Shown: positions 1 to 64,000 of the stretch, piece by piece | Layout of the letters: every line of letters begins with the position of its first letter | How positions within the stretch are numbered: the first letter of the stretch is position 1 | From: Acidimicrobiia bacterium | GTDB taxonomy: Bacteria > Actinomycetota > Acidimicrobiia > UBA2766 | DNA length: 64,000 nt | Direction of reading: 5' to 3' | NCBI GenBank assembly: GCA_020850945.1 | Contig: JADZDR010000049.1 | Coordinates: 1-64,000 of the forward strand | Notes under the pieces: model-generated | Database searches by the model: none | Told to the model about the DNA's origin: nothing | The model's input: the letters and a program-made list of their open reading frames with translations, nothing else | Made by a program: the position numbers and the translations under genes

Positions 1-133
1 ATTCGGCGGAGAAGCCTATCCACTCCCACAGGACCCCGGAACCAGGCCGACATCCCCCGGCCCGGTGTGACGAACACCTCGAATCGCTCGCTACCATTCC
101 CCGCAGTCCGGTCCGGCGAGGAGGGATGTGGAG

Positions 134-1819
134 ATGGAGGACCGTTTCGACGTGATCATCGTCGGTGGGGGTCACAACGGCACGACACTCGCCGCGTACC
201 TCGCCAAGTCGGGACGTTCGGTCTGCGTGCTCGAGTCCCGGCCCGAGTGCGGGGGCGGGCAGGAGAACACGGAGCCGATCCCGGGCTTTCGCATCGACCC
301 GCACGCCACTTACCTGTACGGAGCGGCTGCGCCCGGTTTCGAGCAGCTCGAGCTGGGACGGTTCGGCTACCGCCACGTCCCCTACAGGTCGACGGCAGGG
401 CTCGTGACGTCCGCCGGTGAGGCGGTGAACCTGGGCAGTCGCTGGGATCCCGAGATCGCGACGGAGAACCTCATGCGAGTCGCGCCGGGCAGCCTGGGGA
501 CGGGGATGTTGCTCGGATCCCTCCAGGGCGACCTCGCGACGGAGCTCCTGCGGGCGCTCTTCTGGACGCCCCCCTACCCGGCTGAGTTGGATGTCGACCC
601 CATGGACCTGCCGTGGGCCAAGGTGATGGACAAGTACTTCTCCGGCATGTTCAAGCCGGAGTGGCTCGAGATGAGCCTCGTCGAGCTCCTCGACGAGCTC
701 CTCGACTACGAGCCGCTCAAGACGCTGTACAGCTTCGCCGCCTGGTACTGCGGGGCGCATCCGGCGTGGGAGGGGATGGCGCTCCCCGCCCTGGGCGGGG
801 TCCTCATGTTCGGGCACAGCTCGGGGTCACCGCGGGGCGGGATGCACACCTACGCGCACGCCATCATCCGCTGCGCCCTGCACCACGGCGCCCGCATCGT
901 CACGAACAGCCCGGTCGAGCGCATCCTCGTCGAGAACGGACGGGCCGTCGGTGTCGAGCTCGCCGAAGGGTCGTCCCATCCCGGCAGGAGGATCTACGCG
1001 GACGACTTCGTCGTGTCGGCCGTGGACGTGCAGCACACGTTCCTCCAACTCGTGGACGGCTCCCATACCGACGTGTCCTTCCGCCGGCGCGTGTCGGACA
1101 TCTCCCTCAAGGGCGGCAGCCTCTACGTGGCCTCGGTCGTGTGCCGGGAGCTGCCGCGGTACGGCGACGGTGCGGACGCGTTCCCGATCGAGAAGTACCC
1201 GTCGTGCGTCGTCGTGCCCTGCGACTCACGCGAGGCCAACTTCTTCGCCCAGACCGAAGACGTCTACTCGTTCAACCGGGCGCCGCTGCTCGAGGACGAC
1301 CATCTCACGATGATGGTCTGCACGCACGACGTCTACGATCCCACGCGGGCGCCGGAGGGCTACCACGTCCTCTCACCCATCTACCTCGAGATGCCGCCGC
1401 CCCAGTACGACGTGAGTGGTGCGGCCGGCGTGAACCGCGACAAGGCGGAGATCACCGATGCGGTCCTGCGGGTCCTGCGCACGCACGCGCCGAACATGAC
1501 CGACGCCAACATCGAGCACGTCTTCGTGAACACACCGTACGATTCGGAGTTCCGCAACGCCGGTCTCACGGGCGGCAACTGGTACGCGATCCGCCAGTCC
1601 GCCGACCAGTGGTTCTCGGGCCGGCCCCTGCCCGAGCTGTCCCGATATCGCACGCCGATCGACGACCTCTACCTCTGCAACCAGACCTCGCATCCAGGCG
1701 GCCTCTGCCTCATGGCCGTCCCCTACAACCTCATGCACATCCTCATCGAGGACGGCAAGGTCGATCCCGGGCCGTGGTGGTATCCGGCGCCGTGGCACAT
1801 GCCCGCCCCGGCCGCGTGA
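134..1819 (+). CDS. Phytoene-desaturase-like FAD-dependent oxidoreductase
   Basis: This 561-residue protein opens with a dinucleotide-binding motif, VIIVGGGHNGTTLAAYLA, within the first 25 residues, followed by the acidic end of the second strand (VLESRPECGG). That is the Rossmann FAD site of the COG1233 (phytoene dehydrogenase/NAD(P)-FAD oxidoreductase) family. The C-terminal segment NQTSHPGGLCLMAVPYN resembles the conserved flavin-proximal end of the same family. I chose ATG 134 because GAGGAGGG lies about 8 nt upstream; an in-frame GTG at 128 is too close to that site. The length fits the family. The substrate is unknown: there is no phytoene synthase or other carotenoid gene nearby, so a role in lipid or polyketide oxidation is as likely. 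It converges on the molybdenum enzyme with an 18-nt gap. Confidence 0.8.
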   Translation: MEDRFDVIIVGGGHNGTTLAAYLAKSGRSVCVLESRPECGGGQENTEPIPGFRIDPHATYLYGAAAPGFEQLELGRFGYRHVPYRSTAGLVTSAGEAVNLGSRWDPEIATENLMRVAPGSLGTGMLLGSLQGDLATELLRALFWTPPYPAELDVDPMDLPWAKVMDKYFSGMFKPEWLEMSLVELLDELLDYEPLKTLYSFAAWYCGAHPAWEGMALPALGGVLMFGHSSGSPRGGMHTYAHAIIRCALHHGARIVTNSPVERILVENGRAVGVELAEGSSHPGRRIYADDFVVSAVDVQHTFLQLVDGSHTDVSFRRRVSDISLKGGSLYVASVVCRELPRYGDGADAFPIEKYPSCVVVPCDSREANFFAQTEDVYSFNRAPLLEDDHLTMMVCTHDVYDPTRAPEGYHVLSPIYLEMPPPQYDVSGAAGVNRDKAEITDAVLRVLRTHAPNMTDANIEHVFVNTPYDSEFRNAGLTGGNWYAIRQSADQWFSGRPLPELSRYRTPIDDLYLCNQTSHPGGLCLMAVPYNLMHILIEDGKVDPGPWWYPAPWHMPAPAA

Positions 1820-1837
1820 CGAGAACGCAGCGCCGGG

Positions 1838-4636
1838 TCAGGCCTTCTCGATCGAGACTCGCGTGTTCCGCATCGTCGTGCAGGGCTGCCACTGGGTCGC
1901 CCAGTAGCTGAGGTGGCCGTACCCTCCCGCGAGGTGCAGCCACTTGATCATCCCCGGTTCGGCATCGTTGGGCCCGGCCCAGTCGGGGAACTGGTAGTTG
2001 TCGAACCCGTTGTACATGACCACCTGGCCCGGTCTGGCCGTGGCGGAGGTCTTCACCGGCACGCGGAACTCGCCGCAGTCGTTGTGGACCCGTACGAGGT
2101 CGTTGTCGACGAGGCCGAGTGAAGCCGCATCCTCGTCGTTGATGACGAGATGAGCCGTGCCGCGATGGGTCTCGAGCATGAGGTCGTTCGAGATGTTGAG
2201 CGAGTGGATGCTCCATCGGTTGTGGCCGCTCGAGACCTGGAACGGATGGTCGCCGCCAATGGCAGGTGGTTCCTTGTGGCACGGCAGGTGCTCGTCCGCT
2301 TCGATGAACCACGGATGGTCGATGAGGAACTGGGCGCGCCGGCTGTACGTGGGGTAGGGCTCGCCGTTCTCGACGTGTTTGCGGAAGGGCACGAACGTCT
2401 CGTCGGGGGAGGGGTCGGTCGCCTGACCGAGGGCGCGGGGGGTGATGCCCAGGGTCTGCCAGCGGTAGTGGCCGACCTCGCGCACGTTGTCGAGGCTCGC
2501 CTCCGCCGGGATCGTGCCGACGAGGGCGGTGTCGCGCAGCATCTCGTCCACGATCGTCTCCGGGTCGGTCCAGACGCCGTTCGCCGTATACGCCGCATGC
2601 ATGTTCGCGGCGTTGAAGACCTGTCCGGTCTGTGCCTTGAACGGGTCGACGCCCCGTGCCTTGGCGCGCTCCTCGACCTTCTCGGCTATACGGCGGAACG
2701 CCTCCCACTCGTCCACGCATTCGCCGGGTGGTTCGACCGCCTTGTCACAGAAGGTGAGGTTCATCACGTGCGTGCTCGGGATGCCGAAGCCGATCTTCTC
2801 GTACTGCTGCGACATGGGCAGGACGATGTCGCTGTGAGCTGCGGTCGCGCTCATCTTGACTTCGAGCGTCACGACCATGCGGAGGAGCGGCCAGAGGTGT
2901 TCGAGGAGCATCTTCGAGCCACCCCGTGTGCGGCGCAGCACGTTCCCGCCACACTCGATGAGGACACGAGGCGGCTGCTCAGCGCGGGGATAGTCGACCG
3001 CCCTCCACCAACCCGACTCGACAGCCTCGTCGAAGTACTCGCGGAACGGACGTGGCATCGAGGGGTCGTGCCACTCCTGTCTCTCCCACGCGTCCTGGTA
3101 TCCGGCGAAGCGGTACCAGAGGAAGACGGGAGGGACGAATCCCATGCCCTGGCCGCCCATGAGTCCACCCCGAGCAGCCTCGATCGAGAAGATCTTCGGT
3201 GTGAGAGTCGGATCGGCCGCGAGCGCCGCATCCATCGTCATGTCGCGCAGATCGAGGATCGCAGCCACGTTCTCGGGACCGCGCTGCGTCTTCAAGGCGA
3301 ACATCATCATGCCGTCGAAGTAGCCCGCGCCCCACGCCCGCATGCCGGTCCCGTGCTTGCCCCAGTTTCCGGTCAGGGCGAGGAGGAGGATCTGTGATCG
3401 CTCGATGAGGTCGCCGTGGTAGTGCTTGGATGCCTGGTTGAGGGAGCCGAGGATGTTCGTCGGTCGGGTGGCGATCTTGCACGCGAGGTCGCGGATGGCG
3501 TCGGCGTGCAGGTTGCAGATCTCGGCCGCGCGCTCGGGTGTGTACTCCTCGAGGCGGGCCTTGACCTGCTCGAAGACGGTTGTCACGGCGCGCGGCCCCG
3601 TGAGCGTCTCGATCGTGAAGGTCCCCTCGAGGGCAGGAGTGACCTCGCCCCACTCGAGGGTGCCACGGGGGGCGTCGACGGGTGCTGCCGTGGCTGCGTC
3701 CCATGCGATGAGCTGCTCCTCGCTGCCGCCCGCGGTGAGATCCGATCGGCGCAGGTAGCGGTTCGTGGCCGGGTCGACGAGGAGCGGGAGATCGGTCTGC
3801 TCCAAGACGAAGTCACGGTCGACGAGGCCTTCGTCGATGACGACCTTGCACATCGCGAGGGCGAGAGCGGCGTCGGTGCCGGGGCGCACGGGCAGGTGCC
3901 CGTCGGCGTTGACGGCCGACGGGCTCACGTCGGGCGCGATCGTCCACACCTCGCAGCCCCGATACCGGGCTTCGGTGATGAAGTGGTAATGGGGGATCCG
4001 TGTATAGGCAGGGTTGCCGAACCAGATGAGGAACACGCCCGAGTGGAACCAGTCGTCGATGCTGCTCACGGGGTCGAACGTGCCCCACGTGAGGTAGTGG
4101 CCGGCCGCGAAGTCGTTCATCTCGGCGTTGAGGTCGGTCGTGAGACCGGCGCAGAGCGCCATGAACTTGCCACGGCCGGCGAGGGCGAGCGTGCCCAGGT
4201 TGCAGCCGGACGGCGCGAGGATCGCCTCGGGACCGATCTCCTCGGCGGCGTCGAGGATCGCGTCGGCAACGTCGGTGCACGCCTCGTCCCAACTGATCCG
4301 CTCCCACCGGCCCTCACCCCGCTCCCCCACACGCCGCAGCGGGTAGAGGACGCGTTCCTCGCTGTCGAGCATGCGGGTCCACCCCATGCCCTTCTGGCAC
4401 CCCATCGGGTTCATGTCGGGGACGCCCTCCATGACCGTGGGGAACGACCCGGCCGACTCCTCGCGGACGACCTTTCCGTTCGCCATGTAGACCTTGAGGG
4501 GACAGTTGCCCGGGTAGCAGTCGATGCAGTGGGATGCCCACTTCACCTCGTCCCACGTCCAGCGGCTCCGGTACGACGCCTCGCTTCCGGCCACTTCCCT
4601 ACCCCGGGTAGTGGTCACGCCGTTGCCGTCCGCCAT
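1838..4636 (-). CDS. NarG-like (type II DMSO reductase family) molybdopterin oxidoreductase
   Basis: The 932-residue protein has an N-terminal [4Fe-4S] motif, HCIDCYPGNC, with a fourth Cys at residue 80 (MNPMGC). It aligns with the H-x3-C-x3-C site of NarG, but has x4 spacing and an extra Cys next to the His. The stretch NDFAAGHYLTWGTFD matches the NarG segment carrying the Asp ligand to molybdenum, and VRPGTDAALALAM is the conserved pterin-binding segment. I infer the Mo-bisPGD type II group (nitrate reductase, ethylbenzene dehydrogenase and similar enzymes). The ATG at 4636 has GAGGAGG 6 nt upstream; an in-frame ATG 51 nt further up lacks a ribosome site. No Tat signal is visible, so it is probably cytoplasmic. 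No Fe-S beta or membrane gamma subunit is encoded next to it. The substrate cannot be read from sequence. Confidence 0.85.
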   Translation of the reverse strand: MADGNGVTTTRGREVAGSEASYRSRWTWDEVKWASHCIDCYPGNCPLKVYMANGKVVREESAGSFPTVMEGVPDMNPMGCQKGMGWTRMLDSEERVLYPLRRVGERGEGRWERISWDEACTDVADAILDAAEEIGPEAILAPSGCNLGTLALAGRGKFMALCAGLTTDLNAEMNDFAAGHYLTWGTFDPVSSIDDWFHSGVFLIWFGNPAYTRIPHYHFITEARYRGCEVWTIAPDVSPSAVNADGHLPVRPGTDAALALAMCKVVIDEGLVDRDFVLEQTDLPLLVDPATNRYLRRSDLTAGGSEEQLIAWDAATAAPVDAPRGTLEWGEVTPALEGTFTIETLTGPRAVTTVFEQVKARLEEYTPERAAEICNLHADAIRDLACKIATRPTNILGSLNQASKHYHGDLIERSQILLLALTGNWGKHGTGMRAWGAGYFDGMMMFALKTQRGPENVAAILDLRDMTMDAALAADPTLTPKIFSIEAARGGLMGGQGMGFVPPVFLWYRFAGYQDAWERQEWHDPSMPRPFREYFDEAVESGWWRAVDYPRAEQPPRVLIECGGNVLRRTRGGSKMLLEHLWPLLRMVVTLEVKMSATAAHSDIVLPMSQQYEKIGFGIPSTHVMNLTFCDKAVEPPGECVDEWEAFRRIAEKVEERAKARGVDPFKAQTGQVFNAANMHAAYTANGVWTDPETIVDEMLRDTALVGTIPAEASLDNVREVGHYRWQTLGITPRALGQATDPSPDETFVPFRKHVENGEPYPTYSRRAQFLIDHPWFIEADEHLPCHKEPPAIGGDHPFQVSSGHNRWSIHSLNISNDLMLETHRGTAHLVINDEDAASLGLVDNDLVRVHNDCGEFRVPVKTSATARPGQVVMYNGFDNYQFPDWAGPNDAEPGMIKWLHLAGGYGHLSYWATQWQPCTTMRNTRVSIEKA

Positions 4637-4687
4637 CAGAGCCTCCTCGGTCGCACAGGCAGAGAAAGCTATCCGATGACCACCCAA

Positions 4688-4729
4688 CTGGGTACCTGAG
4701 CGGCGATATATCGCCGCTCAGGTACCCAG
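4688..4729. repeat. 42-nt perfect palindrome, probable terminator of amt-glnK
   Basis: Two 21-nt arms, 4688-4708 and 4709-4729, are exact reverse complements with no spacer. The arms start with CTGGGTACCTGAGCGG. The element begins 17 nt past the glnK stop on the minus strand and lies 52 nt upstream of the molybdenum-enzyme start. It would form a very stable hairpin at the 3' end of the amt-glnK message. There is no clear T-run after it, so intrinsic termination is not assured. A dimeric-regulator site for the downstream gene is the alternative. Confidence 0.6.
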
Positions 4730-4745
4730 AGAGGGGGGTGTTGGC

Positions 4746-6759
<2,014 letters not shown>

Positions 6760-6840
6760 GAGATCTCTCCCTGTTCGAGGTTCCTGGGACGGGCCTCGTT
6801 GCACTGACGTCCCACGTCGCCGCCACGGTAAGGGACAAGG

Positions 6841-6878
6841 ATTTCCGGTTCGTGATGCACACGTTGCGGTTGCGTGAC
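6841..6878 (-). promoter_or_regulatory. GlnR-like nitrogen-control box upstream of amt-glnK
   Basis: On the minus strand the sequence reads GTCAC-N6-GCAAC-N6-ATCAC-N6-GAAAT. The actinobacterial GlnR consensus is two repeats of gTnAC-N6-GaAAc, and all four half-sites are present with exact N6 spacing. The box ends 82 nt before the amt start codon, an activating position. It also lies upstream of the divergent cydA promoter. I infer GlnR binding by pattern only. Confidence 0.6.
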
Positions 6879-6896
6879 CGCTCTGTTTCGGCCGCG

Positions 6897-6925
6897 TTTC
6901 AACCGGCCCGGAGTGGGTCTACGCT
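6897..6925 (+). promoter_or_regulatory. Probable cydABDC promoter
   Basis: TTTCAA (6897-6902) and TACGCT (6920-6925) are separated by 17 nt. The expected transcript start is about 6932, only a few bases before the cydA ATG at 6938. No Shine-Dalgarno sequence precedes that ATG, so the message is probably almost leaderless. Confidence 0.5.
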
Positions 6926-6937
6926 TCGCGGCGAACC

Positions 6938-8347
6938 ATGAGCAGAGTCGATCTCGCCCGCCTCCAGTTCGCCACGACCTCCCTGTACCACTTCCTCTTC
7001 GTGCCCTTCACGATCGGCATGGCGTGCCTGATTGCGATCATGCAGACCGCGTGGCATCGGACCGGCAAGGACGAGTGGTACCGGCTCACTCGTTTCTTCG
7101 GCCGCATCCTCCTCATCGGTGTCGCGGTCGGTGTCGCGACCGGACTCGTACAGGAGTTCCAGTTCGGGATGAACTGGTCCGCCTACTCGCGTTTCGTGGG
7201 TGACGTGTTCGGCGCCCCCCTCGCGATCGAGGGGCTGGCGGCGTTCTTCCTCGAATCCACGTTCCTGGGGATCTGGTACTTCGGCTGGGGCCGCCTCTCG
7301 CCGCGCCTCCACCTCGCCACCATCTACCTCGTCGCGATCGGGACCATCCTGTCCGCCGCGTTCATCCTCGCCGCGAACTCGTGGATGCAGGATCCGACCG
7401 GCTACTCGATCAACCCCGAGACGGGGCGCGCCCAACTCGAGAGCATCGGCGCTCTCTTCACGGAGAAGATCTTCCTGTGGGCACTTCCCCACACGCTCCT
7501 CGCCTCGATCGTGACGGCGGCGGGAGTCCTACTCGCCGTCTCGTGCTGGCATCTCCTGCGCAGCCGGGAGGCCGGGGCCTTCCGGCGGTCGGCCGCCCTC
7601 GCGTTGGTCGTCCTATTCCCCGCGGTCGGACTCACCCTCATGACCGGCGCCCGCCTCGCAGTCACCGTGACCGAGCTCCAGCCCATGAAGACGGCGGCGA
7701 TGGAGGCGCTCTGGAACACGGAACAGCCCGCCTCGTTCTCGCTCTTCCAGATCGGCGGCATGACCGAGAACGACCAGGCTCCGACGTTCGCGATCGAGAT
7801 CCCGCACCTCCTGTCCGTGCTCGCCACGAACAGCTGGGACGGGGAGGTCGAGGGCATGAACGAAGTGCAGGCCGACAGTGTCGCCGAGTACGGCGAGGGA
7901 AGCTACGTACCCATGGTCCCCTTCTCGTACTGGGGTCTGCGCGTCATGGCCTACCTCGGCATGTGGATGCTCGCCGTATCGGGCGTGGGTCTCCTCCTCC
8001 TGTGGCGGCGCCGCCTGCCCGACACCCGCTGGTACCTGCACGTGGCCGTCTGGAGCGCGGCCGCTCCGTTCCTCATGAATACGGGCGGTTGGCTCCTCGC
8101 CGAGACAGGGCGTCAACCCTGGATCGTGTGGGGCCTGCTCGAGACCGCCGACGCCGAATCCCCGAGTGTGTCCACGGCGCAGGTCGCGTTCACGCTCGGC
8201 TTCTTCCTCGTCCTCTACGCGGCCCTCACGTTCCTGGCGTGGTGGTGGATCAGGAAGTACGGGCGCCGGGATCTCGATCCCGCCCCACCCCCGTCCTCGG
8301 ATGCGGGCCCCCCGAGCGCGTCCGAGGCACCGGTCATGTCCTACTGA
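6938..8347 (+). CDS. cydA: Cytochrome bd ubiquinol oxidase subunit I
   Basis: The 469-residue membrane protein is the catalytic, haem-bearing subunit of the cytochrome bd quinol oxidase, which reduces O2 to water at low oxygen without pumping protons. His18 in LYHFLFVPFTIG is the haem b595/d-side ligand. The His in LWALPHTLLAS fits the haem b558 ligand, and GRQPWIVWG is the hallmark near the quinol site. The quinol loop is short, as is usual outside enterobacteria. It starts the four-gene operon cydABDC; the 11-nt gap to cydB and overlaps downstream indicate one transcript. There is no separate ribosome site at the ATG. Confidence 0.97.
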   Translation: MSRVDLARLQFATTSLYHFLFVPFTIGMACLIAIMQTAWHRTGKDEWYRLTRFFGRILLIGVAVGVATGLVQEFQFGMNWSAYSRFVGDVFGAPLAIEGLAAFFLESTFLGIWYFGWGRLSPRLHLATIYLVAIGTILSAAFILAANSWMQDPTGYSINPETGRAQLESIGALFTEKIFLWALPHTLLASIVTAAGVLLAVSCWHLLRSREAGAFRRSAALALVVLFPAVGLTLMTGARLAVTVTELQPMKTAAMEALWNTEQPASFSLFQIGGMTENDQAPTFAIEIPHLLSVLATNSWDGEVEGMNEVQADSVAEYGEGSYVPMVPFSYWGLRVMAYLGMWMLAVSGVGLLLLWRRRLPDTRWYLHVAVWSAAAPFLMNTGGWLLAETGRQPWIVWGLLETADAESPSVSTAQVAFTLGFFLVLYAALTFLAWWWIRKYGRRDLDPAPPPSSDAGPPSASEAPVMSY

Positions 8348-8358
8348 GGGAGTCGAGG

Positions 8359-9405
8359 TTGGCCCTCCAGACGGTCTGGTTCGCGCTCATAACCGTGTTG
8401 TGGGCGGGCTTCTTCGTGCTCGAGGGATTCGATTTCGGAGTCGGAATGCTCGTACCGGTCCTCGGCCGGGACGACACGGACCGGCGTGTGCTGCGCGCGA
8501 CCGTCGCCCCCGTCTGGGACGGGAACGAGGTGTGGCTCGTCGTGGCCGGCGCCGCGATGTTCGCAGCCTTCCCCGACTGGTACGCGACGATGTTCTCCGC
8601 CTTCTATCTCCCTCTCTTCGCGGTCCTCCTCGGCCTCATCCTGCGGGCCTGCGCCTTCGAGTTCCGTGACAAGTCGACGCACCTCCATTGGCGGCGCACG
8701 TGGGACTGGCTCATGGGCGTCTCCAGTCTCCTCGTGCCCCTCCTCGTCGGCGTTGCTTTCGGGGGACTTCTCGGCGGGCTCCCCATCGACGGCAGCATGG
8801 AGTTCGCCGGTGACTTCACCGATCTCGTGCAGCCGTATGCGCTCTACAGCGGACTCACCTTCGCCTCGCTCTGCCTCGTGCAGGGCTTCGCGTTCCTGCG
8901 TCTCAAGACCGCTGATTCCCTCGCGCGGGCGGCCACGCGGGGGGTTCGTGTGTCCGCGAGCGTCTGTGCGGTACTGGTCGTCGGATTCGTTATCTGGACG
9001 CAGGCCGTGTCGGACCGTGGAGTCATTCCCGGCGCGGGCTTCTGGTTGGCCCTCACGTTCACGGTTGCAGCCGCGATCCTGGCGTGGGAGAAGGAACATG
9101 CCGGCTGGGTGTTCGCGTGCAGTTCGGCCGCGATCGCGTTCACGACGATCGGGTTCTTCGCGACCTTGCACCCCAACCTCATGATCTCCTCGACCGGGCC
9201 GGCCAACAGCATCACGATCGCCGACAGCTCGTCTTCGTACACGCTCACCGTCATGACCGTGATTGCGGCCGTAATGGTGCCCGTGGTCGTGCTCTACCAG
9301 GCGTGGACGTATTGGGTGTTCCGCCAGCGTGTGCGGCGTAGGGACGTGGGTGGCGCGATCGAGGAGGCGGCCTCGACCGGCACGCGAGAGGACGTCTCGC
9401 CGTGA
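8359..9405 (+). CDS. cydB: Cytochrome bd ubiquinol oxidase subunit II
   Basis: The 348-residue subunit II starts LALQTVWFALITVLWAGFFVLEGFDFG, with the family motif FVLEGFDFGVG and then APVWDGNEVWLVVAGAAMF. I place the start at TTG 8359 because the homologous N-terminus begins there and TGAGGGAGTCGAGG lies just upstream. The open frame extends far upstream only because GC-rich DNA lacks stops. Eight to nine hydrophobic segments are visible. It scaffolds the haems of CydA. The stop overlaps the GTG start of cydD by four bases (GTGA), so translation is coupled. Confidence 0.96.
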   Translation: MALQTVWFALITVLWAGFFVLEGFDFGVGMLVPVLGRDDTDRRVLRATVAPVWDGNEVWLVVAGAAMFAAFPDWYATMFSAFYLPLFAVLLGLILRACAFEFRDKSTHLHWRRTWDWLMGVSSLLVPLLVGVAFGGLLGGLPIDGSMEFAGDFTDLVQPYALYSGLTFASLCLVQGFAFLRLKTADSLARAATRGVRVSASVCAVLVVGFVIWTQAVSDRGVIPGAGFWLALTFTVAAAILAWEKEHAGWVFACSSAAIAFTTIGFFATLHPNLMISSTGPANSITIADSSSSYTLTVMTVIAAVMVPVVVLYQAWTYWVFRQRVRRRDVGGAIEEAASTGTREDVSP

Positions 9406-11138
9406 CGGACACCGCAGATCGCCGGCTCAGGCCATTCGACCGCCGTCTCCTGCGTCGCGTCCGTGCCGTGCGGCGCGTTCTCGCCGTCGACATCGCCGCC
9501 GGTCTGGCCGGCACCGTGCTCCTCCTGGCACAGGCGACCCTGCTCGCGACGGCAGTCTCCGTCGTGGTGGAACCACGAGGACATGCTGTGGCCGGCCTGC
9601 TCGCGACCCTCGCCGCGGTCGTGGTCATCCGGGCCGGTCTCGCGTGGACGGTCGAAGTGAGCGGGCGACGCGCAGCGACGACCGTCATGTCGGAGCTGCG
9701 CCGCGACCTCGTCGCCTTGCGGCTGCGTCCGGAGGACGGGGGCGGCCGGGACGCCCCCACTCACGAAGGCGCGAACAGCGAGATCGTCATGTCGGCGGTG
9801 CAGGGTGTGGACGGACTCGAGACGTATCTCGCCCGTTACCTGCCACAGGTCGTTCTCGCTGTGACGGTGCCGGTCGCCGTCCTCGTCTGGAGCGCAGCCG
9901 TCGACCTCACTTCGACACTCGTCATGCTCGTCACACTCCCCGTCGTACCGCTGTTCATGGTCCTCATCGGCCGCTCAGCGGCAGCGCGGGCACGCGCGAA
10001 CTGGGAGGCCCTCCTCGCCCTCTCGGCGCATTTCCTCGACGTCGTACGTGGCCTTCCCACGCTGCGAGCCTTCAACCGGGGGCGGGCACAGGTGACCAGG
10101 ATCGCCGAGACCACCGACGCGTACCGGCGCACGACGATGGGCACGCTGCGCCTCGCCTTCCTGTCGGGACTCGTGCTCGACTTCGCCGCCACCCTGTCCA
10201 CAGCCCTCGTCGCTGTGACGCTCGGCGTGCGGCTCGTGGGAGGGACCCTCGGTCTGCGACCCGCGCTGACCGTGCTCCTGCTCGTACCGGAGCTGTACGC
10301 CCCGGTCCGGGCGCTCGGCACCCTCTTCCACGCGAGCGCGGACGGACTCGCCGCGACCGAACGCATGCTCGGGGCGCTCGACGCGGGCGACACGCCGCGT
10401 GAGCCGACGGCCGCACAACCCCGTCTTCTGCCACTGGTTCCACCGGCCCCGCCCGTGTCGCTGCGCGGGGTGACAGTGACTTTCGCCGCCCGAAGCAGGG
10501 CGGCACTCGCCGGGGTCGACCTCGAGGTCGGCCCCGGCGAGCTGGTCGCGGTTCTCGGTCCGAGTGGAGCCGGGAAGACCACTCTTGCCCGCGTCGTGCT
10601 CGGTTTGACTCAGCCCGAGACCGGAGCCGTGGAGATCGACGGCATGTCCCCGGTCACCTGTGGACTGGACGCGTGGCGTCGCCGACTCGCATGGCTACCT
10701 CAGCACCCGTGTCTCCTCACGGCGCCGATCAGCGACAACATCTCGCTGGGACGGCCCCACGCGGGCCGGACCGAGGTCGCCGAGGCCGCGAAGCGGGCGG
10801 GCGCACACGAGTTCATCTGCCGCCTCGCTCAGGGCTACGACACCGTCGTCGGGGCGGGGGGTGTGCGCCTGTCACCGGGCGAGCAGCGGCGCGTCGGGCT
10901 TGCCCGCGCCCTCCTCCGTGGCGCACCCGTGCTCGTCCTGGATGAGCCGACCGCCCATGTCGACCGGGAGACGGCACGGGCGATCGCGATGACCCTGGAC
11001 CGGCTCCGCGGCACGTGCTCGACGCTCGTGATCACCCACGACTCCGACGTGGCCGCCGTCGCCGACCGTGTCGTGCATCTCGAGGGCGGCTGCATCCGCA
11101 CACCTGCGAGCGGGGCGGCGGCGGGAGTGGCACGATGA
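9402..11138 (+). CDS. cydD: Thiol reductant ABC exporter subunit CydD
   Basis: The 578-residue half-transporter has an N-terminal six-helix membrane domain (about residues 20-310) and a C-terminal ATPase domain. The ATPase has Walker A GPSGAGKTT, a signature reading LSPGEQ in place of LSGGQ, Walker B VLVLDEPTA and the H-loop THDSD. CydDC exports cysteine or glutathione (and interacts with haem), which is needed to assemble cytochrome bd. Its position directly after cydB supports the assignment over other ABC exporters. The GTG start overlaps the cydB stop, and its own stop overlaps the cydC ATG. Confidence 0.93.
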   Translation: MTDTADRRLRPFDRRLLRRVRAVRRVLAVDIAAGLAGTVLLLAQATLLATAVSVVVEPRGHAVAGLLATLAAVVVIRAGLAWTVEVSGRRAATTVMSELRRDLVALRLRPEDGGGRDAPTHEGANSEIVMSAVQGVDGLETYLARYLPQVVLAVTVPVAVLVWSAAVDLTSTLVMLVTLPVVPLFMVLIGRSAAARARANWEALLALSAHFLDVVRGLPTLRAFNRGRAQVTRIAETTDAYRRTTMGTLRLAFLSGLVLDFAATLSTALVAVTLGVRLVGGTLGLRPALTVLLLVPELYAPVRALGTLFHASADGLAATERMLGALDAGDTPREPTAAQPRLLPLVPPAPPVSLRGVTVTFAARSRAALAGVDLEVGPGELVAVLGPSGAGKTTLARVVLGLTQPETGAVEIDGMSPVTCGLDAWRRRLAWLPQHPCLLTAPISDNISLGRPHAGRTEVAEAAKRAGAHEFICRLAQGYDTVVGAGGVRLSPGEQRRVGLARALLRGAPVLVLDEPTAHVDRETARAIAMTLDRLRGTCSTLVITHDSDVAAVADRVVHLEGGCIRTPASGAAAGVAR

Positions 11139-12778
11139 TCCGCCGCATGTGCGAGCTCGCAGGCCTGCGCCCGCGCCGGTTGCTCGTGCCCGTCGCCCTC
11201 GGGACCATCTCCGTCGTCGCGGGCGCGGCGCTCGTCGGCATCGCCGGCTACCTCATCTGCCGGGCGGCGCAGCAGCCGCCGATCCTCTCGCTCACCGTCG
11301 CCATGGTTGCCGTACGCGCACTTGCGTTCCTCCGGCCGGGTGCCCGCTACGGCGAGCGACTCGCCGCGCACGACCTCGCGTTCCGGTGTCTGGGACGGTT
11401 GCGCACCCGCGTCTTCAGTGCTCTCGAGCCGCTCGCGCCGGCGGGAGTCGAGAGCTATCGGGACGGTGAGCTCCTGAGTCGTGTCGTCGCCGACGTCGAC
11501 TCCATGCAGGATCTCGCGGTTCGAGTCGCCGTGCCGGCCGGCACGGCGGCAGGGGCGGGTCTCGTGCTCGTGGCAGGTGTCGGCGCAGTATTCGTACCGG
11601 TCGGACTCGTGCTCGGCGTCGGACTCGTGTGTGCCGCAGTCGGACCGCCCCTTCTCGCCGCCCGAGTCGTAACCCGCACGGCTCGCCGCCAGGCCGGGCT
11701 GCGCGCGGGGCTCACGTCCGACCTCGTCGAGATCCTCGACGCGGCCGAGGAGATCTGGTTGAACGAGGCTGACGGGCGGGCACTCGCCCGCGTCGAGGCC
11801 GACGACGCTGCCCTCGTCGACGCCGCGTTGCGCGATGCCCGTGGCGCCGGCCTCGCCGACGCGTGCGGTGTGGCCATCGCCGGCATCACGACAGTCGTGG
11901 CGCTGGGCGTGACGAGTGCTGCCGCCGCCGCCGGGCGTCTCGACGCGCTCGCCGTTGCCCCCCTCACACTCGTCACCCTCGCCGCCTTCGAGGCGGTGCT
12001 GCCGCTGGCGGCGGCGGCACGCGCCATGCCCGGCCTCGTTACGGCGGCTCACCGGGTCCTCGACCTCGTCGACACCCGGACCGGAGTCGTCGATCCGGCC
12101 CGTCCCCTCGACATGCCGACAGCTCCGGAACACCGGCGTGCACCGCAAATCCGCGTGAGGCAGCCGCGCGTCGAGCGTCGCGCAGGGGTGAGGCTGCTCG
12201 ACGAAGTGTCCTTCGACCTCGAACCGCATGCGCGTGTCGTCATCGCGGGACCTTCCGGCTCGGGTAAGACGACTCTCGCCCACGTCCTCGTCCGGTTTCT
12301 CGAGCGTGACGGGGGCGAGGTGCGCCTGGACGGACACGACGTGCGTGCTCACCGGGCGGAGGACGTGCGCCGCACCGTCCTCCTCTCCGCCCAGGTCCCG
12401 CACGTCTTCGACTCGACAGTCCGCGAGAACGTCGTGCTCGCCCACCCCGGCGCATCCGACTCCGACATCCTCGCCGCCCTCGCCCACGCGCAACTCGGCG
12501 ACTGGGTCGAGGCTCTGCCCGACGGTCTCGACACGCGTGTCGGGGAGGGTGGCCGCACGCTATCGGGGGGTGAGCGGCAGCGCCTCGCCCTCGCCCGTTC
12601 CCTCCTGGCCGACTCGCCGGTGTTCATCTTCGACGAGCCCACGGCCCATCTCGACGCCACCGCCGCCCACGCCCTTCTCGACGACTTGTGGGGGGCGACG
12701 GAGGGGCGGTCCGTCCTCCTGATCACGCACGGTGACCCCGGCCCATTCGGCGGGTGCGTGCGGGTCGTGACCGGCTAG
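11135..12778 (+). CDS. cydC: Thiol reductant ABC exporter subunit CydC
   Basis: The 547-residue partner of CydD starts MIRRMCELAGLRPRRLL at an ATG inside the ATGA overlap with cydD. The membrane domain spans about residues 15-300. The ATPase domain carries Walker A GPSGSGKTT, signature LSGGERQR, Walker B VFIFDEPTAHLD and H-loop ITHGD. CydC and CydD form the heterodimeric exporter. As in mycobacteria and Bacillus, all four genes sit in one operon. It ends 13 nt before the convergent epimerase gene. Confidence 0.93.
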   Translation: MIRRMCELAGLRPRRLLVPVALGTISVVAGAALVGIAGYLICRAAQQPPILSLTVAMVAVRALAFLRPGARYGERLAAHDLAFRCLGRLRTRVFSALEPLAPAGVESYRDGELLSRVVADVDSMQDLAVRVAVPAGTAAGAGLVLVAGVGAVFVPVGLVLGVGLVCAAVGPPLLAARVVTRTARRQAGLRAGLTSDLVEILDAAEEIWLNEADGRALARVEADDAALVDAALRDARGAGLADACGVAIAGITTVVALGVTSAAAAAGRLDALAVAPLTLVTLAAFEAVLPLAAAARAMPGLVTAAHRVLDLVDTRTGVVDPARPLDMPTAPEHRRAPQIRVRQPRVERRAGVRLLDEVSFDLEPHARVVIAGPSGSGKTTLAHVLVRFLERDGGEVRLDGHDVRAHRAEDVRRTVLLSAQVPHVFDSTVRENVVLAHPGASDSDILAALAHAQLGDWVEALPDGLDTRVGEGGRTLSGGERQRLALARSLLADSPVFIFDEPTAHLDATAAHALLDDLWGATEGRSVLLITHGDPGPFGGCVRVVTG

Positions 12779-12791
12779 ATCCCGGCAGCGG

Positions 12792-13766
12792 TCACGGCAG
12801 GTAGCCGTTCTCGTGGAGCCAGACCTCGGTGCGCTGCATCCCCTCCTCGAGGCCGACCTTGGCCGTCCAGCCGAGGACACGCTCCGCCTTCGCCGTCGAG
12901 ATGTCACCGGTCGCGGCGAGCATGCGCATCGACGCGGCTGTTACCTCGCTCGGCCTGCCGAGAGTGCGCAGCGTACGACCTACGACGGTGGCAAGGGCGA
13001 CAGCGACACCCGTGGGGGCGACGCGGGGAGGGCCGATGCCGAGCATGCGGCTGTAGTGCCCGAAGAACTCCCGTGTCGTCACGCCGGACCCGCCTGCGGC
13101 GTTGAAGACCTGACCGGACGCATCATCGGCCTCTGCGGCCACGCGGACGAGGTCCGCGAGATCGTCGACGTAGATGGTCGTGAACACGCCGTTCCCCATG
13201 GCGGGTAGGACGACAAGGCCGGCCTTGAGCATCTCGACGGGGATAACCGTCCACGGCCGCGAGGCCGGCCCGAAGACACTCGCGGGACGGAGGATCGTGA
13301 CGTCGACGGCACCTTCGGCATGCATCTGCAATGCGACCTGTTCGGCTGCGATCTTCGTGTCGCCGTACGCGTCGCCCGACGGGCGGACGGGGCGTGCTTC
13401 GTCGACGACACCATCGCGCTTGTTCGAGTAGACGGCACACGACGAGAGAAGGACAGAGCGGCGCACTCCCGCCGCGGCAGCGGCATCGAGGACGTTGCGC
13501 GTGCCCTGCACGTTGACGGTCCACGCCGCCTCGAGTGACGCCGTGTTCGAAACGAGGGCTGCGGTGTGCACGAGCGTGTCGCAGCCGGTGAGGCCTTCCC
13601 GCCACGCGGCCTCACCTGCGCTGATGTCGCCCTGTTCCACGTCGAGCGCGACGTCGGCGACGAGGTCGACTCCGCATGTCTCCCACCCCGCGTCACGGAA
13701 GTGCCGGGCCAGAGCCCGTCCGAGGAACCCGGCACCACCCGTGAGGAAGGCGCGTGGCGGGCTCAA
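12792..13766 (-). CDS. NAD(P)-dependent epimerase/dehydratase (extended SDR)
   Basis: The 324-residue protein begins SPPRAFLTGGAGFLGRALA, with the GGxGFLG nucleotide-binding motif of extended short-chain dehydrogenases. It continues with the catalytic Ser of LLSSCAVYSNK and the YGDTK (YxxxK) pair. A 3-beta-hydroxysteroid dehydrogenase/UDP-sugar epimerase-like fold is implied; the substrate is not. I take TTG 13766 as the start: it overlaps the stop of the upstream TPP gene as TTGA, and the fold begins immediately after it. The pair is therefore a translationally coupled two-gene operon, suggesting that the reductase acts on, or makes, the TPP enzyme's substrate. Confidence 0.82.
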   Translation of the reverse strand: MSPPRAFLTGGAGFLGRALARHFRDAGWETCGVDLVADVALDVEQGDISAGEAAWREGLTGCDTLVHTAALVSNTASLEAAWTVNVQGTRNVLDAAAAAGVRRSVLLSSCAVYSNKRDGVVDEARPVRPSGDAYGDTKIAAEQVALQMHAEGAVDVTILRPASVFGPASRPWTVIPVEMLKAGLVVLPAMGNGVFTTIYVDDLADLVRVAAEADDASGQVFNAAGGSGVTTREFFGHYSRMLGIGPPRVAPTGVAVALATVVGRTLRTLGRPSEVTAASMRMLAATGDISTAKAERVLGWTAKVGLEEGMQRTEVWLHENGYLP

Positions 13767-15466
13767 GTGGTCTCCGCCGCGTACATGGACGCGAAGTCGT
13801 CGAGGCCGGGCGGGTTCGTGTTCTCGGCGGCGTCGACGGCGACGTGGATCACGGAGGGGAGATCCGTGTCGACGGCACGCGCGAAGGCTGCTTCGAGATC
13901 CGCCGGGTCCGCCACGAACTCGCCATGGCAGCCGAGAGCCCGGGCGACCTCGTCGTAGCGCACCTCGCCGAGCTCGACACCGATCGTCGTCCCCGCGACC
14001 TTCTGCATGTGCAGGACCTCCATGCCCCAAGCCGAGTCGCAGTTGACGACACACACCACTTTCGTTCCCTCACGCGCGGCTGTCTCGAGCTCCTGCAGGT
14101 TGAAGCCGAAGGCGCCGTCTCCGCTGAAGAGGAACACAGGACGGTCGGGGTGGGCGACCTTCGCCCCGATCGCGTAGGGGAGGCCGGTTCCGAGGTGGCC
14201 GAAGTGACCCGTCCACATGAGGGAGCGAGGCCGGCGGAACGTGAGGGAGAGGTGCGCCCACAGGCCCGTGTTGCCCCCGTCGACACAGATGATCGCGTCG
14301 TCGGGAACGAACCCGACGAACTCGGCCGCGAGACGCCCCGGATGCACCGGCGACGAATCCAGCGAGAGGTACGACTCCGTGACCCCCGTCTTGAGGAGTT
14401 GATAGTCACGGGCGTAACCGGCGCCGACCTCGTTCGGTTCACGTGGTCCCGTGACCTCTCGCACCGCCACATCGAGGGCGGCGAGACCGGCCCGGGCATC
14501 ACCGACGAGGGCGACGTCCGTCACGCGGTTCACACCGATGCTCGTCGCGTCGGAGTCGAGGTGGACGAGACGCTGACGATCCGGGCCCGCCCAGGCGGGC
14601 GGCATGAGGAACTGCATCGTCTCACCGATCTGGGTTCCCACGGCGAGGATGACGTCCGACTGCATGTGGACCGGGGAACCCCACGGGAACCCCATACCCA
14701 CCGACAGCGGGTGATCCTCGGGGAAAGCCCCACGGGCACCGGCAGTGGTCATGACGAGAGCGCCGAGGTGTTCGGCCACGGATCGCAGTTCCCCCGCGGC
14801 GTCCGCGCGGTGCACACCGTGCCCGGCGAGGATGAGCGGGAAGTCGGCGGTGGCGAGGATGGACGCGGCTGCTCGCACCTGCTCGGGATCGGGGGCGCCG
14901 GGCGCGAACCTGTACACGGAGGGATCGAGGATGGTCACGTCGTCCGCCGGGATCTCCTCGAGGAGGATGTCCGCCGGTACGTCGAGATAGACCGGGCCGG
15001 GGCGGCCCGCGAGCGCATGCCGGCACGCCTCCCGTACGAGCTCCGGCAGGCGCCGTGCCTCGGCGGCGCGTTCTGCGAACTTCGTGATGGGCCGCACGAC
15101 CTCGAGTTGGGGGCCGTGCTGAAAGCGGCCGTTGCGCACGGCGTGCATCGAGCGCCGCACACGTTGCGTACCGATCGCGAGCATCGGCACGCCCTCCTTC
15201 CACGCGCACATCAGGCCCGGTACCAGGTTGGCGACCCCGGGGCCCGCCGCCGCCGCGACGGCGGCGATGTGGCCGGTGGCGCGTGCGTAGGCGTCGGCCA
15301 TGTGGGCTGCGGCACTCTCGTGGCGGGGTCCGACATGTCGCATGGCGTGAGACTCGACGCCACGCAGCATGGGGCTCTGGCTGATGTCCGAGATCGAGAA
15401 GAGCGTGTCTATCCCCTCGGCCAGCATGGCCTGCACGATGATCTCGCCGCCGTCGATCCGTTCCAT
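13763..15466 (-). CDS. Thiamine-diphosphate-dependent enzyme (acetolactate synthase-like)
   Basis: The 567-residue protein has the three-domain layout of the acetolactate synthase/oxalyl-CoA decarboxylase/2-hydroxyacyl-CoA lyase superfamily. The N-terminal pyrimidine-binding domain contains RHESAAAHMADAYAR, whose Glu activates the cofactor. A central domain follows (ILAGHGVHRADAAGEL). The C-terminal domain carries GDGAFGFNLQELETA followed by VVNCDSAWG, the Mg-diphosphate motif with NC in place of the usual NN. There is no small regulatory subunit nearby, so valine/isoleucine synthesis is unlikely; a lyase or decarboxylase is more plausible. It is transcribed divergently from the lipoprotein esterase and overlaps the epimerase start. 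Confidence 0.83.
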   Translation of the reverse strand: MERIDGGEIIVQAMLAEGIDTLFSISDISQSPMLRGVESHAMRHVGPRHESAAAHMADAYARATGHIAAVAAAAGPGVANLVPGLMCAWKEGVPMLAIGTQRVRRSMHAVRNGRFQHGPQLEVVRPITKFAERAAEARRLPELVREACRHALAGRPGPVYLDVPADILLEEIPADDVTILDPSVYRFAPGAPDPEQVRAAASILATADFPLILAGHGVHRADAAGELRSVAEHLGALVMTTAGARGAFPEDHPLSVGMGFPWGSPVHMQSDVILAVGTQIGETMQFLMPPAWAGPDRQRLVHLDSDATSIGVNRVTDVALVGDARAGLAALDVAVREVTGPREPNEVGAGYARDYQLLKTGVTESYLSLDSSPVHPGRLAAEFVGFVPDDAIICVDGGNTGLWAHLSLTFRRPRSLMWTGHFGHLGTGLPYAIGAKVAHPDRPVFLFSGDGAFGFNLQELETAAREGTKVVCVVNCDSAWGMEVLHMQKVAGTTIGVELGEVRYDEVARALGCHGEFVADPADLEAAFARAVDTDLPSVIHVAVDAAENTNPPGLDDFASMYAAETT

Positions 15467-15562
15467 TCGGCACCTCCCGCGCGAACCCGATGGCGAACCC
15501 TACTGCCTCACGCCCGGGATGCCTGGGGCCGCAGCCTGCGGTCCCGCGCATACCGTAGGACT

Positions 15563-16531
15563 GTGCGATCGAGGTTGGTAGTCGTCCCAGGACTCGTGGC
15601 CGTCGCCGTGTTGGCCGGCTGCGCCTTCCGCGCACGCGACGGGAGGTCCACACGAGAGGGCACTGAGGACGGGACCCGGGACCGGCACCGGGCCGCGCAG
15701 GTCGGAGGTGTCCGACGCACCTGGGAGATGCACGTTCCCAGTCCCGCGACGAGACCGGAGCGCGGTATGCCACTCGTCGTCGTCCTCCACGGCGGTGGAG
15801 GCTCGTCCGCCCAGATGCGGTTCGCGGGATTCGACTCGATCGGTGACCGTGAGGGGTTCGCCGTGGTCTACCCGGACGGATACCGACGGCACTGGAACGA
15901 CGGGCGGACCGACATGGATGCGGCGACGGTACGCGAGGGCATCGACGACGTCGCCTTCCTGCGCGAGGTCATCGCCGAGACGTCACGTGAGCTCGACATC
16001 GACTCACAGCGGATCTTCGTCACGGGGATCTCGAACGGGGCCATGATGTCGGGCCGTGTCGCGTGCGAGATGGCCGATGTCGTCACCGGCGTGGCGCTCG
16101 TGGCAGGCAGTCTGGGGGCCGAGGAGGCAGGGCGATGCGTCCCGTCGCGTGCGGTGGCCTTCCTCGACATCTCCGGCACGGCTGACCCACTCGTTCCCTA
16201 CGGAGGAGGAGACGTGACGGTGGCGGGCAGGTCGAGAGGGAGCGTCCTGGGCGTGGAGGACTCGATCGCGAAGTTCGCGGGACACAACGGGTGTTCCTCC
16301 GAGACGGCCCGGCGCGACCTGCCTGATCGCGATCCGCGTGACGCCTCGACCGTGCGCGAGGTCTCCTACGAAGGCTGCACGACGCTTGCCCCCGTGCGCC
16401 TTCTCGCGGTGGAAGGTGGAGGCCACACGTGGCCGGGACGGTCTGCCGCCCTGCCCGAGGCGCTCGTCGGCACCACGAACATGGACATCGACGCGTCCGA
16501 GACGATCTGGGCCTTCTTCGCCGGCCTCTGA
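15563..16531 (+). CDS. Secreted lipoprotein esterase, polyhydroxybutyrate-depolymerase/LpqC-like
   Basis: The 322-residue product has a short signal peptide ending in the lipobox VLAGC. An alpha/beta-hydrolase domain follows: the oxyanion motif VVVLHGGGGSSAQM, the nucleophile elbow TGISNGAMMSG, an Asp in ISGTADPLVPYGG, and a His in GGGHTWPG. This arrangement is that of PHB depolymerases, feruloyl esterases and mycobacterial LpqC. I prefer GTG 15563 because TACCGT (15551-15556) lies 6 nt upstream, the geometry of a leaderless promoter; TTG 15575 is the alternative. The protein should be anchored to the outer face of the membrane. The substrate is unknown. Confidence 0.82.
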   Translation: MRSRLVVVPGLVAVAVLAGCAFRARDGRSTREGTEDGTRDRHRAAQVGGVRRTWEMHVPSPATRPERGMPLVVVLHGGGGSSAQMRFAGFDSIGDREGFAVVYPDGYRRHWNDGRTDMDAATVREGIDDVAFLREVIAETSRELDIDSQRIFVTGISNGAMMSGRVACEMADVVTGVALVAGSLGAEEAGRCVPSRAVAFLDISGTADPLVPYGGGDVTVAGRSRGSVLGVEDSIAKFAGHNGCSSETARRDLPDRDPRDASTVREVSYEGCTTLAPVRLLAVEGGGHTWPGRSAALPEALVGTTNMDIDASETIWAFFAGL

Positions 16532-16556
16532 GCGACGGGTTCAGCTGCGCAGGTAC

Positions 16557-16871
16557 ATGCCCGATCAACAGGGTGACGTGAGACACCGCAAAGTCGTCGT
16601 GATCGAATTGCCGCAGTGGCTCGGAGCGAGGGGTCAGGCGCGGCGCCTCTGCGCGCCGGTGCCGGGGATGGCCGACAACTGCCTGGTCGTCGTCGAGAGC
16701 CGCGGCGAGTCCGTCCCCGACGACGAGTTCTGCGACGAGCTCGTGCGGGTCGTCCTCACCGAGAGAAGGGCCGCGCAGCTCGTGCTCCACGAGCTGCCTC
16801 CCCGCACGGTGTCCCTGCTCACGTCGGCCGCAGCGCGCCAGGGGGTGGCTGCACGCGTGCGGGAACGCTGA
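16557..16871 (+). CDS. Small protein, possible STAS-like (DUF4325-type) domain
   Basis: The 104-residue protein is short and soluble. Its middle, ARRLCAPVPGMADNCLVVV followed by PDDEFCDELVRVV, resembles the pattern of STAS-like DUF4325 domains, in which a beta strand is followed by a Ser/Phe-x-DEL helix. The resemblance is by eye and weak. It follows the esterase by 25 nt on the same strand but has only a marginal ribosome site (AGG 4 nt from the ATG). Codon use looks normal for the window. I cannot assign a function. Confidence 0.5.
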   Translation: MPDQQGDVRHRKVVVIELPQWLGARGQARRLCAPVPGMADNCLVVVESRGESVPDDEFCDELVRVVLTERRAAQLVLHELPPRTVSLLTSAAARQGVAARVRER

Positions 16872-16986
16872 CCCACGACAGGGGCCGGTCCCAGGCCGGT
16901 GCTAACCTGCCCTGGACCGGCGCACCGGGCCGCGACAGGGGGTGGGTGGGCCGACGGGCAGTTTCGGAGGATCGGGAGGACTGGGC

Positions 16987-17547
16987 GTGGACGCCGCCGA
17001 CGAGGCACGTCCTGGGAGAGGGACCACACGTGGCCGAACCGGGGCTGCTCACACGACACTCGACGGCTTGCCCGTGGGTGGGCCGAAGTGGCCGATCGAG
17101 GCCGTCTCAGTTCTCCTGATCTTCGGCTTCCTCCTCGCCATCACCGTGCTCGGCGCCACGGTCACCACGTCACGCGTGAACCGCGATCTCGACGCCGCGC
17201 GGACGGGACGCGACCGCGCCCGCGCCCGCGTGGACGCGCTGGAACGTGACGTGGCCGAACTCACGGTGGAGCGCGACATGCTCGTGCAGAGAGCCCGCGA
17301 CGGTGCGACAGGGAGCCCGCTCCCGGTTCGGCTCGCGGACCACGCGCCGGGCATCTACGTCGTGGGCGACAACATCGCCCCCGGACGGTGGGCGGCGGAC
17401 ATGCCCGCCTGCACGTTCGTGCGGGCGGACATCACCTCGGGAACGATCCTCGGTCAGGGGGACGCCACGGGCAGCGCGATGCTCGCCGCCGGGGAACAGG
17501 TCACGTTCGGGTCCGGCGAGTGCTGGTGGCATTTCGAAGGCTCGTGA
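16987..17547 (+). CDS. Membrane-anchored coiled-coil protein with small C-terminal domain
   Basis: The 186-residue protein has a polar N-terminus of about 30 residues and one transmembrane segment (AVSVLLIFGFLLAITVLGA, roughly residues 38-58). An Arg/Glu-rich coiled coil follows (NRDLDAARTGRDRARAR, and on to about residue 100). The C-terminal domain holds GIYVVGDNIAPGRWAADM and a closing ECWWHFE. The phrase G-x-Y-x-V-G-x-D-I-x-P-G-x-Y/W recurs in short secreted actinobacterial domains of unknown role. GTG 16987 is chosen because GGGAGGA ends 6 nt upstream; an in-frame GTG at 16942 has no good site. The C-terminal part should be extracytoplasmic if the N-terminus is inside. Confidence 0.65.
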   Translation: MDAADEARPGRGTTRGRTGAAHTTLDGLPVGGPKWPIEAVSVLLIFGFLLAITVLGATVTTSRVNRDLDAARTGRDRARARVDALERDVAELTVERDMLVQRARDGATGSPLPVRLADHAPGIYVVGDNIAPGRWAADMPACTFVRADITSGTILGQGDATGSAMLAAGEQVTFGSGECWWHFEGS

Positions 17548-17586
17548 GGGGGACCCCCCGGACTCGCGGAGGGGCATCCGCTTCCG

Positions 17587-20500
17587 TCAGGAGCCGGAGC
17601 CGACGGGCCCACGCGTGAGCTCGACGAGGAGGCTGCGCATACGGGACGCGAGAGGCGGATCGACCTTCTGGAGCTCGAGGAGGTCCAAGGCCTCCGTGAG
17701 AAGGCGCCGCGCGCGCACGAGGACAGTCATGTCGCGGACGATCCCCTCGATCGTGAGCGGCCTGCCGTCCGCGTCGCGGATGACCATGTAGCTCGCCTCC
17801 ACCCAGACGAGGTGGCCGTCCGCGTGCCGGCATCGCAGGAGGTCACGCCGGCCGGCATCCCCACTCGCAGGAATGACGGCGCCGGGCAGTCCGGGACGGT
17901 CTTCTTCGACGACGAGATCGTGCCAGACGGAAGGCTGTCGCATCATCTCGTCGGCCGAGACACCCAGCAGATCCACGATGTTCGGACTCACGTACGAGAG
18001 CCGCGGGCCCTGCGTGAGGTCGAGCCTGTAGACGATGTCGTGCGTGAGCTCGGCGACCCGCTCGAGGTGCTGCTCGTCACTGCGGACCGTGGAATCGAGC
18101 TCGACCTGGGATGTGAGATCCAGTGTTCGAGCCCAGTCGTCGAGAAGGCGGGTGACGGTGTTCCGCTTCTCTTTCTGCGGTGGGCCCGCGTCGGGAATCT
18201 CGTAACGGCGACCCAGGACGTCCTCCGCCTCCTTCGTGGCAAGTGGTCTGTCGAAGAAGTAGCCCTGGGCGACGCCGCATCCGAGTGTTCGCAGTATCTT
18301 CGCCTGTTCCCGGGTCTCGACCCCCTCGGCCACGACTTCGAGCCCGAGCTGTTCGGCGATGGCGATGACGGCGAGCACCACTGTCACCTCGTTGTCGGCA
18401 TGGTCCATGTGGGCGACGAACGAGCGGTCGAGCTTGATGATGTCGACCGGCAGGCGGGCGAGGTAGCCGAGCGAGGAGTAGCCGGTGCCGAAGTCGTCGA
18501 GGGCGAACCGCACACCTGTCGCTGCCAGCTCCTGCATGTTGCGGATGGCGCGACCCTCGTCGCGCATGATCGCGCTCTCTGTGATCTCGAGGCAGAGGCG
18601 GTGTGGTTCGAGGCCGACCTCCTCGAGGACAGCCTCCACACGCCCCGGCAGGTCGGGTTGGGAGAACTGCACCGGCGAGAGGTTCACCGAGATCGTCATG
18701 TCCGCCGTGTCGGGCCGGTTCGCCGTCCATTCGGCGAGGCGTCCGCATGCTTCCCGCAGCACCGTCTCGCCGATGTCGACGATGAGTCCGGTCTCCTCGG
18801 CGGCGGGGATGAAGCGGTCCGGCGGGACCTCGCCGCGGAGAGGATGCTCCCACCTCACGAGAGCTTCGAAACCGGTCACGCACCCGTGCGCGAGGTCCAC
18901 GACCGGCTGGTAGCGCACACGGAGCTCGTCGCGGCCGGTGATCCCGCGCAGCAGGTGTTCGATCTCGAGTCGCTCGAGAACCTCCGACCGCAGCCTCTCG
19001 TCGAAGACCTCCGAGCGCCCCCCGCCCTGTTCCTTGGCCCGGAACAGGGCGGTGTCCGCGTCACGCAGCAGGCGGTGCGCCCCTTCGTCCGGGCTCTCAC
19101 CTATCGCGATGCCGATGCTCGCCGCGAGGTGAACCTGTCTGCCTCCGACGTGGAACGGGGCTGCGAACTGACCGCTGAGCCGCTCGGCGAGGGTGACGGT
19201 CTGGTGTACGCCGCCGGTCGTCTCCGACACGACCACGAACTCGTCTCCCCCGAAGCGGGCGACCGTGTCCGTGGACGCGACGACATCGAGGAGCCGGTGG
19301 GCCACCTGCGTGAGGAGGGTGTCTCCCGCCCGGTGTCCGAGGCTGTCGTTCACTGTCTTGAAGCGGTCGATGTCGAGGAAGAGGAGTGCCACCTGCCCCT
19401 CGCCTCGGCTCATGCGGGACAGGGCGACCTCGAGCCGGTCCTCGAGCAGAGTGCGGTTCGGGAGCCCGGTGAGCGGATCGTGCGTCGACTGGTGCGACAG
19501 CAGCTCTTCGGTTCGCATGCGTTCCACGGCGATGGCGGTGATGCTGGCGACGAAGTCGAGGATCTCGGTCTCGCTCTCGTCGGGCTTGCGGTCTGCGGAG
19601 AGGAACATGACGACGAGACCGTCCGGAGTCGAGCCCATCTCGACTGTCACCGGGACCGTCCACGCCGTCGTGTAGCCGCCTGCGAGGAGTGACGGGGCGG
19701 CGTGATCCCAGGCCGGTGACGAGGCGATGTCCGTGATGCCCGGATACGGTTCTTCCGAGGCGAGCCATGCGAGTCGCAGATGCTTTGACTCGAGGCGGAG
19801 GACGACGTCGGCCGGTAGCGAAGGTGCCGCGACGTGACGTCCGGGTCCCTCGCCCTCGGTCCAGAGGACAGCGCAGTGCGCCCCTTCGAGCAGGCCCTCC
19901 GCCGTCGAGGCGAGAGCGCGCATCGTGTCCGCATAGGGCCGCCCCCTTGCGAGCATCTCGAGGATTCGGGCCTGGTCCTGCTGGCGTGCCTCGGCGGCAC
20001 GCTTGCGCGTGATGTCCTCGAACTGGAGGAAGTACCTGCCCTCTGAGCGTTCCGTCGCCGTAGCCGTGGTGGGCGGCGTGTGGGCCCGTGTCGTGATCTC
20101 GACCCAGATCGTCTCGTCGTCGTTGCGCCGCAGGCGGGCGCGACACGCCGGTGCTCGCCCCTCGAGGCAGTCACGCGAGTCGAGCTCGTCGCGCGATTGC
20201 ACCAGGGTCGTGGGGCGGAGCCCGCGGATGGCCGCTGTGTCCCTTCCTGTCATGCGGGCGAGAGCCGGATTCGCGCTCTCGATCCGGCCCGTGTGGTCGA
20301 CGAGGGCGAGACCGAGGGGCGAGTTGGCGAACATACCTGAGAAGAGCTCGCTCATGTCGCGGAGCGAGGCGTCGGTGAGGACCGCCGCGGTTATGTCACG
20401 GATCAGGCCGTAGAGGACCGCGACGCGTCCTTCGGGATCGAGTTCCTGGACTGCGGAGAGCTCGGTGTGGATTGCTGTCCCGTCGTCTCCCCGGAAGCGG

Positions 20501-20802
20501 CACCGCACGCGTACGATCCCGTCCGGCTGGGGTTCCCCCAGCATGGCAAGTGCCCCCCGGTCGCCGGCAAGGGCCCGGTCCCACGCGAAGTTCGGATCGG
20601 CGTACAGCTCCGCTTGCGTGATACCGAAGCGGTCGGCGATCTGGGGACCGATGTACTCGAAGGCGGGAGTGGGGAGGAACCGGTACCGGAAGATCGTGTC
20701 GGGTGTGCGCTCGATGATCGCGCGATAGGCACTGCTCTCGATCGTGGCCGCATCCGGGCCACGCCGCTTGCGAAGACGCCTCCTACGCGCGTGATCGGGC
20801 AA
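17587..20802 (-). CDS. PAS-PAS-GAF-GGDEF-EAL-PAS cyclic-di-GMP signalling protein
   Basis: The roughly 1071-residue protein carries two N-terminal PAS-like domains (about residues 25-140 and 145-275) and a GAF-like domain (about 285-440). A GGDEF domain follows with an intact RFGGDEF active loop, then an EAL domain with intact EALVRWEHP and DDFGTGYSSL. A third PAS domain closes the C-terminus. Both catalytic motifs look functional, so it could make or degrade c-di-GMP. The inhibitory RxxD site before GGDEF is absent (ASTD at that place). No membrane segment is seen, so sensing is cytosolic. The start is uncertain: TTG 20802 has AGGGGGGG about 5 nt upstream, while an in-frame ATG at 20856 lies inside the hairpin region. 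Confidence 0.85.
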   Translation of the reverse strand: MPDHARRRRLRKRRGPDAATIESSAYRAIIERTPDTIFRYRFLPTPAFEYIGPQIADRFGITQAELYADPNFAWDRALAGDRGALAMLGEPQPDGIVRVRCRFRGDDGTAIHTELSAVQELDPEGRVAVLYGLIRDITAAVLTDASLRDMSELFSGMFANSPLGLALVDHTGRIESANPALARMTGRDTAAIRGLRPTTLVQSRDELDSRDCLEGRAPACRARLRRNDDETIWVEITTRAHTPPTTATATERSEGRYFLQFEDITRKRAAEARQQDQARILEMLARGRPYADTMRALASTAEGLLEGAHCAVLWTEGEGPGRHVAAPSLPADVVLRLESKHLRLAWLASEEPYPGITDIASSPAWDHAAPSLLAGGYTTAWTVPVTVEMGSTPDGLVVMFLSADRKPDESETEILDFVASITAIAVERMRTEELLSHQSTHDPLTGLPNRTLLEDRLEVALSRMSRGEGQVALLFLDIDRFKTVNDSLGHRAGDTLLTQVAHRLLDVVASTDTVARFGGDEFVVVSETTGGVHQTVTLAERLSGQFAAPFHVGGRQVHLAASIGIAIGESPDEGAHRLLRDADTALFRAKEQGGGRSEVFDERLRSEVLERLEIEHLLRGITGRDELRVRYQPVVDLAHGCVTGFEALVRWEHPLRGEVPPDRFIPAAEETGLIVDIGETVLREACGRLAEWTANRPDTADMTISVNLSPVQFSQPDLPGRVEAVLEEVGLEPHRLCLEITESAIMRDEGRAIRNMQELAATGVRFALDDFGTGYSSLGYLARLPVDIIKLDRSFVAHMDHADNEVTVVLAVIAIAEQLGLEVVAEGVETREQAKILRTLGCGVAQGYFFDRPLATKEAEDVLGRRYEIPDAGPPQKEKRNTVTRLLDDWARTLDLTSQVELDSTVRSDEQHLERVAELTHDIVYRLDLTQGPRLSYVSPNIVDLLGVSADEMMRQPSVWHDLVVEEDRPGLPGAVIPASGDAGRRDLLRCRHADGHLVWVEASYMVIRDADGRPLTIEGIVRDMTVLVRARRLLTEALDLLELQKVDPPLASRMRSLLVELTRGPVGSGS

Positions 20803-20826
20803 AGAACCCCCCCTGGGTTCGTGCCT

Positions 20827-20852
20827 GGAGAGCGGTACTCCTACCGCTCTCC
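20827..20852. terminator. 11-bp perfect hairpin between hydrolase and GGDEF/EAL genes
   Basis: The arms GGAGAGCGGTA (20827-20837) and TACCGCTCTCC (20842-20852) flank a 4-nt loop. The hairpin lies 24 nt past the hydrolase stop and 25 nt before the proposed start of the GGDEF/EAL gene, both on the minus strand. No T-run follows, so it may be a Rho-type pause, an attenuator or an operator rather than a simple terminator. Confidence 0.5.
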
Positions 20853-20875
20853 GCATCACTCCCGATGACAGTCCC

Positions 20876-22090
20876 TCAAGGATCGCGCGATTCGCGCTCG
20901 GATGCGACGGGCCGGGTGGGATCGGTCGCACTCTCCCGTCCGGGATCGGGAGTCGAAGTGCGGCCGAACGGTACGACGACGGGCGAGGGTGCCGGCGCGT
21001 CGGCCTCGTCGGCCTCGTCGGCCGCGAACCCGGGTGGGTGGAGGAGACCGAGGCGTGCCTCGGCAAAAGTCGTGACGTTGGCCCACGTCGTCATGGACTC
21101 ACGGGCGAGGGGGAGGATGATCGGATAGACGTGGAACACGTTCGGTTCGAGGTCGAGCCAGATCTCGACACCGTGGGCACGGGCACGGTCCGCGAAGTCG
21201 AGGATCTCGTCCCGGAACATCTCGTCTTCGCCGACGGCGACGAGCATCGGCGGCAGGCCCGTCATGTCCGCGTAGAGGGGGGAGACGAGCGGATCACGGG
21301 GATCGGTCCCGTTCAGGTACGCGTCCACCTCGACCCTGTCGGGGAGGACGTCCTTGCCGGCGTTCGTGTGCCGCGACTGCCCGGACGCCGCGAGGTCGAC
21401 CTCGGGTGAGAGCAGGACGAGTCCCGCGGGCAACGGCAGCCCGTGGCGGCTCAGAGCGATGCAGAGCGCGGCAGCCAGACCGCCACCGCCGGAGTCCCCT
21501 GCCACGAGGAGGCTGTCGGGCGGGTGCCCGCGGTCGAGGGCCCCGCGATACACGGAGACGGCGTCTTCCAGCGCGGCCGGGAACGGGAACTCGGGTGCGA
21601 GACGGTAGTCGGCGAGGAACACCTGCGTTCGCGTCCGCAGGGCAAACTGTGTCGCGAGCGCCCCGTACATGAGGGGTGCCGTGGCCAGATAGCCCCCACC
21701 GTGGAAGTAGAGGACCGTGCCCCTGTACGGCGGCGTAGCGGGCCTGATCCACTCACCGGGGATGCCTCCGAGGACGGCATCCTTGCGCCACTCGACCTCA
21801 CGCCTCAGGAACGGTGGGGGGAAGACCCAGCCCGAGATGCGGTCGAGCTCCATTTCGACGGAGCGCAGCTCGTCGGTGCGGAGCCGCTGTGCGAAACCGA
21901 GGAAGCTCTTCATCGCCGCCTGGATCACCTGGCGGGACACGGACCACTCGGGGTCACGGGGCCCTCCGACCGAGGAGGAGGCCAGTCCCCGTGTGATACC
22001 CCCGGCCAGTGTGAGGACGAGGCTCCCGAGGGTCCGAGCCGTAGCGAGCTTCGAAGCCGTCGGCACATCCGGCCGTTCTCCCATCGACAT
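20876..22090 (-). CDS. Alpha/beta hydrolase, hormone-sensitive-lipase family esterase
   Basis: The roughly 404-residue protein has the two hallmarks of the family: the oxyanion motif VLYFHGGGYLA and the nucleophile elbow VAGDSGGGGLAAAL. VAVGEDEMFRDE follows, with the acid residue, and then the His of FHVYPI. These enzymes hydrolyse short- to medium-chain acyl esters. An N-terminal extension of about 100 residues precedes the core, and a disordered Pro/Asp-rich tail of about 50 residues follows it. ATG 22090 is assumed; another ATG lies 6 nt downstream and neither has a strong ribosome site. The gene follows the sigma-like fusion gene by 40 nt on the same strand, so co-transcription is likely. 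Confidence 0.85.
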   Translation of the reverse strand: MSMGERPDVPTASKLATARTLGSLVLTLAGGITRGLASSSVGGPRDPEWSVSRQVIQAAMKSFLGFAQRLRTDELRSVEMELDRISGWVFPPPFLRREVEWRKDAVLGGIPGEWIRPATPPYRGTVLYFHGGGYLATAPLMYGALATQFALRTRTQVFLADYRLAPEFPFPAALEDAVSVYRGALDRGHPPDSLLVAGDSGGGGLAAALCIALSRHGLPLPAGLVLLSPEVDLAASGQSRHTNAGKDVLPDRVEVDAYLNGTDPRDPLVSPLYADMTGLPPMLVAVGEDEMFRDEILDFADRARAHGVEIWLDLEPNVFHVYPIILPLARESMTTWANVTTFAEARLGLLHPPGFAADEADEADAPAPSPVVVPFGRTSTPDPGRESATDPTRPVASERESRDP

Positions 22091-22130
22091 GGGAGAAGGG
22101 TAGAGGCGTGTGCAGAGCCGCCGAGCCGTG

Positions 22131-23441
22131 TCAGGGGAGCAGGAGCGGTTCGGTGGCGGCAGCGGCCTGAGCACCCGATCGGCATTCGACTGAGATGGTG
22201 TGCGAGCCCGTGGGCACGTCCTCGAAGACCGCTTGGCCGCTGCCTTTCAGGCCGCCGCGTGGTATGCCGAACGAGGGGCTTACGCCGCACGTGTCGCCGT
22301 TCGACCACCAGGTGAGGGTGATCCGGTAGAGGGCAGGCGTCGCGCCGGGTGGCCTGAGCACTTCGACCGTCGAGTTGACGGCGTCGAAGCGGACCGTGCG
22401 ATCGGGGACGAGCGGTCGGTCCCCCACCGGCGTGGGCAGGGTCGTCGTCAACGGCGGTGCTGCCGTCACGGGTGGAGGGGGAGTGGAGTCCGCCGCCGGG
22501 GGGGAGGCATCCGGGTCGGATGCTGCTGCGCTCGGAGGACCATCCCCGAGGTCACGAGGAACGTCATCCGCGTTGGCGGCGGCAGGGGGCGACAGATCCT
22601 GCGAGGCAGGTCCCGTGCCGTGACGACGCAGTACGACGGCCGAGGTGCCGGCGAGGGTGAGGAGGAGGACCGAGAGCGCGAGGGCGAGCGCCCGCGACCC
22701 TTTGGGGGAGCGGCGCCGGGGCGGGATGCCGTGCGCGCCCACGGACGGGTCGGCGAGGAGCCTGCGGCGCTGCAGCTCTTCGCTGATGCGGGACCGTGTC
22801 GTGCTGGGTAGAAGGTCGGGCCCCGCACTTGCGAGATCGGAGACGGGATCCACGGACTTGTCGATCACGAAGCTGCACATTCGACACTTGTTCGCGTGCA
22901 GGAGGAGGGGTGGGACGAGGTCGGTGTCGAACCGGCTTTCCTCGCCCACCCAGGAAGCAAGTCGATTGCATAGCGGCCGGCCGCCGTTCCAGAGGGCGAG
23001 GGCGTGCGAAACGGCGGTTGCCCCGCGCCGTGCAAGTTCCAGGGTTGTCGCCACCTCGGCCTCACTGCAACCGAGAACGATGCCGGCCTGCGAGCAGGTG
23101 TGACCGAGTCGATCGCAGAGCTGGAGGGTGGTGCTCTGCAGCTCGGGCAGCCAGCGGAGCGCATCCCGGCCCTCGAAAGCCGTTGCCGGCGAGATCGGCG
23201 GTCCGGGGCATTCGAGGCGGGCGCGGCGCACGTGGGTGAGGAGGCCGAGGAGGGTGCGGCCGGTCCCACCCGCCCGGTCGGCCTCATACGACGCGTAGGC
23301 GGCTCCGAGAACGGCAGGGACTGAGCTCGACCCGGTGTCACCGGCGAGACAGAACGCGTACGCGTCATCGATGGTCTCGAGGAAGAAGTCCCGGAAACTC
23401 CGATCCCGTGCTGCAAGCGCGGGTGCTGTCGTGACCGCCAT
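22131..23441 (-). CDS. Sigma-factor-like domain fused to HxxxCxxC motif, TM helix and Pro-rich exterior
   Basis: The 436-residue protein is not recognised as a known family. Residues about 17-75 (RDFFLETIDDAYAFCLAGD and on) recall a degenerate sigma-70 region 2. Residues 97-145 contain LPELQSTTLQLCDRLG then GCSEAEVATTLELARRG, which follows the region 4 helix-turn-helix pattern. Residues 182-189 (HANKCRMC) match the H-x3-C-x2-C signature of zinc-binding anti-sigma domains. A transmembrane helix (251-271) is followed by a Pro/Ala/Ser-rich segment and a beta-rich extracellular domain with two Cys. The start ATG faces a 10-bp inverted repeat. The protein diverges from an ECF sigma gene. The parts are visible; a transmembrane signalling role is inferred. 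Confidence 0.7.
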   Translation of the reverse strand: MAVTTAPALAARDRSFRDFFLETIDDAYAFCLAGDTGSSSVPAVLGAAYASYEADRAGGTGRTLLGLLTHVRRARLECPGPPISPATAFEGRDALRWLPELQSTTLQLCDRLGHTCSQAGIVLGCSEAEVATTLELARRGATAVSHALALWNGGRPLCNRLASWVGEESRFDTDLVPPLLLHANKCRMCSFVIDKSVDPVSDLASAGPDLLPSTTRSRISEELQRRRLLADPSVGAHGIPPRRRSPKGSRALALALSVLLLTLAGTSAVVLRRHGTGPASQDLSPPAAANADDVPRDLGDGPPSAAASDPDASPPAADSTPPPPVTAAPPLTTTLPTPVGDRPLVPDRTVRFDAVNSTVEVLRPPGATPALYRITLTWWSNGDTCGVSPSFGIPRGGLKGSGQAVFEDVPTGSHTISVECRSGAQAAAATEPLLLP

Positions 23442-23449
23442 TCGCCCAG

Positions 23450-23496
23450 TCCGCCAATCACAAACCCCCCTGAGTATTCCGTTTCGGATTGGCGGA
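23450..23496. promoter_or_regulatory. Inverted repeat TCCGCCAATC/GATTGGCGGA, operator candidate
   Basis: The two 10-nt arms, 23450-23459 and 23487-23496, are exact reverse complements separated by 27 nt. A second smaller dyad, TCCGTTTCGGA, lies inside the spacer, and TCCGAATCGGA recurs about 65 nt further on. The site begins 9 nt upstream of the sigma-like fusion gene's ATG, so a bound protein would block that promoter. Confidence 0.4.
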
Positions 23497-23589
23497 ATCC
23501 TTGTGAGTGGCGGGCGCGTAGTCTTCCCGGGGTTGGTTTCGCTGTGTGGTGTCCGAATCGGACTACCTTCTCCAGCGGCGCACCCAGAT

Positions 23590-23661
23590 GGCGGAGTAGC
23601 TCAGTGGCAGAGCAAGCGGCTCATAATCGCTGTGTCGGCGGTTCGAACCCGCCCTCCGCTA
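23590..23661 (+). tRNA. tRNA-Met (anticodon CAT)
   Basis: A full cloverleaf can be drawn. The acceptor GGCGGAG pairs with CTCCGCT (closing G-T wobble), then TA and the D stem GCTC/GAGC. The anticodon stem AGCGG/TCGCT has loop CTCATAA, and the T arm GGCGG-TTCGAAC-CCGCC is perfect. CCA is not encoded. The 5' GGCGGAGTAGCTC form is typical of elongator tRNA-Met; a lysidine-modified Ile-CAT species cannot be excluded by eye. A possible -10 element, TACCTT, lies about 20 nt upstream. Confidence 0.93.
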
Positions 23662-23690
23662 CATGACGGTAGATTGAAGGTCGGAATACC

Positions 23691-24350
23691 TTGCAGGCGG
23701 GCGGAAACGCGCCGGGGGCCGGCGTGGTCGAAGAAGAAGTCGAGGTCGTCACGGTCGGCTCGAAGATCGGCGCGGATCTGATCGAGCGAGCTGTCAATGG
23801 CGACCAGACAGCATTCGAGGAAATCGTACGTCGGACGTATTCGGACATGTACGGATTGGCTCTCCGCCTGTTGGGTGACGAGGACGACGCCCGGGACGTC
23901 CTGCAGGAGGCGTACCTGCGCGTGCACAGGTCTCTCGCGGGCTTCCGGGGTGACGCGGCGTTCGAGACGTGGCTCTACCGCATCACCGCAAATGCCGCGT
24001 ACACGTTCCTGCGCAAGCGCAAGCGCAGTCGGACGGAGAGCCTCGACAGCATCGAGGAGCCGGAGTCGACGTCTCCTGAACCCGAGGAGGTGTCACAGTC
24101 CTCCCACCTGCGCGAGGTGCTCGAGCACCATCTCATGGCTCTCCCCGTCCCCCAGCGCACGGTCGTGGTCATGAAGGACGTGTACGGATTGTCGCATGAG
24201 GCCATTGCGGCCGAGCTCGGGATCACGGTGACAGCGGCGAAGGTCCGTCTGCATCGGGCGCGGCGACGGCTGCGGGCGGCGCTCGAGGCGGATGGTGAGA
24301 TCGATGGTGTCACGGGTCGTGAGAGAGGAGACGCGGATGCCCTTTCTTGA
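23691..24350 (+). CDS. ECF-type RNA polymerase sigma factor
   Basis: The 219-residue protein has only sigma regions 2 and 4. Region 2 (about residues 35-105) includes DDARDVLQEAYLRVHR and FETWLYRITANAAY. Region 4 (about 145-195) includes LPVPQRTVVVMKDVYGLSHE and the helix-turn-helix ELGITVTAAKVRLHRARRRL. The acidic linker between them (SIEEPESTSPEPEE) is typical of ECF factors. The start is uncertain between TTG 23691 (GAAGG upstream) and GTG 23724. Its 3' end overlaps the next gene by 14 nt, so that membrane protein is probably its partner or anti-sigma factor. The tRNA-Met gene lies just upstream and may share a transcript. Confidence 0.9.
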   Translation: MQAGGNAPGAGVVEEEVEVVTVGSKIGADLIERAVNGDQTAFEEIVRRTYSDMYGLALRLLGDEDDARDVLQEAYLRVHRSLAGFRGDAAFETWLYRITANAAYTFLRKRKRSRTESLDSIEEPESTSPEPEEVSQSSHLREVLEHHLMALPVPQRTVVVMKDVYGLSHEAIAAELGITVTAAKVRLHRARRRLRAALEADGEIDGVTGRERGDADALS

Positions 24351-24801
24351 CCGATTGCGCGTGACGCGGCGCGGGGGGCGCGCCGACATCATCGACTTCC
24401 CCGGTGTCACACGGGCAGGTGGCACGCAGACCACGGATCCCGGCGCCCCCGGAGACGCCTCGACCTTGCCCGAGGCCCCGTCGGTGACATCGTATGAGCA
24501 GGCGATGGTGCGCCTGCGCGAGGACCATCCCCCCGCACCGTCGGAGCTCGTGGACGACATCCTCGCCTACGTCTTCTCCGTGAGCGAAGAGGACCTGCCC
24601 GAACAAAAGCTCCGCATCCGCTGGTTCCTGATAGGCGGGGCGGTGGCCGCGACGGTGGTACTCGCTGTCGTCGGTGTCGTCCTCCTGCGGCGTGGATGGG
24701 TCCCTGGCACGCCGGCCGGGCGGGCGGGCGGCACACGTAGACGGACGGGGCGGGAACTGATGGAGACCCTGGGCCTACACCTTCGCACAGGCACGGGGTA
24801 G
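24337..24801 (+). CDS. Single-pass membrane protein, putative anti-sigma partner
   Basis: The 154-residue protein has an N-terminal cytoplasmic part of about 105 residues, one transmembrane helix (WFLIGGAVAATVVLAVVGVV, about 104-126) and a short Arg/Gly-rich tail. There is no HxxxCxxC zinc motif, so it is not a classical ZAS anti-sigma factor. Overlap with the ECF sigma gene, a good ribosome site (GAGAGGAG), the topology and the position all suggest it regulates that sigma factor. This is inferred from context, not from homology. The conserved-looking stretch is SELVDDILAYVFSVSEEDLP. Confidence 0.65.
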   Translation: MPFLDRLRVTRRGGRADIIDFPGVTRAGGTQTTDPGAPGDASTLPEAPSVTSYEQAMVRLREDHPPAPSELVDDILAYVFSVSEEDLPEQKLRIRWFLIGGAVAATVVLAVVGVVLLRRGWVPGTPAGRAGGTRRRTGRELMETLGLHLRTGTG

Positions 24802-24843
24802 ACGCACGCACCTCGCCTGAGGATGATGGCCAGGGTGTGTGTC

Positions 24844-24849
24844 TATACT
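24844..24849 (+). promoter_or_regulatory. -10 element of tRNA-Trp/secE/nusG transcript
   Basis: TATACT at 24844-24849 is a near-consensus -10 hexamer; no clear -35 lies 16-18 nt upstream. The transcript would start near 24856 and run through tRNA-Trp into secE and nusG. Confidence 0.45.
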
Positions 24850-24952
24850 GCTCCGAGCCGCGTGCCCTCTTTCGCCGGCGAGTCCTCGGCACCGTGGATG
24901 TCCCTCCTGTGCATGTGGTCGGCCCTGAGAGGGCGGACATGTGGCCGGACAG

Positions 24953-25026
24953 AGGGGCGTAGCTCAACCCGGTAGAGCACCGGTCTCCAAAACCGGCGGT
25001 CGGGGGTTCGAATCCCTCCGCCCCTG
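24953..25026 (+). tRNA. tRNA-Trp (anticodon CCA)
   Basis: The cloverleaf is complete: acceptor AGGGGCG/CGCCCCT with discriminator G, D stem GCTC/GAGC, and anticodon stem CCGGT/ACCGG with loop CTCCAAA. The T loop is TTCGAAT on a GGGGG/CCCTC-type stem with a wobble pair. CCA is not encoded. The order tRNA-Trp, secE, nusG is characteristic of actinobacteria and many other bacteria. Confidence 0.95.
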
Positions 25027-25060
25027 CGACGCAGAAGAACGCACCAGAGGACAGACCGAC

Positions 25061-25351
25061 TTGAACCGACAGCTCAAGAGGATGCAGGCCCGGGAGGACC
25101 GGCGTACCGATCCGAAGGAAAAGACGCCGCGCCGTCCGTCACCCCAGCAGCTCGCGCAGAAGAAGCGCGTCGGCGCGAAGCAGTTCACGCAAGAAGTGAT
25201 CGGCGAGTTGCGCAAGGTCCTCTGGCCGACACGCCAGCAGGTGACGACATCCTCTGTCATCGTCGTCATCGTCGTGGTCGTCATGACGACACTCATCTGG
25301 GCGCTCGATCTGGGCATCTCCCGTGTCATCGACTTGGTGTACGGATCATGA
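25061..25351 (+). CDS. secE: Preprotein translocase subunit SecE
   Basis: The 96-residue protein has the single-helix SecE form. The amphipathic segment [20 protein letters not shown] carries the conserved E-x-KV-x-WP-x-R motif, followed by one transmembrane helix ([20 protein letters not shown]). SecE clamps SecY in the protein-export channel. I place the start at TTG 25061 because CAGAGGAC lies about 9 nt upstream; ATG 25082 has its purine-rich stretch too close. It lies 34 nt after tRNA-Trp, and its stop overlaps the nusG ATG. Confidence 0.95.
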
Positions 25352-26103
25352 CCGAGAACACGACGGACAACTCCGGGCACGATACGGCGGCTGCGTGGAC
25401 GTCAGGCGAGCCCACCTCCGAGGGAGACGCTGTGGGGACCGAGGTCGAGGTGGCGGCTGTGGCCGTCGACACGGCTCCGCCCCCCCTGCCCGAGGTGGTC
25501 GAATCCGAGACCGAGGCGGTCGAGGCCGATGGCGAGATCGAGGGTGAGATCGAGAAACCCGAGATCAGTCCGTACGACCGGCCGGGCGACTGGTTCGTCG
25601 TGCACACCTACGCGGGCCACGAGAAGCAGGTCGAGTCGAATCTGAAGAGCCGCATCGAGTCCATGAACATGGAGAACGACATCTTCGAGATCGTCATCCC
25701 CATGGAGGACGTCGTCGAGTTCAAGGCCGGCAAGAAGAAGGTCGTGCCGAAGAAGATCTTTCCCGGCTACCTGCTCGTCCGCATGTACCTCAACGACGAC
25801 TCGTGGATGTGCGTGCGGCACACGCCCGGTGTCACGGGCTTCGTCTCGTCGGGCACGAAGCCGATTCCGCTCTCGCGTCGCGAGGTCGAGCGCATCCTGC
25901 AGGTGAAGCCCGACAAGAAGATCAGGCCCCGTCTCGAGTGGGAGGTCGGCCAGACCGTGCGGGTCATGGGTGGACCTTTCGCCGACTTCGACGGCACCAT
26001 TGCAGAGATCAATGTCGATCAGTCCCGACTCAAGGTCCTCGTGAACATCTTCGGTCGCGAGACTCCCGTCGAGCTCGGCTTCGACGACGTGATGAAGGTC
26101 TGA
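25348..26103 (+). CDS. nusG: Transcription termination/antitermination protein NusG
   Basis: The 251-residue protein has the NusG N-terminal domain beginning at about residue 81 ([19 protein letters not shown]). It continues through [12 protein letters not shown] and [14 protein letters not shown] to a KOW domain near the end ([20 protein letters not shown]). NusG binds RNA polymerase and modulates elongation and Rho action. An acidic N-terminal extension of about 80 residues, rich in Glu, Asp and Thr, precedes the core. Such extensions are common in actinobacterial NusG. The ATG overlaps the secE stop (ATGA). Confidence 0.97.
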
Positions 26104-26138
26104 AGCCAGGTCAATCGCATTCAGCTCCGAGGTGAACC

Positions 26139-26564
26139 ATGGGACGCAAACGCGTCGTCACAGTCGTGAAACTCCAGATCCCCGCCGGACAGGCAACCCC
26201 GGCACCGCCCGTCGGGACCGCTCTCGGTCCCCACGGTGTGCAGATCATGGACTTCTGCAAGGCCTACAACGACCAGACGCAGAGCAAGACAGGCCAGATC
26301 ATCCCTGTCGAGATCACGATCTTCGAAGACCGATCCTTCACGTTCGTGACCAAGACTCCCCCCGCGTCGTTCCTGATCAAGCAGGCGGCCGGGCTCGAGA
26401 AGGCGTCAGGCGACCCGCTGCGCGAGAAGGTGGGGTCGATCACGCGTGACCAGGTCCGCACGATCGCCGAGGAGAAGATGCAGGATCTCAACGCCAACGA
26501 TGTCGAGGCGGCCATGCGCATGGTCGAGGGTACGGCCCGCTCCATGGGCGTGACCGTCCAGTAG
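26139..26564 (+). CDS. rplK: Ribosomal protein L11
   Basis: The 141-residue protein has the L11 start [21 protein letters not shown], with the Pro-rich hinge [17 protein letters not shown] in the N-terminal domain that thiopeptides contact. The C-terminal 23S-binding domain carries [19 protein letters not shown]11 forms the GTPase-associated centre together with L10 and L7/L12. The gene begins 35 nt after nusG and precedes rplA by 55 nt. Confidence 0.98.
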
Positions 26565-26619
26565 CAGGCCACGAGTGGGAGGTGGGATCGACCCACCGCA
26601 CGCACCACGAGGAGGAACC

Positions 26620-27327
26620 ATGTCCAAGAACGGCAAGCGGTTCGAGAACGCGATCCGCCAGTACGACCGGTCGGCCGTCCATCCCCCGGCTGAGGCGTTC
26701 GCGCTCGTGCGGACGCTTGCGACCGCCAAGTTCGACGAGACCGTCGAGGTCGCGATCAAGCTCGGTATCGACGCCCGCAAAGCGGACCAGGCAGTGCGGG
26801 GCACTGTCGCCCTACCCCACGGCGTCGGCAAGGACGTGCGTGTCGCCGTCTTCGCGCAGGGGGACGCGGCCCGCTCCGCCGAGGAGGCCGGAGCCGACTT
26901 CGTGGGCGGTGACGATCTCGTCGAGCAGGTGGAGGGGGGCATGTTCGACTTCGATGTGGCGATCGCGTCGCCTGACATGATGAGCAAGGTCGGCAAGCTC
27001 GGCAAGATCCTCGGTCCCCGCGGGCTCATGCCGAACCCCAAGTCCGGCACCGTCACACCGGACGTCGGGTCCGCCGTGGGTGAGTTCAAGGCAGGAAAGG
27101 TCGAGTACCGCAACGACCGGTTCGGGAACGTGCACATGGTCCTCGGCAAGGCGAGCTTCGACGCCACCAAGCTGCTCGAGAACTACGCGGCCGCAGTCGA
27201 GGAGATCCAGCGCGTGAAGCCGGCCGCGGCGAAGGGTCGCTACATCCGCGGGATCACGGTCTCGTCCACGATGAGTCCCGGCGTCAAGATCGACCCCGCC
27301 AACCCACTGCCGGCAGCCGAGGCGTAG
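26620..27327 (+). CDS. rplA: Ribosomal protein L1
   Basis: The 235-residue protein carries the L1 signature [21 protein letters not shown] and an N-terminal [11 protein letters not shown] segment. The ATG 26620 has GAGGAGG 6 nt upstream. L1 binds 23S rRNA at the E-site stalk and in many bacteria represses its own rplK-rplA message. Unlike in most genomes, rplJ does not follow directly: a hairpin element and an oppositely oriented gene intervene. Confidence 0.98.
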
Positions 27328-27432
27328 GGGCTGTAGCCCCGCCGTTCTTGCGCGCGAAGCGCAATCCTGCGCGCGATTCGACACGGCTGCGGCGCGATCC
27401 GCGCGCAGGAGCGCGGATCGCGCGCAAGAACG
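27327..27432. terminator. Compound GC-rich hairpin element between rplA and a convergent gene
   Basis: A small hairpin, GGGGCT-GT-AGCCCC (27327-27340), is followed by a 90-nt inverted repeat. Its outer arms 27343-27357 and 27418-27432 are perfect over 15 nt (CGTTCTTGCGCGCGA), and a further 11-bp match sits at 27365-27375 and 27400-27410. The right half alone can form a competing perfect 13-bp stem, 27392-27404 with 27411-27423. It lies between two convergent genes and would stop transcription from both sides. Confidence 0.7.
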
Positions 27433-27437
27433 ATGGG

Positions 27438-28001
27438 CTAGAACCCGGTGACGTTGATCCCACCGGAGACGAGGCTGCCGGACAGTTGAACGTCCTTGAG
27501 CTGGTTGCAGAACGCCGGTTCCCAACCACTGACCACACAATTGGTCACGAGAGTCGGCGAGGAGAACGAGCCCTGGCCGGTGTCGCTGTTGAAAGTCATG
27601 CTGACACTGCGCGTGTAAAGGCGAGGAACGCCTGAGTGCGTCTGAGTCAACGACATCGAGGTTCCGCTGAGAGCGAGCTGGTTGCCCGATTTCGCAGCCG
27701 AACCGAAGAAGAAGTCGTCCCCTCCCGGGACCGGCGACACCCTGAGATTCCCGAAACAGACACCGAAGCAGCTCACGGCGATCTTCGCGGTCCACGCGTC
27801 GTCGGGGGCGGCGTATGTCTCCCAGGGAGTCCACACGCAAGGGTCGCCGCACGTGCGGGCGGAGTAGGTGGTGGGCCCGGAGAACGTCGCCGTACCTTTC
27901 ACGCTGGTCACCAAAGTGGCGGCTGATGCCGGTTCGGCCGTCGCGGTCATCGCCAGTCCGATGGCGATCGCAAGTACTGCAGCCAGCATTCCTCTTCTCA
28001 T
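27438..28001 (-). CDS. Secreted protein of unknown function inserted in the ribosomal cluster
   Basis: The 187-residue protein has a clear Sec signal peptide (MRRGMLAAVLAIAIGLAMTA) with a likely cleavage after AEPASA. The mature part, about 160 residues, is Ser/Thr/Gly-rich and has six Cys, including CGDPC, SCFGVCFG and two later ones, which suggests disulphides in a beta-sandwich-like exoprotein. I recognise no family. The ATG has GGAGGAAAC directly upstream. Base composition appears lower in G+C than its neighbours. It lies opposite to the ribosomal genes between rplA and rplJ, a place normally without genes, so acquisition is likely. Confidence 0.75.
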   Translation of the reverse strand: MRRGMLAAVLAIAIGLAMTATAEPASAATLVTSVKGTATFSGPTTYSARTCGDPCVWTPWETYAAPDDAWTAKIAVSCFGVCFGNLRVSPVPGGDDFFFGSAAKSGNQLALSGTSMSLTQTHSGVPRLYTRSVSMTFNSDTGQGSFSSPTLVTNCVVSGWEPAFCNQLKDVQLSGSLVSGGINVTGF

Positions 28002-28116
28002 GTTTCCTCCTTCGTTCCCCGTTCTTGCAGGAGAGTGTCCGGCGATGCCCGGATCTTTCCGACGCTCGCGCCAGTGCCCTCGGCTGAGTCGCTCAGCGCG
28101 CCGCCCCCGTCCGACC

Positions 28117-28300
28117 TTGCACCAGGCTCCGAAAGCACAGCTAGACTTCGCAGTCGGCCGAAGACCGCAGGTCGTGAATCGCCGGGCAGATATCCCCGGC
28201 TCCCTGCGCAGGCACCTCCCACCCGCGGCACGTACGCGCGCCGGATGCGGGGAGTCTGCGTCTTCGCCGGAGATCGAACAGGACGCACGAGGAGGTGCCG
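28117..28300 (+). promoter_or_regulatory. rplJ promoter and L10-type leader RNA
   Basis: A possible promoter, TTGCAC (28117-28122) with TAGACT (28142-28147), has a long 19-nt spacer. The roughly 150-nt untranslated region after it contains GGCCGAAGACCGCAGGTCGT and later CTGCGCAGG, which resemble the conserved parts of the actinobacterial L10 leader. In that leader L10(L12)4 binds and represses rplJ-rplL. The match is from memory of the pattern and was not tested with a covariance model. Confidence 0.55.
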
Positions 28301-28876
28301 ATGACCCAGACCGCTGAGGGCCCGCCCCGCGAGATGCGCAGCGAGCCGCGCCCGGAGAAGATCGCCGAGGTCGAGCGGATCTCGGAGCGCCTCACCGGGT
28401 CGACCGCCGTCCTTCTCGCCGAGTACCGCGGCCTCACCGTGGACCAGCAGCAGAAGCTGCGCCGGTCCCTGCGCGAGAGCGGCGCCGAGTTCAACGTCGT
28501 GAAGTGCTCGCTCGCCCGTCTCGCGGCAGACAAGGCCGGCCATCCCGACCTCGTACCGCTCCTCGAAGGGCCCATCGCCCTCGTCTTCTGCGACGCCGAC
28601 GTCAGCCAGGCCACGAAGGCCCTCGTCAACTCCGCGAAGGAGATGGAGGCCCTCGTCGTGAAGGGGGCCGTCCTCGAGGGTGCGATCCTGTCGGCTGCGG
28701 ACACGAAGGCACTCGCGGCCCTGCCGAGCCGCGAGGAGCTCCTCGCCCAACTCGCCGGTGTCTTCACAGCGCCGGCCCAGAACGTCGCGAGCCTCATCGC
28801 CGCCCCCCTGCGGGATGTCGCGAACCTCGTGAGTGCTCTCGAGGAGAAGAAGACCGCCGCGGGCGAGGCCGCCTGA
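28301..28876 (+). CDS. rplJ: Ribosomal protein L10
   Basis: The 191-residue protein has the L10 pattern: [12 protein letters not shown], then [20 protein letters not shown], then [10 protein letters not shown]. An Ala/Leu-rich C-terminal helix holds the L7/L12 dimers. ATG 28301 is used because GAGGAGG ends 5 nt upstream; a GTG at 28295 lies within that site. It is followed by rplL after 52 nt and is probably controlled by its own leader. Confidence 0.97.
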
Positions 28877-28928
28877 ACCCCGACCGAAAAGCAGTCAGAG
28901 AGTCACGATCAGACAAGGAGAGACCGAC

Positions 28929-29312
28929 ATGGCAAAGCTGTCCACTGAAGATCTGCTCGCAGCCTTCGAGGAGATGACGATCCTCGAACTGAGCGAGTTC
29001 AAGAAGGCCTTCGAGGAGAAGTTCGACGTGACCGCGGCCGCACCCGTGGCGGTTGCCGCCGCAGTGCCGGGCGCCCCCGCCGGTGAGGAGGCCGCCGAGA
29101 AGGACGAGTTCGACGTCGTCCTCACTGCGGCCGGTGAGAAGAAGATCCAGGTGATCAAGGAAGTGCGAGGGATCACGAGCCTCGGCCTGAAAGAGGCGAA
29201 GGAGCTCGTCGACGGCGCGCCCAACCCCGTGCTCGAAGGCGTATCCAAGGAAGAGGCCGAAGAGGCCAAGAAGAAGCTCGAGGAGGCAGGCGGTTCCGTC
29301 GAGTTGAAGTAG
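28929..29312 (+). CDS. rplL: Ribosomal protein L7/L12
   Basis: The 127-residue protein has the N-terminal dimerisation helix pair ([20 protein letters not shown]), an Ala/Val-rich hinge and a highly conserved C-terminal domain ([28 protein letters not shown]-type segment reading [14 protein letters not shown]). It forms the stalk that recruits EF-Tu and EF-G. AAGGAG precedes the ATG by 8 nt. A hairpin 10 nt past its stop separates it from rpoB. Confidence 0.98.
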
Positions 29313-29322
29313 TCGCCGTCGT

Positions 29323-29353
29323 CGTTTGCGGGGGGTCCGACCCCTCGCAAACG
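29323..29353 (+). terminator. Hairpin after rplL (terminator or attenuator)
   Basis: CGTTTGCGGGGGG (29323-29335) pairs with CCCCTCGCAAACG (29341-29353), with one G-T wobble and a 5-nt loop. No T-run follows. A partial terminator that lowers rpoBC transcription relative to rplJL, as in E. coli, would fit. Confidence 0.55.
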
Positions 29354-29354
29354 G

Positions 29355-29383
29355 TTGACTGCACTTCCGACCCGACGTACGCT
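29355..29383 (+). promoter_or_regulatory. Distal rpoBC promoter
   Basis: TTGACT (29355-29360), a 17-nt spacer and TACGCT (29378-29383) form a good housekeeping-sigma promoter. The predicted transcript start, near 29390, gives a leader of about 300 nt to rpoB. Confidence 0.65.
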
Positions 29384-29563
29384 TTCACAATTGCGGCCCG
29401 CGGTGGGCAGAGGAGACCCCCTCATCCCTGCCAGGGTCCGTTTGGCGACGTTGACCGAGATCGAAACGGGCGAGACGCCCCGCACCACGGCCGGAGACAA
29501 GGCCGAACGATCGGGCCCCAGGCCCAGCACGACCCCGGATCGGGGCCGTGAGTTCTCGCGCGA

Positions 29564-29591
29564 TTGACCGTTCCAGCCTGTCGGCTATACT
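29564..29591 (+). promoter_or_regulatory. Proximal rpoBC promoter
   Basis: TTGACC (29564-29569), a 16-nt spacer and TATACT (29586-29591) are close to consensus. The transcript would start near 29598, leaving about 96 nt before rpoB. This is the strongest-looking promoter in the window. Confidence 0.75.
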
Positions 29592-29693
29592 CACTTTCCG
29601 CTCCAGTGTGCCCACCGGGGCGAATCGTGTGCGCAGCCGTGCCCCAGCCGACCGCTTGGATCCGCAAGCCAGCCCGCAAAAGGAGTGATGACC

Positions 29694-32600
29694 TTGGCGA
29701 CTACGACGCGCCCTGGTAATCGCGACCGCGTCTCCTTCGCTACGATCGAGGAGGTCCTGCCCGTCCCGGACCTCCTCCATGTGCAGAAGGATTCCTTCGA
29801 CTGGTTCGTGAGCGAGGGTCTGGCCGAGACCCTCCGGGAGATCTCCCCGATCGAGGACTACTCCGGGAACCTCATCCTCGAGTTCGTCGACCACGAGTTC
29901 GAGGACCCGAAGCACTCCATCGAGGAGTGCCGCGAGCGGGACATCCAATTCGGCTGCCCTCTCTTCGTGACTGCGCGCTTCGGCAACCGGGAGACGGGGG
30001 AGATCAAGGAGCAGCGGGTCTTCATGGGCGAGTTCCCCCTCATGACCCCGTCGGGCACGTTCGTCATCAACGGGACCGAGAAGGTCGTCGTGAGCCAGCT
30101 CGTGCGCAGTCCCGGCATCTACTTCGAGGAGCTGCGCGACAAGACGAGCGAGAAGCTCCTCTTCGGCGCGAAGGTGATCCCCGCGCGTGGCGCCTGGCTC
30201 GAGTTCGACACGGACAAGAAGGGCACGCTGGGCGTGCGCATCGACCGCAAGCGCCGCCAGGTCGTGACGATCCTGCTCCGCGCCCTCGAGTTCGCCGGCG
30301 TCGATCTCACGACCGACGAAGCGATCCTCGACTACTTCGACGGGGCGGAGATCATCGCGGCGAGCCTCGAGAAGGACCCCACGAACGACCGCGACGAGGC
30401 TCTCATCGACATCTACCGCAAACTGCGGCCGGGTGAACCACCGAGCGTCGAATCGGCACGCGGGCTGCTCGAGCAACTCTTCTTCTCGTCGAAGCGCTAC
30501 GACCTCTCCCGCGTGGGCCGGTACAAGGCCAACCAGAAGTTCGAGATCCTCGACCACGACGTCCCCCTGTCCGAGCACGTTCTCACACCCGAGGACGTCC
30601 TCGACACGGTCAAGTACATGGTTGCCCTGCACGCGGGTGAGGACGGCTACACGACGGACGACATCGACCACTTCGGCAACCGCCGTGTCCGGCCCGTGGG
30701 CGAGCTCATCCAGAACCAGGTCCGCATCGGCCTCTCCCGCATGGAGCGCGTCGTTCGCGAGCGCATGACGACCCAGGATGTCGAAGCGATCACGCCGACC
30801 ACCCTCATCAACATCCGGCCCCTCACGGCTGCGATCAAAGAGTTCTACGGGACATCACAGCTCTGCCAGCTCTACGACCAGACGAACTCCCTCACGGGGC
30901 TCACGCACAAGCGGCGTCTGTCCGCCCTCGGCCCCGGGGGCCTCTCCCGGGAGCGGGCCGGGTTCGAGGTTCGCGACGTCCACCCCTCGCACTACGGGCG
31001 CATGTGCCCGATCGAGACGCCCGAAGGCCCGAACATCGGGCTCATCGGGTCACTCGCCACGTACGCGAGGATCAACAACTACGGGTTCATCGAGACGCCC
31101 TACCGCAAGGTCGTGAAGGGCCGCGTGACCGAGCAGATCGACTACCTGGACGCACATCGCGAGGACAGGTACACGATCGCGCAGGCGAACGCCGAGATCG
31201 ACAAGCGCACGGGCAACTTCGTGAACGACCGTGTGCTCTGCATGCGCCGGGGTGAGGTGGAGTACACGCTCGCCGAAGAGGTCGACTACATGGACGTGGC
31301 CCCGCGTCAGATCGTGTCCGTCTCGACGTCCTGCATCCCCTTCCTCGAGCACGATGACGCCAACCGCGCCCTCATGGGTTCGAACATGCAGCGTCAGGCG
31401 GTTCCCCTCCTGCGTGTCGAGGCCCCCTACATCGGCACGGGCATGGAGGAGAGGGCGGCACGCGACAGCCTCGACATGGTCGTGGCCGACGAGGCCGGGA
31501 CCGTCACGGAAGTGGCCGGCGACCGCGTCGTGGTCGAGGATGCCAAGACCCGTGCGAAGAAGACGTACCGGCTCCAGAAGTTCCGCCGCTCGAACCAGTC
31601 GACGAGCTTCAACCAGCGGCCCGTCGTCACCGAAGGCCAGAAGATCAAGGCGGGGGACATCATCGCCGACGGGCCGTGCACCGACGAAGGTGAGCTCGCG
31701 CTCGGCAAGAACCTCCTCGTCGCCTTCATGACGTGGGAGGGGCACACGTTCGAGGACGCGATCGTCATCTCGGACCGTCTCGTGCGCGACGACGTCCTCA
31801 CGTCGATCCACATCGAGCAGTACGAGGTCGAAGCTCGCGACACGAAACTCGGCGAGGAAGAGATCACGCGGGACATCCCCAACGTGAGCGAGGAGGTGCT
31901 GCGCGACCTCGACGAGCGCGGGATCATCCGTGTCGGGGCCGAGGTCGGCCCCGGTGACTACCTCGTCGGCAAGGTCACGCCGAAGGGTGAGACGGAGCTC
32001 ACACCCGAGGAGCGCCTCCTGCGCGCCATCTTCGGGGAGAAGGCACGTGAGGTCCGGGACACGTCCCTCAAGGTCCCCCACGGCGAATGGGGGAAGGTGA
32101 TCGATGTCCGCGCCTACAGCCGCGAGGACAACGCGGAGCTGAACCCGGGCGTGAACAAGCTCGTGCGGGTGTTCGTGGCACAGAAGCGCAAGATCAGCGT
32201 GGGCGACAAGCTCGCCGGCCGGCACGGCAACAAGGGCGTGATCGCGAAGGTCCTCCCGGTCGAGGACATGCCGTTCCTCTCCGACGGCACACCTGTCGAC
32301 ATCGTCCTCTCGCCACTCGGTGTGCCCACGCGTATGAACGTGGGTCAGGTGCTCGAGACGTTGCTCGGCTGGGCAGCGCACAACGGGTGGGAAGACGGCC
32401 CCACACAGCCCGGGAACGGCGCACGTCGCAAGATCCAACCCGTCTCGAGGCCTGCCGCATACATGTCGACCCCGGTGTTCGACGGGGCGCACTGGTCCGA
32501 CGAGGAGGCCGAGGAGGCCGGTGCGAACCCGGCGACGGGACAGCCGCATCCGTCCATCCAGTCCCTGTTGCGCAAGGCGAACCCGCCCCTGACCGCGGAC

Positions 32601-33136
32601 TCGCGCCTCATCGGCGACGACGGCAAGGCCCAGCTCTACGACGGTCGCACGGGCGAACCGTACGACCACCCGATCGCAATCGGCTACATCTACATCCTCA
32701 AGCTGCACCACCTCGTGGATGACAAGATCCATGAGCGCTCCACGGGGCCCTACTCGATGATCACGCAGCAGCCCCTCGGCGGAAAGGCGCAGTTCGGCGG
32801 GCAGCGTTTCGGCGAGATGGAGGTGTGGGCCCTCGAGGCGTACGGCGCCGCCCACGCCCTGCAGGAGCTCCTCACGATCAAGTCCGACGACGTTCTCGGC
32901 CGCGTGAAGGTCTACGAGGCGATCGTGAAGGGTGAGAACATCCCCGAGCCCGGCCTGCCGGAGTCCTTCAAGGTCCTCGTGAAGGAGATGCAGTCCCTCT
33001 GTCTCAACGTGAAGGTCAAGTCGAAGGACGGCCAGGAGATCGAGATGACGAGCTACGAGGAGGACGCCTTCCGCACCGCGGAGGAGCTCGGCATCGACAT
33101 CTCACGTCCGGAACGCAGCGAAGCGGAGGAGGCCTG

Positions 33137-33137
<1 letters not shown>
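29694..33137 (+). CDS. rpoB: DNA-directed RNA polymerase subunit beta
   Basis: The roughly 1147-residue beta subunit forms one half of the polymerase active-site cleft and is the rifampicin target. Visible landmarks include the rifampicin region ([20 protein letters not shown]), [19 protein letters not shown], and the C-terminal [21 protein letters not shown] choose TTG 29694 because AAAGGAG ends 8 nt upstream; ATG 29688 and GTG 29685 are too close to that site. The rifampicin region keeps Asp516, His526 and Ser531 (E. coli numbers) but differs at several neighbours. The stop overlaps the rpoC start (TGATG). Confidence 0.98.
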
Positions 33138-37048
<3,911 letters not shown>

Positions 37049-37080
37049 GCATCGAGGACGACCGCCGGAGGTAGGCGGGC

Positions 37081-37806
37081 ATGGGCGCTGCGTTCGGCTT
37101 CCTCACGATCGTCGGAGGCAGGCGGCCGTCACCGGACCCACGGTCGCTCCTCTGGTTCCCCGTCGTCGGTCTCGTCGTGGGCGCTGCCGTGGGATCGGCG
37201 TCGTGGGTGGCAGGCCGCGTGTGGGCACCTCTCCTCGCCGCCGGTGTCGCCGTGACTGCCGATCTGATTCTCACGGGGGCTCTGCACTTCGACGGTCTCG
37301 TCGACACGGCCGACGGCCTCCTGCCTCACTCACCTGACGCGGCCACTCGCCTCGACGTCATGCAGGCTCCCGATGTCGGCGCGTTCGGTCTCGCCACCGG
37401 TGCCGTCGCCCTCGGGTTGCGTTGGGCCGGTCTGGCCGCCGGGCCCGTGGGAGTCGAGGGAATCGCGCTCGTGGCCGGGCTCTGGTGCCTGTCGCGAACC
37501 TGTCTCGTGCCGATCGTGGGCTTGGTTCCGTATGCGAGGACGGAGGGACTGGCCTCGGCCTTCACGAGGCGCCTCGACGGGGCGGGCATCGCCGTCAGCG
37601 GGCTCGGCCTCGCCGCGTCCGTGACCCTGTTGTTCTACGCTCGGGGCTTCGCCGGCATCGTCGTTGTCCTCGCTGCTTGCATGGCGGGGATCGGTGTCGT
37701 GCTCCTCGCGAAGTGCCGGATCGAGGGCTACACGGGGGATGTGCTCGGAGCGGCCGTCGTGGCCGGTGAGACGGTGGGCCTGCTCGCCGCCACGGCCCGG
37801 ATCTGA
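37081..37806 (+). CDS. cobS: Adenosylcobinamide-GDP ribazoletransferase (cobalamin synthase)
   Basis: The 241-residue polytopic membrane protein has the CobS hallmarks HFDGLVDTADGLL (the acidic Mg-binding motif) and EGYTGDVLGA near the end. CobS joins adenosylcobinamide-GDP to alpha-ribazole (or its 5'-phosphate) in the last part of the B12 nucleotide-loop assembly. GGAGG lies about 8 nt upstream of the ATG. It precedes the HAD-CobT fusion gene by 14 nt, so the two enzymes for lower-ligand activation and attachment are made together. No cobU/cobP kinase is in the window. Confidence 0.93.
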   Translation: MGAAFGFLTIVGGRRPSPDPRSLLWFPVVGLVVGAAVGSASWVAGRVWAPLLAAGVAVTADLILTGALHFDGLVDTADGLLPHSPDAATRLDVMQAPDVGAFGLATGAVALGLRWAGLAAGPVGVEGIALVAGLWCLSRTCLVPIVGLVPYARTEGLASAFTRRLDGAGIAVSGLGLAASVTLLFYARGFAGIVVVLAACMAGIGVVLLAKCRIEGYTGDVLGAAVVAGETVGLLAATARI

Positions 37807-37820
37807 TCCAAGGAGAAGAC

Positions 37821-39317
37821 GTGAACGAAGCCATCCTCTTCGACGTGGGCGGGACCCTCGTTCATGAGAACACCCCCGGAACCGCGATCGAAGACCTCGA
37901 TGTCAGGCTCCGACGCGGTGTCGCGTCCGACTTGAAGGCCCTCGCCGGCAGGTTCCGGCTCGGTGCTGTCACGAACACGGCGCACATGACGGAGAGCGAC
38001 GTGCGGCACCTCCTCGCGCGGGTGGACCTCGACACGTTGCTCGAAGTCGTGGTGACGTCGGTGGATGTCGGTGCCGCCAAGCCCGATCCGGCGGGTCTGC
38101 TCGTGGCCTGCGAGCGCCTCGGTGTCGGACCCGGGACGGCCCTCTATGTCGGCAACGAGGCAACGGACGCCGCAGCCGCGGCGGCGGCCGGCATGGCGTA
38201 CGTGGATGTGCAGGACCGTCTCCTTCCGACCGTGCTCGCCGGATTGGCGCAGGCCAGCGGGCCCTTCGAGGCTGCCCGTGCAATGCTCGCCCCACGAGAC
38301 GCCGAGGCCGCTGGGCAGGCGGCTGCGCATCTCGACCGCCTCACGAAGCCTCGCGGTTCCCTCGGCCGCCTCGAGGCACTCGTCGTCTGGCTCGCGGCCG
38401 TGGCGGGGGAGGTGCCACCCCCGCCACCGGATCCGATCGGAGTCGCCGTGTTCGCCGGCGACCACGGCGTCGCCCGCATGGGAGTCACGCCCTGGCCGCA
38501 GGAAGTGACCGCGCAGATGGTGCAGAACATCGGAAGCGGGGGAGCCGCGATCAGCGTGCTCTCGCGACGCGCGCAGGCGTCCCTGGTGGTGGTCGACGTC
38601 GGGGTCGCAGCCGACTACGACGCGGGGGACGCCGTACGCATGGAGCGGATCCGGCGGGGAACAGGGAACATCGCGGTCGAGCCCGCGATGACCCTCCACG
38701 AGGCGCGGGTGGCGCTCGACAGCGGCGCACAGGTGGCGCTCGACCTCGTCGGGGCGGGACACCGGTGTCTCGTGACGGGAGAGATGGGGATCGGGAACAC
38801 GACACCGTCGGCTGCGCTCATCGCCGCGTTCACGGGCCGGGACGCGGCCGAAGTGACGGGCCGCGGCACCGGCATAGACGACGCGATGCTCGCCCACAAG
38901 ATCGACATGGTGCGGACAGCCGTCGCGAGGCTCGACGCGGGCATGGATCCCGTGGCGGTCCTCGCCGAGGTCGGCGGCCTCGAGCAGGCCGCTCTCACCG
39001 GGTATCTCATGGCCGGGGCAGCGCTGCGTGTCCCTGTCGTGGTCGACGGCGTGATCGCGGATGCCGCGCTCGTTGCCGCCGCGGAGATGGATGCGACAGT
39101 CCTCGACTTCGTCGTGGCCGGGCACCGTTCCGTCGAACCGGGTGCCGCCGTTGCCCTCGACCACCTCGGCCTGCGGCCCCTGCTCGACCTCGAACTGCGA
39201 CTCGGGGAGGGGACGGGGGCGATACTGGGCGCGGACCTGTTGCGGGCCGCGGCGGCGCTCGCGGCCGAGATGGCGACGTTCGACAGTGCGGGCGTGTCCG
39301 AGAAGGAGGCGGAATGA
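37821..39317 (+). CDS. cobT: HAD-family hydrolase fused to CobT (DMB phosphoribosyltransferase)
   Basis: The 498-residue protein has two parts. Residues 1 to about 145 form a HAD domain: motif I FDVGGTLV (nucleophile Asp8, but Gly at the usual acid/base Asp+2), motif II AVTNTA, motif III Lys in AAKPDPAGL, and motif IV VGNEATDAA. Residues about 158-498 are CobT, with AVFAGDHGVARMGVTPWP, TGEMGIGNTT and the catalytic-Glu segment ELRLGEGTGAIL. CobT makes alpha-ribazole-5'-phosphate from nicotinate mononucleotide and dimethylbenzimidazole. A fused phosphatase would remove its 5'-phosphate, the CobC step. The fusion is seen; that function is inferred. The start has AAGGAG 7 nt upstream, and the stop overlaps the next ATG. 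Confidence 0.88.
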   Translation: MNEAILFDVGGTLVHENTPGTAIEDLDVRLRRGVASDLKALAGRFRLGAVTNTAHMTESDVRHLLARVDLDTLLEVVVTSVDVGAAKPDPAGLLVACERLGVGPGTALYVGNEATDAAAAAAAGMAYVDVQDRLLPTVLAGLAQASGPFEAARAMLAPRDAEAAGQAAAHLDRLTKPRGSLGRLEALVVWLAAVAGEVPPPPPDPIGVAVFAGDHGVARMGVTPWPQEVTAQMVQNIGSGGAAISVLSRRAQASLVVVDVGVAADYDAGDAVRMERIRRGTGNIAVEPAMTLHEARVALDSGAQVALDLVGAGHRCLVTGEMGIGNTTPSAALIAAFTGRDAAEVTGRGTGIDDAMLAHKIDMVRTAVARLDAGMDPVAVLAEVGGLEQAALTGYLMAGAALRVPVVVDGVIADAALVAAAEMDATVLDFVVAGHRSVEPGAAVALDHLGLRPLLDLELRLGEGTGAILGADLLRAAAALAAEMATFDSAGVSEKEAE

Positions 39318-40516
39318 GTGTCCCCGAGCAAGCCCGGGTCGACGGGGCGGTGGCAGCCCTCCTCGCGAAATGCGATCCGCCCGGCACCGATCCGGTCGAG
39401 TTGCGTGGGCTCGTCTACGACCACGGGCTCGCCTGGGTGCACTTCCCCGAGGGGTACGGCGGCCTCGGGGTCCCGCCGACTCTGCAGCGGAACGTGGACT
39501 CGGCCCTGCACAAGGCCGGTGTCCGACCACCCGACGACCTCCTCTTCTTCGGTTTGGCGCTCGCCGGTCCCACGGTCGTGACCCACGGGAGTGACGACTT
39601 GCGCAGGCGGCTCCTCCGCCCCATGTTCACGGGGGAGCACAAGTGGTGCCAGCTCTTCAGTGAGCCGGGCGCGGGGAGCGACCTCGCCGGCCTCGCGTGC
39701 CGTGCCGTGCGGGACGGGGACGAGTGGGTCGTGACGGGTCAGAAGGTGTGGAACACGCTCGCGCACGTGGCCGACCGGGGCATGCTCCTCGCCCGCACCG
39801 ACCCGGACGTGCCCAAGCACAAGGGCATCACGTACTTCGCGCTCGACATGCACGCACCCGGCGTCACGGTGAGGCCTCTGCGCCAGATCACGGGTCAGGC
39901 CGAGTTCAACGAGGTGTACATCGACGAGGTGCGCGTGCCGGATGCCGATCGGCTCGGGGATGTGGGTGACGGGTGGCGGGTTGCCATGACGACGCTCATG
40001 AACGAGCGCACGACCATCGGCGGTTCGGCCGGCGGTGGCGGTCCCGCGCGGGGTTCGGGCGCGATCGGCGAGGCCCTGCGCCTCTGGGCGGAGCGGGTGG
40101 AGAAGCCGCCTGTGTTGCGGGATCGGCTCGCCAGGCTTTGGATGGACGCCGAGGTTCTGCGGCTCACGAACATGCGGGCGGCGCAGGCGTTGCGGGCCGG
40201 CAATCCCGGTCCCGAGGGCTCGATCGCGAAGTTGCGCTTCGCCGAGGTGAACCAGCAGATCTACGAGATGTGCGTCGGCCTTCTCGGCGCGGCGGGCTGC
40301 GTCGACTTCGACTACGAGATGCGCCGCTCCGAGGTGATCGGCCTCGTGGGGCCGCCGGGTGCGGGACGCACCATGTTCCTGCGTTCACGGGCGAACTCGA
40401 TCGAGGGCGGCACATCCGAGATCCAGCGCAACATCCTGGGTGAGCAGGTCCTCGGCCTACCCCGTGAGCCCCGCCTCGACAAGGACAAGCCCTGGTCCGA
40501 GGTACCCCGCGCCTAG
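39314..40516 (+). CDS. Acyl-CoA dehydrogenase
   Basis: The 400-residue flavoprotein has the acyl-CoA dehydrogenase marks: HKWCQLFSEPGAGSDLAGL (FAD/substrate loop), VVTGQKVWNTLAHVADRGM, and the C-terminal NSIEGGTSEIQRNILGEQVLG. It oxidises acyl-CoA thioesters to enoyl-CoA, passing electrons to ETF. Chain length cannot be told. Its ATG overlaps the cobT-fusion stop (ATGA), so it is read from the same message although it has no evident tie to B12. At its end, the palindrome CTAG supplies TAG stops for both this gene and the convergent LLM oxidoreductase. Confidence 0.92.
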   Translation: MSVPEQARVDGAVAALLAKCDPPGTDPVELRGLVYDHGLAWVHFPEGYGGLGVPPTLQRNVDSALHKAGVRPPDDLLFFGLALAGPTVVTHGSDDLRRRLLRPMFTGEHKWCQLFSEPGAGSDLAGLACRAVRDGDEWVVTGQKVWNTLAHVADRGMLLARTDPDVPKHKGITYFALDMHAPGVTVRPLRQITGQAEFNEVYIDEVRVPDADRLGDVGDGWRVAMTTLMNERTTIGGSAGGGGPARGSGAIGEALRLWAERVEKPPVLRDRLARLWMDAEVLRLTNMRAAQALRAGNPGPEGSIAKLRFAEVNQQIYEMCVGLLGAAGCVDFDYEMRRSEVIGLVGPPGAGRTMFLRSRANSIEGGTSEIQRNILGEQVLGLPREPRLDKDKPWSEVPRA

Positions 40517-41544
40517 CTCGAACCGGCATCCCGGAGGAGATCGCGGATCTCGAGGAGCAGGGCGGGGTCTGTTTCGGCGAGGACGGGGAGTCCGAGGCGG
40601 TCGACACTGCCACCGACGCGTGCGCGGATCTTGGTAGCGACCTCGGCAGGTGTGCCCACGGCGGCGAAGGTGTGCAGCATCTCGTCGTCGACGAGGTCGG
40701 GCAGACTCTCCCAGCGGCCTTCCTGTGTGAGGCGGCGTGCCTCGGGCTGGACGTCGCCCCAACCGTGCAGGTCGAGGACCGGTCGGTACGCGGGTGTCGA
40801 GGCGTAGAAGGCGATGCGGGCACGGGTCTCCGTCTTCGCGGCTTCGATTCCCGTGTCGTCGTGTCCGGTCACGACGAGCGCACCACCGCAGACGGTGAGT
40901 TGGCTGCGCGCGCGGCTGCTCCGGGCGAGACCGGCGTCGACTGCGGGCAGCGTGACCTCGCGGAAGAAGCGTTCGGTCGTGAACGCGTGCGTGAGGAGCC
41001 CGTCCGCGACCTCGGCGGCCACCTCGGTCATGCGGGGACCGACCGCGGCCACGAAGACGGCCGGGGGCCCGTACGGGTTGGGTGAGGGCGCGAAGTTCGG
41101 GGTCATGAGCGTGTGTGTGTAGAAGTCGCCGCGGAAGTCGAGGCGGCTCTCGGTGTTCCACGCCTCCCAGATCGCTCGCAGGGCCGCCACGTACTCGCGC
41201 ATGCGATCGGCGGGGCGCGACCACGGCATGGAGAAGCGCTTCACGATGTGCGACGCGACCTGGGTGCCGAGGCCGAGGACGAAACGGCCACCGGAGACCT
41301 TCTGGAGGTCGTTGGCCGTGACGGCGACGGTCATCGGTGTGCGGGCGAAGGCCACCGCGATCGCCGTGCCGAGGACCACGCGGTCCGTGACCGGGGCCGC
41401 GGCACCGAGTGTCAGGAACGGGTCGTGAGCTGTCTCCGTGACCCAGAGTCCGTCCCAGCCGTCGGCCTCGACGGCCTGTGCCCGTCTGGCAGCGTCGGCG
41501 GGACCGAGATCCCTGATCAGCGTGTCGACCGGGATGGGACTCAT
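40513..41544 (-). CDS. LLM-class (luciferase-like) F420-dependent oxidoreductase
   Basis: The 343-residue protein is a TIM-barrel luciferase-like monooxygenase/F420 oxidoreductase. It shows DGLWVTETAHDPFLTLGAAA, RVVLGTAIAVAFARTPM, GRFVLGLGTQVASHI and the closing GGSVDRLGLPV. The GLGTQVASHIVKRFSMPW segment is typical of the TIGR03617-like F420 group, so cofactor F420 is more likely than FMN. The ATG overlaps the stop of the upstream membrane-protein gene (ATGA). It is the last gene of a tightly coupled minus-strand operon. Confidence 0.88.
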   Translation of the reverse strand: MSPIPVDTLIRDLGPADAARRAQAVEADGWDGLWVTETAHDPFLTLGAAAPVTDRVVLGTAIAVAFARTPMTVAVTANDLQKVSGGRFVLGLGTQVASHIVKRFSMPWSRPADRMREYVAALRAIWEAWNTESRLDFRGDFYTHTLMTPNFAPSPNPYGPPAVFVAAVGPRMTEVAAEVADGLLTHAFTTERFFREVTLPAVDAGLARSSRARSQLTVCGGALVVTGHDDTGIEAAKTETRARIAFYASTPAYRPVLDLHGWGDVQPEARRLTQEGRWESLPDLVDDEMLHTFAAVGTPAEVATKIRARVGGSVDRLGLPVLAETDPALLLEIRDLLRDAGSS

Positions 41545-42245
41545 ACGGCCAGCTCCTGCGGGGTCGGTGGTTCGGGTTCGACGTCGCCCGAGGGAGCCGC
41601 CGCTGTCGCGTCCCTGCCCGCCGTGTAGATCGCGGCGAGACAGGCCATCAGCCATGCGAGGAGGATGCCCTCGACACCCACGACGAGGAAGGGGGCGAGC
41701 GGCGTGGGGAGGAGCAGCGACCAGAGCCCGACGAACACACCGAGCGGAAGCCAGATGGCGGCGACCACGAGACCGAGGAGGAGCATGCGGCCGACATGGT
41801 GCGTGACTGCGCGAAGAGCACCCGGGAACGGGACGCGGGGCGAGGCAGCGGCCGCGACCGGGACACAGGCGAGCCCGAACGCGACGACCAGGGCGAGCCA
41901 CGTGAAGACGGCGAGGGAGACGGCGAGGGCCGCGGCGACGACCGCCGACCAGAGCATCGTTCGCACGAGGACGTGCGAGGTCGTGCTCGCGGCGAGGGCC
42001 ACCCCGAGGTGGCGTCCCCTGCCGGCCACGCCGGTCGCGGCGAAGGCCGACAGGGTGGTGAGCCAGACGAGAACCGACACGGTCGTCCCCACCCAGAGGG
42101 CCGGCGGCCGTGCACGTTCGACGGGGACCGCCCATACGAGAAGGGCCTGCACGACGGCGTTCAGGACGGCGCCGAGGAGAAGGACATCGAGGTTGCGCAA
42201 GAACGTGCCCGTTCCCGCGAGGAGCACGCGCCGGTTTCGCGTCAC
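41541..42245 (-). CDS. Multi-pass membrane protein of unknown function
   Basis: The 234-residue protein has about six hydrophobic segments, for example VLLLGAVLNAVVQALLVWAV, VLVWLTTLSAFAATGVA, and WLALVVAFGLACVPVAAAA. The cytoplasmic tail is acidic and Pro-rich. No family is recognised. It overlaps its neighbours at both ends (GTGA with the lipoprotein gene, ATGA with the LLM gene), so it is made together with a surface lipoprotein and an exported phosphoesterase. Confidence 0.7.
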   Translation of the reverse strand: MTRNRRVLLAGTGTFLRNLDVLLLGAVLNAVVQALLVWAVPVERARPPALWVGTTVSVLVWLTTLSAFAATGVAGRGRHLGVALAASTTSHVLVRTMLWSAVVAAALAVSLAVFTWLALVVAFGLACVPVAAAASPRVPFPGALRAVTHHVGRMLLLGLVVAAIWLPLGVFVGLWSLLLPTPLAPFLVVGVEGILLAWLMACLAAIYTAGRDATAAAPSGDVEPEPPTPQELAV

Positions 42246-42610
42246 CCGTCACCTCCCTGCTCGTCCGCGGCCTCGAGGATGTGGGAGACGGTGCCTTCGT
42301 AGATCGTCTCGTTCCCCACGCGGACCGTGAGTCGAGCCGCGTCGAGGTCGTTGTTGTCTCCTCCGGAGGCATGTGCCTCCGCGGTCCTGCCGTCGAGGGT
42401 GGTACCCGTACAGTCGAGGCCTGTCTCGTCGGCGGTGACTTCGCATTCGGGTCCTGTCCTGAGCTGGAGACCGGCGTCGAAGATCACGTCTTGGAAGGCG
42501 CTGCGCGTTCCCTGCGTGTACTCGTCGCCCACGTTCCCGCTCGGGAGCTGTGAGGTCACGGGGCTGCAGGCGGCGATGCCGAGGACAAGGGCTACTGCGA
42601 CCCGTCTCAT
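42242..42610 (-). CDS. Small lipoprotein of unknown function
   Basis: The 122-residue protein has a signal peptide ending in the lipobox GIAAC at residues 11-15 and should be lipidated on Cys15. The mature domain of about 105 residues contains two Cys (PECEVTADETGLDCTGTTLDG) that could form a disulphide, followed by a beta-rich end. It resembles in outline the small DUF4333-type actinobacterial lipoproteins, but I cannot confirm the family. The ATG overlaps the stop of the metallophosphoesterase gene. Confidence 0.7.
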   Translation of the reverse strand: MRRVAVALVLGIAACSPVTSQLPSGNVGDEYTQGTRSAFQDVIFDAGLQLRTGPECEVTADETGLDCTGTTLDGRTAEAHASGGDNNDLDAARLTVRVGNETIYEGTVSHILEAADEQGGDG

Positions 42611-44436
42611 GGTGCCACCAGGCGTGCCCGCGTCTGCAGGTGGAACTGCTCGAGCTCGGCATCCGTGAGGACCGCTAGATCGAAGGGTGCCTTCAGGGGG
42701 AGCTCGCAGTTGCGATCCGCCCGCGAACCGAGGTGGATCTCGGGCACCACCATCCAGTGGTTCGCGGCAAGCTCGCGGCTGATCCCGGCGAGGACACGGG
42801 GCGTGTAGTCACGCGCCGACGGACGCACGGTCCCCTCGTGGTCGAGCACCGTGGCGAAGATCGAGATCGTGCCGTCACGGTTGTCGACGATCTCGACGAG
42901 GCGCTGCTGCTGGCCCCAGTCGATGCAGCTCGCCGTGTTCACCTCCCAGAACCCCCCGCGCTCGCCGAGATGGGGGCTCGCGTGCGCGACGATCCGGTTG
43001 TAGTGGGTGTGGCCGTTGATCCAGAGGATGACATTCGGGAAGCGTGCGAGGAGCTCGACGAGCTCGTCCCCCGTGTGGAGCCGGGTCGTCGGGCCGAGCT
43101 CGGGCTGGATCGTGTTGTCCATCGTCCAGCTCGTGTGGTGGCTCGACACGATCACGAGCTGGTCCGTCACGCTTCGGGTGGTGGGTTCGCCTGACGAGTC
43201 GTAGCTGCGGGACGAGACGGACTCGAGCTCGGCCTCGAGCCACCGCCACTCGGCCTCGGGGATGGAGCCGTCGGCGCCCTGCGTCACATTGCACGAGTCG
43301 AGGCCGACGAGCCGGATGCGGGGCGCGACATCACGTGCCCACCATGTGGTCCCGTCGGCGACGTTGGCCTGCGTGAAGCCGTGTCCGGCCGGACCGGGCG
43401 TCTCGGTCGTGTCGAAGTGCTCCTTCATGAACTCGAGGCGATCGTAGATGCGACGGTCCGGGTCCCGTGTGACGGCACGGACCCCCGGCACGCCGCGGAT
43501 CCGGTCCCATCCGAGCGACCAGGCCTGGCGAGTTGCCAGATCGCCGGACACGCCTGCCCCGTAGATGGAGGCGAAGAACGGGCCGGCTGTCGACGCCTTG
43601 CGGCCGCCCCGCGCGGCCTGTTCCTGCATCCAGGACACGGGAAGGAGACCCATGAAGATGGTGTCGTGGTTGCCGTAGAGGGTGAGCCACGGGACCTTGA
43701 TGCCGACTGTGTCGAGGTCGGTTCCCACGGCCGCCTCGAGCATTCCTGCGAAGGCGGGGTAGCCCCGTTCTCCGTACACGTCACCTGACGGGTCGTCGGG
43801 ATGGTATGCGTATTTCGCCTCTCCCCATGCCTGCACACCCTCGTACACCTTCGTCTTACCGCTGTTCGGGTTCACCGTCTGCCCGTCGAGGGTGTCGATG
43901 TACCAGCGCAGCTCCGTGTGCGCATGGCTGTCGGCGCTGTCACCTGTGACGACTGCCACGGCCATGGGCGCGCCCGTGACGGGGCTCGACATCGCCGCGT
44001 TCATGGCGCGCACCATCTGGTCGAGCACGTAGACGCAGAGCGTCTCCTGGGGGCGGCACCCGGCGCCCGTGGTCACGTTCTGCATGAGCATCTGGGCCGG
44101 CTCGACGCGGGCCGGGGACTGGGCGTCGACGACGTGGATGTCGCTGAGGTGACCGAGGTAGAGCAGGGAGCGCCGTGTGTTCGCGCGGCTCGGGGCGGGT
44201 GGGTCGCCGAGGAGGTCTTCACGCACCACGTACGGCTCGCCGGCCCGCCGCAGGAGCCGGCGGTAGCCCCTCGGGGAAGGCGAGTCCATGCGGATGGTGC
44301 CGACCAAGGTGGACGTGACTTCCGCCGGTCCCGGTTCGGTTGCGATCTGGGCCGCGACGACATCGATCGGCAGTCCCCATGCGGCGGCGAGGACAGCAGC
44401 AGTACGCATGAAGCCCCGCCGGGACAGCCCGCTCAT
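42607..44436 (-). CDS. Tat-exported metallophosphoesterase (TIGR03767-like)
   Basis: The 609-residue protein begins with a twin-arginine signal (SRRGFMRTAAVLAAAWG). The calcineurin-type dinuclear metal motifs appear in order: SDIHVVD, VTGDSADSHAH, LYGNHDTIF, VSSHHTS and INGHTHYN. The pattern and length fit the TIGR03767 group of actinobacterial exported phosphoesterases. The substrate is unknown. It is the first gene of a four-gene minus-strand operon. Its promoter region is shared with the divergent TetR gene and contains one of two operator copies, immediately downstream of a TATCCA -10-like hexamer, so the TetR protein may also control this operon. Confidence 0.85.
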   Translation of the reverse strand: MSGLSRRGFMRTAAVLAAAWGLPIDVVAAQIATEPGPAEVTSTLVGTIRMDSPSPRGYRRLLRRAGEPYVVREDLLGDPPAPSRANTRRSLLYLGHLSDIHVVDAQSPARVEPAQMLMQNVTTGAGCRPQETLCVYVLDQMVRAMNAAMSSPVTGAPMAVAVVTGDSADSHAHTELRWYIDTLDGQTVNPNSGKTKVYEGVQAWGEAKYAYHPDDPSGDVYGERGYPAFAGMLEAAVGTDLDTVGIKVPWLTLYGNHDTIFMGLLPVSWMQEQAARGGRKASTAGPFFASIYGAGVSGDLATRQAWSLGWDRIRGVPGVRAVTRDPDRRIYDRLEFMKEHFDTTETPGPAGHGFTQANVADGTTWWARDVAPRIRLVGLDSCNVTQGADGSIPEAEWRWLEAELESVSSRSYDSSGEPTTRSVTDQLVIVSSHHTSWTMDNTIQPELGPTTRLHTGDELVELLARFPNVILWINGHTHYNRIVAHASPHLGERGGFWEVNTASCIDWGQQQRLVEIVDNRDGTISIFATVLDHEGTVRPSARDYTPRVLAGISRELAANHWMVVPEIHLGSRADRNCELPLKAPFDLAVLTDAELEQFHLQTRARLVAP

Positions 44437-44473
44437 GGCAGGTGACTCTACGCCATCAACTGCGCGGCGCTGT

Positions 44474-44490
44474 GACGAACAGTGGTTCGC
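44474..44490. promoter_or_regulatory. TetR operator copy A (divergent side)
   Basis: ACGAACAGTGGTTCGC is an imperfect copy of the palindrome found at 44582. It lies directly downstream of TATCCA (44491-44496, minus strand), a possible -10 of the metallophosphoesterase operon, so binding there would block that operon. Confidence 0.5.
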
Positions 44491-44549
44491 TGGATACTTG
44501 GACTGAAGTGCGAGCTATCGACCATATATCAACGAGTGGCTCAAACCCC

Positions 44550-44597
44550 TTGCAATTGTCTCGGGCGATGAATATGCTATGACGAACAGTTGTTCGT
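44550..44597 (+). promoter_or_regulatory. TetR-gene promoter with operator copy B
   Basis: TTGCAA (44550-44555), a 17-nt spacer and TATGCT (44573-44578) form a clear promoter. The perfect dyad ACGAACA-GT-TGTTCGT (44582-44597) covers the expected transcript start, the classic place for autorepression. The core CGAAC-N4-GTTCG also resembles a LexA box, but the central bases do not fit that consensus fully. Confidence 0.7.
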
Positions 44598-44614
44598 GAT
44601 GGAGTTGGGTAGAC

Positions 44615-45259
44615 GTGCCGGTACAGACCCAGATGCAACGCACGAAGGCGGATACGCGGGCCGTGATCCTCGACGCGGCCGAGCGTGTCTTCCTGGAGCA
44701 CGGGTGGCGGGCGGCCGGCATGCGTGAGGTTGCCGACGGGGCAGGGCTGGCCCCGTCGAGCCTCTACAACCACTTCCCGTCGAAGAAGGAGCTCTTCGCA
44801 GCCGTGATCTCGCGGCGGGCGTCCGAGCTCCAAGAGGATGCCCTGCAGGGCTTCCTGCGGGGACGAAACTTCCCGGAGGATCTCGAGTACGTGGTCGGCA
44901 TGATGCGCCGCCTCGCACGTGACCACGCCGAGTTCGTACGTCTTGCGATCATCGATCTCGTCGAGTTCGGCGCGGCCCACATCACGGGGCTCGACCTCGA
45001 CCTCGTGCCGGTGATCGAGGCGCTCTTCCGACCCCACTTCGAGCGTGACGTGGAGGCGGGGCTGTTGCGGGACTTCGACCTCATGGTCGTCGTGCGGTTC
45101 GTCTACCTCGCCCTGTTCGGGTACTTCGGCATCGCCCAGCTCTACGGCAACCAGTTCCCCGCCCTCGTCGACATCGAGTACGAGAACCGTGAGATCGCCC
45201 GCCTCCTCGAGCGGGGAATCCTCGCTTCCCACACAGCCGACACGAAGGAGAAGTCGTGA
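44615..45259 (+). CDS. TetR/AcrR-family transcriptional regulator
   Basis: The 214-residue protein has the TetR DNA-binding domain in its first 55 residues: TRAVILDAAERVFLEHGW, then MREVADGAGLAPSSLYNHF and SKKELFAAVI. The C-terminal ligand domain is helical and not assignable. The GTG start follows GGAG by about 10 nt. The stop overlaps the GTG of the next gene (GTGA), so regulator and oxidoreductase genes form one operon. The dyad over its promoter suggests that it represses itself and the three downstream genes until a ligand binds. Confidence 0.93.
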   Translation: MPVQTQMQRTKADTRAVILDAAERVFLEHGWRAAGMREVADGAGLAPSSLYNHFPSKKELFAAVISRRASELQEDALQGFLRGRNFPEDLEYVVGMMRRLARDHAEFVRLAIIDLVEFGAAHITGLDLDLVPVIEALFRPHFERDVEAGLLRDFDLMVVVRFVYLALFGYFGIAQLYGNQFPALVDIEYENREIARLLERGILASHTADTKEKS

Positions 45260-46680
45260 ACACAGATCTGCTCGAACGCATCCCGGGGGTCGGGGAACAC
45301 CGCTTCGACGCCGAAGGCGTCGCGGTGGTGGCACCGGCGGGCGTCGACGAGCTCGCGACCTTCGTGCGTTGGGCGCGGGCCGAGCGTATTCCGCTGTGGC
45401 CGCGCAGCTCCACGAGTCTGCGTCGCAGTGTGCGTCCCGACGGTCCGGGACTCGTCGTCGACATGTCGGGCCTGAAGGAGATCATCCGGGTCGACCGCCG
45501 CAACCGGGTCACTCTCGTGCAGGCCGGCGTCACGTTCGAGGAGCTCGCGCCGGCCCTGGAGAGGGAGGGGCTGCGTGCGGTCATGCCCCTCTGTCCTCGA
45601 CGCGGCAAGTCGGTGCTCGCGACCCACATCGAGCGCGAGGCGACGATCATGCCTGCCTTCCAATGGGATCTCTCGGATCCGCTGCTCTGCCTCGAGCTCG
45701 TCTACGGGTCGGGTGACCAGTTCCGCACCGGATCGGCGGCAGGCCCGGGCAACCTCGACCAACAGTGGGCGTCGGGTGAAATGCAGAAGGGCCCGATGGG
45801 ACCCGGCCATGCCGACTGGATGCGGATCGTGCAGGGGGCGCAGGGCACGATCGGGATCGCGACGTGGGCCTCGGTGAAGGCGGAGGTCCTTCCCCGCATC
45901 GAGACCGTGCACGTGGGTGCATCCGACACGCTCACGCCTCTCGTGGAATGCGCATACCGCCTCCTGCGCAAGAACGCCGTCGACATCTGCTTCATCGTCG
46001 ACGCGAACGCGTTCGTCGACCTCGTCGGCACCACCGAGGGATCCCGGGCGGAGGCAGCACGCCGCACGCAGCCGTGGAACCTCGTGATGTCCGTGAGCGG
46101 GCTCGACTACCTCCCCGAGCGGCGGCACGCCGTGTACAGCCGCATGCTCCGTGACGAGGCGCGGGCGGCCGGGGTCCGCCTCGTCGACCCCCCGCTCGGT
46201 TCGGGCGAGACCCTTCTCGCCCTTCTCCGGCGTTCCTCCGAGGAGCCGTACTGGAAGGAGCGGCGCCGCGGTGCCTCCCGCCAGGTCTTCTTCCAGACGA
46301 CACTCGAGGCAGCCGGGGCCTTCTGTGCGTCGTTCGCAGTCCACGCGGCGGGGGCCGGCATCGACACCGACCGCATCGGCACGTACATCCAACCCCAACT
46401 CGGAGGACGGGTGGCACACGTCGAGCTCATCGTGGCCTGTGAGCCCGGCACGGACGAGGTGGCGGAGACGGGGCGCTTCGCCGATGCCGTCGCCGTGCCC
46501 CTCACGGCCGAGGGTGCGTTCTTCTCGCGCCCGTACGGTGCGTGGGCGGAACCGGCGTTCGAGGCGGCCGCGTCGAGCGTCGACATCCTCGAACGCGCCA
46601 AGACGATCTTCGACCCCGCCCGGATCCTCGCACCCGGCCGCCTCGGCCTGAAAGGAAACCCCGATGGCTACGCGTTCTGA
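45256..46680 (+). CDS. FAD-binding oxidoreductase (PCMH/FAD_binding_4 type), subunit of a three-gene complex
   Basis: The 474-residue protein has the PCMH flavin fold: VAVVAPAGVDELATFVRWAR, PLWPRSSTSLRR, then GLVVDMSGLKEIIRVD and VQAGVTFEELAPAL. These correspond to the nucleotide-binding parts of GlcD/GlcE and related 2-hydroxyacid dehydrogenases. The C-terminal part is divergent, ending ERAKTIFDPARILAPGRLG, the common closing motif of FAD-linked oxidases. It is translated from a GTG overlapping the TetR stop, and its 3' end overlaps the Fe-S gene by 17 nt. I infer a multi-subunit dehydrogenase; the substrate is unknown. Confidence 0.82.
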   Translation: MNTDLLERIPGVGEHRFDAEGVAVVAPAGVDELATFVRWARAERIPLWPRSSTSLRRSVRPDGPGLVVDMSGLKEIIRVDRRNRVTLVQAGVTFEELAPALEREGLRAVMPLCPRRGKSVLATHIEREATIMPAFQWDLSDPLLCLELVYGSGDQFRTGSAAGPGNLDQQWASGEMQKGPMGPGHADWMRIVQGAQGTIGIATWASVKAEVLPRIETVHVGASDTLTPLVECAYRLLRKNAVDICFIVDANAFVDLVGTTEGSRAEAARRTQPWNLVMSVSGLDYLPERRHAVYSRMLRDEARAAGVRLVDPPLGSGETLLALLRRSSEEPYWKERRRGASRQVFFQTTLEAAGAFCASFAVHAAGAGIDTDRIGTYIQPQLGGRVAHVELIVACEPGTDEVAETGRFADAVAVPLTAEGAFFSRPYGAWAEPAFEAAASSVDILERAKTIFDPARILAPGRLGLKGNPDGYAF

Positions 46681-47965
46681 GACCAGGCACCAGAGCCTCG
46701 ACGACCTCGACCACCTCGCAGCCAAGTGCCCGCGCTGCTCCCTCTGCAAGTTCCCACCCCTCGTCGCCGTGCGCTCCCACGCCCGCAGCAGCATCTGTCC
46801 TTCCTACGACGAGTACAAGTACCACAGCCACTCGGGAAGCGGGAGGGTGATCATCGCCAACGCCCTCCACGACGGGCGTATCGACGTGACCGAGGGCACG
46901 CGGGACGTGATCTTCCAGTGCACGATGTGTGGTGGCTGCGACATGTCGTGCAAGTTCTCGACCGACATCGAGATCAGCGAGATCATGTTCGCCCTGCGCG
47001 CCGAGTCCCACGAGCGATGCGGACCCCTACCCGCCCATGCACAGGTCCTCGACAACCTGCGCGGTCACGGGCACCCGTTCGACGCGACGGGCGGGAGCAA
47101 GGACGACTGGCTCGCCGAGATCACCGGCGTTCGCACGGGCTTGTCCAAGCGCGTCCTTCTCGTGGGTTCCTCCTACGCTCTCCTCCCGGACCGGCGACGG
47201 ACCCTCCTCAACCTCGTGCGTCTCCTGCAGGTGGCCGGAGTCGAGTTCACCGTCCTCGGCGCCGACGAACCCGACACGGGCACGATGGCCCTTCACATCG
47301 GCGACCGCGACCTCTTCGACACACTCGCGCGCGACTTCGTCGGGATCTTCAACACGGCGGGTGTCGAGGAGATCGTGTGCGCCGACCCAGAGGACTTCGC
47401 CACCCTGCGAGCCCACTTCGGCAAGGTCGGTGACCTCCACGCCACGGTGCGACACGCGGTCGAGGTCCTCGACGAGGCGGTCGCCGCCGGCAGCCTGACT
47501 CTCCGTCACCGTGTCTCGCACCGCGCCACGTATCACGATCCGTGCAGTCTCGGACGACGGTCCGAGGAGTACCAAGCCTGGGACGGCGAGACGAAGAAGA
47601 TCATGGGTCAGCTCATCGTCACCGACCCACCGCGGCCGGTGAACCGGGGCACGCACGGTGTGTACGAGCCGCCACGGCGGCTCCTGCAGGCGGTGCCCGG
47701 CCTCGAGCTCGTCGAGATGCCCCGCAGGCGCGAGTACGCCTACTGCTGCGGCGGCTCGGGCGGCGTGCCCCAGGCATATCCGGAGTTCGCCTCGCACACG
47801 GCGCACGAGCGCCTCGACGAGGCCGGCGACGTCGGAGCGGAGATCGTGGTCAGCGCCTGCCCCGGCTGCGAGCGGAACCTGGACGGCGCCACGGACGGGA
47901 GGGGAGTCGAGGTTCTCGGCATCTACGACGTCCTGGCCGAGGCCGCCTTCGGCAACCGCGGGTGA
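46664..47965 (+). CDS. Fe-S/CCG-domain oxidoreductase subunit (GlcF/GlpC/HdrD-like)
   Basis: The 433-residue protein has two N-terminal Cys clusters, CPRCSLCKFPP (with CPSYDE further on) and CTMCGGCDMSCKF, suited to two [4Fe-4S] clusters. Two CCG-type domains follow: HDPCSLGRR and YCCGGSGG, then SACPGCERNL. This layout is that of GlcF, GlpC, LutA and HdrD subunits, which pass electrons from a flavoprotein to quinones or other carriers. AAAGGAA precedes the ATG by 6 nt. It lies between two flavoprotein genes. Confidence 0.85.
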   Translation: MATRSETRHQSLDDLDHLAAKCPRCSLCKFPPLVAVRSHARSSICPSYDEYKYHSHSGSGRVIIANALHDGRIDVTEGTRDVIFQCTMCGGCDMSCKFSTDIEISEIMFALRAESHERCGPLPAHAQVLDNLRGHGHPFDATGGSKDDWLAEITGVRTGLSKRVLLVGSSYALLPDRRRTLLNLVRLLQVAGVEFTVLGADEPDTGTMALHIGDRDLFDTLARDFVGIFNTAGVEEIVCADPEDFATLRAHFGKVGDLHATVRHAVEVLDEAVAAGSLTLRHRVSHRATYHDPCSLGRRSEEYQAWDGETKKIMGQLIVTDPPRPVNRGTHGVYEPPRRLLQAVPGLELVEMPRRREYAYCCGGSGGVPQAYPEFASHTAHERLDEAGDVGAEIVVSACPGCERNLDGATDGRGVEVLGIYDVLAEAAFGNRG

Positions 47966-47989
47966 GTGAGCGAGAGGAAGGGACCGATC

Positions 47990-49825
47990 ATGGGAAGCGT
48001 TCTCGGCGTCAGCGGAGAATCGACACTGACGGAGGAAGAGGCGGCTGCACTCCGAGACGAGGTCGTCGCCGAGCTCGCCCTCGTCGTCGGCGATCGCTGG
48101 GTGACGGCGGAGCCGGCGATTCTCGACGGCTACGCCTGGCAGTACCTCGCCGAGGCGGCCACGGGTGAACGCTGGATGGCCAGACCCCTCGCGGTCGTCC
48201 TGCCCGGCTGCACCGAGGACGTCGCCGAGATCGTCCGCCACTGCAACCACAAGGGCATCCAGTTCAAGGCCGTGTCGACGGGATTCGGCGCCTGGGGGGC
48301 TGCTGCACAACCCGACAGCATGGTCCAGATCGACCTGCGCCGCATGGACCGCATCCTCGAGATCGACGCCAAGAACATGTATGCCGTCGTCGAACCGTAC
48401 GTGACCGGCAACCAGCTCCAGACGGAGGCGTTCAGCGTCGGCCTCAACACCCACATCGCCGGCGTGGGAGGCCAGACCTCCGTCCTCGCCTCGGCCACGT
48501 CGATGATGGGCCAGGGCTGGGACGGGGTCTCGATGAGCTTCTCGTGCCGGAACCTGCTGGGAGCGGAGTGGGTGACTCCCGAAGGCGAGATCGTGCGCAT
48601 CGGGAGCTTCGAGTCCGCCGGTCGGTGGTTCGCGGGGGACGGGCCCGGCCCGTCGATCCGGGGCGTCTTCCGCGGCTTCGCCGGGGCCCTAGGTGGCCTC
48701 GGGGTCTTCACGAAGGCGGCTGTCAAGCTCTACCCGTGGGAGGGTCCAGAGGCGCTCGAGGTCGGCGGCGCTTCCCCCTACTACGAGACGGAGATCCCCG
48801 AGCACCATCTCTCGGCCCTCTGCATCGTCGACGACTGGAAGGGTATGGCGGAGCTGGGCTACCGCCTCGGCGACGCCGGCATCGCCCTCGCCGTCTCACG
48901 CAACGCGCCGTCCGTCATGGGTGCGGTCCTCACGGCCGACAACAACGAGTTCGCCGACATCTACGAGGTGCCGTTCGTCCACGAGCTGTACTACACGCTC
49001 GTCGTCATCATCCAGGCAGACGATGCCGAGGAGTTCGCCTACAAGGTCGACGTCCTGAAGACGATCCTGCGCGAGCTCGACGGCGGCATGATCGCGAACC
49101 TGCCCGCGCACGAGTACACGTACTGGCTCGGCCGTTTCATCCGCACCCTCTCGCGGCGCGTGAAGGCGAAGGGCCTCTTGAAGTCGGCGCCGGGCACGCT
49201 GGGGCTGTTCCGGACGTTCGGGAAGCGCTACGGGTACCGCAAGCTCACGTCCTCGATGTCTGCCCTCCTCTACGAGGCTGTCGTGCGTTCGGGTCTCAAC
49301 ATGCGTGGCGTGTTCCGCTTCGGCGGCACCTTCTGGACCGCGATGGGTTCGCTCGCCTCCTGGGACAACGCGATCAAGGGAGCCCGTGTCGGCGCCCAGA
49401 TCAAGAAGAGGTATATCGACGAGGGAAAGTTCTTCGACGACGGTGCGGACAACGCGTGGGGAGGCCTCTACGAGAACGGTGCCTACTCGCATCTCGAGGA
49501 GCTCGCCTGTTACGACCCGACGGACGACGACAGCGGCGCGAACGTGATCGGCTACATCTTCGAGACGAACCTCGCGTCGGCCGAACACTTCCTCTCCCTG
49601 CCGCTGAACGCGTGCGGCCCGCAGGCGAGCACGTTCTTCAGCCCCCTCTGCGGTGGCTATCAGAACTGGCAGCTCGCCATAAAGAACACCTACGACCCGA
49701 ACAACGCGAGCGAGGGATCGAGCTATGTGATCCCCGACTACAAGCCGGGGCGCGGCCTGCGCAAGCTCGCCGGCAACGTCATGTCGGACCGGGCGGAGAT
49801 CGACCTCACGCAGGACGACCTCTGA
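47990..49825 (+). CDS. FAD-binding oxidoreductase (large flavoprotein of the same operon)
   Basis: The 611-residue protein starts at ATG 47990, with GAGGAAGGGA about 6 nt upstream; an in-frame GTG at 47966 lacks a site. The N-terminal PCMH domain includes RPLAVVLPGCTEDVAEIVRH, KAVSTGFGAWGAAA and MVQIDLRRMDRILEID, followed by AGVGGQTSVLASATSMMGQG. The rest is a large substrate domain with a YxxW-rich C-terminus. It is longer than GlcD and not closely like any enzyme I recognise. Together with the preceding two genes it may form a GlcDEF-like complex with a different substrate. Confidence 0.82.
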   Translation: MGSVLGVSGESTLTEEEAAALRDEVVAELALVVGDRWVTAEPAILDGYAWQYLAEAATGERWMARPLAVVLPGCTEDVAEIVRHCNHKGIQFKAVSTGFGAWGAAAQPDSMVQIDLRRMDRILEIDAKNMYAVVEPYVTGNQLQTEAFSVGLNTHIAGVGGQTSVLASATSMMGQGWDGVSMSFSCRNLLGAEWVTPEGEIVRIGSFESAGRWFAGDGPGPSIRGVFRGFAGALGGLGVFTKAAVKLYPWEGPEALEVGGASPYYETEIPEHHLSALCIVDDWKGMAELGYRLGDAGIALAVSRNAPSVMGAVLTADNNEFADIYEVPFVHELYYTLVVIIQADDAEEFAYKVDVLKTILRELDGGMIANLPAHEYTYWLGRFIRTLSRRVKAKGLLKSAPGTLGLFRTFGKRYGYRKLTSSMSALLYEAVVRSGLNMRGVFRFGGTFWTAMGSLASWDNAIKGARVGAQIKKRYIDEGKFFDDGADNAWGGLYENGAYSHLEELACYDPTDDDSGANVIGYIFETNLASAEHFLSLPLNACGPQASTFFSPLCGGYQNWQLAIKNTYDPNNASEGSSYVIPDYKPGRGLRKLAGNVMSDRAEIDLTQDDL

Positions 49826-50014
49826 CCGAAGGTGTCGCACGCCGCCGTCGTGAGCCGACCGGCGGGGGATCGACGCCCTGCGCAAGCTCGGGCGACTCGA
49901 ACTGGCGGGCACCGTGAGGCACCCGTAGGAGGGCGACCAGCCGAACCGGTCGGCCCGCACACGCCCTCTGGAAACGACAACGAGATCCATGCGGGGGGAT
50001 TCGGGGGCGGTGGT

Positions 50015-51283
50015 TCATGGGCCGAGCAGAGCGGCGGGTACGACTGCGATGCCGTCTGCTCGCCGGTAGGCACGCGTACCCGTCGAAACCACCACGGCAT
50101 CCAGCAAGGCGTCACCGAGCTGGTTTCGCAGCCACCGCAAGTGCCGCACATCGCGGTCCACTACGTTCTGGGTGAGCTTCACCTCCACGGCCACGACACT
50201 GCGATCGTCGTTCTCGACGATCAGGTCGACTTCGTGCTCACCTCCCTTGGTCCGCAGGTGAGAGACCGTCGCGTCAACCGCTTGTGCATACACCCGCGTG
50301 TCGAGTGTGACGAGGGACTCGAAGAGCAGTCCGAGCATCGGGGCGTGTGTGATGCGCGGCTCGGCTGTGCGGCCACGCAGAAGAGCGTCTCTTCCCAGGT
50401 GGAGCAGGCGAGCTGCCAATGCCGGGTCGGCGAGCTGGTGTTTCGGGGCCTCCGTGAGCCGCGAGAACTCGCTGCGCGTCGTTGACCAGGCAGGCACGGG
50501 GTCGAGTATCCCGAGGCGTTCGAGCACGTCGCGCCAGACCAAGGTGGTCGACCGGGCGGGCTTGTCGGCATCACCGGCGGTGGATCCATCGAGGATCACC
50601 TCGTACTTGGCCGCCGTCGACGACGCCGCCGCGTACGCGGTCATCCATCGGCGCAGCGTTGCCGGTCGCCTGACACGTTGGCCTTGCTCGGGGAAGTCCT
50701 TCGTGACGATGCGGTCGATGTATCCGTCGAGCTGCCTGCGTCGAGCGTGTGGCAAGAGGCCGTGCAGGCCCGGGAAGCCGCTGTCGACGATCGCGTCGGC
50801 ATAGTCACCGAGGGTGACTGTCGTTCGGCCGGTGACCTTGGGGCGCACGCCATCCAGGAGCTCGGAGAGGCTCACCGTGGGACTCCCGACGCCGCGTTCC
50901 GACAGAGTCATCGGCCGCATTCTCAGCGACGCGATCCGTCCTGCACCTGAATGCGTCGCTACACCCTCGACGGACGCCGATCCCGTCAGCAGGTACGAGC
51001 CCAGTTCCGCCCCGGCGTCAACAGCCCGTCTCACGAAGTCCCACATCTCCGGCACACGTTCCCACTCGTCGATGAGCACCGGTCGGGCATCCTGAAGTAG
51101 GACCGTATGGTCGGCATGCGCGATGGCTTGGACAGCGGGGTCGTCAAGCATGTACACGGACCGTGCGAGACGGCGTGCCGTCTCGGTCTTCCCCACACCC
51201 TTGGCGCCCTCGATCAGCAGGGCCGGCAACTCGCCGGTCAGCCCCTGGAGTTCGCGGTCAACAACCCGAGGCAGATACCGCAT
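50015..51283 (-). CDS. ATPase with DUF4143 C-terminal domain
   Basis: The 422-residue protein has an AAA_14-type ATPase domain (Walker A GAKGVGKT at 26-33; Walker B-like RPVLIDEWERVP; sensor LLTGSAS). A DUF4143 domain follows, ending in a PD-(D/E)xK-like fold: GGEHEVDLIVENDDRSVVAVEVKLT. Such proteins are widespread, often solitary, and their cellular role is unsettled. The start ATG lies 6 nt after TAGCGT on the minus strand, consistent with a leaderless message. It is a single gene divergent from the MmgE/PrpD gene. Confidence 0.88.
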   Translation of the reverse strand: MRYLPRVVDRELQGLTGELPALLIEGAKGVGKTETARRLARSVYMLDDPAVQAIAHADHTVLLQDARPVLIDEWERVPEMWDFVRRAVDAGAELGSYLLTGSASVEGVATHSGAGRIASLRMRPMTLSERGVGSPTVSLSELLDGVRPKVTGRTTVTLGDYADAIVDSGFPGLHGLLPHARRRQLDGYIDRIVTKDFPEQGQRVRRPATLRRWMTAYAAASSTAAKYEVILDGSTAGDADKPARSTTLVWRDVLERLGILDPVPAWSTTRSEFSRLTEAPKHQLADPALAARLLHLGRDALLRGRTAEPRITHAPMLGLLFESLVTLDTRVYAQAVDATVSHLRTKGGEHEVDLIVENDDRSVVAVEVKLTQNVVDRDVRHLRWLRNQLGDALLDAVVVSTGTRAYRRADGIAVVPAALLGP

Positions 51284-51525
51284 CCTGCAACGCTACACCT
51301 CGACGCCATATTACGCGACGTGAAGTCAATGATCTACGCTCTGTTCAGACGACGATCTACACTACATACCGTCAGAGCCCGGGGGGCCAGAGGGTCGTTT
51401 CCGGTTCGGGGGCGGCGGGGGTTCTCCGGTGTGGTTTCGCCAGTCGGTGTGTCGCCGACGCCTGGACCGCCGCGTTGTCGGGGGCACCGCCGCTGAACCG
51501 TCGCACCTACCCTGGGCTCTATCGC

Positions 51526-53088
51526 ATGGATCAGCCGACGGAACCTGTGCTCTCGACGCTGTCGGCCTGGGTCGAGCAGGTCGGCTTCGACGACCTCCCC
51601 GACGACGTCGTCGACTTGGCCACGACCCAGTTCGTGGGCATGCTCGGCGCGCTGCATGCGGGAGCGAACCACGTCCTGGGCCGCCGTGTCTTGGAGGCGT
51701 TTCCCGCCGGAGACGAGCCGGGCACGGCGCCGCTCCTCCCCACGGGCGGCCTGGCATCGCCCAAGCGGGCTGCCTACGTCCATGCGGCGCTCACGATGGT
51801 GCTCGACTACGACGCCACCGCCTTCGCCGGCCACGTCTGCCATTCGACGGCGAACGTCCCCCTCGCGTACGCGGTGCCGCTCGGCCTGTCCGGCCGTGAG
51901 GTGATCCTGGCGCAGGTCGCAGCGAACGAGGTCGCGGCCCGGATCACGGCGGCGGCCACGCTCGGTCCGCACCGGGGACAGACGGCCACGCACACACACC
52001 TCGCCGGGGCAGCCACCGCGCGCGCGAAGGCGGAGGGGCTGTCCGCCACGGCCCTCCAGGACGCGCTCGGCCTCGCCCTTGCCCAACCCGGCTGGTTCGT
52101 GTACCGGGGCTTCATGGGATCCGACGCCAAGGTCCTGACCGCCTCGACGTCGATCCGGGCTGCACTCGACGCCGTCGACGCCGCCCACGCCGGCCTGCAC
52201 GGCGCCGCCGACATCGTCGAGGCAGCGGAAGGGTTCCTCGCCAAGTTCGCGCACGTCCCGGTCCCCGCCTGGGCGGACGGCCTGGGGGAGCGCTGGCACA
52301 CGCGGACGCTCTCGTTCAAGACCTTCCCCGGCTGTGCCTACATCGACACGTGCGTCGAGGCCACCCTCGACCTCGTGCAAACCCACGACCTCGCCCCGAC
52401 CGATGTCGATCGTATCGAGGTGCACGGATCGGTCTTCACGGTCGGCATGGACGCCCACTCCCGGCCATACCAGGCAGGACCTGCGTCCAGTGCCGTCACC
52501 CTCAACTTCTCCGTGCCCTACAACGTCGCGGTTGCGATCCGGCGGCGGGCGCTGCGGTCGGACGACTTCTCCCCGGAGGCGATCGCGGACCCGGAGACGT
52601 GGGCACTCGCGGAGCGTGTCTCCGTTCGGCACGACCCCGAGCTGGACGTGCCCGCCTACCTCGGGACCGCCCCCGTGGGAGCGGCGTTGCGGCGGGCGGG
52701 GGAGCCGGGCGTCCAGTTCCTCGTCACTGCCCTCGGCGCGGCGGGGGATACAGCCCGCGAGGCCGGGATCCGGCGCCAACTGACCGAGGGGGGAGCTGAC
52801 GACTTCACGCATCCCACCAAGTCCGTCGCCTCCCGAGTCGTGATCCACACGACGGATGGACGGAGTCTCGAGTGCACGGTCGAGATCCCGCGCGGAGCCG
52901 CCGGCCGCTCCTCACACGGCGAGATGCGTGAACTCATGCGCGAGAAGCTCCGCACCGAGGCGACGCGGACACTCGGTCCGGACGCAGCAGCCGACGTCGC
53001 CTCCCGCGCAGCCGACCTGCCCACCCTGACCGCAGCCGAGACGGAGGCACTCGTGCGGGCGAACGTCAACCCGGCATGGCGACCGTGA
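51526..53088 (+). CDS. MmgE/PrpD family protein
   Basis: The 520-residue protein belongs to the MmgE/PrpD superfamily (2-methylcitrate dehydratase, iminodisuccinate epimerase and others). Segments seen are FVGMLGALHAGANHVLGRRV, HVCHSTANVPLAYAVPLGLS, THTHLAGAATARAKAEGLS and SFKTFPGCAYIDTCVEATLD. ATG 51526 is taken as the first in-frame ATG of the homologous part; the open frame continues upstream without coding character. No propionate genes lie nearby, so the substrate is unknown. Its 3' end overlaps the convergent kinase gene by 23 nt. Confidence 0.83.
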   Translation: MDQPTEPVLSTLSAWVEQVGFDDLPDDVVDLATTQFVGMLGALHAGANHVLGRRVLEAFPAGDEPGTAPLLPTGGLASPKRAAYVHAALTMVLDYDATAFAGHVCHSTANVPLAYAVPLGLSGREVILAQVAANEVAARITAAATLGPHRGQTATHTHLAGAATARAKAEGLSATALQDALGLALAQPGWFVYRGFMGSDAKVLTASTSIRAALDAVDAAHAGLHGAADIVEAAEGFLAKFAHVPVPAWADGLGERWHTRTLSFKTFPGCAYIDTCVEATLDLVQTHDLAPTDVDRIEVHGSVFTVGMDAHSRPYQAGPASSAVTLNFSVPYNVAVAIRRRALRSDDFSPEAIADPETWALAERVSVRHDPELDVPAYLGTAPVGAALRRAGEPGVQFLVTALGAAGDTAREAGIRRQLTEGGADDFTHPTKSVASRVVIHTTDGRSLECTVEIPRGAAGRSSHGEMRELMREKLRTEATRTLGPDAAADVASRAADLPTLTAAETEALVRANVNPAWRP

Positions 53089-53935
53089 GAGCTGCAGGGT
53101 CGACGGCGAACGACATGTCCGTGTCGTCGCCTCCCCACGGGTCGCCGTCCACCTCTAGGGGCAGCGGATCGGTCGACCTGAGCTCGACGACCCTGCCCTG
53201 TGCGTAGGACACCTCCGGTTCGCCGAGGTGTGTGCCGTCGAGGCTCTTGGCCATGAGCGCGACGAGGCGCTCGAAGTCGACTGCGGTGAGCGTGCAGACG
53301 TCGAGGAGTCCGTCGTCGAGGCGGGACTGCGGGAGGAGGCAGAACGAGCCCGCCCTATGGCGGGCGCCGCCGACGGCGGCGAGCATGAGCGGGCCGGACG
53401 TGAGCGTTTCGCCGTCGACGGCGACTTCGGCGGTGAAGGCCTCGCCCCGCTGCGCGGCCTCGAGGCCCGCTGTCGCGTAAAGGTCACGACCCGACGTGTC
53501 GGTCATCGTGGCGGCGATGTCGACGGCCCAGCGCACCATGCCGGCACTCGCGCCGAGGAGGAAGGGCAGGCGGGCGGGTCCGGCCCGGCCGAGGTCGATT
53601 GCCCACAGCTCACGGTCGTCTCGGACCGCGGCGAGTGTCTCCTCCCACGGTGCGTCCTCCCACACCTCGCGATAGACCGAGTTGCCCGTGCCGGCGGGGA
53701 CGACGAAGAGCGGCACTCCCGTACCGGCGAGGCCGGCGGCCACCGAACGGACCGAGCCGTCGCCACCGACGACGACGACGAGGTCGGCGCCCTCGCGGGC
53801 GGCAGCCTCCGACATGCCGGCGGGATCGGCGGGCAGTTCGACCTCGGCTGTGTGCGATGCGAGGATCCGGCGGACCGTGGCGAGTGCGGCATCCACGTCC
53901 CCTCGCGCTGCCATGTTGGCGAGCACACGGATCAC
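53066..53935 (-). CDS. Diacylglycerol/lipid kinase-like protein (YegS/DagK family)
   Basis: The 289-residue protein has the DAGK catalytic motif VVVVGGDGSVRSVAAGL, followed by PLFVVPAGTGNSVYREV and the C-terminal RLDDGLLDVCTL and LEVDGDP motifs. These kinases phosphorylate diacylglycerol or related lipids. The N-terminus is short compared with relatives, missing the usual first NP-x-GG strand. The GTG start overlaps the stop of the GMC oxidoreductase gene (GTGA), so the two are translated together. Confidence 0.87.
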   Translation of the reverse strand: MIRVLANMAARGDVDAALATVRRILASHTAEVELPADPAGMSEAAAREGADLVVVVGGDGSVRSVAAGLAGTGVPLFVVPAGTGNSVYREVWEDAPWEETLAAVRDDRELWAIDLGRAGPARLPFLLGASAGMVRWAVDIAATMTDTSGRDLYATAGLEAAQRGEAFTAEVAVDGETLTSGPLMLAAVGGARHRAGSFCLLPQSRLDDGLLDVCTLTAVDFERLVALMAKSLDGTHLGEPEVSYAQGRVVELRSTDPLPLEVDGDPWGGDDTDMSFAVDPAALTVAMPG

Positions 53936-55851
53936 GCCGCGACCTCGGCGAGTCGGCGGGCGGCACGGGTAACGAGCGCCATGATCGTCATCTGCGGGTT
54001 GACGGCCGTGGACGCGGGCAGGATCGACGCGTCCATCACCCACAGCCCCGGCACGTCGTGCACGGCCCCCCACGAGTCGACGACCGACGTCGCCGGTTCC
54101 ACCCCCATGCGGCACGTCGACATGGGGTGGTAGGCGGAGAGCTTCAGGTCCCGGGGGCGCCAGCGTCCGTCCCGGATGAGGCGGACCTCTTCGCGGGTGT
54201 TGATCTCGTCGAGGCCGGGCAACATGGGGAAGACCCGCTCGGCGCCCGCCGCGAGGAGGATCTCGGCGGACATGGCGATGCCTTCCACGAGCCTGTCGCG
54301 GTCCGAGTCACCCACGGCGTAGGTCGTGACCGCCCTGCCCCGGCCGAGCACGCGGACCCGGCCACTGGAGCTGTCGGACACGATCGAGCCGATCGACGCC
54401 ATCTCGGCGTATCGCGCCATGAGGTCCTTCTGTGCCCGGCCCGTGCCCGGCACCCCACCCGCCGAGTAGCCGATACCGGGTGGGGGGAAGGTCGCCTCGA
54501 GCAGGATCCCGTCGCGGAGGCGTTCGTCGACGTGCCAGCTCTGCATGACCCCCTTCCACGGCGTGAGCTCGTGGTCGAACAGGGCGGTGACACCGATGCC
54601 GGGATGGATGTGGAGGTTGCGGCCGACCTGCCCCGACGACAACGCGAGGCGGTTGGCGAGGAGGAGCGCCGGCGTGAACACGGCACCGGCCGCGAGGACT
54701 ACGTTCCTCGCCCGCACACGCATGCGCCGCACCGCACCATCGCCGAGGTCGAGTGCCGCGACGACACCTGTGGCGCGGCCTGCCTCGGTGAGGATGCGGT
54801 CCACGCGGGCGCCTTCGAAGATGCGTGCCCCCGCGACCGCGGCCCGGGGGAGGTAGGAGACGTGCATCGCCTGCTTGGCATCGATCGGGCAGCCGAAGCC
54901 GCACTGGCCGTGGCCGTGGCAGTTGCGGGCGTTGCGGGGGACCGGGCCCCCCGACCAACCGAGCTCGGCCGCACCCCTCGCCATCGCGGCCCCGTTCGCG
55001 CCCAGGATGTCGTCCGTGACCGGCGCCACACCGAGGATGCCTTCGACCTCCTCGAAGATCGGCCCCATCGTGTCGGGGTCGAGGCCGGGCAGGCCGTCAT
55101 CAGTCCACTTCGCGAGGACCCAGTCCGGCGTGCGGAAGCACGTGCCCGAGTTGACGACGGTGGTGCCGCCGACGGCGCGTCCGATCGGCAGGGAGATGAC
55201 CGGCTGGCCCAGCGTCGACGTGAGTCCGTTGTCCCGGTAGTAGGTGAGGAGGCGGTCGACGGGATCCCCCTGGAAGTCGGCCCGGTCGGGGCGCGGGCCC
55301 TCTTCGAGCACGGCGACCGACAGGCCCGCCTCGGCGAGGACAGCCGCCGCGACCGCACCCCCCGCCCCGGACCCGACGATCACGACGTCCACGTCCATGT
55401 CGGCGGGGGCGTCTGCGGGCTCGACGGTGAGGAGCGGCACCTCCGGGGCCGGTTCCGTGACCGGCACGAGGGGGCTCGGATCCCAGCCGATGCGCCGGCG
55501 TACCTCGGGCGAGGAGGCGAACGCGAGCGTGAGGAGCGTGCGGATGCCGTTGTAGGACTCCTTGCGTGCCGACCATGCAGACGAGCTCGTGGCAAGCCAG
55601 CGCTCCCTTTCCGCCGGCGGCAGGGACGAGAAACGGCAGGCTGCGCGGGAGAGGAGCGGGGACAGCTCGTAGCCGGCGAGCATCGCCCGCACGAGTCCCC
55701 GGCTGCCCGGCGTGAACCGATCCATCCAGGATTCGATGCGCTCCACGGTTCCGGCCTCGAGCCCGGCGGGAAGCTCGCCGCCTTCGGGGAACATCGCCTC
55801 CACGAGTGCCGACAGGGCACGCCGCTCGAAACCGGTCAGGCTCTTGGTCAC
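53932..55851 (-). CDS. GMC-family oxidoreductase with N-terminal gluconate-2-dehydrogenase-subunit-3-like region
   Basis: The 639-residue protein has about 130 N-terminal residues resembling gluconate 2-dehydrogenase subunit 3 (LTGFERRALSALVEAMFPEG). A GMC flavoprotein follows: VDVVIVGSGAGGAVAAAVLA, GRAVGGTTVVNSGTCFRTP, and the C-terminal HPMSTCRMG...TAVNPQMTIMALV, with the active-site His/Asn pair. CHGHGQCGFGCP adds four clustered Cys, as in long-chain alcohol oxidases and some GMC dehydrogenases. The substrate may be a long-chain alcohol or sterol. It is coupled to a lipid-kinase gene. Confidence 0.87.
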   Translation of the reverse strand: MTKSLTGFERRALSALVEAMFPEGGELPAGLEAGTVERIESWMDRFTPGSRGLVRAMLAGYELSPLLSRAACRFSSLPPAERERWLATSSSAWSARKESYNGIRTLLTLAFASSPEVRRRIGWDPSPLVPVTEPAPEVPLLTVEPADAPADMDVDVVIVGSGAGGAVAAAVLAEAGLSVAVLEEGPRPDRADFQGDPVDRLLTYYRDNGLTSTLGQPVISLPIGRAVGGTTVVNSGTCFRTPDWVLAKWTDDGLPGLDPDTMGPIFEEVEGILGVAPVTDDILGANGAAMARGAAELGWSGGPVPRNARNCHGHGQCGFGCPIDAKQAMHVSYLPRAAVAGARIFEGARVDRILTEAGRATGVVAALDLGDGAVRRMRVRARNVVLAAGAVFTPALLLANRLALSSGQVGRNLHIHPGIGVTALFDHELTPWKGVMQSWHVDERLRDGILLEATFPPPGIGYSAGGVPGTGRAQKDLMARYAEMASIGSIVSDSSSGRVRVLGRGRAVTTYAVGDSDRDRLVEGIAMSAEILLAAGAERVFPMLPGLDEINTREEVRLIRDGRWRPRDLKLSAYHPMSTCRMGVEPATSVVDSWGAVHDVPGLWVMDASILPASTAVNPQMTIMALVTRAARRLAEVAA

Positions 55852-55883
55852 CGCGTCACCCTACCCGGGGCCGGGCCGCAGGT

Positions 55884-55931
55884 CTCAGGTGGGATGTGGA
55901 GGCGGGCCGGCGCGGATGGCCTTGCCGTCCG
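55884..55931. repeat. 48-nt direct repeat, copy 1 (HNH gene 3'-end remnant)
   Basis: This 48-nt stretch is 44/48 identical to the 3' end of the HNH gene at 56801-56848. Read on the minus strand it encodes GKAIRAGPPPHPT and a stop. It lies between the GMC start and mrr and is all that remains here of a 13E12-type gene. Confidence 0.85.
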
Positions 55932-55951
55932 CGGACAGTACGATCGAACGG

Positions 55952-56797
55952 ATGGCAGCAAAGATCCCCAAGTGGGACGAGGTCCTCTGGCCGACGATTC
56001 GAGCGATGCGGGAGCTTGGTGGATCCGCCAACATCGGCGAGATTGCAGAGAAGGTCATCGAGCAGGAGAACTTCACTCCCGAGCAGCAGGCAGTCATGCA
56101 CGGCGATGGGCCCCAGTCAGAGATCGAATACCGCCTCGCATGGGCACGGACCCACCTGAAGAACGTCGGTGCGCTCGAGAACAGCGCGCGAGGCGTGTGG
56201 GCCCTCACCGAGTTCGGGCGGACTGCAACGGAGGCCGAAACAGTCCAGGCCGACAAGAACTGGCGCAAGACCTACTTCGAGGAGTACCGGCAGAATCGCA
56301 CCGACGAACCAGGTCTGCCTGAGGACGACGAACCGACATGGGAGGACGAGCTCCTCGAGTGTCTCCTGAAGATGGAGCCCGAAGCCTTTGAGCGTCTCGC
56401 GCAACGTCTCCTCCGAGAAGCCGGGTTCCGCAACGTGGAGGTGACCGAGAGGACCGGTGACGGTGGTATCGACGGGATGGGTGTCTACCGGCTGTCGCTC
56501 GTCTCCTTCCCGACCTACTTCCAGTGCAAGCGATACAAGGGCACAGTCGGCGCCGGTGCTGTCCGGGACTTTCGTGGGGCGATGACCGGTCGAGGCGAGA
56601 AGGGATTGATCATCACGACCGGCTCCTTCTCGGCACAGGCACGCGAGGAAGCCACGCGAGACGGTGCGCCACCGATCGACCTCGTCGACGGGGATGACCT
56701 GTGTCAGCTACTCCGTGATCACGGCCTCGGCGTTCGTGTCACGCGGCGGGAGGTGTGCGACGTCGAAGTGGACTCAGAGTTCTTCCTCGCTGTCTAA
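55952..56797 (+). CDS. Mrr-type restriction endonuclease
   Basis: The 281-residue protein has an N-terminal winged-helix Mrr_N domain (residues 5-95) beginning WDEVLWPTIRAMRELGG and a C-terminal Mrr_cat domain. The nuclease motif is TGDGGIDG (Asp174) with FQCKRY (Gln191-x-Lys193), the QxK variant of PD-(D/E)xK. Mrr enzymes cut modified or foreign DNA. ATG 55952 has TACGAT 7 nt upstream and no ribosome site, so it is probably leaderless. It lies between two near-identical copies of the HNH gene's 3' end. Confidence 0.87.
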   Translation: MAAKIPKWDEVLWPTIRAMRELGGSANIGEIAEKVIEQENFTPEQQAVMHGDGPQSEIEYRLAWARTHLKNVGALENSARGVWALTEFGRTATEAETVQADKNWRKTYFEEYRQNRTDEPGLPEDDEPTWEDELLECLLKMEPEAFERLAQRLLREAGFRNVEVTERTGDGGIDGMGVYRLSLVSFPTYFQCKRYKGTVGAGAVRDFRGAMTGRGEKGLIITTGSFSAQAREEATRDGAPPIDLVDGDDLCQLLRDHGLGVRVTRREVCDVEVDSEFFLAV

Positions 56798-56800
56798 GGC

Positions 56801-56848
56801 CTCAGGTGGGGTGTGGTGGCGGGCCGGCTCGGATGGTCTTGCCGTCCG
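56801..56848. repeat. 48-nt direct repeat, copy 2 (3' end of HNH gene)
   Basis: The intact copy is the last codons and stop of the HNH endonuclease gene. Differences from copy 1 are four substitutions. The two copies flank mrr in the same orientation. Confidence 0.85.
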
Positions 56849-58028
56849 GTCGTCGCCACGTGACCTCGTGGTTGGGGTCGCCACAGATGGTCCAGCCGGC
56901 TTCGTGGGGGAGGCGGTGGTGGAAGCTGCATGTCCAGATGAGGTTGGATTCGACGGTGGGGCCACCGTCGGCTCGATGTGTGAGGTGGTGGAGCTCGGCG
57001 AATCCGCTGCGGCCGCAACCCGGGAAGCGGCAGCCTCTGTCGCGGTTGCGGACGATGCGGCGGATGCGTTCGGGGATCGCCTTGTGCGTATCCGAGATCG
57101 CGACGGTTGTGCCGTCGTCTGGGTGGGCGGCGACTTGCAGGAAGCCGTCACAGCAGAGGCGCCGGGCCGTCTCGGCTGAGATCGCCGGGCCCGCTTCGAG
57201 GTGGCCCCCCGTGCCGGCGGCGACTTGGGCCTGGAGGTCTTCGGCGCGGATGTGGGCGACGACGGTGGGCCTGCCGCGACTGCACGACTCGGTCGGGTTC
57301 TGTGCCGTCGCACCTCGGTCACCGGTGTCGTCGGAGCTGTCGGTGTCGGGTGCGTCACCGCAGAGGAGCTCGTGGAGAGCGTCGGCGCACCGCGCGGGCC
57401 AGGGGTCGTACCGGCCGGTCTCGGGGTTGGGACCGTATGTGGCGGCACGGTGTTCGATCTGGCTGCGCAGGCCCGGTCCCATGTCGGCGGGGAAGAAGCC
57501 GCCGACCCGCAAGCCGAGGGCCTCATGGTCGTTGTACATGTGCAGCCCGCGTTGCCGGTGGGTGTCTCGGGCCTCGAGAGCTGTGACGGGTCGGGCCCGG
57601 CGCGCGAGGTGATGGAGGTCATCGACACTGGCGCCGCGGGCATAGTCGGCGAGATCGGCGTCGTCGTCGGCTGTGGCGAACCTGCACAGGACGCGGACCT
57701 GGTCGAAGGAGAGCTCACCCGCCATGTAGGTCTTGGCGATCTCGGGCAGCTCCTCCAACCGGCGGGCGATCTTGACCCAGGTGTGGGCACTGGACCAGCT
57801 CATGCCCATCGCCCGTACGAGCCAGGCGGCCATGCTGAAGGCACCGTCGTGCCGCCACACCTCACGGCGGTCGCACTCACGTACCACGGCCAGCATGCGT
57901 CTCGTCAGGGACGCATGCACGTCGTGGAGCCCCCCGAGTGCCATCGTGAGGTCGTCGTCGGAACAGCCCTCGAGCCCGAGCTCGCGCGGTCCCTCAACCT
58001 CGGTACATACTGCGTGTATCGAACACAT
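56802..58028 (-). CDS. DUF222/13E12-type HNH endonuclease
   Basis: The 408-residue protein has a DUF222 region (about 20-330; VWRHDGAFSMAAWLVRAMGM, THRQRGLHMYNDHEALGLRV) and a C-terminal HNH nuclease: CRFPGCGRSGFAELHHL, HRADGGPTVESNL, CSFHHRLPHE. This is the 13E12 repeat family of mycobacteria, several of whose genes belong to the SOS regulon. ATG 58028 is chosen: a perfect LexA-type box covers it, and TACGAT lies 6 nt upstream, so the message is leaderless. The open frame continues 94 codons upstream but without coding character. Confidence 0.85.
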   Translation of the reverse strand: MCSIHAVCTEVEGPRELGLEGCSDDDLTMALGGLHDVHASLTRRMLAVVRECDRREVWRHDGAFSMAAWLVRAMGMSWSSAHTWVKIARRLEELPEIAKTYMAGELSFDQVRVLCRFATADDDADLADYARGASVDDLHHLARRARPVTALEARDTHRQRGLHMYNDHEALGLRVGGFFPADMGPGLRSQIEHRAATYGPNPETGRYDPWPARCADALHELLCGDAPDTDSSDDTGDRGATAQNPTESCSRGRPTVVAHIRAEDLQAQVAAGTGGHLEAGPAISAETARRLCCDGFLQVAAHPDDGTTVAISDTHKAIPERIRRIVRNRDRGCRFPGCGRSGFAELHHLTHRADGGPTVESNLIWTCSFHHRLPHEAGWTICGDPNHEVTWRRPDGKTIRAGPPPHPT

Positions 58029-58033
58029 GTTCG
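58020..58033. promoter_or_regulatory. LexA (SOS) box over the HNH gene start
   Basis: CGAACACATGTTCG fits the Gram-positive LexA consensus CGAACRNRYGTTYG exactly on either strand. It covers the HNH ATG and its probable transcript start, downstream of TACGAT (58035-58040, minus strand). LexA binding would block initiation until DNA damage. Confidence 0.8.
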
Positions 58034-58485
58034 TATCGTAACAGGGGGGTGTGACACAAACCGGGGGGTCCGGAAGGCCGCGTGGGTAGGGACCACACGG
58101 GACAACCGGCGCGCAGTCGCCACCACCGGTGCGTGTCGGCAGGGACCTGGATCGCCGTCGGTGGTAGAGCGCGTCGAGGTCATCGGTCCCCCGGCGATGG
58201 ATGCGAGACGGGTGGGGAGGGGCTCTGCCGTGACGGCGACGATGTGTGGCTGGCGGCCACGGTGCCGGGGCGCGGCGAGACCACGACCGCGGAGAGGACG
58301 AGCCGAACACTCCCCCAGATCACCCTTCGCCCCGGCCGCACACTGCCCGCTTTGTACTACCCTGGGCAGGTCGTCCGGGGCGGCGGCGTTGACGCCCTCC
58401 GGAGCCAGCATCTAACGTTTGCAGGCTGCGCCCCGACGCGGCCCGACGTGGGCCGTTCCGCGCGATCACAGGAAGTAGAGGTCAC
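58029..58485. other. 457-nt spacer between HNH gene and rpsL
   Basis: The left end carries the HNH promoter and LexA box. The right end carries the rpsL promoter (58389-58418) and a leader of about 60 nt with an AGGAAG/GAGG ribosome site. About 340 nt between them hold no gene, tRNA or convincing repeat that I can see. Confidence 0.6.
58389..58418 (+). promoter_or_regulatory. rpsL-rpsG-fusA-tuf promoter
   Basis: TTGACG (58389-58394), an 18-nt spacer and TAACGT (58413-58418) form a plausible promoter. The predicted start near 58425 leaves about 60 nt before rpsL. Confidence 0.6.
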
Positions 58486-58857
58486 GTGCCGACCATCCAG
58501 CAGCTCGTCCGCAAGGGACGGGAGAAGGCGAAGACGAAGACGGCGACTCCCGCCCTCGGCGGATCGCCGCAGCGCCGCGGCGTCTGCACGCAGGTGAAGA
58601 CGACGACGCCGAAGAAGCCGAACTCCGCCCTGCGCAAGATCGCACGTGTGCGTCTGTCGAGCGGCCAGGAGGTCACCGCCTATATCCCGGGCGAGGGCCA
58701 CAACCTGCAGGAGCACTCGATCGTGCTCGTGCGTGGCGGACGTGTGAAGGACCTCCCCGGCGTGCGCTACAAGATCATCCGCGGCGCACTCGACACGGCT
58801 GGAGTCGGCGGACGCCGGCGCAGCCGGTCCCGCTACGGCACGAAGCGGGAGGCCTGA
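58486..58857 (+). CDS. rpsL: Ribosomal protein S12
   Basis: The 123-residue protein has the S12 decoding-centre loops [13 protein letters not shown] and [15 protein letters not shown]. Both Lys residues whose substitution confers streptomycin resistance in other bacteria (E. coli K42 and K87) are present. The start is GTG with GAGG about 5 nt upstream. It leads the str operon and is followed by rpsG after 4 nt. Confidence 0.98.
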
Positions 58858-58861
58858 GCCG

Positions 58862-59332
58862 ATGCCACGCAAGGGTCCTGCCCCGCGGCGTCGCCTCGAC
58901 GCCGACCCCATCTACCACTCGGTGCTCGTGACGCAACTCGTGAACAAGGTGCTTCTCGAAGGCAAGCGCACGCTCGCCGAGAGCATCGTCTACAACGCGC
59001 TCGACATGAGCCAGGAGCGCACGGGCCAGGATCCCCTCACGCTCCTCAAGAAGGCGGTCGACAACTCGCGGCCCCACGTCGAGGTGAAGAGCCGGCGCGT
59101 GGGAGGTGCCACGTACCAGGTGCCGGTGGAAGTACATCCGCGGCGCGGCACGACGCTCGCCATCCGCCATCTCGTGAACTACGCGAGGCAGCGACGCGAG
59201 AAGTCGATGGCCGAGCGGCTCGCGGGCGAGCTCATGGACGCCTCCAACGGTGTCGGGGCGTCCGTGAAGCGCAGAGAAGACACACACAAGATGGCGGACG
59301 CGAACAGGGCGTTCGCCCACTACCGCTGGTGA
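58862..59332 (+). CDS. rpsG: Ribosomal protein S7
   Basis: The 156-residue protein has the S7 head-assembly motifs [25 protein letters not shown]-type segment reading [20 protein letters not shown], and the C-terminal [20 protein letters not shown]. It nucleates folding of the 3' domain of 16S rRNA. It starts 4 nt after the rpsL stop and is followed by fusA after 101 nt. Confidence 0.98.
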
Positions 59333-59433
59333 CGAGAGAGACCGCAGCTCTCCGCACGCTCCCCACCCGTCCCGACGGTACCGAACCCGCCCTATCCTGA
59401 CGCCCGCGGGGACCCACGCGAAGGAAACAACCG

Positions 59434-61530
<2,097 letters not shown>

Positions 61531-61603
61531 AGCCGGCGTGAACACGCACACTGCGGCCCACTAGTGTTCCGCAGAGTCCGAACGGAGAAGAAGGAACTCG
61601 CAG

Positions 61604-62791
<1,188 letters not shown>

Positions 62792-63153
62792 CACTCGCCC
62801 GCGGGATTTGTGACCTGCGGATCCCGCGCTATGCTGGCACGGTTCTCAGGCCGACATCCCCTTCTGCCGGCGGCCGATCACGACCGGCCTGCTCGGAATC
62901 GAGTGTGCAGACCCTGAGGATGCGACCGCGTGCGGTCGCAGGGGAAACCGGGAACCAGGCGCAGCCCGCCAGGGGGCACGAGCCTCCCAAGAGGCCCGGC
63001 ATGTCATACATAGCGGCCTGATCGCACGAGACCGGGCCAGGGAAAAGTGACTGTGGCGGCGGCGCCGTCCGGAGTTGGTCTCGCTCGGCCGAGAGCAACC
63101 CCCGACGGCAGCCATCGCCTCGACCCAGTGCCAGAGAAGGCATGAGGTGACAG
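62792..63153 (+). other. 362-nt tuf-rpsJ spacer with promoter and structured leader
   Basis: The promoter is at 62808-62835. The roughly 310-nt leader contains an 8-bp hairpin, TGCGACCG-CGTG-CGGTCGCA (about 62920-62939), and several GC-rich stretches. A long leader is typical of S10 operons with r-protein feedback, but no known motif is recognised here. Confidence 0.6.
62808..62835 (+). promoter_or_regulatory. S10 operon promoter
   Basis: TTGTGA (62808-62813), a 16-nt spacer and TATGCT (62830-62835) give a transcript start near 62842. This drives rpsJ, rplC and the genes beyond the window edge. Confidence 0.65.
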
Positions 63154-63474
63154 ATGGCTGCACAGCAGCGGATCCGCATACGGCTCAAGGCCTACGACCA
63201 TGAGGTCGTGGACCAGTCCGCCCGCAAGATCGTCGAGACCGTCTTGCGTACCCAGGCCACGGTGTGCGGGCCGATCCCGCTCCCGACCGAGCGGCACCGC
63301 TACTGCGTGATCCGTTCACCCCACAAGGACAAGGACAGCCGCGAGCACTTCGAGATGCGGATCCACAAGCGGCTCCTCGACATCCTCGACCCGACCCCCA
63401 AGACCGTCGATTCCCTGCAGCGCCTCGACCTGCCCGCCGGTGTCGACATCGAGATCAAGGTGCATGGCGCATGA
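63154..63474 (+). CDS. rpsJ: Ribosomal protein S10 (NusE)
   Basis: The 106-residue protein has [39 protein letters not shown]-type sequence and [16 protein letters not shown], the S10 hallmark. It is also a NusG/NusB partner in antitermination. GAGGTGACAG precedes the ATG. The stop overlaps the rplC ATG (ATGA). Confidence 0.97.
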
Positions 63475-64000
63475 GAGGCATCCTCGGCGAGAAGATGGGC
63501 ATGACCCAGGTCTTCGACGACGAAGGTCGGGTCGTGCCGGTGACGGTCCTGAAGGTCGCCGGCTGCCGTGTCGGCCAGGTCAAGACCGAGGACACCGACG
63601 GCTACGGTGCCGTCCAACTCTGCCTCGGCACGATGCGCGAGAACCGTGTGAACAAGCCGATGGCCGGGCACGCCCGCAAGTACGGCATCGATCCACCGCG
63701 TCACACCGTCGAGATCCGGACCTCGCCCGAGGACGAGTTCGAGGCCGGGCAGGTGGTCAGCGCCGACATCTTCGAGGCCGGCGAACGCGTGGACGTCGTC
63801 GGCGTCTCCAAGGGCAAGGGCTTCGCGGGTGTGATGAAACGTCACAACTTCAGCGGCCTCAAGGCGAGTCACGGGACGCATCGCGTGCACCGACACGGTG
63901 GTGCCATCGGCATGTGTGCGACTCCGTCCCGTGTCATCAAAGGCATGCGCATGGCGGGACGCATGGGGCACGAGCGTGTCACGGTCCAGAACATCCAGGT
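63471..64000 (+). CDS. rplC: Ribosomal protein L3 (partial, runs off the window)
   Basis: The frame starts [20 protein letters not shown] and runs open to the last base, about 176 codons. The segments [19 protein letters not shown] and [20 protein letters not shown] are the L3 23S-binding core. The ATG overlaps the rpsJ stop. The C-terminal end (about 30 residues) lies outside the window. Confidence 0.97.

Follow-up and report, generated by a model that had tools for sequence, protein, structure and literature searches.

A putative EBDH/S25DH-like molybdenum hydroxylase alpha subunit and its candidate beta-gamma partners in an Acidimicrobiia genome

The window analyzed here is a 64,000-nucleotide stretch of an Acidimicrobiia genome, and its first base is also base 1 of contig C49. 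Near this end, the minus strand carries a real and intact open reading frame that begins with ATG and encodes the molybdenum enzyme alpha subunit that we refer to as the query (Table 1). A P-II gene (4746-5084) lies upstream on the same strand, and a perfect 42-bp palindrome (4688-4729; two 21-bp arms with no loop, identified by eye) is found between the end of that gene and the alpha start, where it could act as a terminator or an operator. Conserved synteny with the P-II gene was rejected, as the arrangement was not found at the 32 orthologue loci described below. The convergent neighbor of the query encodes a flavoprotein. Elsewhere in the genome (L063), a 64% paralogue of this flavoprotein (8853-10523) is followed by a more distant one (10636-12255), and these genes are divergent from another EbdA-like alpha gene, on contig C74. 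The flavoprotein-alpha pairing is thus repeated within the genome, but it was absent from all 32 orthologue loci, and the flavoprotein was rejected as a conserved partner on that basis. No beta or gamma gene is located beside the query, one flank of which ends 1.8 kb away at the end of the contig.

Table 1. Positions of genes and predicted functional sites in the window
Feature	Position	Strand	Remarks
EbdA/S25DH-like Mo hydroxylase catalytic (alpha) subunit (predicted)	1838..4636	-	932 aa; PF00384 + PF01568, TIGR03479 and 2ivf_A matches
GAGGAGG, likely ribosome-binding site of the alpha gene	4642..4648	-	Read from the sequence; five bases upstream of ATG
FS0 motif H36-C37-I-D-C40-Y-P-G-N-C45 (codons 36-45)	4502..4531	-	H36, C40 and C45 in 116/116 alphas; C37 in 89/116
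C80, fourth FS0 ligand position (GCQKG)	4397..4399	-	116/116 alphas
G144, aligned to EbdA H192	4205..4207	-	Gly in 22/22 query-type rows
D175, Mo ligand position (EbdA D223)	4112..4114	-	36/36 alphas
K404 (EbdA K450 column; partner of the Mo-ligand Asp in S25DH)	3425..3427	-	36/36 alphas; role as described in excerpts of PMC6153880
CrtI/CrtO-like FAD oxidoreductase, convergent neighbor	128..1819	+	Functional link only suggested

The initial annotation described the query as a NarG-type molybdenum enzyme. Pfam searches identified Molybdopterin (PF00384) and Molydop_binding (PF01568) domains, and the type II DMSO reductase alpha profile TIGR03479 matched over nearly the full length of the protein (796 bits, E 4.5e-239; under the curated cut-off of 984.75). 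The query also scored under the curated cut-offs of the EbdA equivalog NF042978 (710 bits; cut-off 2000) and of the NarG profile TIGR01580 (203 bits; cut-off 1084). Its best PDB sequence match was 2ivf_A, which is EbdA (1e-203, residues 14-932). The EbdA match extended over the full length with 682 bits, whereas that to E. coli NarG reached about 168 bits and was split into four pieces. We used Foldseek with an AlphaFold2 model of the query (36 window and locus sequences as input; mean pLDDT 86.6) and again found 2ivf_A as the best match, with a TM score of 0.93 by query length and 37% identity in the fold alignment. Perchlorate reductase (TM about 0.85) and NarG (0.74-0.78) both ranked below it. 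Phylogenetic analysis within the type II enzymes placed the query inside an EbdA-side clade of 35 rows (SH-aLRT 99, obtained with a quick method and a long EbdA branch). By its sequence, the query is an EbdA-type alpha and not a NarG-type alpha, and its identity as a NarG orphan was rejected on the bit scores and on a NarG profile score far under the cut-off.

Comparison with the 83% identical orthologue L021 gave a dN of 0.125 and a dS of 0.87, and the resulting dN/dS of about 0.14 indicates that the query gene is under purifying selection. The alpha is conserved as an EBDH/S25DH-like protein, and it is probably functional. Because it falls under the curated cut-offs and has no Tat feature, we do not file it as EbdA or S25DH proper. 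Literature searches for EBDH, S25DH and AhyA in Acidimicrobiia, Actinobacteria, Dehalococcoidia and Chloroflexi returned nothing specific to the clade, which may still be described, and one related paper (PMC13170169). A plasmid search for named relatives retrieved five records that cover >80% of the query, none with >33% identity.

The NarG-like Mo-ligand Asp that had been proposed is present as D175, and both D175 and K404 were invariant. G144 occupies the column of EbdA H192, which we take to be the EBDH active-site His. Excerpts of PMC6153880 describe S25DH as having its Mo-ligand Asp held by Lys450 and as lacking the active-site His of EBDH. The invariant Asp and Lys together with Gly in the H192 column point to S25DH-like C-H hydroxylation, and not to a substrate.

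The query has approximately 21 residues ahead of its conserved Y-R-x-R-W core and no Tat signal, in agreement with the initial annotation. Such absence is general in the clade, since nearly all near relatives also appear by eye to have no Tat signal. We surveyed the N-termini of 60 of the 67 alpha ORFs, the remaining seven being off the motif pattern or without an N-terminus. A loose twin-arginine pattern matched 10 of the 60, including the query, but in the query the match falls before the start codon. The hydropathy test, which detected the ClrA and Haloferax enzyme controls and had no negative control set, was passed by four of the 60 (L023, L025, L039 and L028), and inspection by eye suggests that these passes are mostly due to translated DNA ahead of the likely start. 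Given the lack of an export signal, we predict a cytoplasmic location for the complex.

The absence of adjoining beta and gamma genes does not extend to the genome, which is 3.9 Mb in 97 contigs and 98.5% complete. We found seven EbdA-like alphas, consisting of the query and six others at 45-52% identity, and exactly one EbdB-like beta (C74:52676-53644; 453 bits, under its curated cut-off of 480.7), which matches 2ivf_B along almost its entire length (2e-122). This beta is adjoined by an EB_dh gamma that matches 2ivf_C at 3e-18. A nitrate-reductase-delta-type chaperone (PF02613) is located beside the beta and gamma genes, and the three are flanked by two alphas. The description of the query as an orphan thus applies to its neighborhood but not to its genome: a beta and a gamma are present on C74, away from the gene, and their pairing with the query is predicted. 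Because the EbdB-like beta is well inside C74, it is not just across a contig gap from the query, unless the assembly lacks a second beta. Further Fer4_11-type betas occur on C35, C68 and C70 with lower EbdB scores, and the alphas near them have open frames of about 1,200-1,310 residues. The alphas on C68 (L067, 9442-12945) and C70 (L068, 5346-8948) are type II enzymes with twin-arginine-like N-termini, each with a beta and an EB_dh gamma of its own close by. The C68 alpha is close to Kuenenia nitrite oxidoreductase (1426 bits against NxrA) and is possibly a nitrite oxidoreductase itself.

We scanned one genome per species for 84,980 species and recovered 32 orthologue loci with 46-83% identity in the best segment. 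The hosts are Acidimicrobiia, Chloroflexota, Proteobacteria and bins labelled Acidobacteria. Beta genes were found near the orthologues at L026 (71%), L052 (75%), L030, L033, L035, L037, L044 and L048, and directly adjoined close orthologues at L026, L052, L037 and L044. Alpha and beta genes were then counted in the query genome and in 21 orthologue genomes, which contain 22 of the 32 loci (all except L031, L032, L039, L040, L042, L043, L045, L046, L048 and L049). Alphas outnumbered betas in 19 of the 22 genomes, the exceptions being G013, G017 and G019. The total of 142 alphas comprises matches at E <= 1e-150 and the seven alphas of the query genome, and thus includes fragments and omits more distant alphas. 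The corresponding 55 betas were hand-picked. All scored 330 bits or more, except for a single 207-bit piece located where a contig ends. NarH/Nxr-type and weaker matches were dropped, a G007 gene found in two fragments was counted once, and the pieces of a broken G017 beta were left out. With flanks cut by contig ends scored as having no beta, a beta was present within 5 kb of 14 of the 28 query-type alphas, and 58 of 94 alphas at 43-52% identity had none within this distance. Close orthologues beside a beta had been named in advance as the finding that would refute the initial interpretation and indicate simple local gene loss. Such orthologues exist, which counts against that interpretation, but simple loss does not follow, because a large number of alphas seems to draw on a small number of beta-gamma modules. 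At L027 (15330-18742), an Acidimicrobiia bin carries a distant alpha that is split over several frames with a gamma downstream; either the gene is broken or the assembly is at fault.

An EbdB-like beta was present in every genome with an orthologue that we searched (21/21) and in the query genome. Among 149 genomes of the class, with at most five alpha candidates scored per genome, the alpha (E <= 1e-200) was found in three and the EbdB-like beta (E <= 1e-95) in exactly those three. The chance of this coincidence is about 1 in 540,000 if genomes are independent, and two of the three positives belong to one family. In a search of four genomes of the order, one had no alpha, and that genome also had no beta. 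These patterns bear on whether the query could function as a stand-alone alpha, either as a hydratase-type enzyme like acetylene hydratase or by passing electrons directly to ferredoxin or a flavoprotein. The missing local beta, the 14 of 28 query-type alphas without a beta within 5 kb, and the convergent flavoprotein, whose 64% paralogue adjoins another alpha, are all consistent with such a function. We nevertheless regard it as unlikely, given that the beta accompanies the alpha in all of these genomes and was not detected in the 146 alpha-less genomes of the class, that it lies directly beside the four orthologues named above, that the FS0 positions are invariant, and that the flavoprotein was seen at none of the orthologue loci. 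The full EbdB-like beta and EbdC-like gamma in the genome likewise argue against the different electron carrier that had been suggested, and in favor of a complex between the query and the C74 subunits.

We confirmed the sequence W-A-S-H-C-I-D-C-Y-P-G-N-C in the query protein. The motif had been correctly spelled as H-C-x2-C-x4-C, but it does not replace H-x3-C, because His36 and Cys40 keep that spacing. The differences are the extra Cys37 and the four residues before the third ligand, compared to three in Thermus NarG and the Haloferax enzyme and five in EbdA. All 22 query-type rows have H-C-x2-C-x4-C, so the motif is not due to chance. In a first alignment of 36 alphas (seven from the query genome and 29 from other records), H36, C40, C45 and C80 were constant and C37 was variable. 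We enlarged this set to 116 with 80 more of the 142 alphas, selected on the position of the match without regard to the motif. The four ligand positions remained invariant, and C37 was substituted by T, L, A, I, H, P, N, S, F or M in 27 sequences. This natural variation indicates that the canonical set of one His and three Cys is constrained and that the added Cys is accessory.

Other branches of the DMSO reductases usually have C-x2-C spacing, and Cys37 occurs in most of the alphas, including every query-type row. FS0 could on these grounds be bound by Cys37 in place of His36, giving a four-Cys site (C-x2-C-x4-C...C) with an altered redox potential. We consider this quite improbable and rejected it on the variation among the 116 alphas, in which His36 is never replaced. 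The FS0 His ligand is also apparently fully conserved across subfamily II, according to an excerpt of PMC8840923. Residues 39-43 of the FS0 loop have pLDDT values <50, so the model says nothing on ligand geometry. The proposal of an altered Fe-S cluster is not upheld, and the query is predicted to have an FS0 with the usual ligand positions, plus a spare Cys that is typical of the clade.

Other FS0 variants were observed. In the alignment, the motifs of the C68 and C70 alphas have no His, so it is these two alphas that truly break the His rule in this genome. A separate subgroup of alphas (about 35-38%), represented by L025 (11155-15649) and L046 (3320-7733), has the motif H-x4-C-x3-C (HLRVNCISAC and HTRVNCISAC) with one additional residue between His and Cys, and its members adjoin their own gamma and beta. 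Distant alphas at L132, L133 and L135-L138 have an export-signal-like hydrophobic stretch upstream and by eye all lack C37, as do some alphas without the stretch. Cys37 may be confined to signal-less alphas.

The query could also be a decaying leftover of a local alpha-beta-gamma operon that lost its other genes recently. This is very improbable and was rejected on the dN/dS: orthologues elsewhere adjoin a beta, but the query frame is intact, all cofactor positions are retained, and orthologues L022 and L024 likewise have no local beta.

Together, these results make it likely that the query is the alpha subunit of a cytoplasmic, EBDH/S25DH-like, O2-independent hydroxylase that uses the shared C74 beta-gamma pair. 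Such an enzyme would use water and no O2 to hydroxylate a C-H bond of the hydrocarbon or isoprenoid type at Mo-bis-MGD, with Asp175 as the Mo ligand held by Lys404. Electrons would exit through the normal His plus three Cys FS0 to the EbdB-like beta and then to the EbdC-like gamma, with the single C74 beta-gamma pair shared in trans by the query and the six sister alphas of its genome. Against sharing, the C74 beta may serve only the two adjoining alphas. Against the reading as a whole, the co-occurrence within the class comes from three positive genomes, and the activity and complex of the clade are predictions from sequence. The scores of the query and the C74 beta under the TIGR03479 and beta profile cut-offs, the lack of the Tat signal seen in S25DH1, and the three genomes in which alphas do not outnumber betas also weigh against it. 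The non-respiratory role once suggested for the query is supported in part, because its nearest characterized enzymes, EBDH and S25DH, are catabolic hydroxylases.

What appeared to be an orphan with an odd cluster may instead be an instance of subunit sharing, as previously reported for one cholesterol degrader. The excess of alphas over betas seen in that organism is found here in genomes of several phyla. More tentatively, we can envisage that Acidimicrobiia, Chloroflexota and marine Proteobacteria possess an uncharacterized branch of cytoplasmic, O2-independent Mo hydroxylases in which one or a few beta-gamma modules accept as many as twelve alphas to provide a combinatorial substrate repertoire, and in which the spare Cys tunes or switches FS0 in the reducing cytoplasm. 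If active in the cytoplasm, these enzymes would give mostly uncultured bacteria an O2-independent entry into hydrocarbons, terpenoids or sterols. Co-expression with a suitable beta-gamma pair would also make them available as new alphas for regiospecific hydroxylation.

Compared with known systems, the query shares subfamily II membership, the Asp ligand and an FS0 with His with NarG, but is 932 residues long versus about 1240. EbdA of Aromatoleum aromaticum (2ivf_A) is homologous over the full length and has the same Mo-site Asp and Lys and the same His plus three Cys FS0 positions, and the query genome encodes homologues of its beta and gamma subunits. In contrast to EbdA, the query has no Tat signal, carries Gly in the H192 column and the extra Cys37, has an FS0 loop that is one residue shorter, and is not adjoined by beta and gamma genes. 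S25DH of Sterolibacterium denitrificans, as described in excerpts of PMC6153880, resembles the query in its Asp-Lys pair and in having no active-site His. Excerpts of PMC6016249 report eight alphas in S. denitrificans that share fewer beta-gamma genes, similar to the many alphas and fewer beta-gamma pairs seen here. S25DH1 is alpha1-beta3-gamma3, and the highly active enzyme required all three subunits and the chaperone. According to the same source, the S25DH1 alpha bears a Tat signal and a periplasmic location has been proposed for it, whereas the query has no such signal. Finally, AhyA, the alkane C2-methylene hydroxylase, is comparable in its distribution: Chloroflexota hold putative ahyA genes (mean 1.44 per genome, from the description in part of PMC13170169) and also many of the query orthologues.

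Follow-up and report, generated by a model that had tools for sequence, protein, structure and literature searches.

A HAD-type hydrolase domain fused to CobT as a candidate phosphatase of cobalamin lower-ligand assembly in Acidimicrobiia

RESULTS

A complete CobT carries an N-terminal HAD domain and lies beside cobS

In the 64-kb stretch of DNA analyzed here, referred to as the window, a single reading frame joins a hydrolase domain of the HAD type to CobT (Table 1). CobT joins dimethylbenzimidazole and nicotinate mononucleotide to yield alpha-ribazole-5'-phosphate, and CobS, whose gene ends 14 bases before the start of the fusion gene, acts next in the assembly of the nucleotide loop. A first-pass annotation of this DNA had described a 498-residue frame with a HAD domain and a complete CobT next to cobS, and the open reading frame, together with Pfam and NCBIfam matches, bears this out. 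Pfam HAD_2 matched residues 27 to 128 (E 2.3e-14) and DBI_PRT residues 158 to 492 (E 1e-120), a search with PF02277 gave E 2.8e-121, and the HAD-family profile described below matched the window at 37818-38258 with 207 bits. The CobT half is complete, because the NCBIfam model cobT_DBIPRT (TIGR03160) was covered over positions 2 to 334 of 334, scoring 395.5 bits against a cut-off of 319.3. An AlphaFold model of the whole fusion protein reached a pLDDT of 91 and a pTM of 0.91, and its CobT half has the CobT fold, with a TM score of 0.96 (by target length) and 46% identity to T. thermophilus CobT (1j33).

The annotation had also proposed a search of related genomes for HAD-CobT fusions, and these were found both in other Acidimicrobiia genomes and in named records, for example those of Aquihabitans sp. 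G128 (a complete chromosome) and Acidiferrimicrobium sp. IK. As homologous frames recur in other genomes, the fusion is not an assembly artifact. No cobalamin riboswitch was detected in the window at the gathering threshold. Elsewhere in the window, at 45256-49825, a FAD-binding gene (GlcD-like), a CCG/4Fe-4S gene and a second FAD-binding gene stand in a row, a set resembling a glycolate or D-lactate oxidase.

Table 1. Features of the HAD-CobT locus, in positions of the window
Feature	Position	Strand	Remarks
rpoC, upstream context	33137..37048	+	ORF translation, recognized by eye
cobS, adenosylcobinamide-GDP ribazoletransferase	37081..37806	+	PF02654, E 3.8e-35
RBS region AAGGAGA of the fusion gene	37808..37818	+	Direct reading of the sequence
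HAD-CobT fusion gene	37821..39317	+	498 aa, GTG start, uninterrupted single frame
N-terminal capless HAD domain	37821..38273	+	Residues 1-151; Pfam HAD_2/Hydrolase, family profile, domain model, conserved columns
Linker from HAD to CobT	38274..38297	+	Mostly helical in the model; alignment and modelled secondary structure
Complete CobT (nicotinate-nucleotide--dimethylbenzimidazole phosphoribosyltransferase)	38298..39296	+	TIGR03160, PF02277, TM to 1j33
Acyl-CoA dehydrogenase, context	39314..40516	+	Pfam Acyl-CoA_dh domains; ATG overlaps the HAD-CobT stop

The HAD domain keeps most catalytic residues and lacks the second Asp of motif I

The fused HAD domain is capless; the first-pass annotation mentioned neither this nor the Asn of motif IV described below. 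Its model (pLDDT 94) and the Foldseek matches place it in the HAD Rossmann fold, and its structural neighbors include the capless proteins HisB-N, GmhB and MDP-1, along with AlnB (PDB 4ex6 and 4ex7, entry title alnumycin P phosphatase), to which it is about 20% identical. The four motifs read D8-V-G-G-T (motif I), T51 (motif II), K87 (motif III) and G-N-E-A-T-D116 (motif IV). That motif I lacks a second Asp had been raised as a caveat, and the caveat holds for the whole family: Gly occupies the position in 27/27 members. The domain thereby departs from DxDx[TV], whose second Asp is typical of HAD phosphatases and not of all HADs. In motif IV of the window copy the second Asp is present and the first is Asn, a substitution seen in 4/27 members (the window copy, L200, L207 and L208), most relatives having Asp. 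The absence of the motif I general acid from all members, and the Asn of motif IV in those four, may weaken Mg2+ binding and turnover. The translated E. coli YihX, however, has the motif DLGNV, with Gly likewise two residues after the nucleophile, and YihX is an active glucose-1-phosphatase (PMC4251788); the missing second Asp therefore does not exclude phosphatase activity.

These substitutions raise the question of whether the domain is weak or dead and has a structural or regulatory function, for instance keeping CobT and the membrane protein CobS together in a complex, while a histidine phosphatase encoded elsewhere performs the CobC step. The invariant Gly of motif I and the Asn of the window copy would fit such a role, as would the six histidine phosphatases of the genome. 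It would also accord with Salmonella, where CobS recruits CobC and a complex for the late steps has been proposed (PMC8749415). We nevertheless consider it quite unlikely, for all 27 members of a divergent family keep the nucleophile Asp, the motif II Thr (Ser in one), the motif III Lys and the last Asp of motif IV, which a dead domain would not need, and the domain stands unfused in several genomes.

No NCBIfam equivalog scored over its cut-off for the HAD half, and neither Pfam nor NCBIfam gave a histidine phosphatase (RHG motif) match in the fusion protein. The protein may work like CobC, yet it is no member of the CobC (TIGR03162) family.

The HAD domain belongs to a distinct family found at cobalamin loci

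A family profile was built from 12 aligned HAD domains. Searched against 395 genomes of the class, it returned 12 matches at 184 to 219 bits, the next best reaching 66, and among 397 genomes of the phylum it added one member outside the class (G498, 191 bits). Scores within the family span 146 to 219 bits. In a scan of one genome per species across both bacteria and archaea, 21 named family loci turned up, in Actinomycetota or an unplaced MAG; the scan used the one pattern [LVI]FD[VI]G[GD]TLV, which variants such as FDVGNTL escape. A panel of cob proteins, compared with the surroundings of each locus, revealed at least one cobalamin gene beside 27/27 deduplicated members, a count that does not amount to 27 independent trials, the members being mutually related.

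HAD-CobT in one frame is the commonest arrangement and one of three kinds of fusion, the others being HAD-BluB-CobT (L200) and CobD-HAD (L213). Standalone forms take several positions. The HAD gene precedes BluB-CobT with an overlapping start in G333, follows cobQ with overlapping starts in L217, and follows cobU-cobS-cbiB-cobD-SUMT in G172, where its product has 176 aa. It lies within a BluB-CobT...cobS-cbiB-cobD-HAD-cobG cluster in G498, which belongs to another class. As in G498 and G172, the gene in L199 comes after cobD or in a SUMT-containing cluster, and in L204 it stands before btuF/btuC, an adenosyltransferase gene, cobT and cobU. The members lacking a CobT fusion were identified purely by sequence, which makes their cob-gene surroundings an independent line of evidence for function. 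This HAD domain thus forms a distinct family, confined to cobalamin loci in all members collected.

HAD domains are common, and generic ones in these genomes reach about 77 bits with the family profile, so it is conceivable that two neighboring genes were joined neutrally and that the HAD is a generalist phosphatase tied to no one pathway. Against this stand the clear break in scores, the cobalamin context of every member collected and the repeated fusions to cob enzymes, and we regard it as highly improbable.

Two sets of candidates were set aside as other HADs. L219-L232, from Thermoplasmata and others, carry FDVGGTLV-like motifs and have no cobT, cobS or cobU nearby; the 97-bit proteins of G397 and G646 likewise have none of these three genes, nor any panel cob gene, in their neighborhood.

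Several loci showed features of their own. The triple fusion HAD-BluB-CobT (L200:5974-8160, 729 aa) unites synthesis of the base, formation of the ribotide and the dephosphorylation proposed here. CobD (aminotransferase)-HAD at L213:4945-6429 lies upstream of btuF/btuC, an adenosyltransferase gene, cbiZ, cobU and cobS, and an AdoCbl riboswitch match follows it directly at 6568-6741. After cobQ-HAD, and also overlapping, L217:5796-7102 looks by eye like a phytanoyl-CoA dioxygenase-type gene. The lineage of L065/L201 (G172), L198 and L199 has kept a standalone HAD in a cobU-cobS-cbiB-cobD-SUMT cluster. No CobT was found with PF02277 in G172, which is 95% complete; either the assembly lacks cobT or alpha-ribazole phosphate comes from another source.

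The window genome appears to retain a single step that needs a phosphatase

The draft genome that contains the window (98.5% complete) encodes a BtuF-BtuC-ATPase-BtuR-CobU operon, preceded by a marginal cobalamin riboswitch match, in addition to CobS and HAD-CobT. CbiB was not found in this genome, and no BluB scored over the cut-off there. It looks like a corrinoid salvager with nucleotide loop steps only. In two genomes related to it, of the same genus (G001, only 87% complete) and the same family (G003), no CobT was found, although the window genome has HAD-CobT; the genes may be recent gains or losses.

Where only loop and lower-ligand steps are kept, the sole ester in need of a phosphatase is alpha-ribazole-5'-phosphate or AdoCbl-5'-phosphate. 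In Salmonella, dephosphorylation of AdoCbl-5'-phosphate is taken as the last step (PMC8749415). Fusion to CobT favors alpha-ribazole-5'-phosphate as the substrate of the HAD domain; neither the standalone forms nor CobD-HAD settle the choice between the two.

The HAD might instead act on some other phosphate within lower-ligand assembly, as a housekeeping or regulatory hydrolase. Candidate substrates would be (R)-1-amino-2-propanol phosphate and threonine phosphate on the CobD side, erythrose 4-phosphate and FMN on the BluB side, and NaMN. The fusions to CobD (L213) and BluB-CobT (L200) and the frequent position of the HAD after cobD lend themselves to this explanation, and HAD specificity is not given by sequence. 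The window genome, however, keeps the HAD without CbiB, so aminopropanol phosphate should be unused there, and with no BluB over the cut-off the BluB by-products should not arise there either. With CobT as the commonest fusion partner as well, we think another substrate unlikely.

No cobalamin context was found for the histidine phosphatases of the window genome

Six histidine phosphatases are encoded in the window genome. Three have assignments of other kinds: L006 is phosphoglycerate mutase-like, L002 an MSMEG_4193 phosphomutase and L004 acid phosphatase-like. The best assignment of L001, L003 and L005 is CobC-like or acid-phosphatase-like, in all cases under the cut-off. A cobC gene elsewhere in this genome, in the expected context, had been named as the finding that would count against the HAD; we looked for one and found no panel cob gene near any of the six, in the flanking ~6 kb or as much of it as the contig contains. 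In a tree of histidine phosphatases, none of the six grouped closely with the cob-linked ones from other families of the class. The tree was rejected as a means of identifying CobC, since the cob-linked proteins do not form one group, and TIGR03162 was rejected as a test of CobC presence, with 0 of the class genomes tested over its cut-off and sub-cut-off matches in 12-13/14 controls.

The absence of a clear CobC from many actinobacteria, as stated in the annotation, has to be qualified, given that mycobacteria have the RNase HI-CobC fusion Rv2228c (PMC7466739). No such fusion was found among the histidine phosphatases of the window genome, where the sole long frame, L001 (402 aa), has no recognizable RNase H before the phosphatase. 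Nor did the genome contain a match to PF04608, the type of CobZ, which we take to be PgpA-like.

The annotation had further suggested that HAD-CobT fusions might co-occur with the absence of cobC. A linked histidine phosphatase was present at 0/11 HAD-bearing CobT loci versus 6/~62 others, numbers too small to be informative about exclusion. About 100 of the 113 CobT-bearing genomes of the class are without this HAD and mostly without a linked histidine phosphatase; the reaction evidently falls to unlinked phosphatases there. Tandem histidine phosphatase domains were also observed, two in one frame in G273:C63 and in G212:C78, and four over two frames at G326:C100:2412-4840.

DISCUSSION

The first-pass proposal that the fused HAD is the missing phosphatase stands in part. 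The cobalamin-only family, the catalytic residues and the elimination of other pathway steps in this genome speak for it; against it are the six histidine phosphatases, three of them without a clear other role, which leave "missing" too strong a word. On balance, the HAD domain is probably a non-orthologous substitute for CobC (EC 3.1.3.73). From genomic context and conserved residues we infer that the domain is active, what it acts on and that it takes the place of CobC.

As a substitute for CobC, the fusion would be a two-step enzyme of B12 lower-ligand assembly. Its HAD domain would remove the 5'-phosphate, with Asp8 attacking the phosphate in the presence of Mg2+, Thr51 and Lys87 holding the phosphate, and water then releasing it, by the usual HAD route. 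The substrate would be either alpha-ribazole-5'-phosphate straight from CobT or AdoCbl-5'-phosphate after CobS, and the HAD would replace the histidine phosphatase CobC. For the family at large, which occurs in cobalamin operons of Acidimicrobiia and another actinobacterial class both as fusions (with CobT, BluB-CobT or CobD) and as standalone genes, the balance tips slightly toward an independently evolved B12 lower-ligand phosphatase, whose fused form would both make and dephosphorylate alpha-ribazole-5'-phosphate.

In the open-access literature (subscription papers lay outside the scope of the search), we found no earlier report of a HAD in the CobC step or of a HAD-CobT fusion. Histidine phosphatases are so numerous and so difficult to distinguish that CobC is among the least reliably annotated B12 steps. 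The HAD family, restricted to cobalamin loci and repeatedly joined to lower-ligand enzymes, offers a concrete and cheaply testable candidate for this step; in Acidimicrobiia it could also help to recognize cobinamide salvagers and B12 producers.

Comparison with known systems

CobC (TIGR03162) has the same proposed reaction and place in the pathway as the HAD. It is a histidine phosphatase forming a phospho-histidine, whereas a HAD forms a phospho-aspartate; fold and mechanism differ, and there is no homology. AlnB, also a HAD, removes the phosphate from a ribosylated aromatic compound; it differs in being longer and in having a cap domain. YihX (HAD4, alpha-D-glucose-1-phosphatase) shares the Gly of motif I, but it has a cap insert between motifs I and II and acts on a sugar phosphate.

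CobZ and CblZ are replacements of CobC (PMC8123684; PMC6593275), and thus likewise non-orthologous solutions to the same step. Acinetobacter MtlD, a mannitol-1-phosphate dehydrogenase/phosphatase (PDB 7ocr, PMC6291793), combines in one chain a phosphatase domain and the enzyme whose product it hydrolyzes, as proposed for HAD-CobT; substrate and partner are different, and the similarity of its HAD to that of the fusion is general only.

Fusions of two kinds are already known from this pathway (PMC4657239, PMC7466739). In RNase HI-CobC (Rv2228c, MSMEG_4305, SCO2299), also an actinobacterial fusion carrying a lower-ligand phosphatase, a histidine phosphatase is joined to an unrelated RNase H, and alpha-ribazole phosphatase activity has been reported for Rv2228c (PMC7466739). 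In the BluB/CobT2 fusion of Propionibacterium (PMC4657239), CobT is again fused to the enzyme of a neighboring step, but the partner is the DMB synthase and not a phosphatase. The HAD-BluB-CobT protein of L200 corresponds to the BluB/CobT2 pair with the HAD added.
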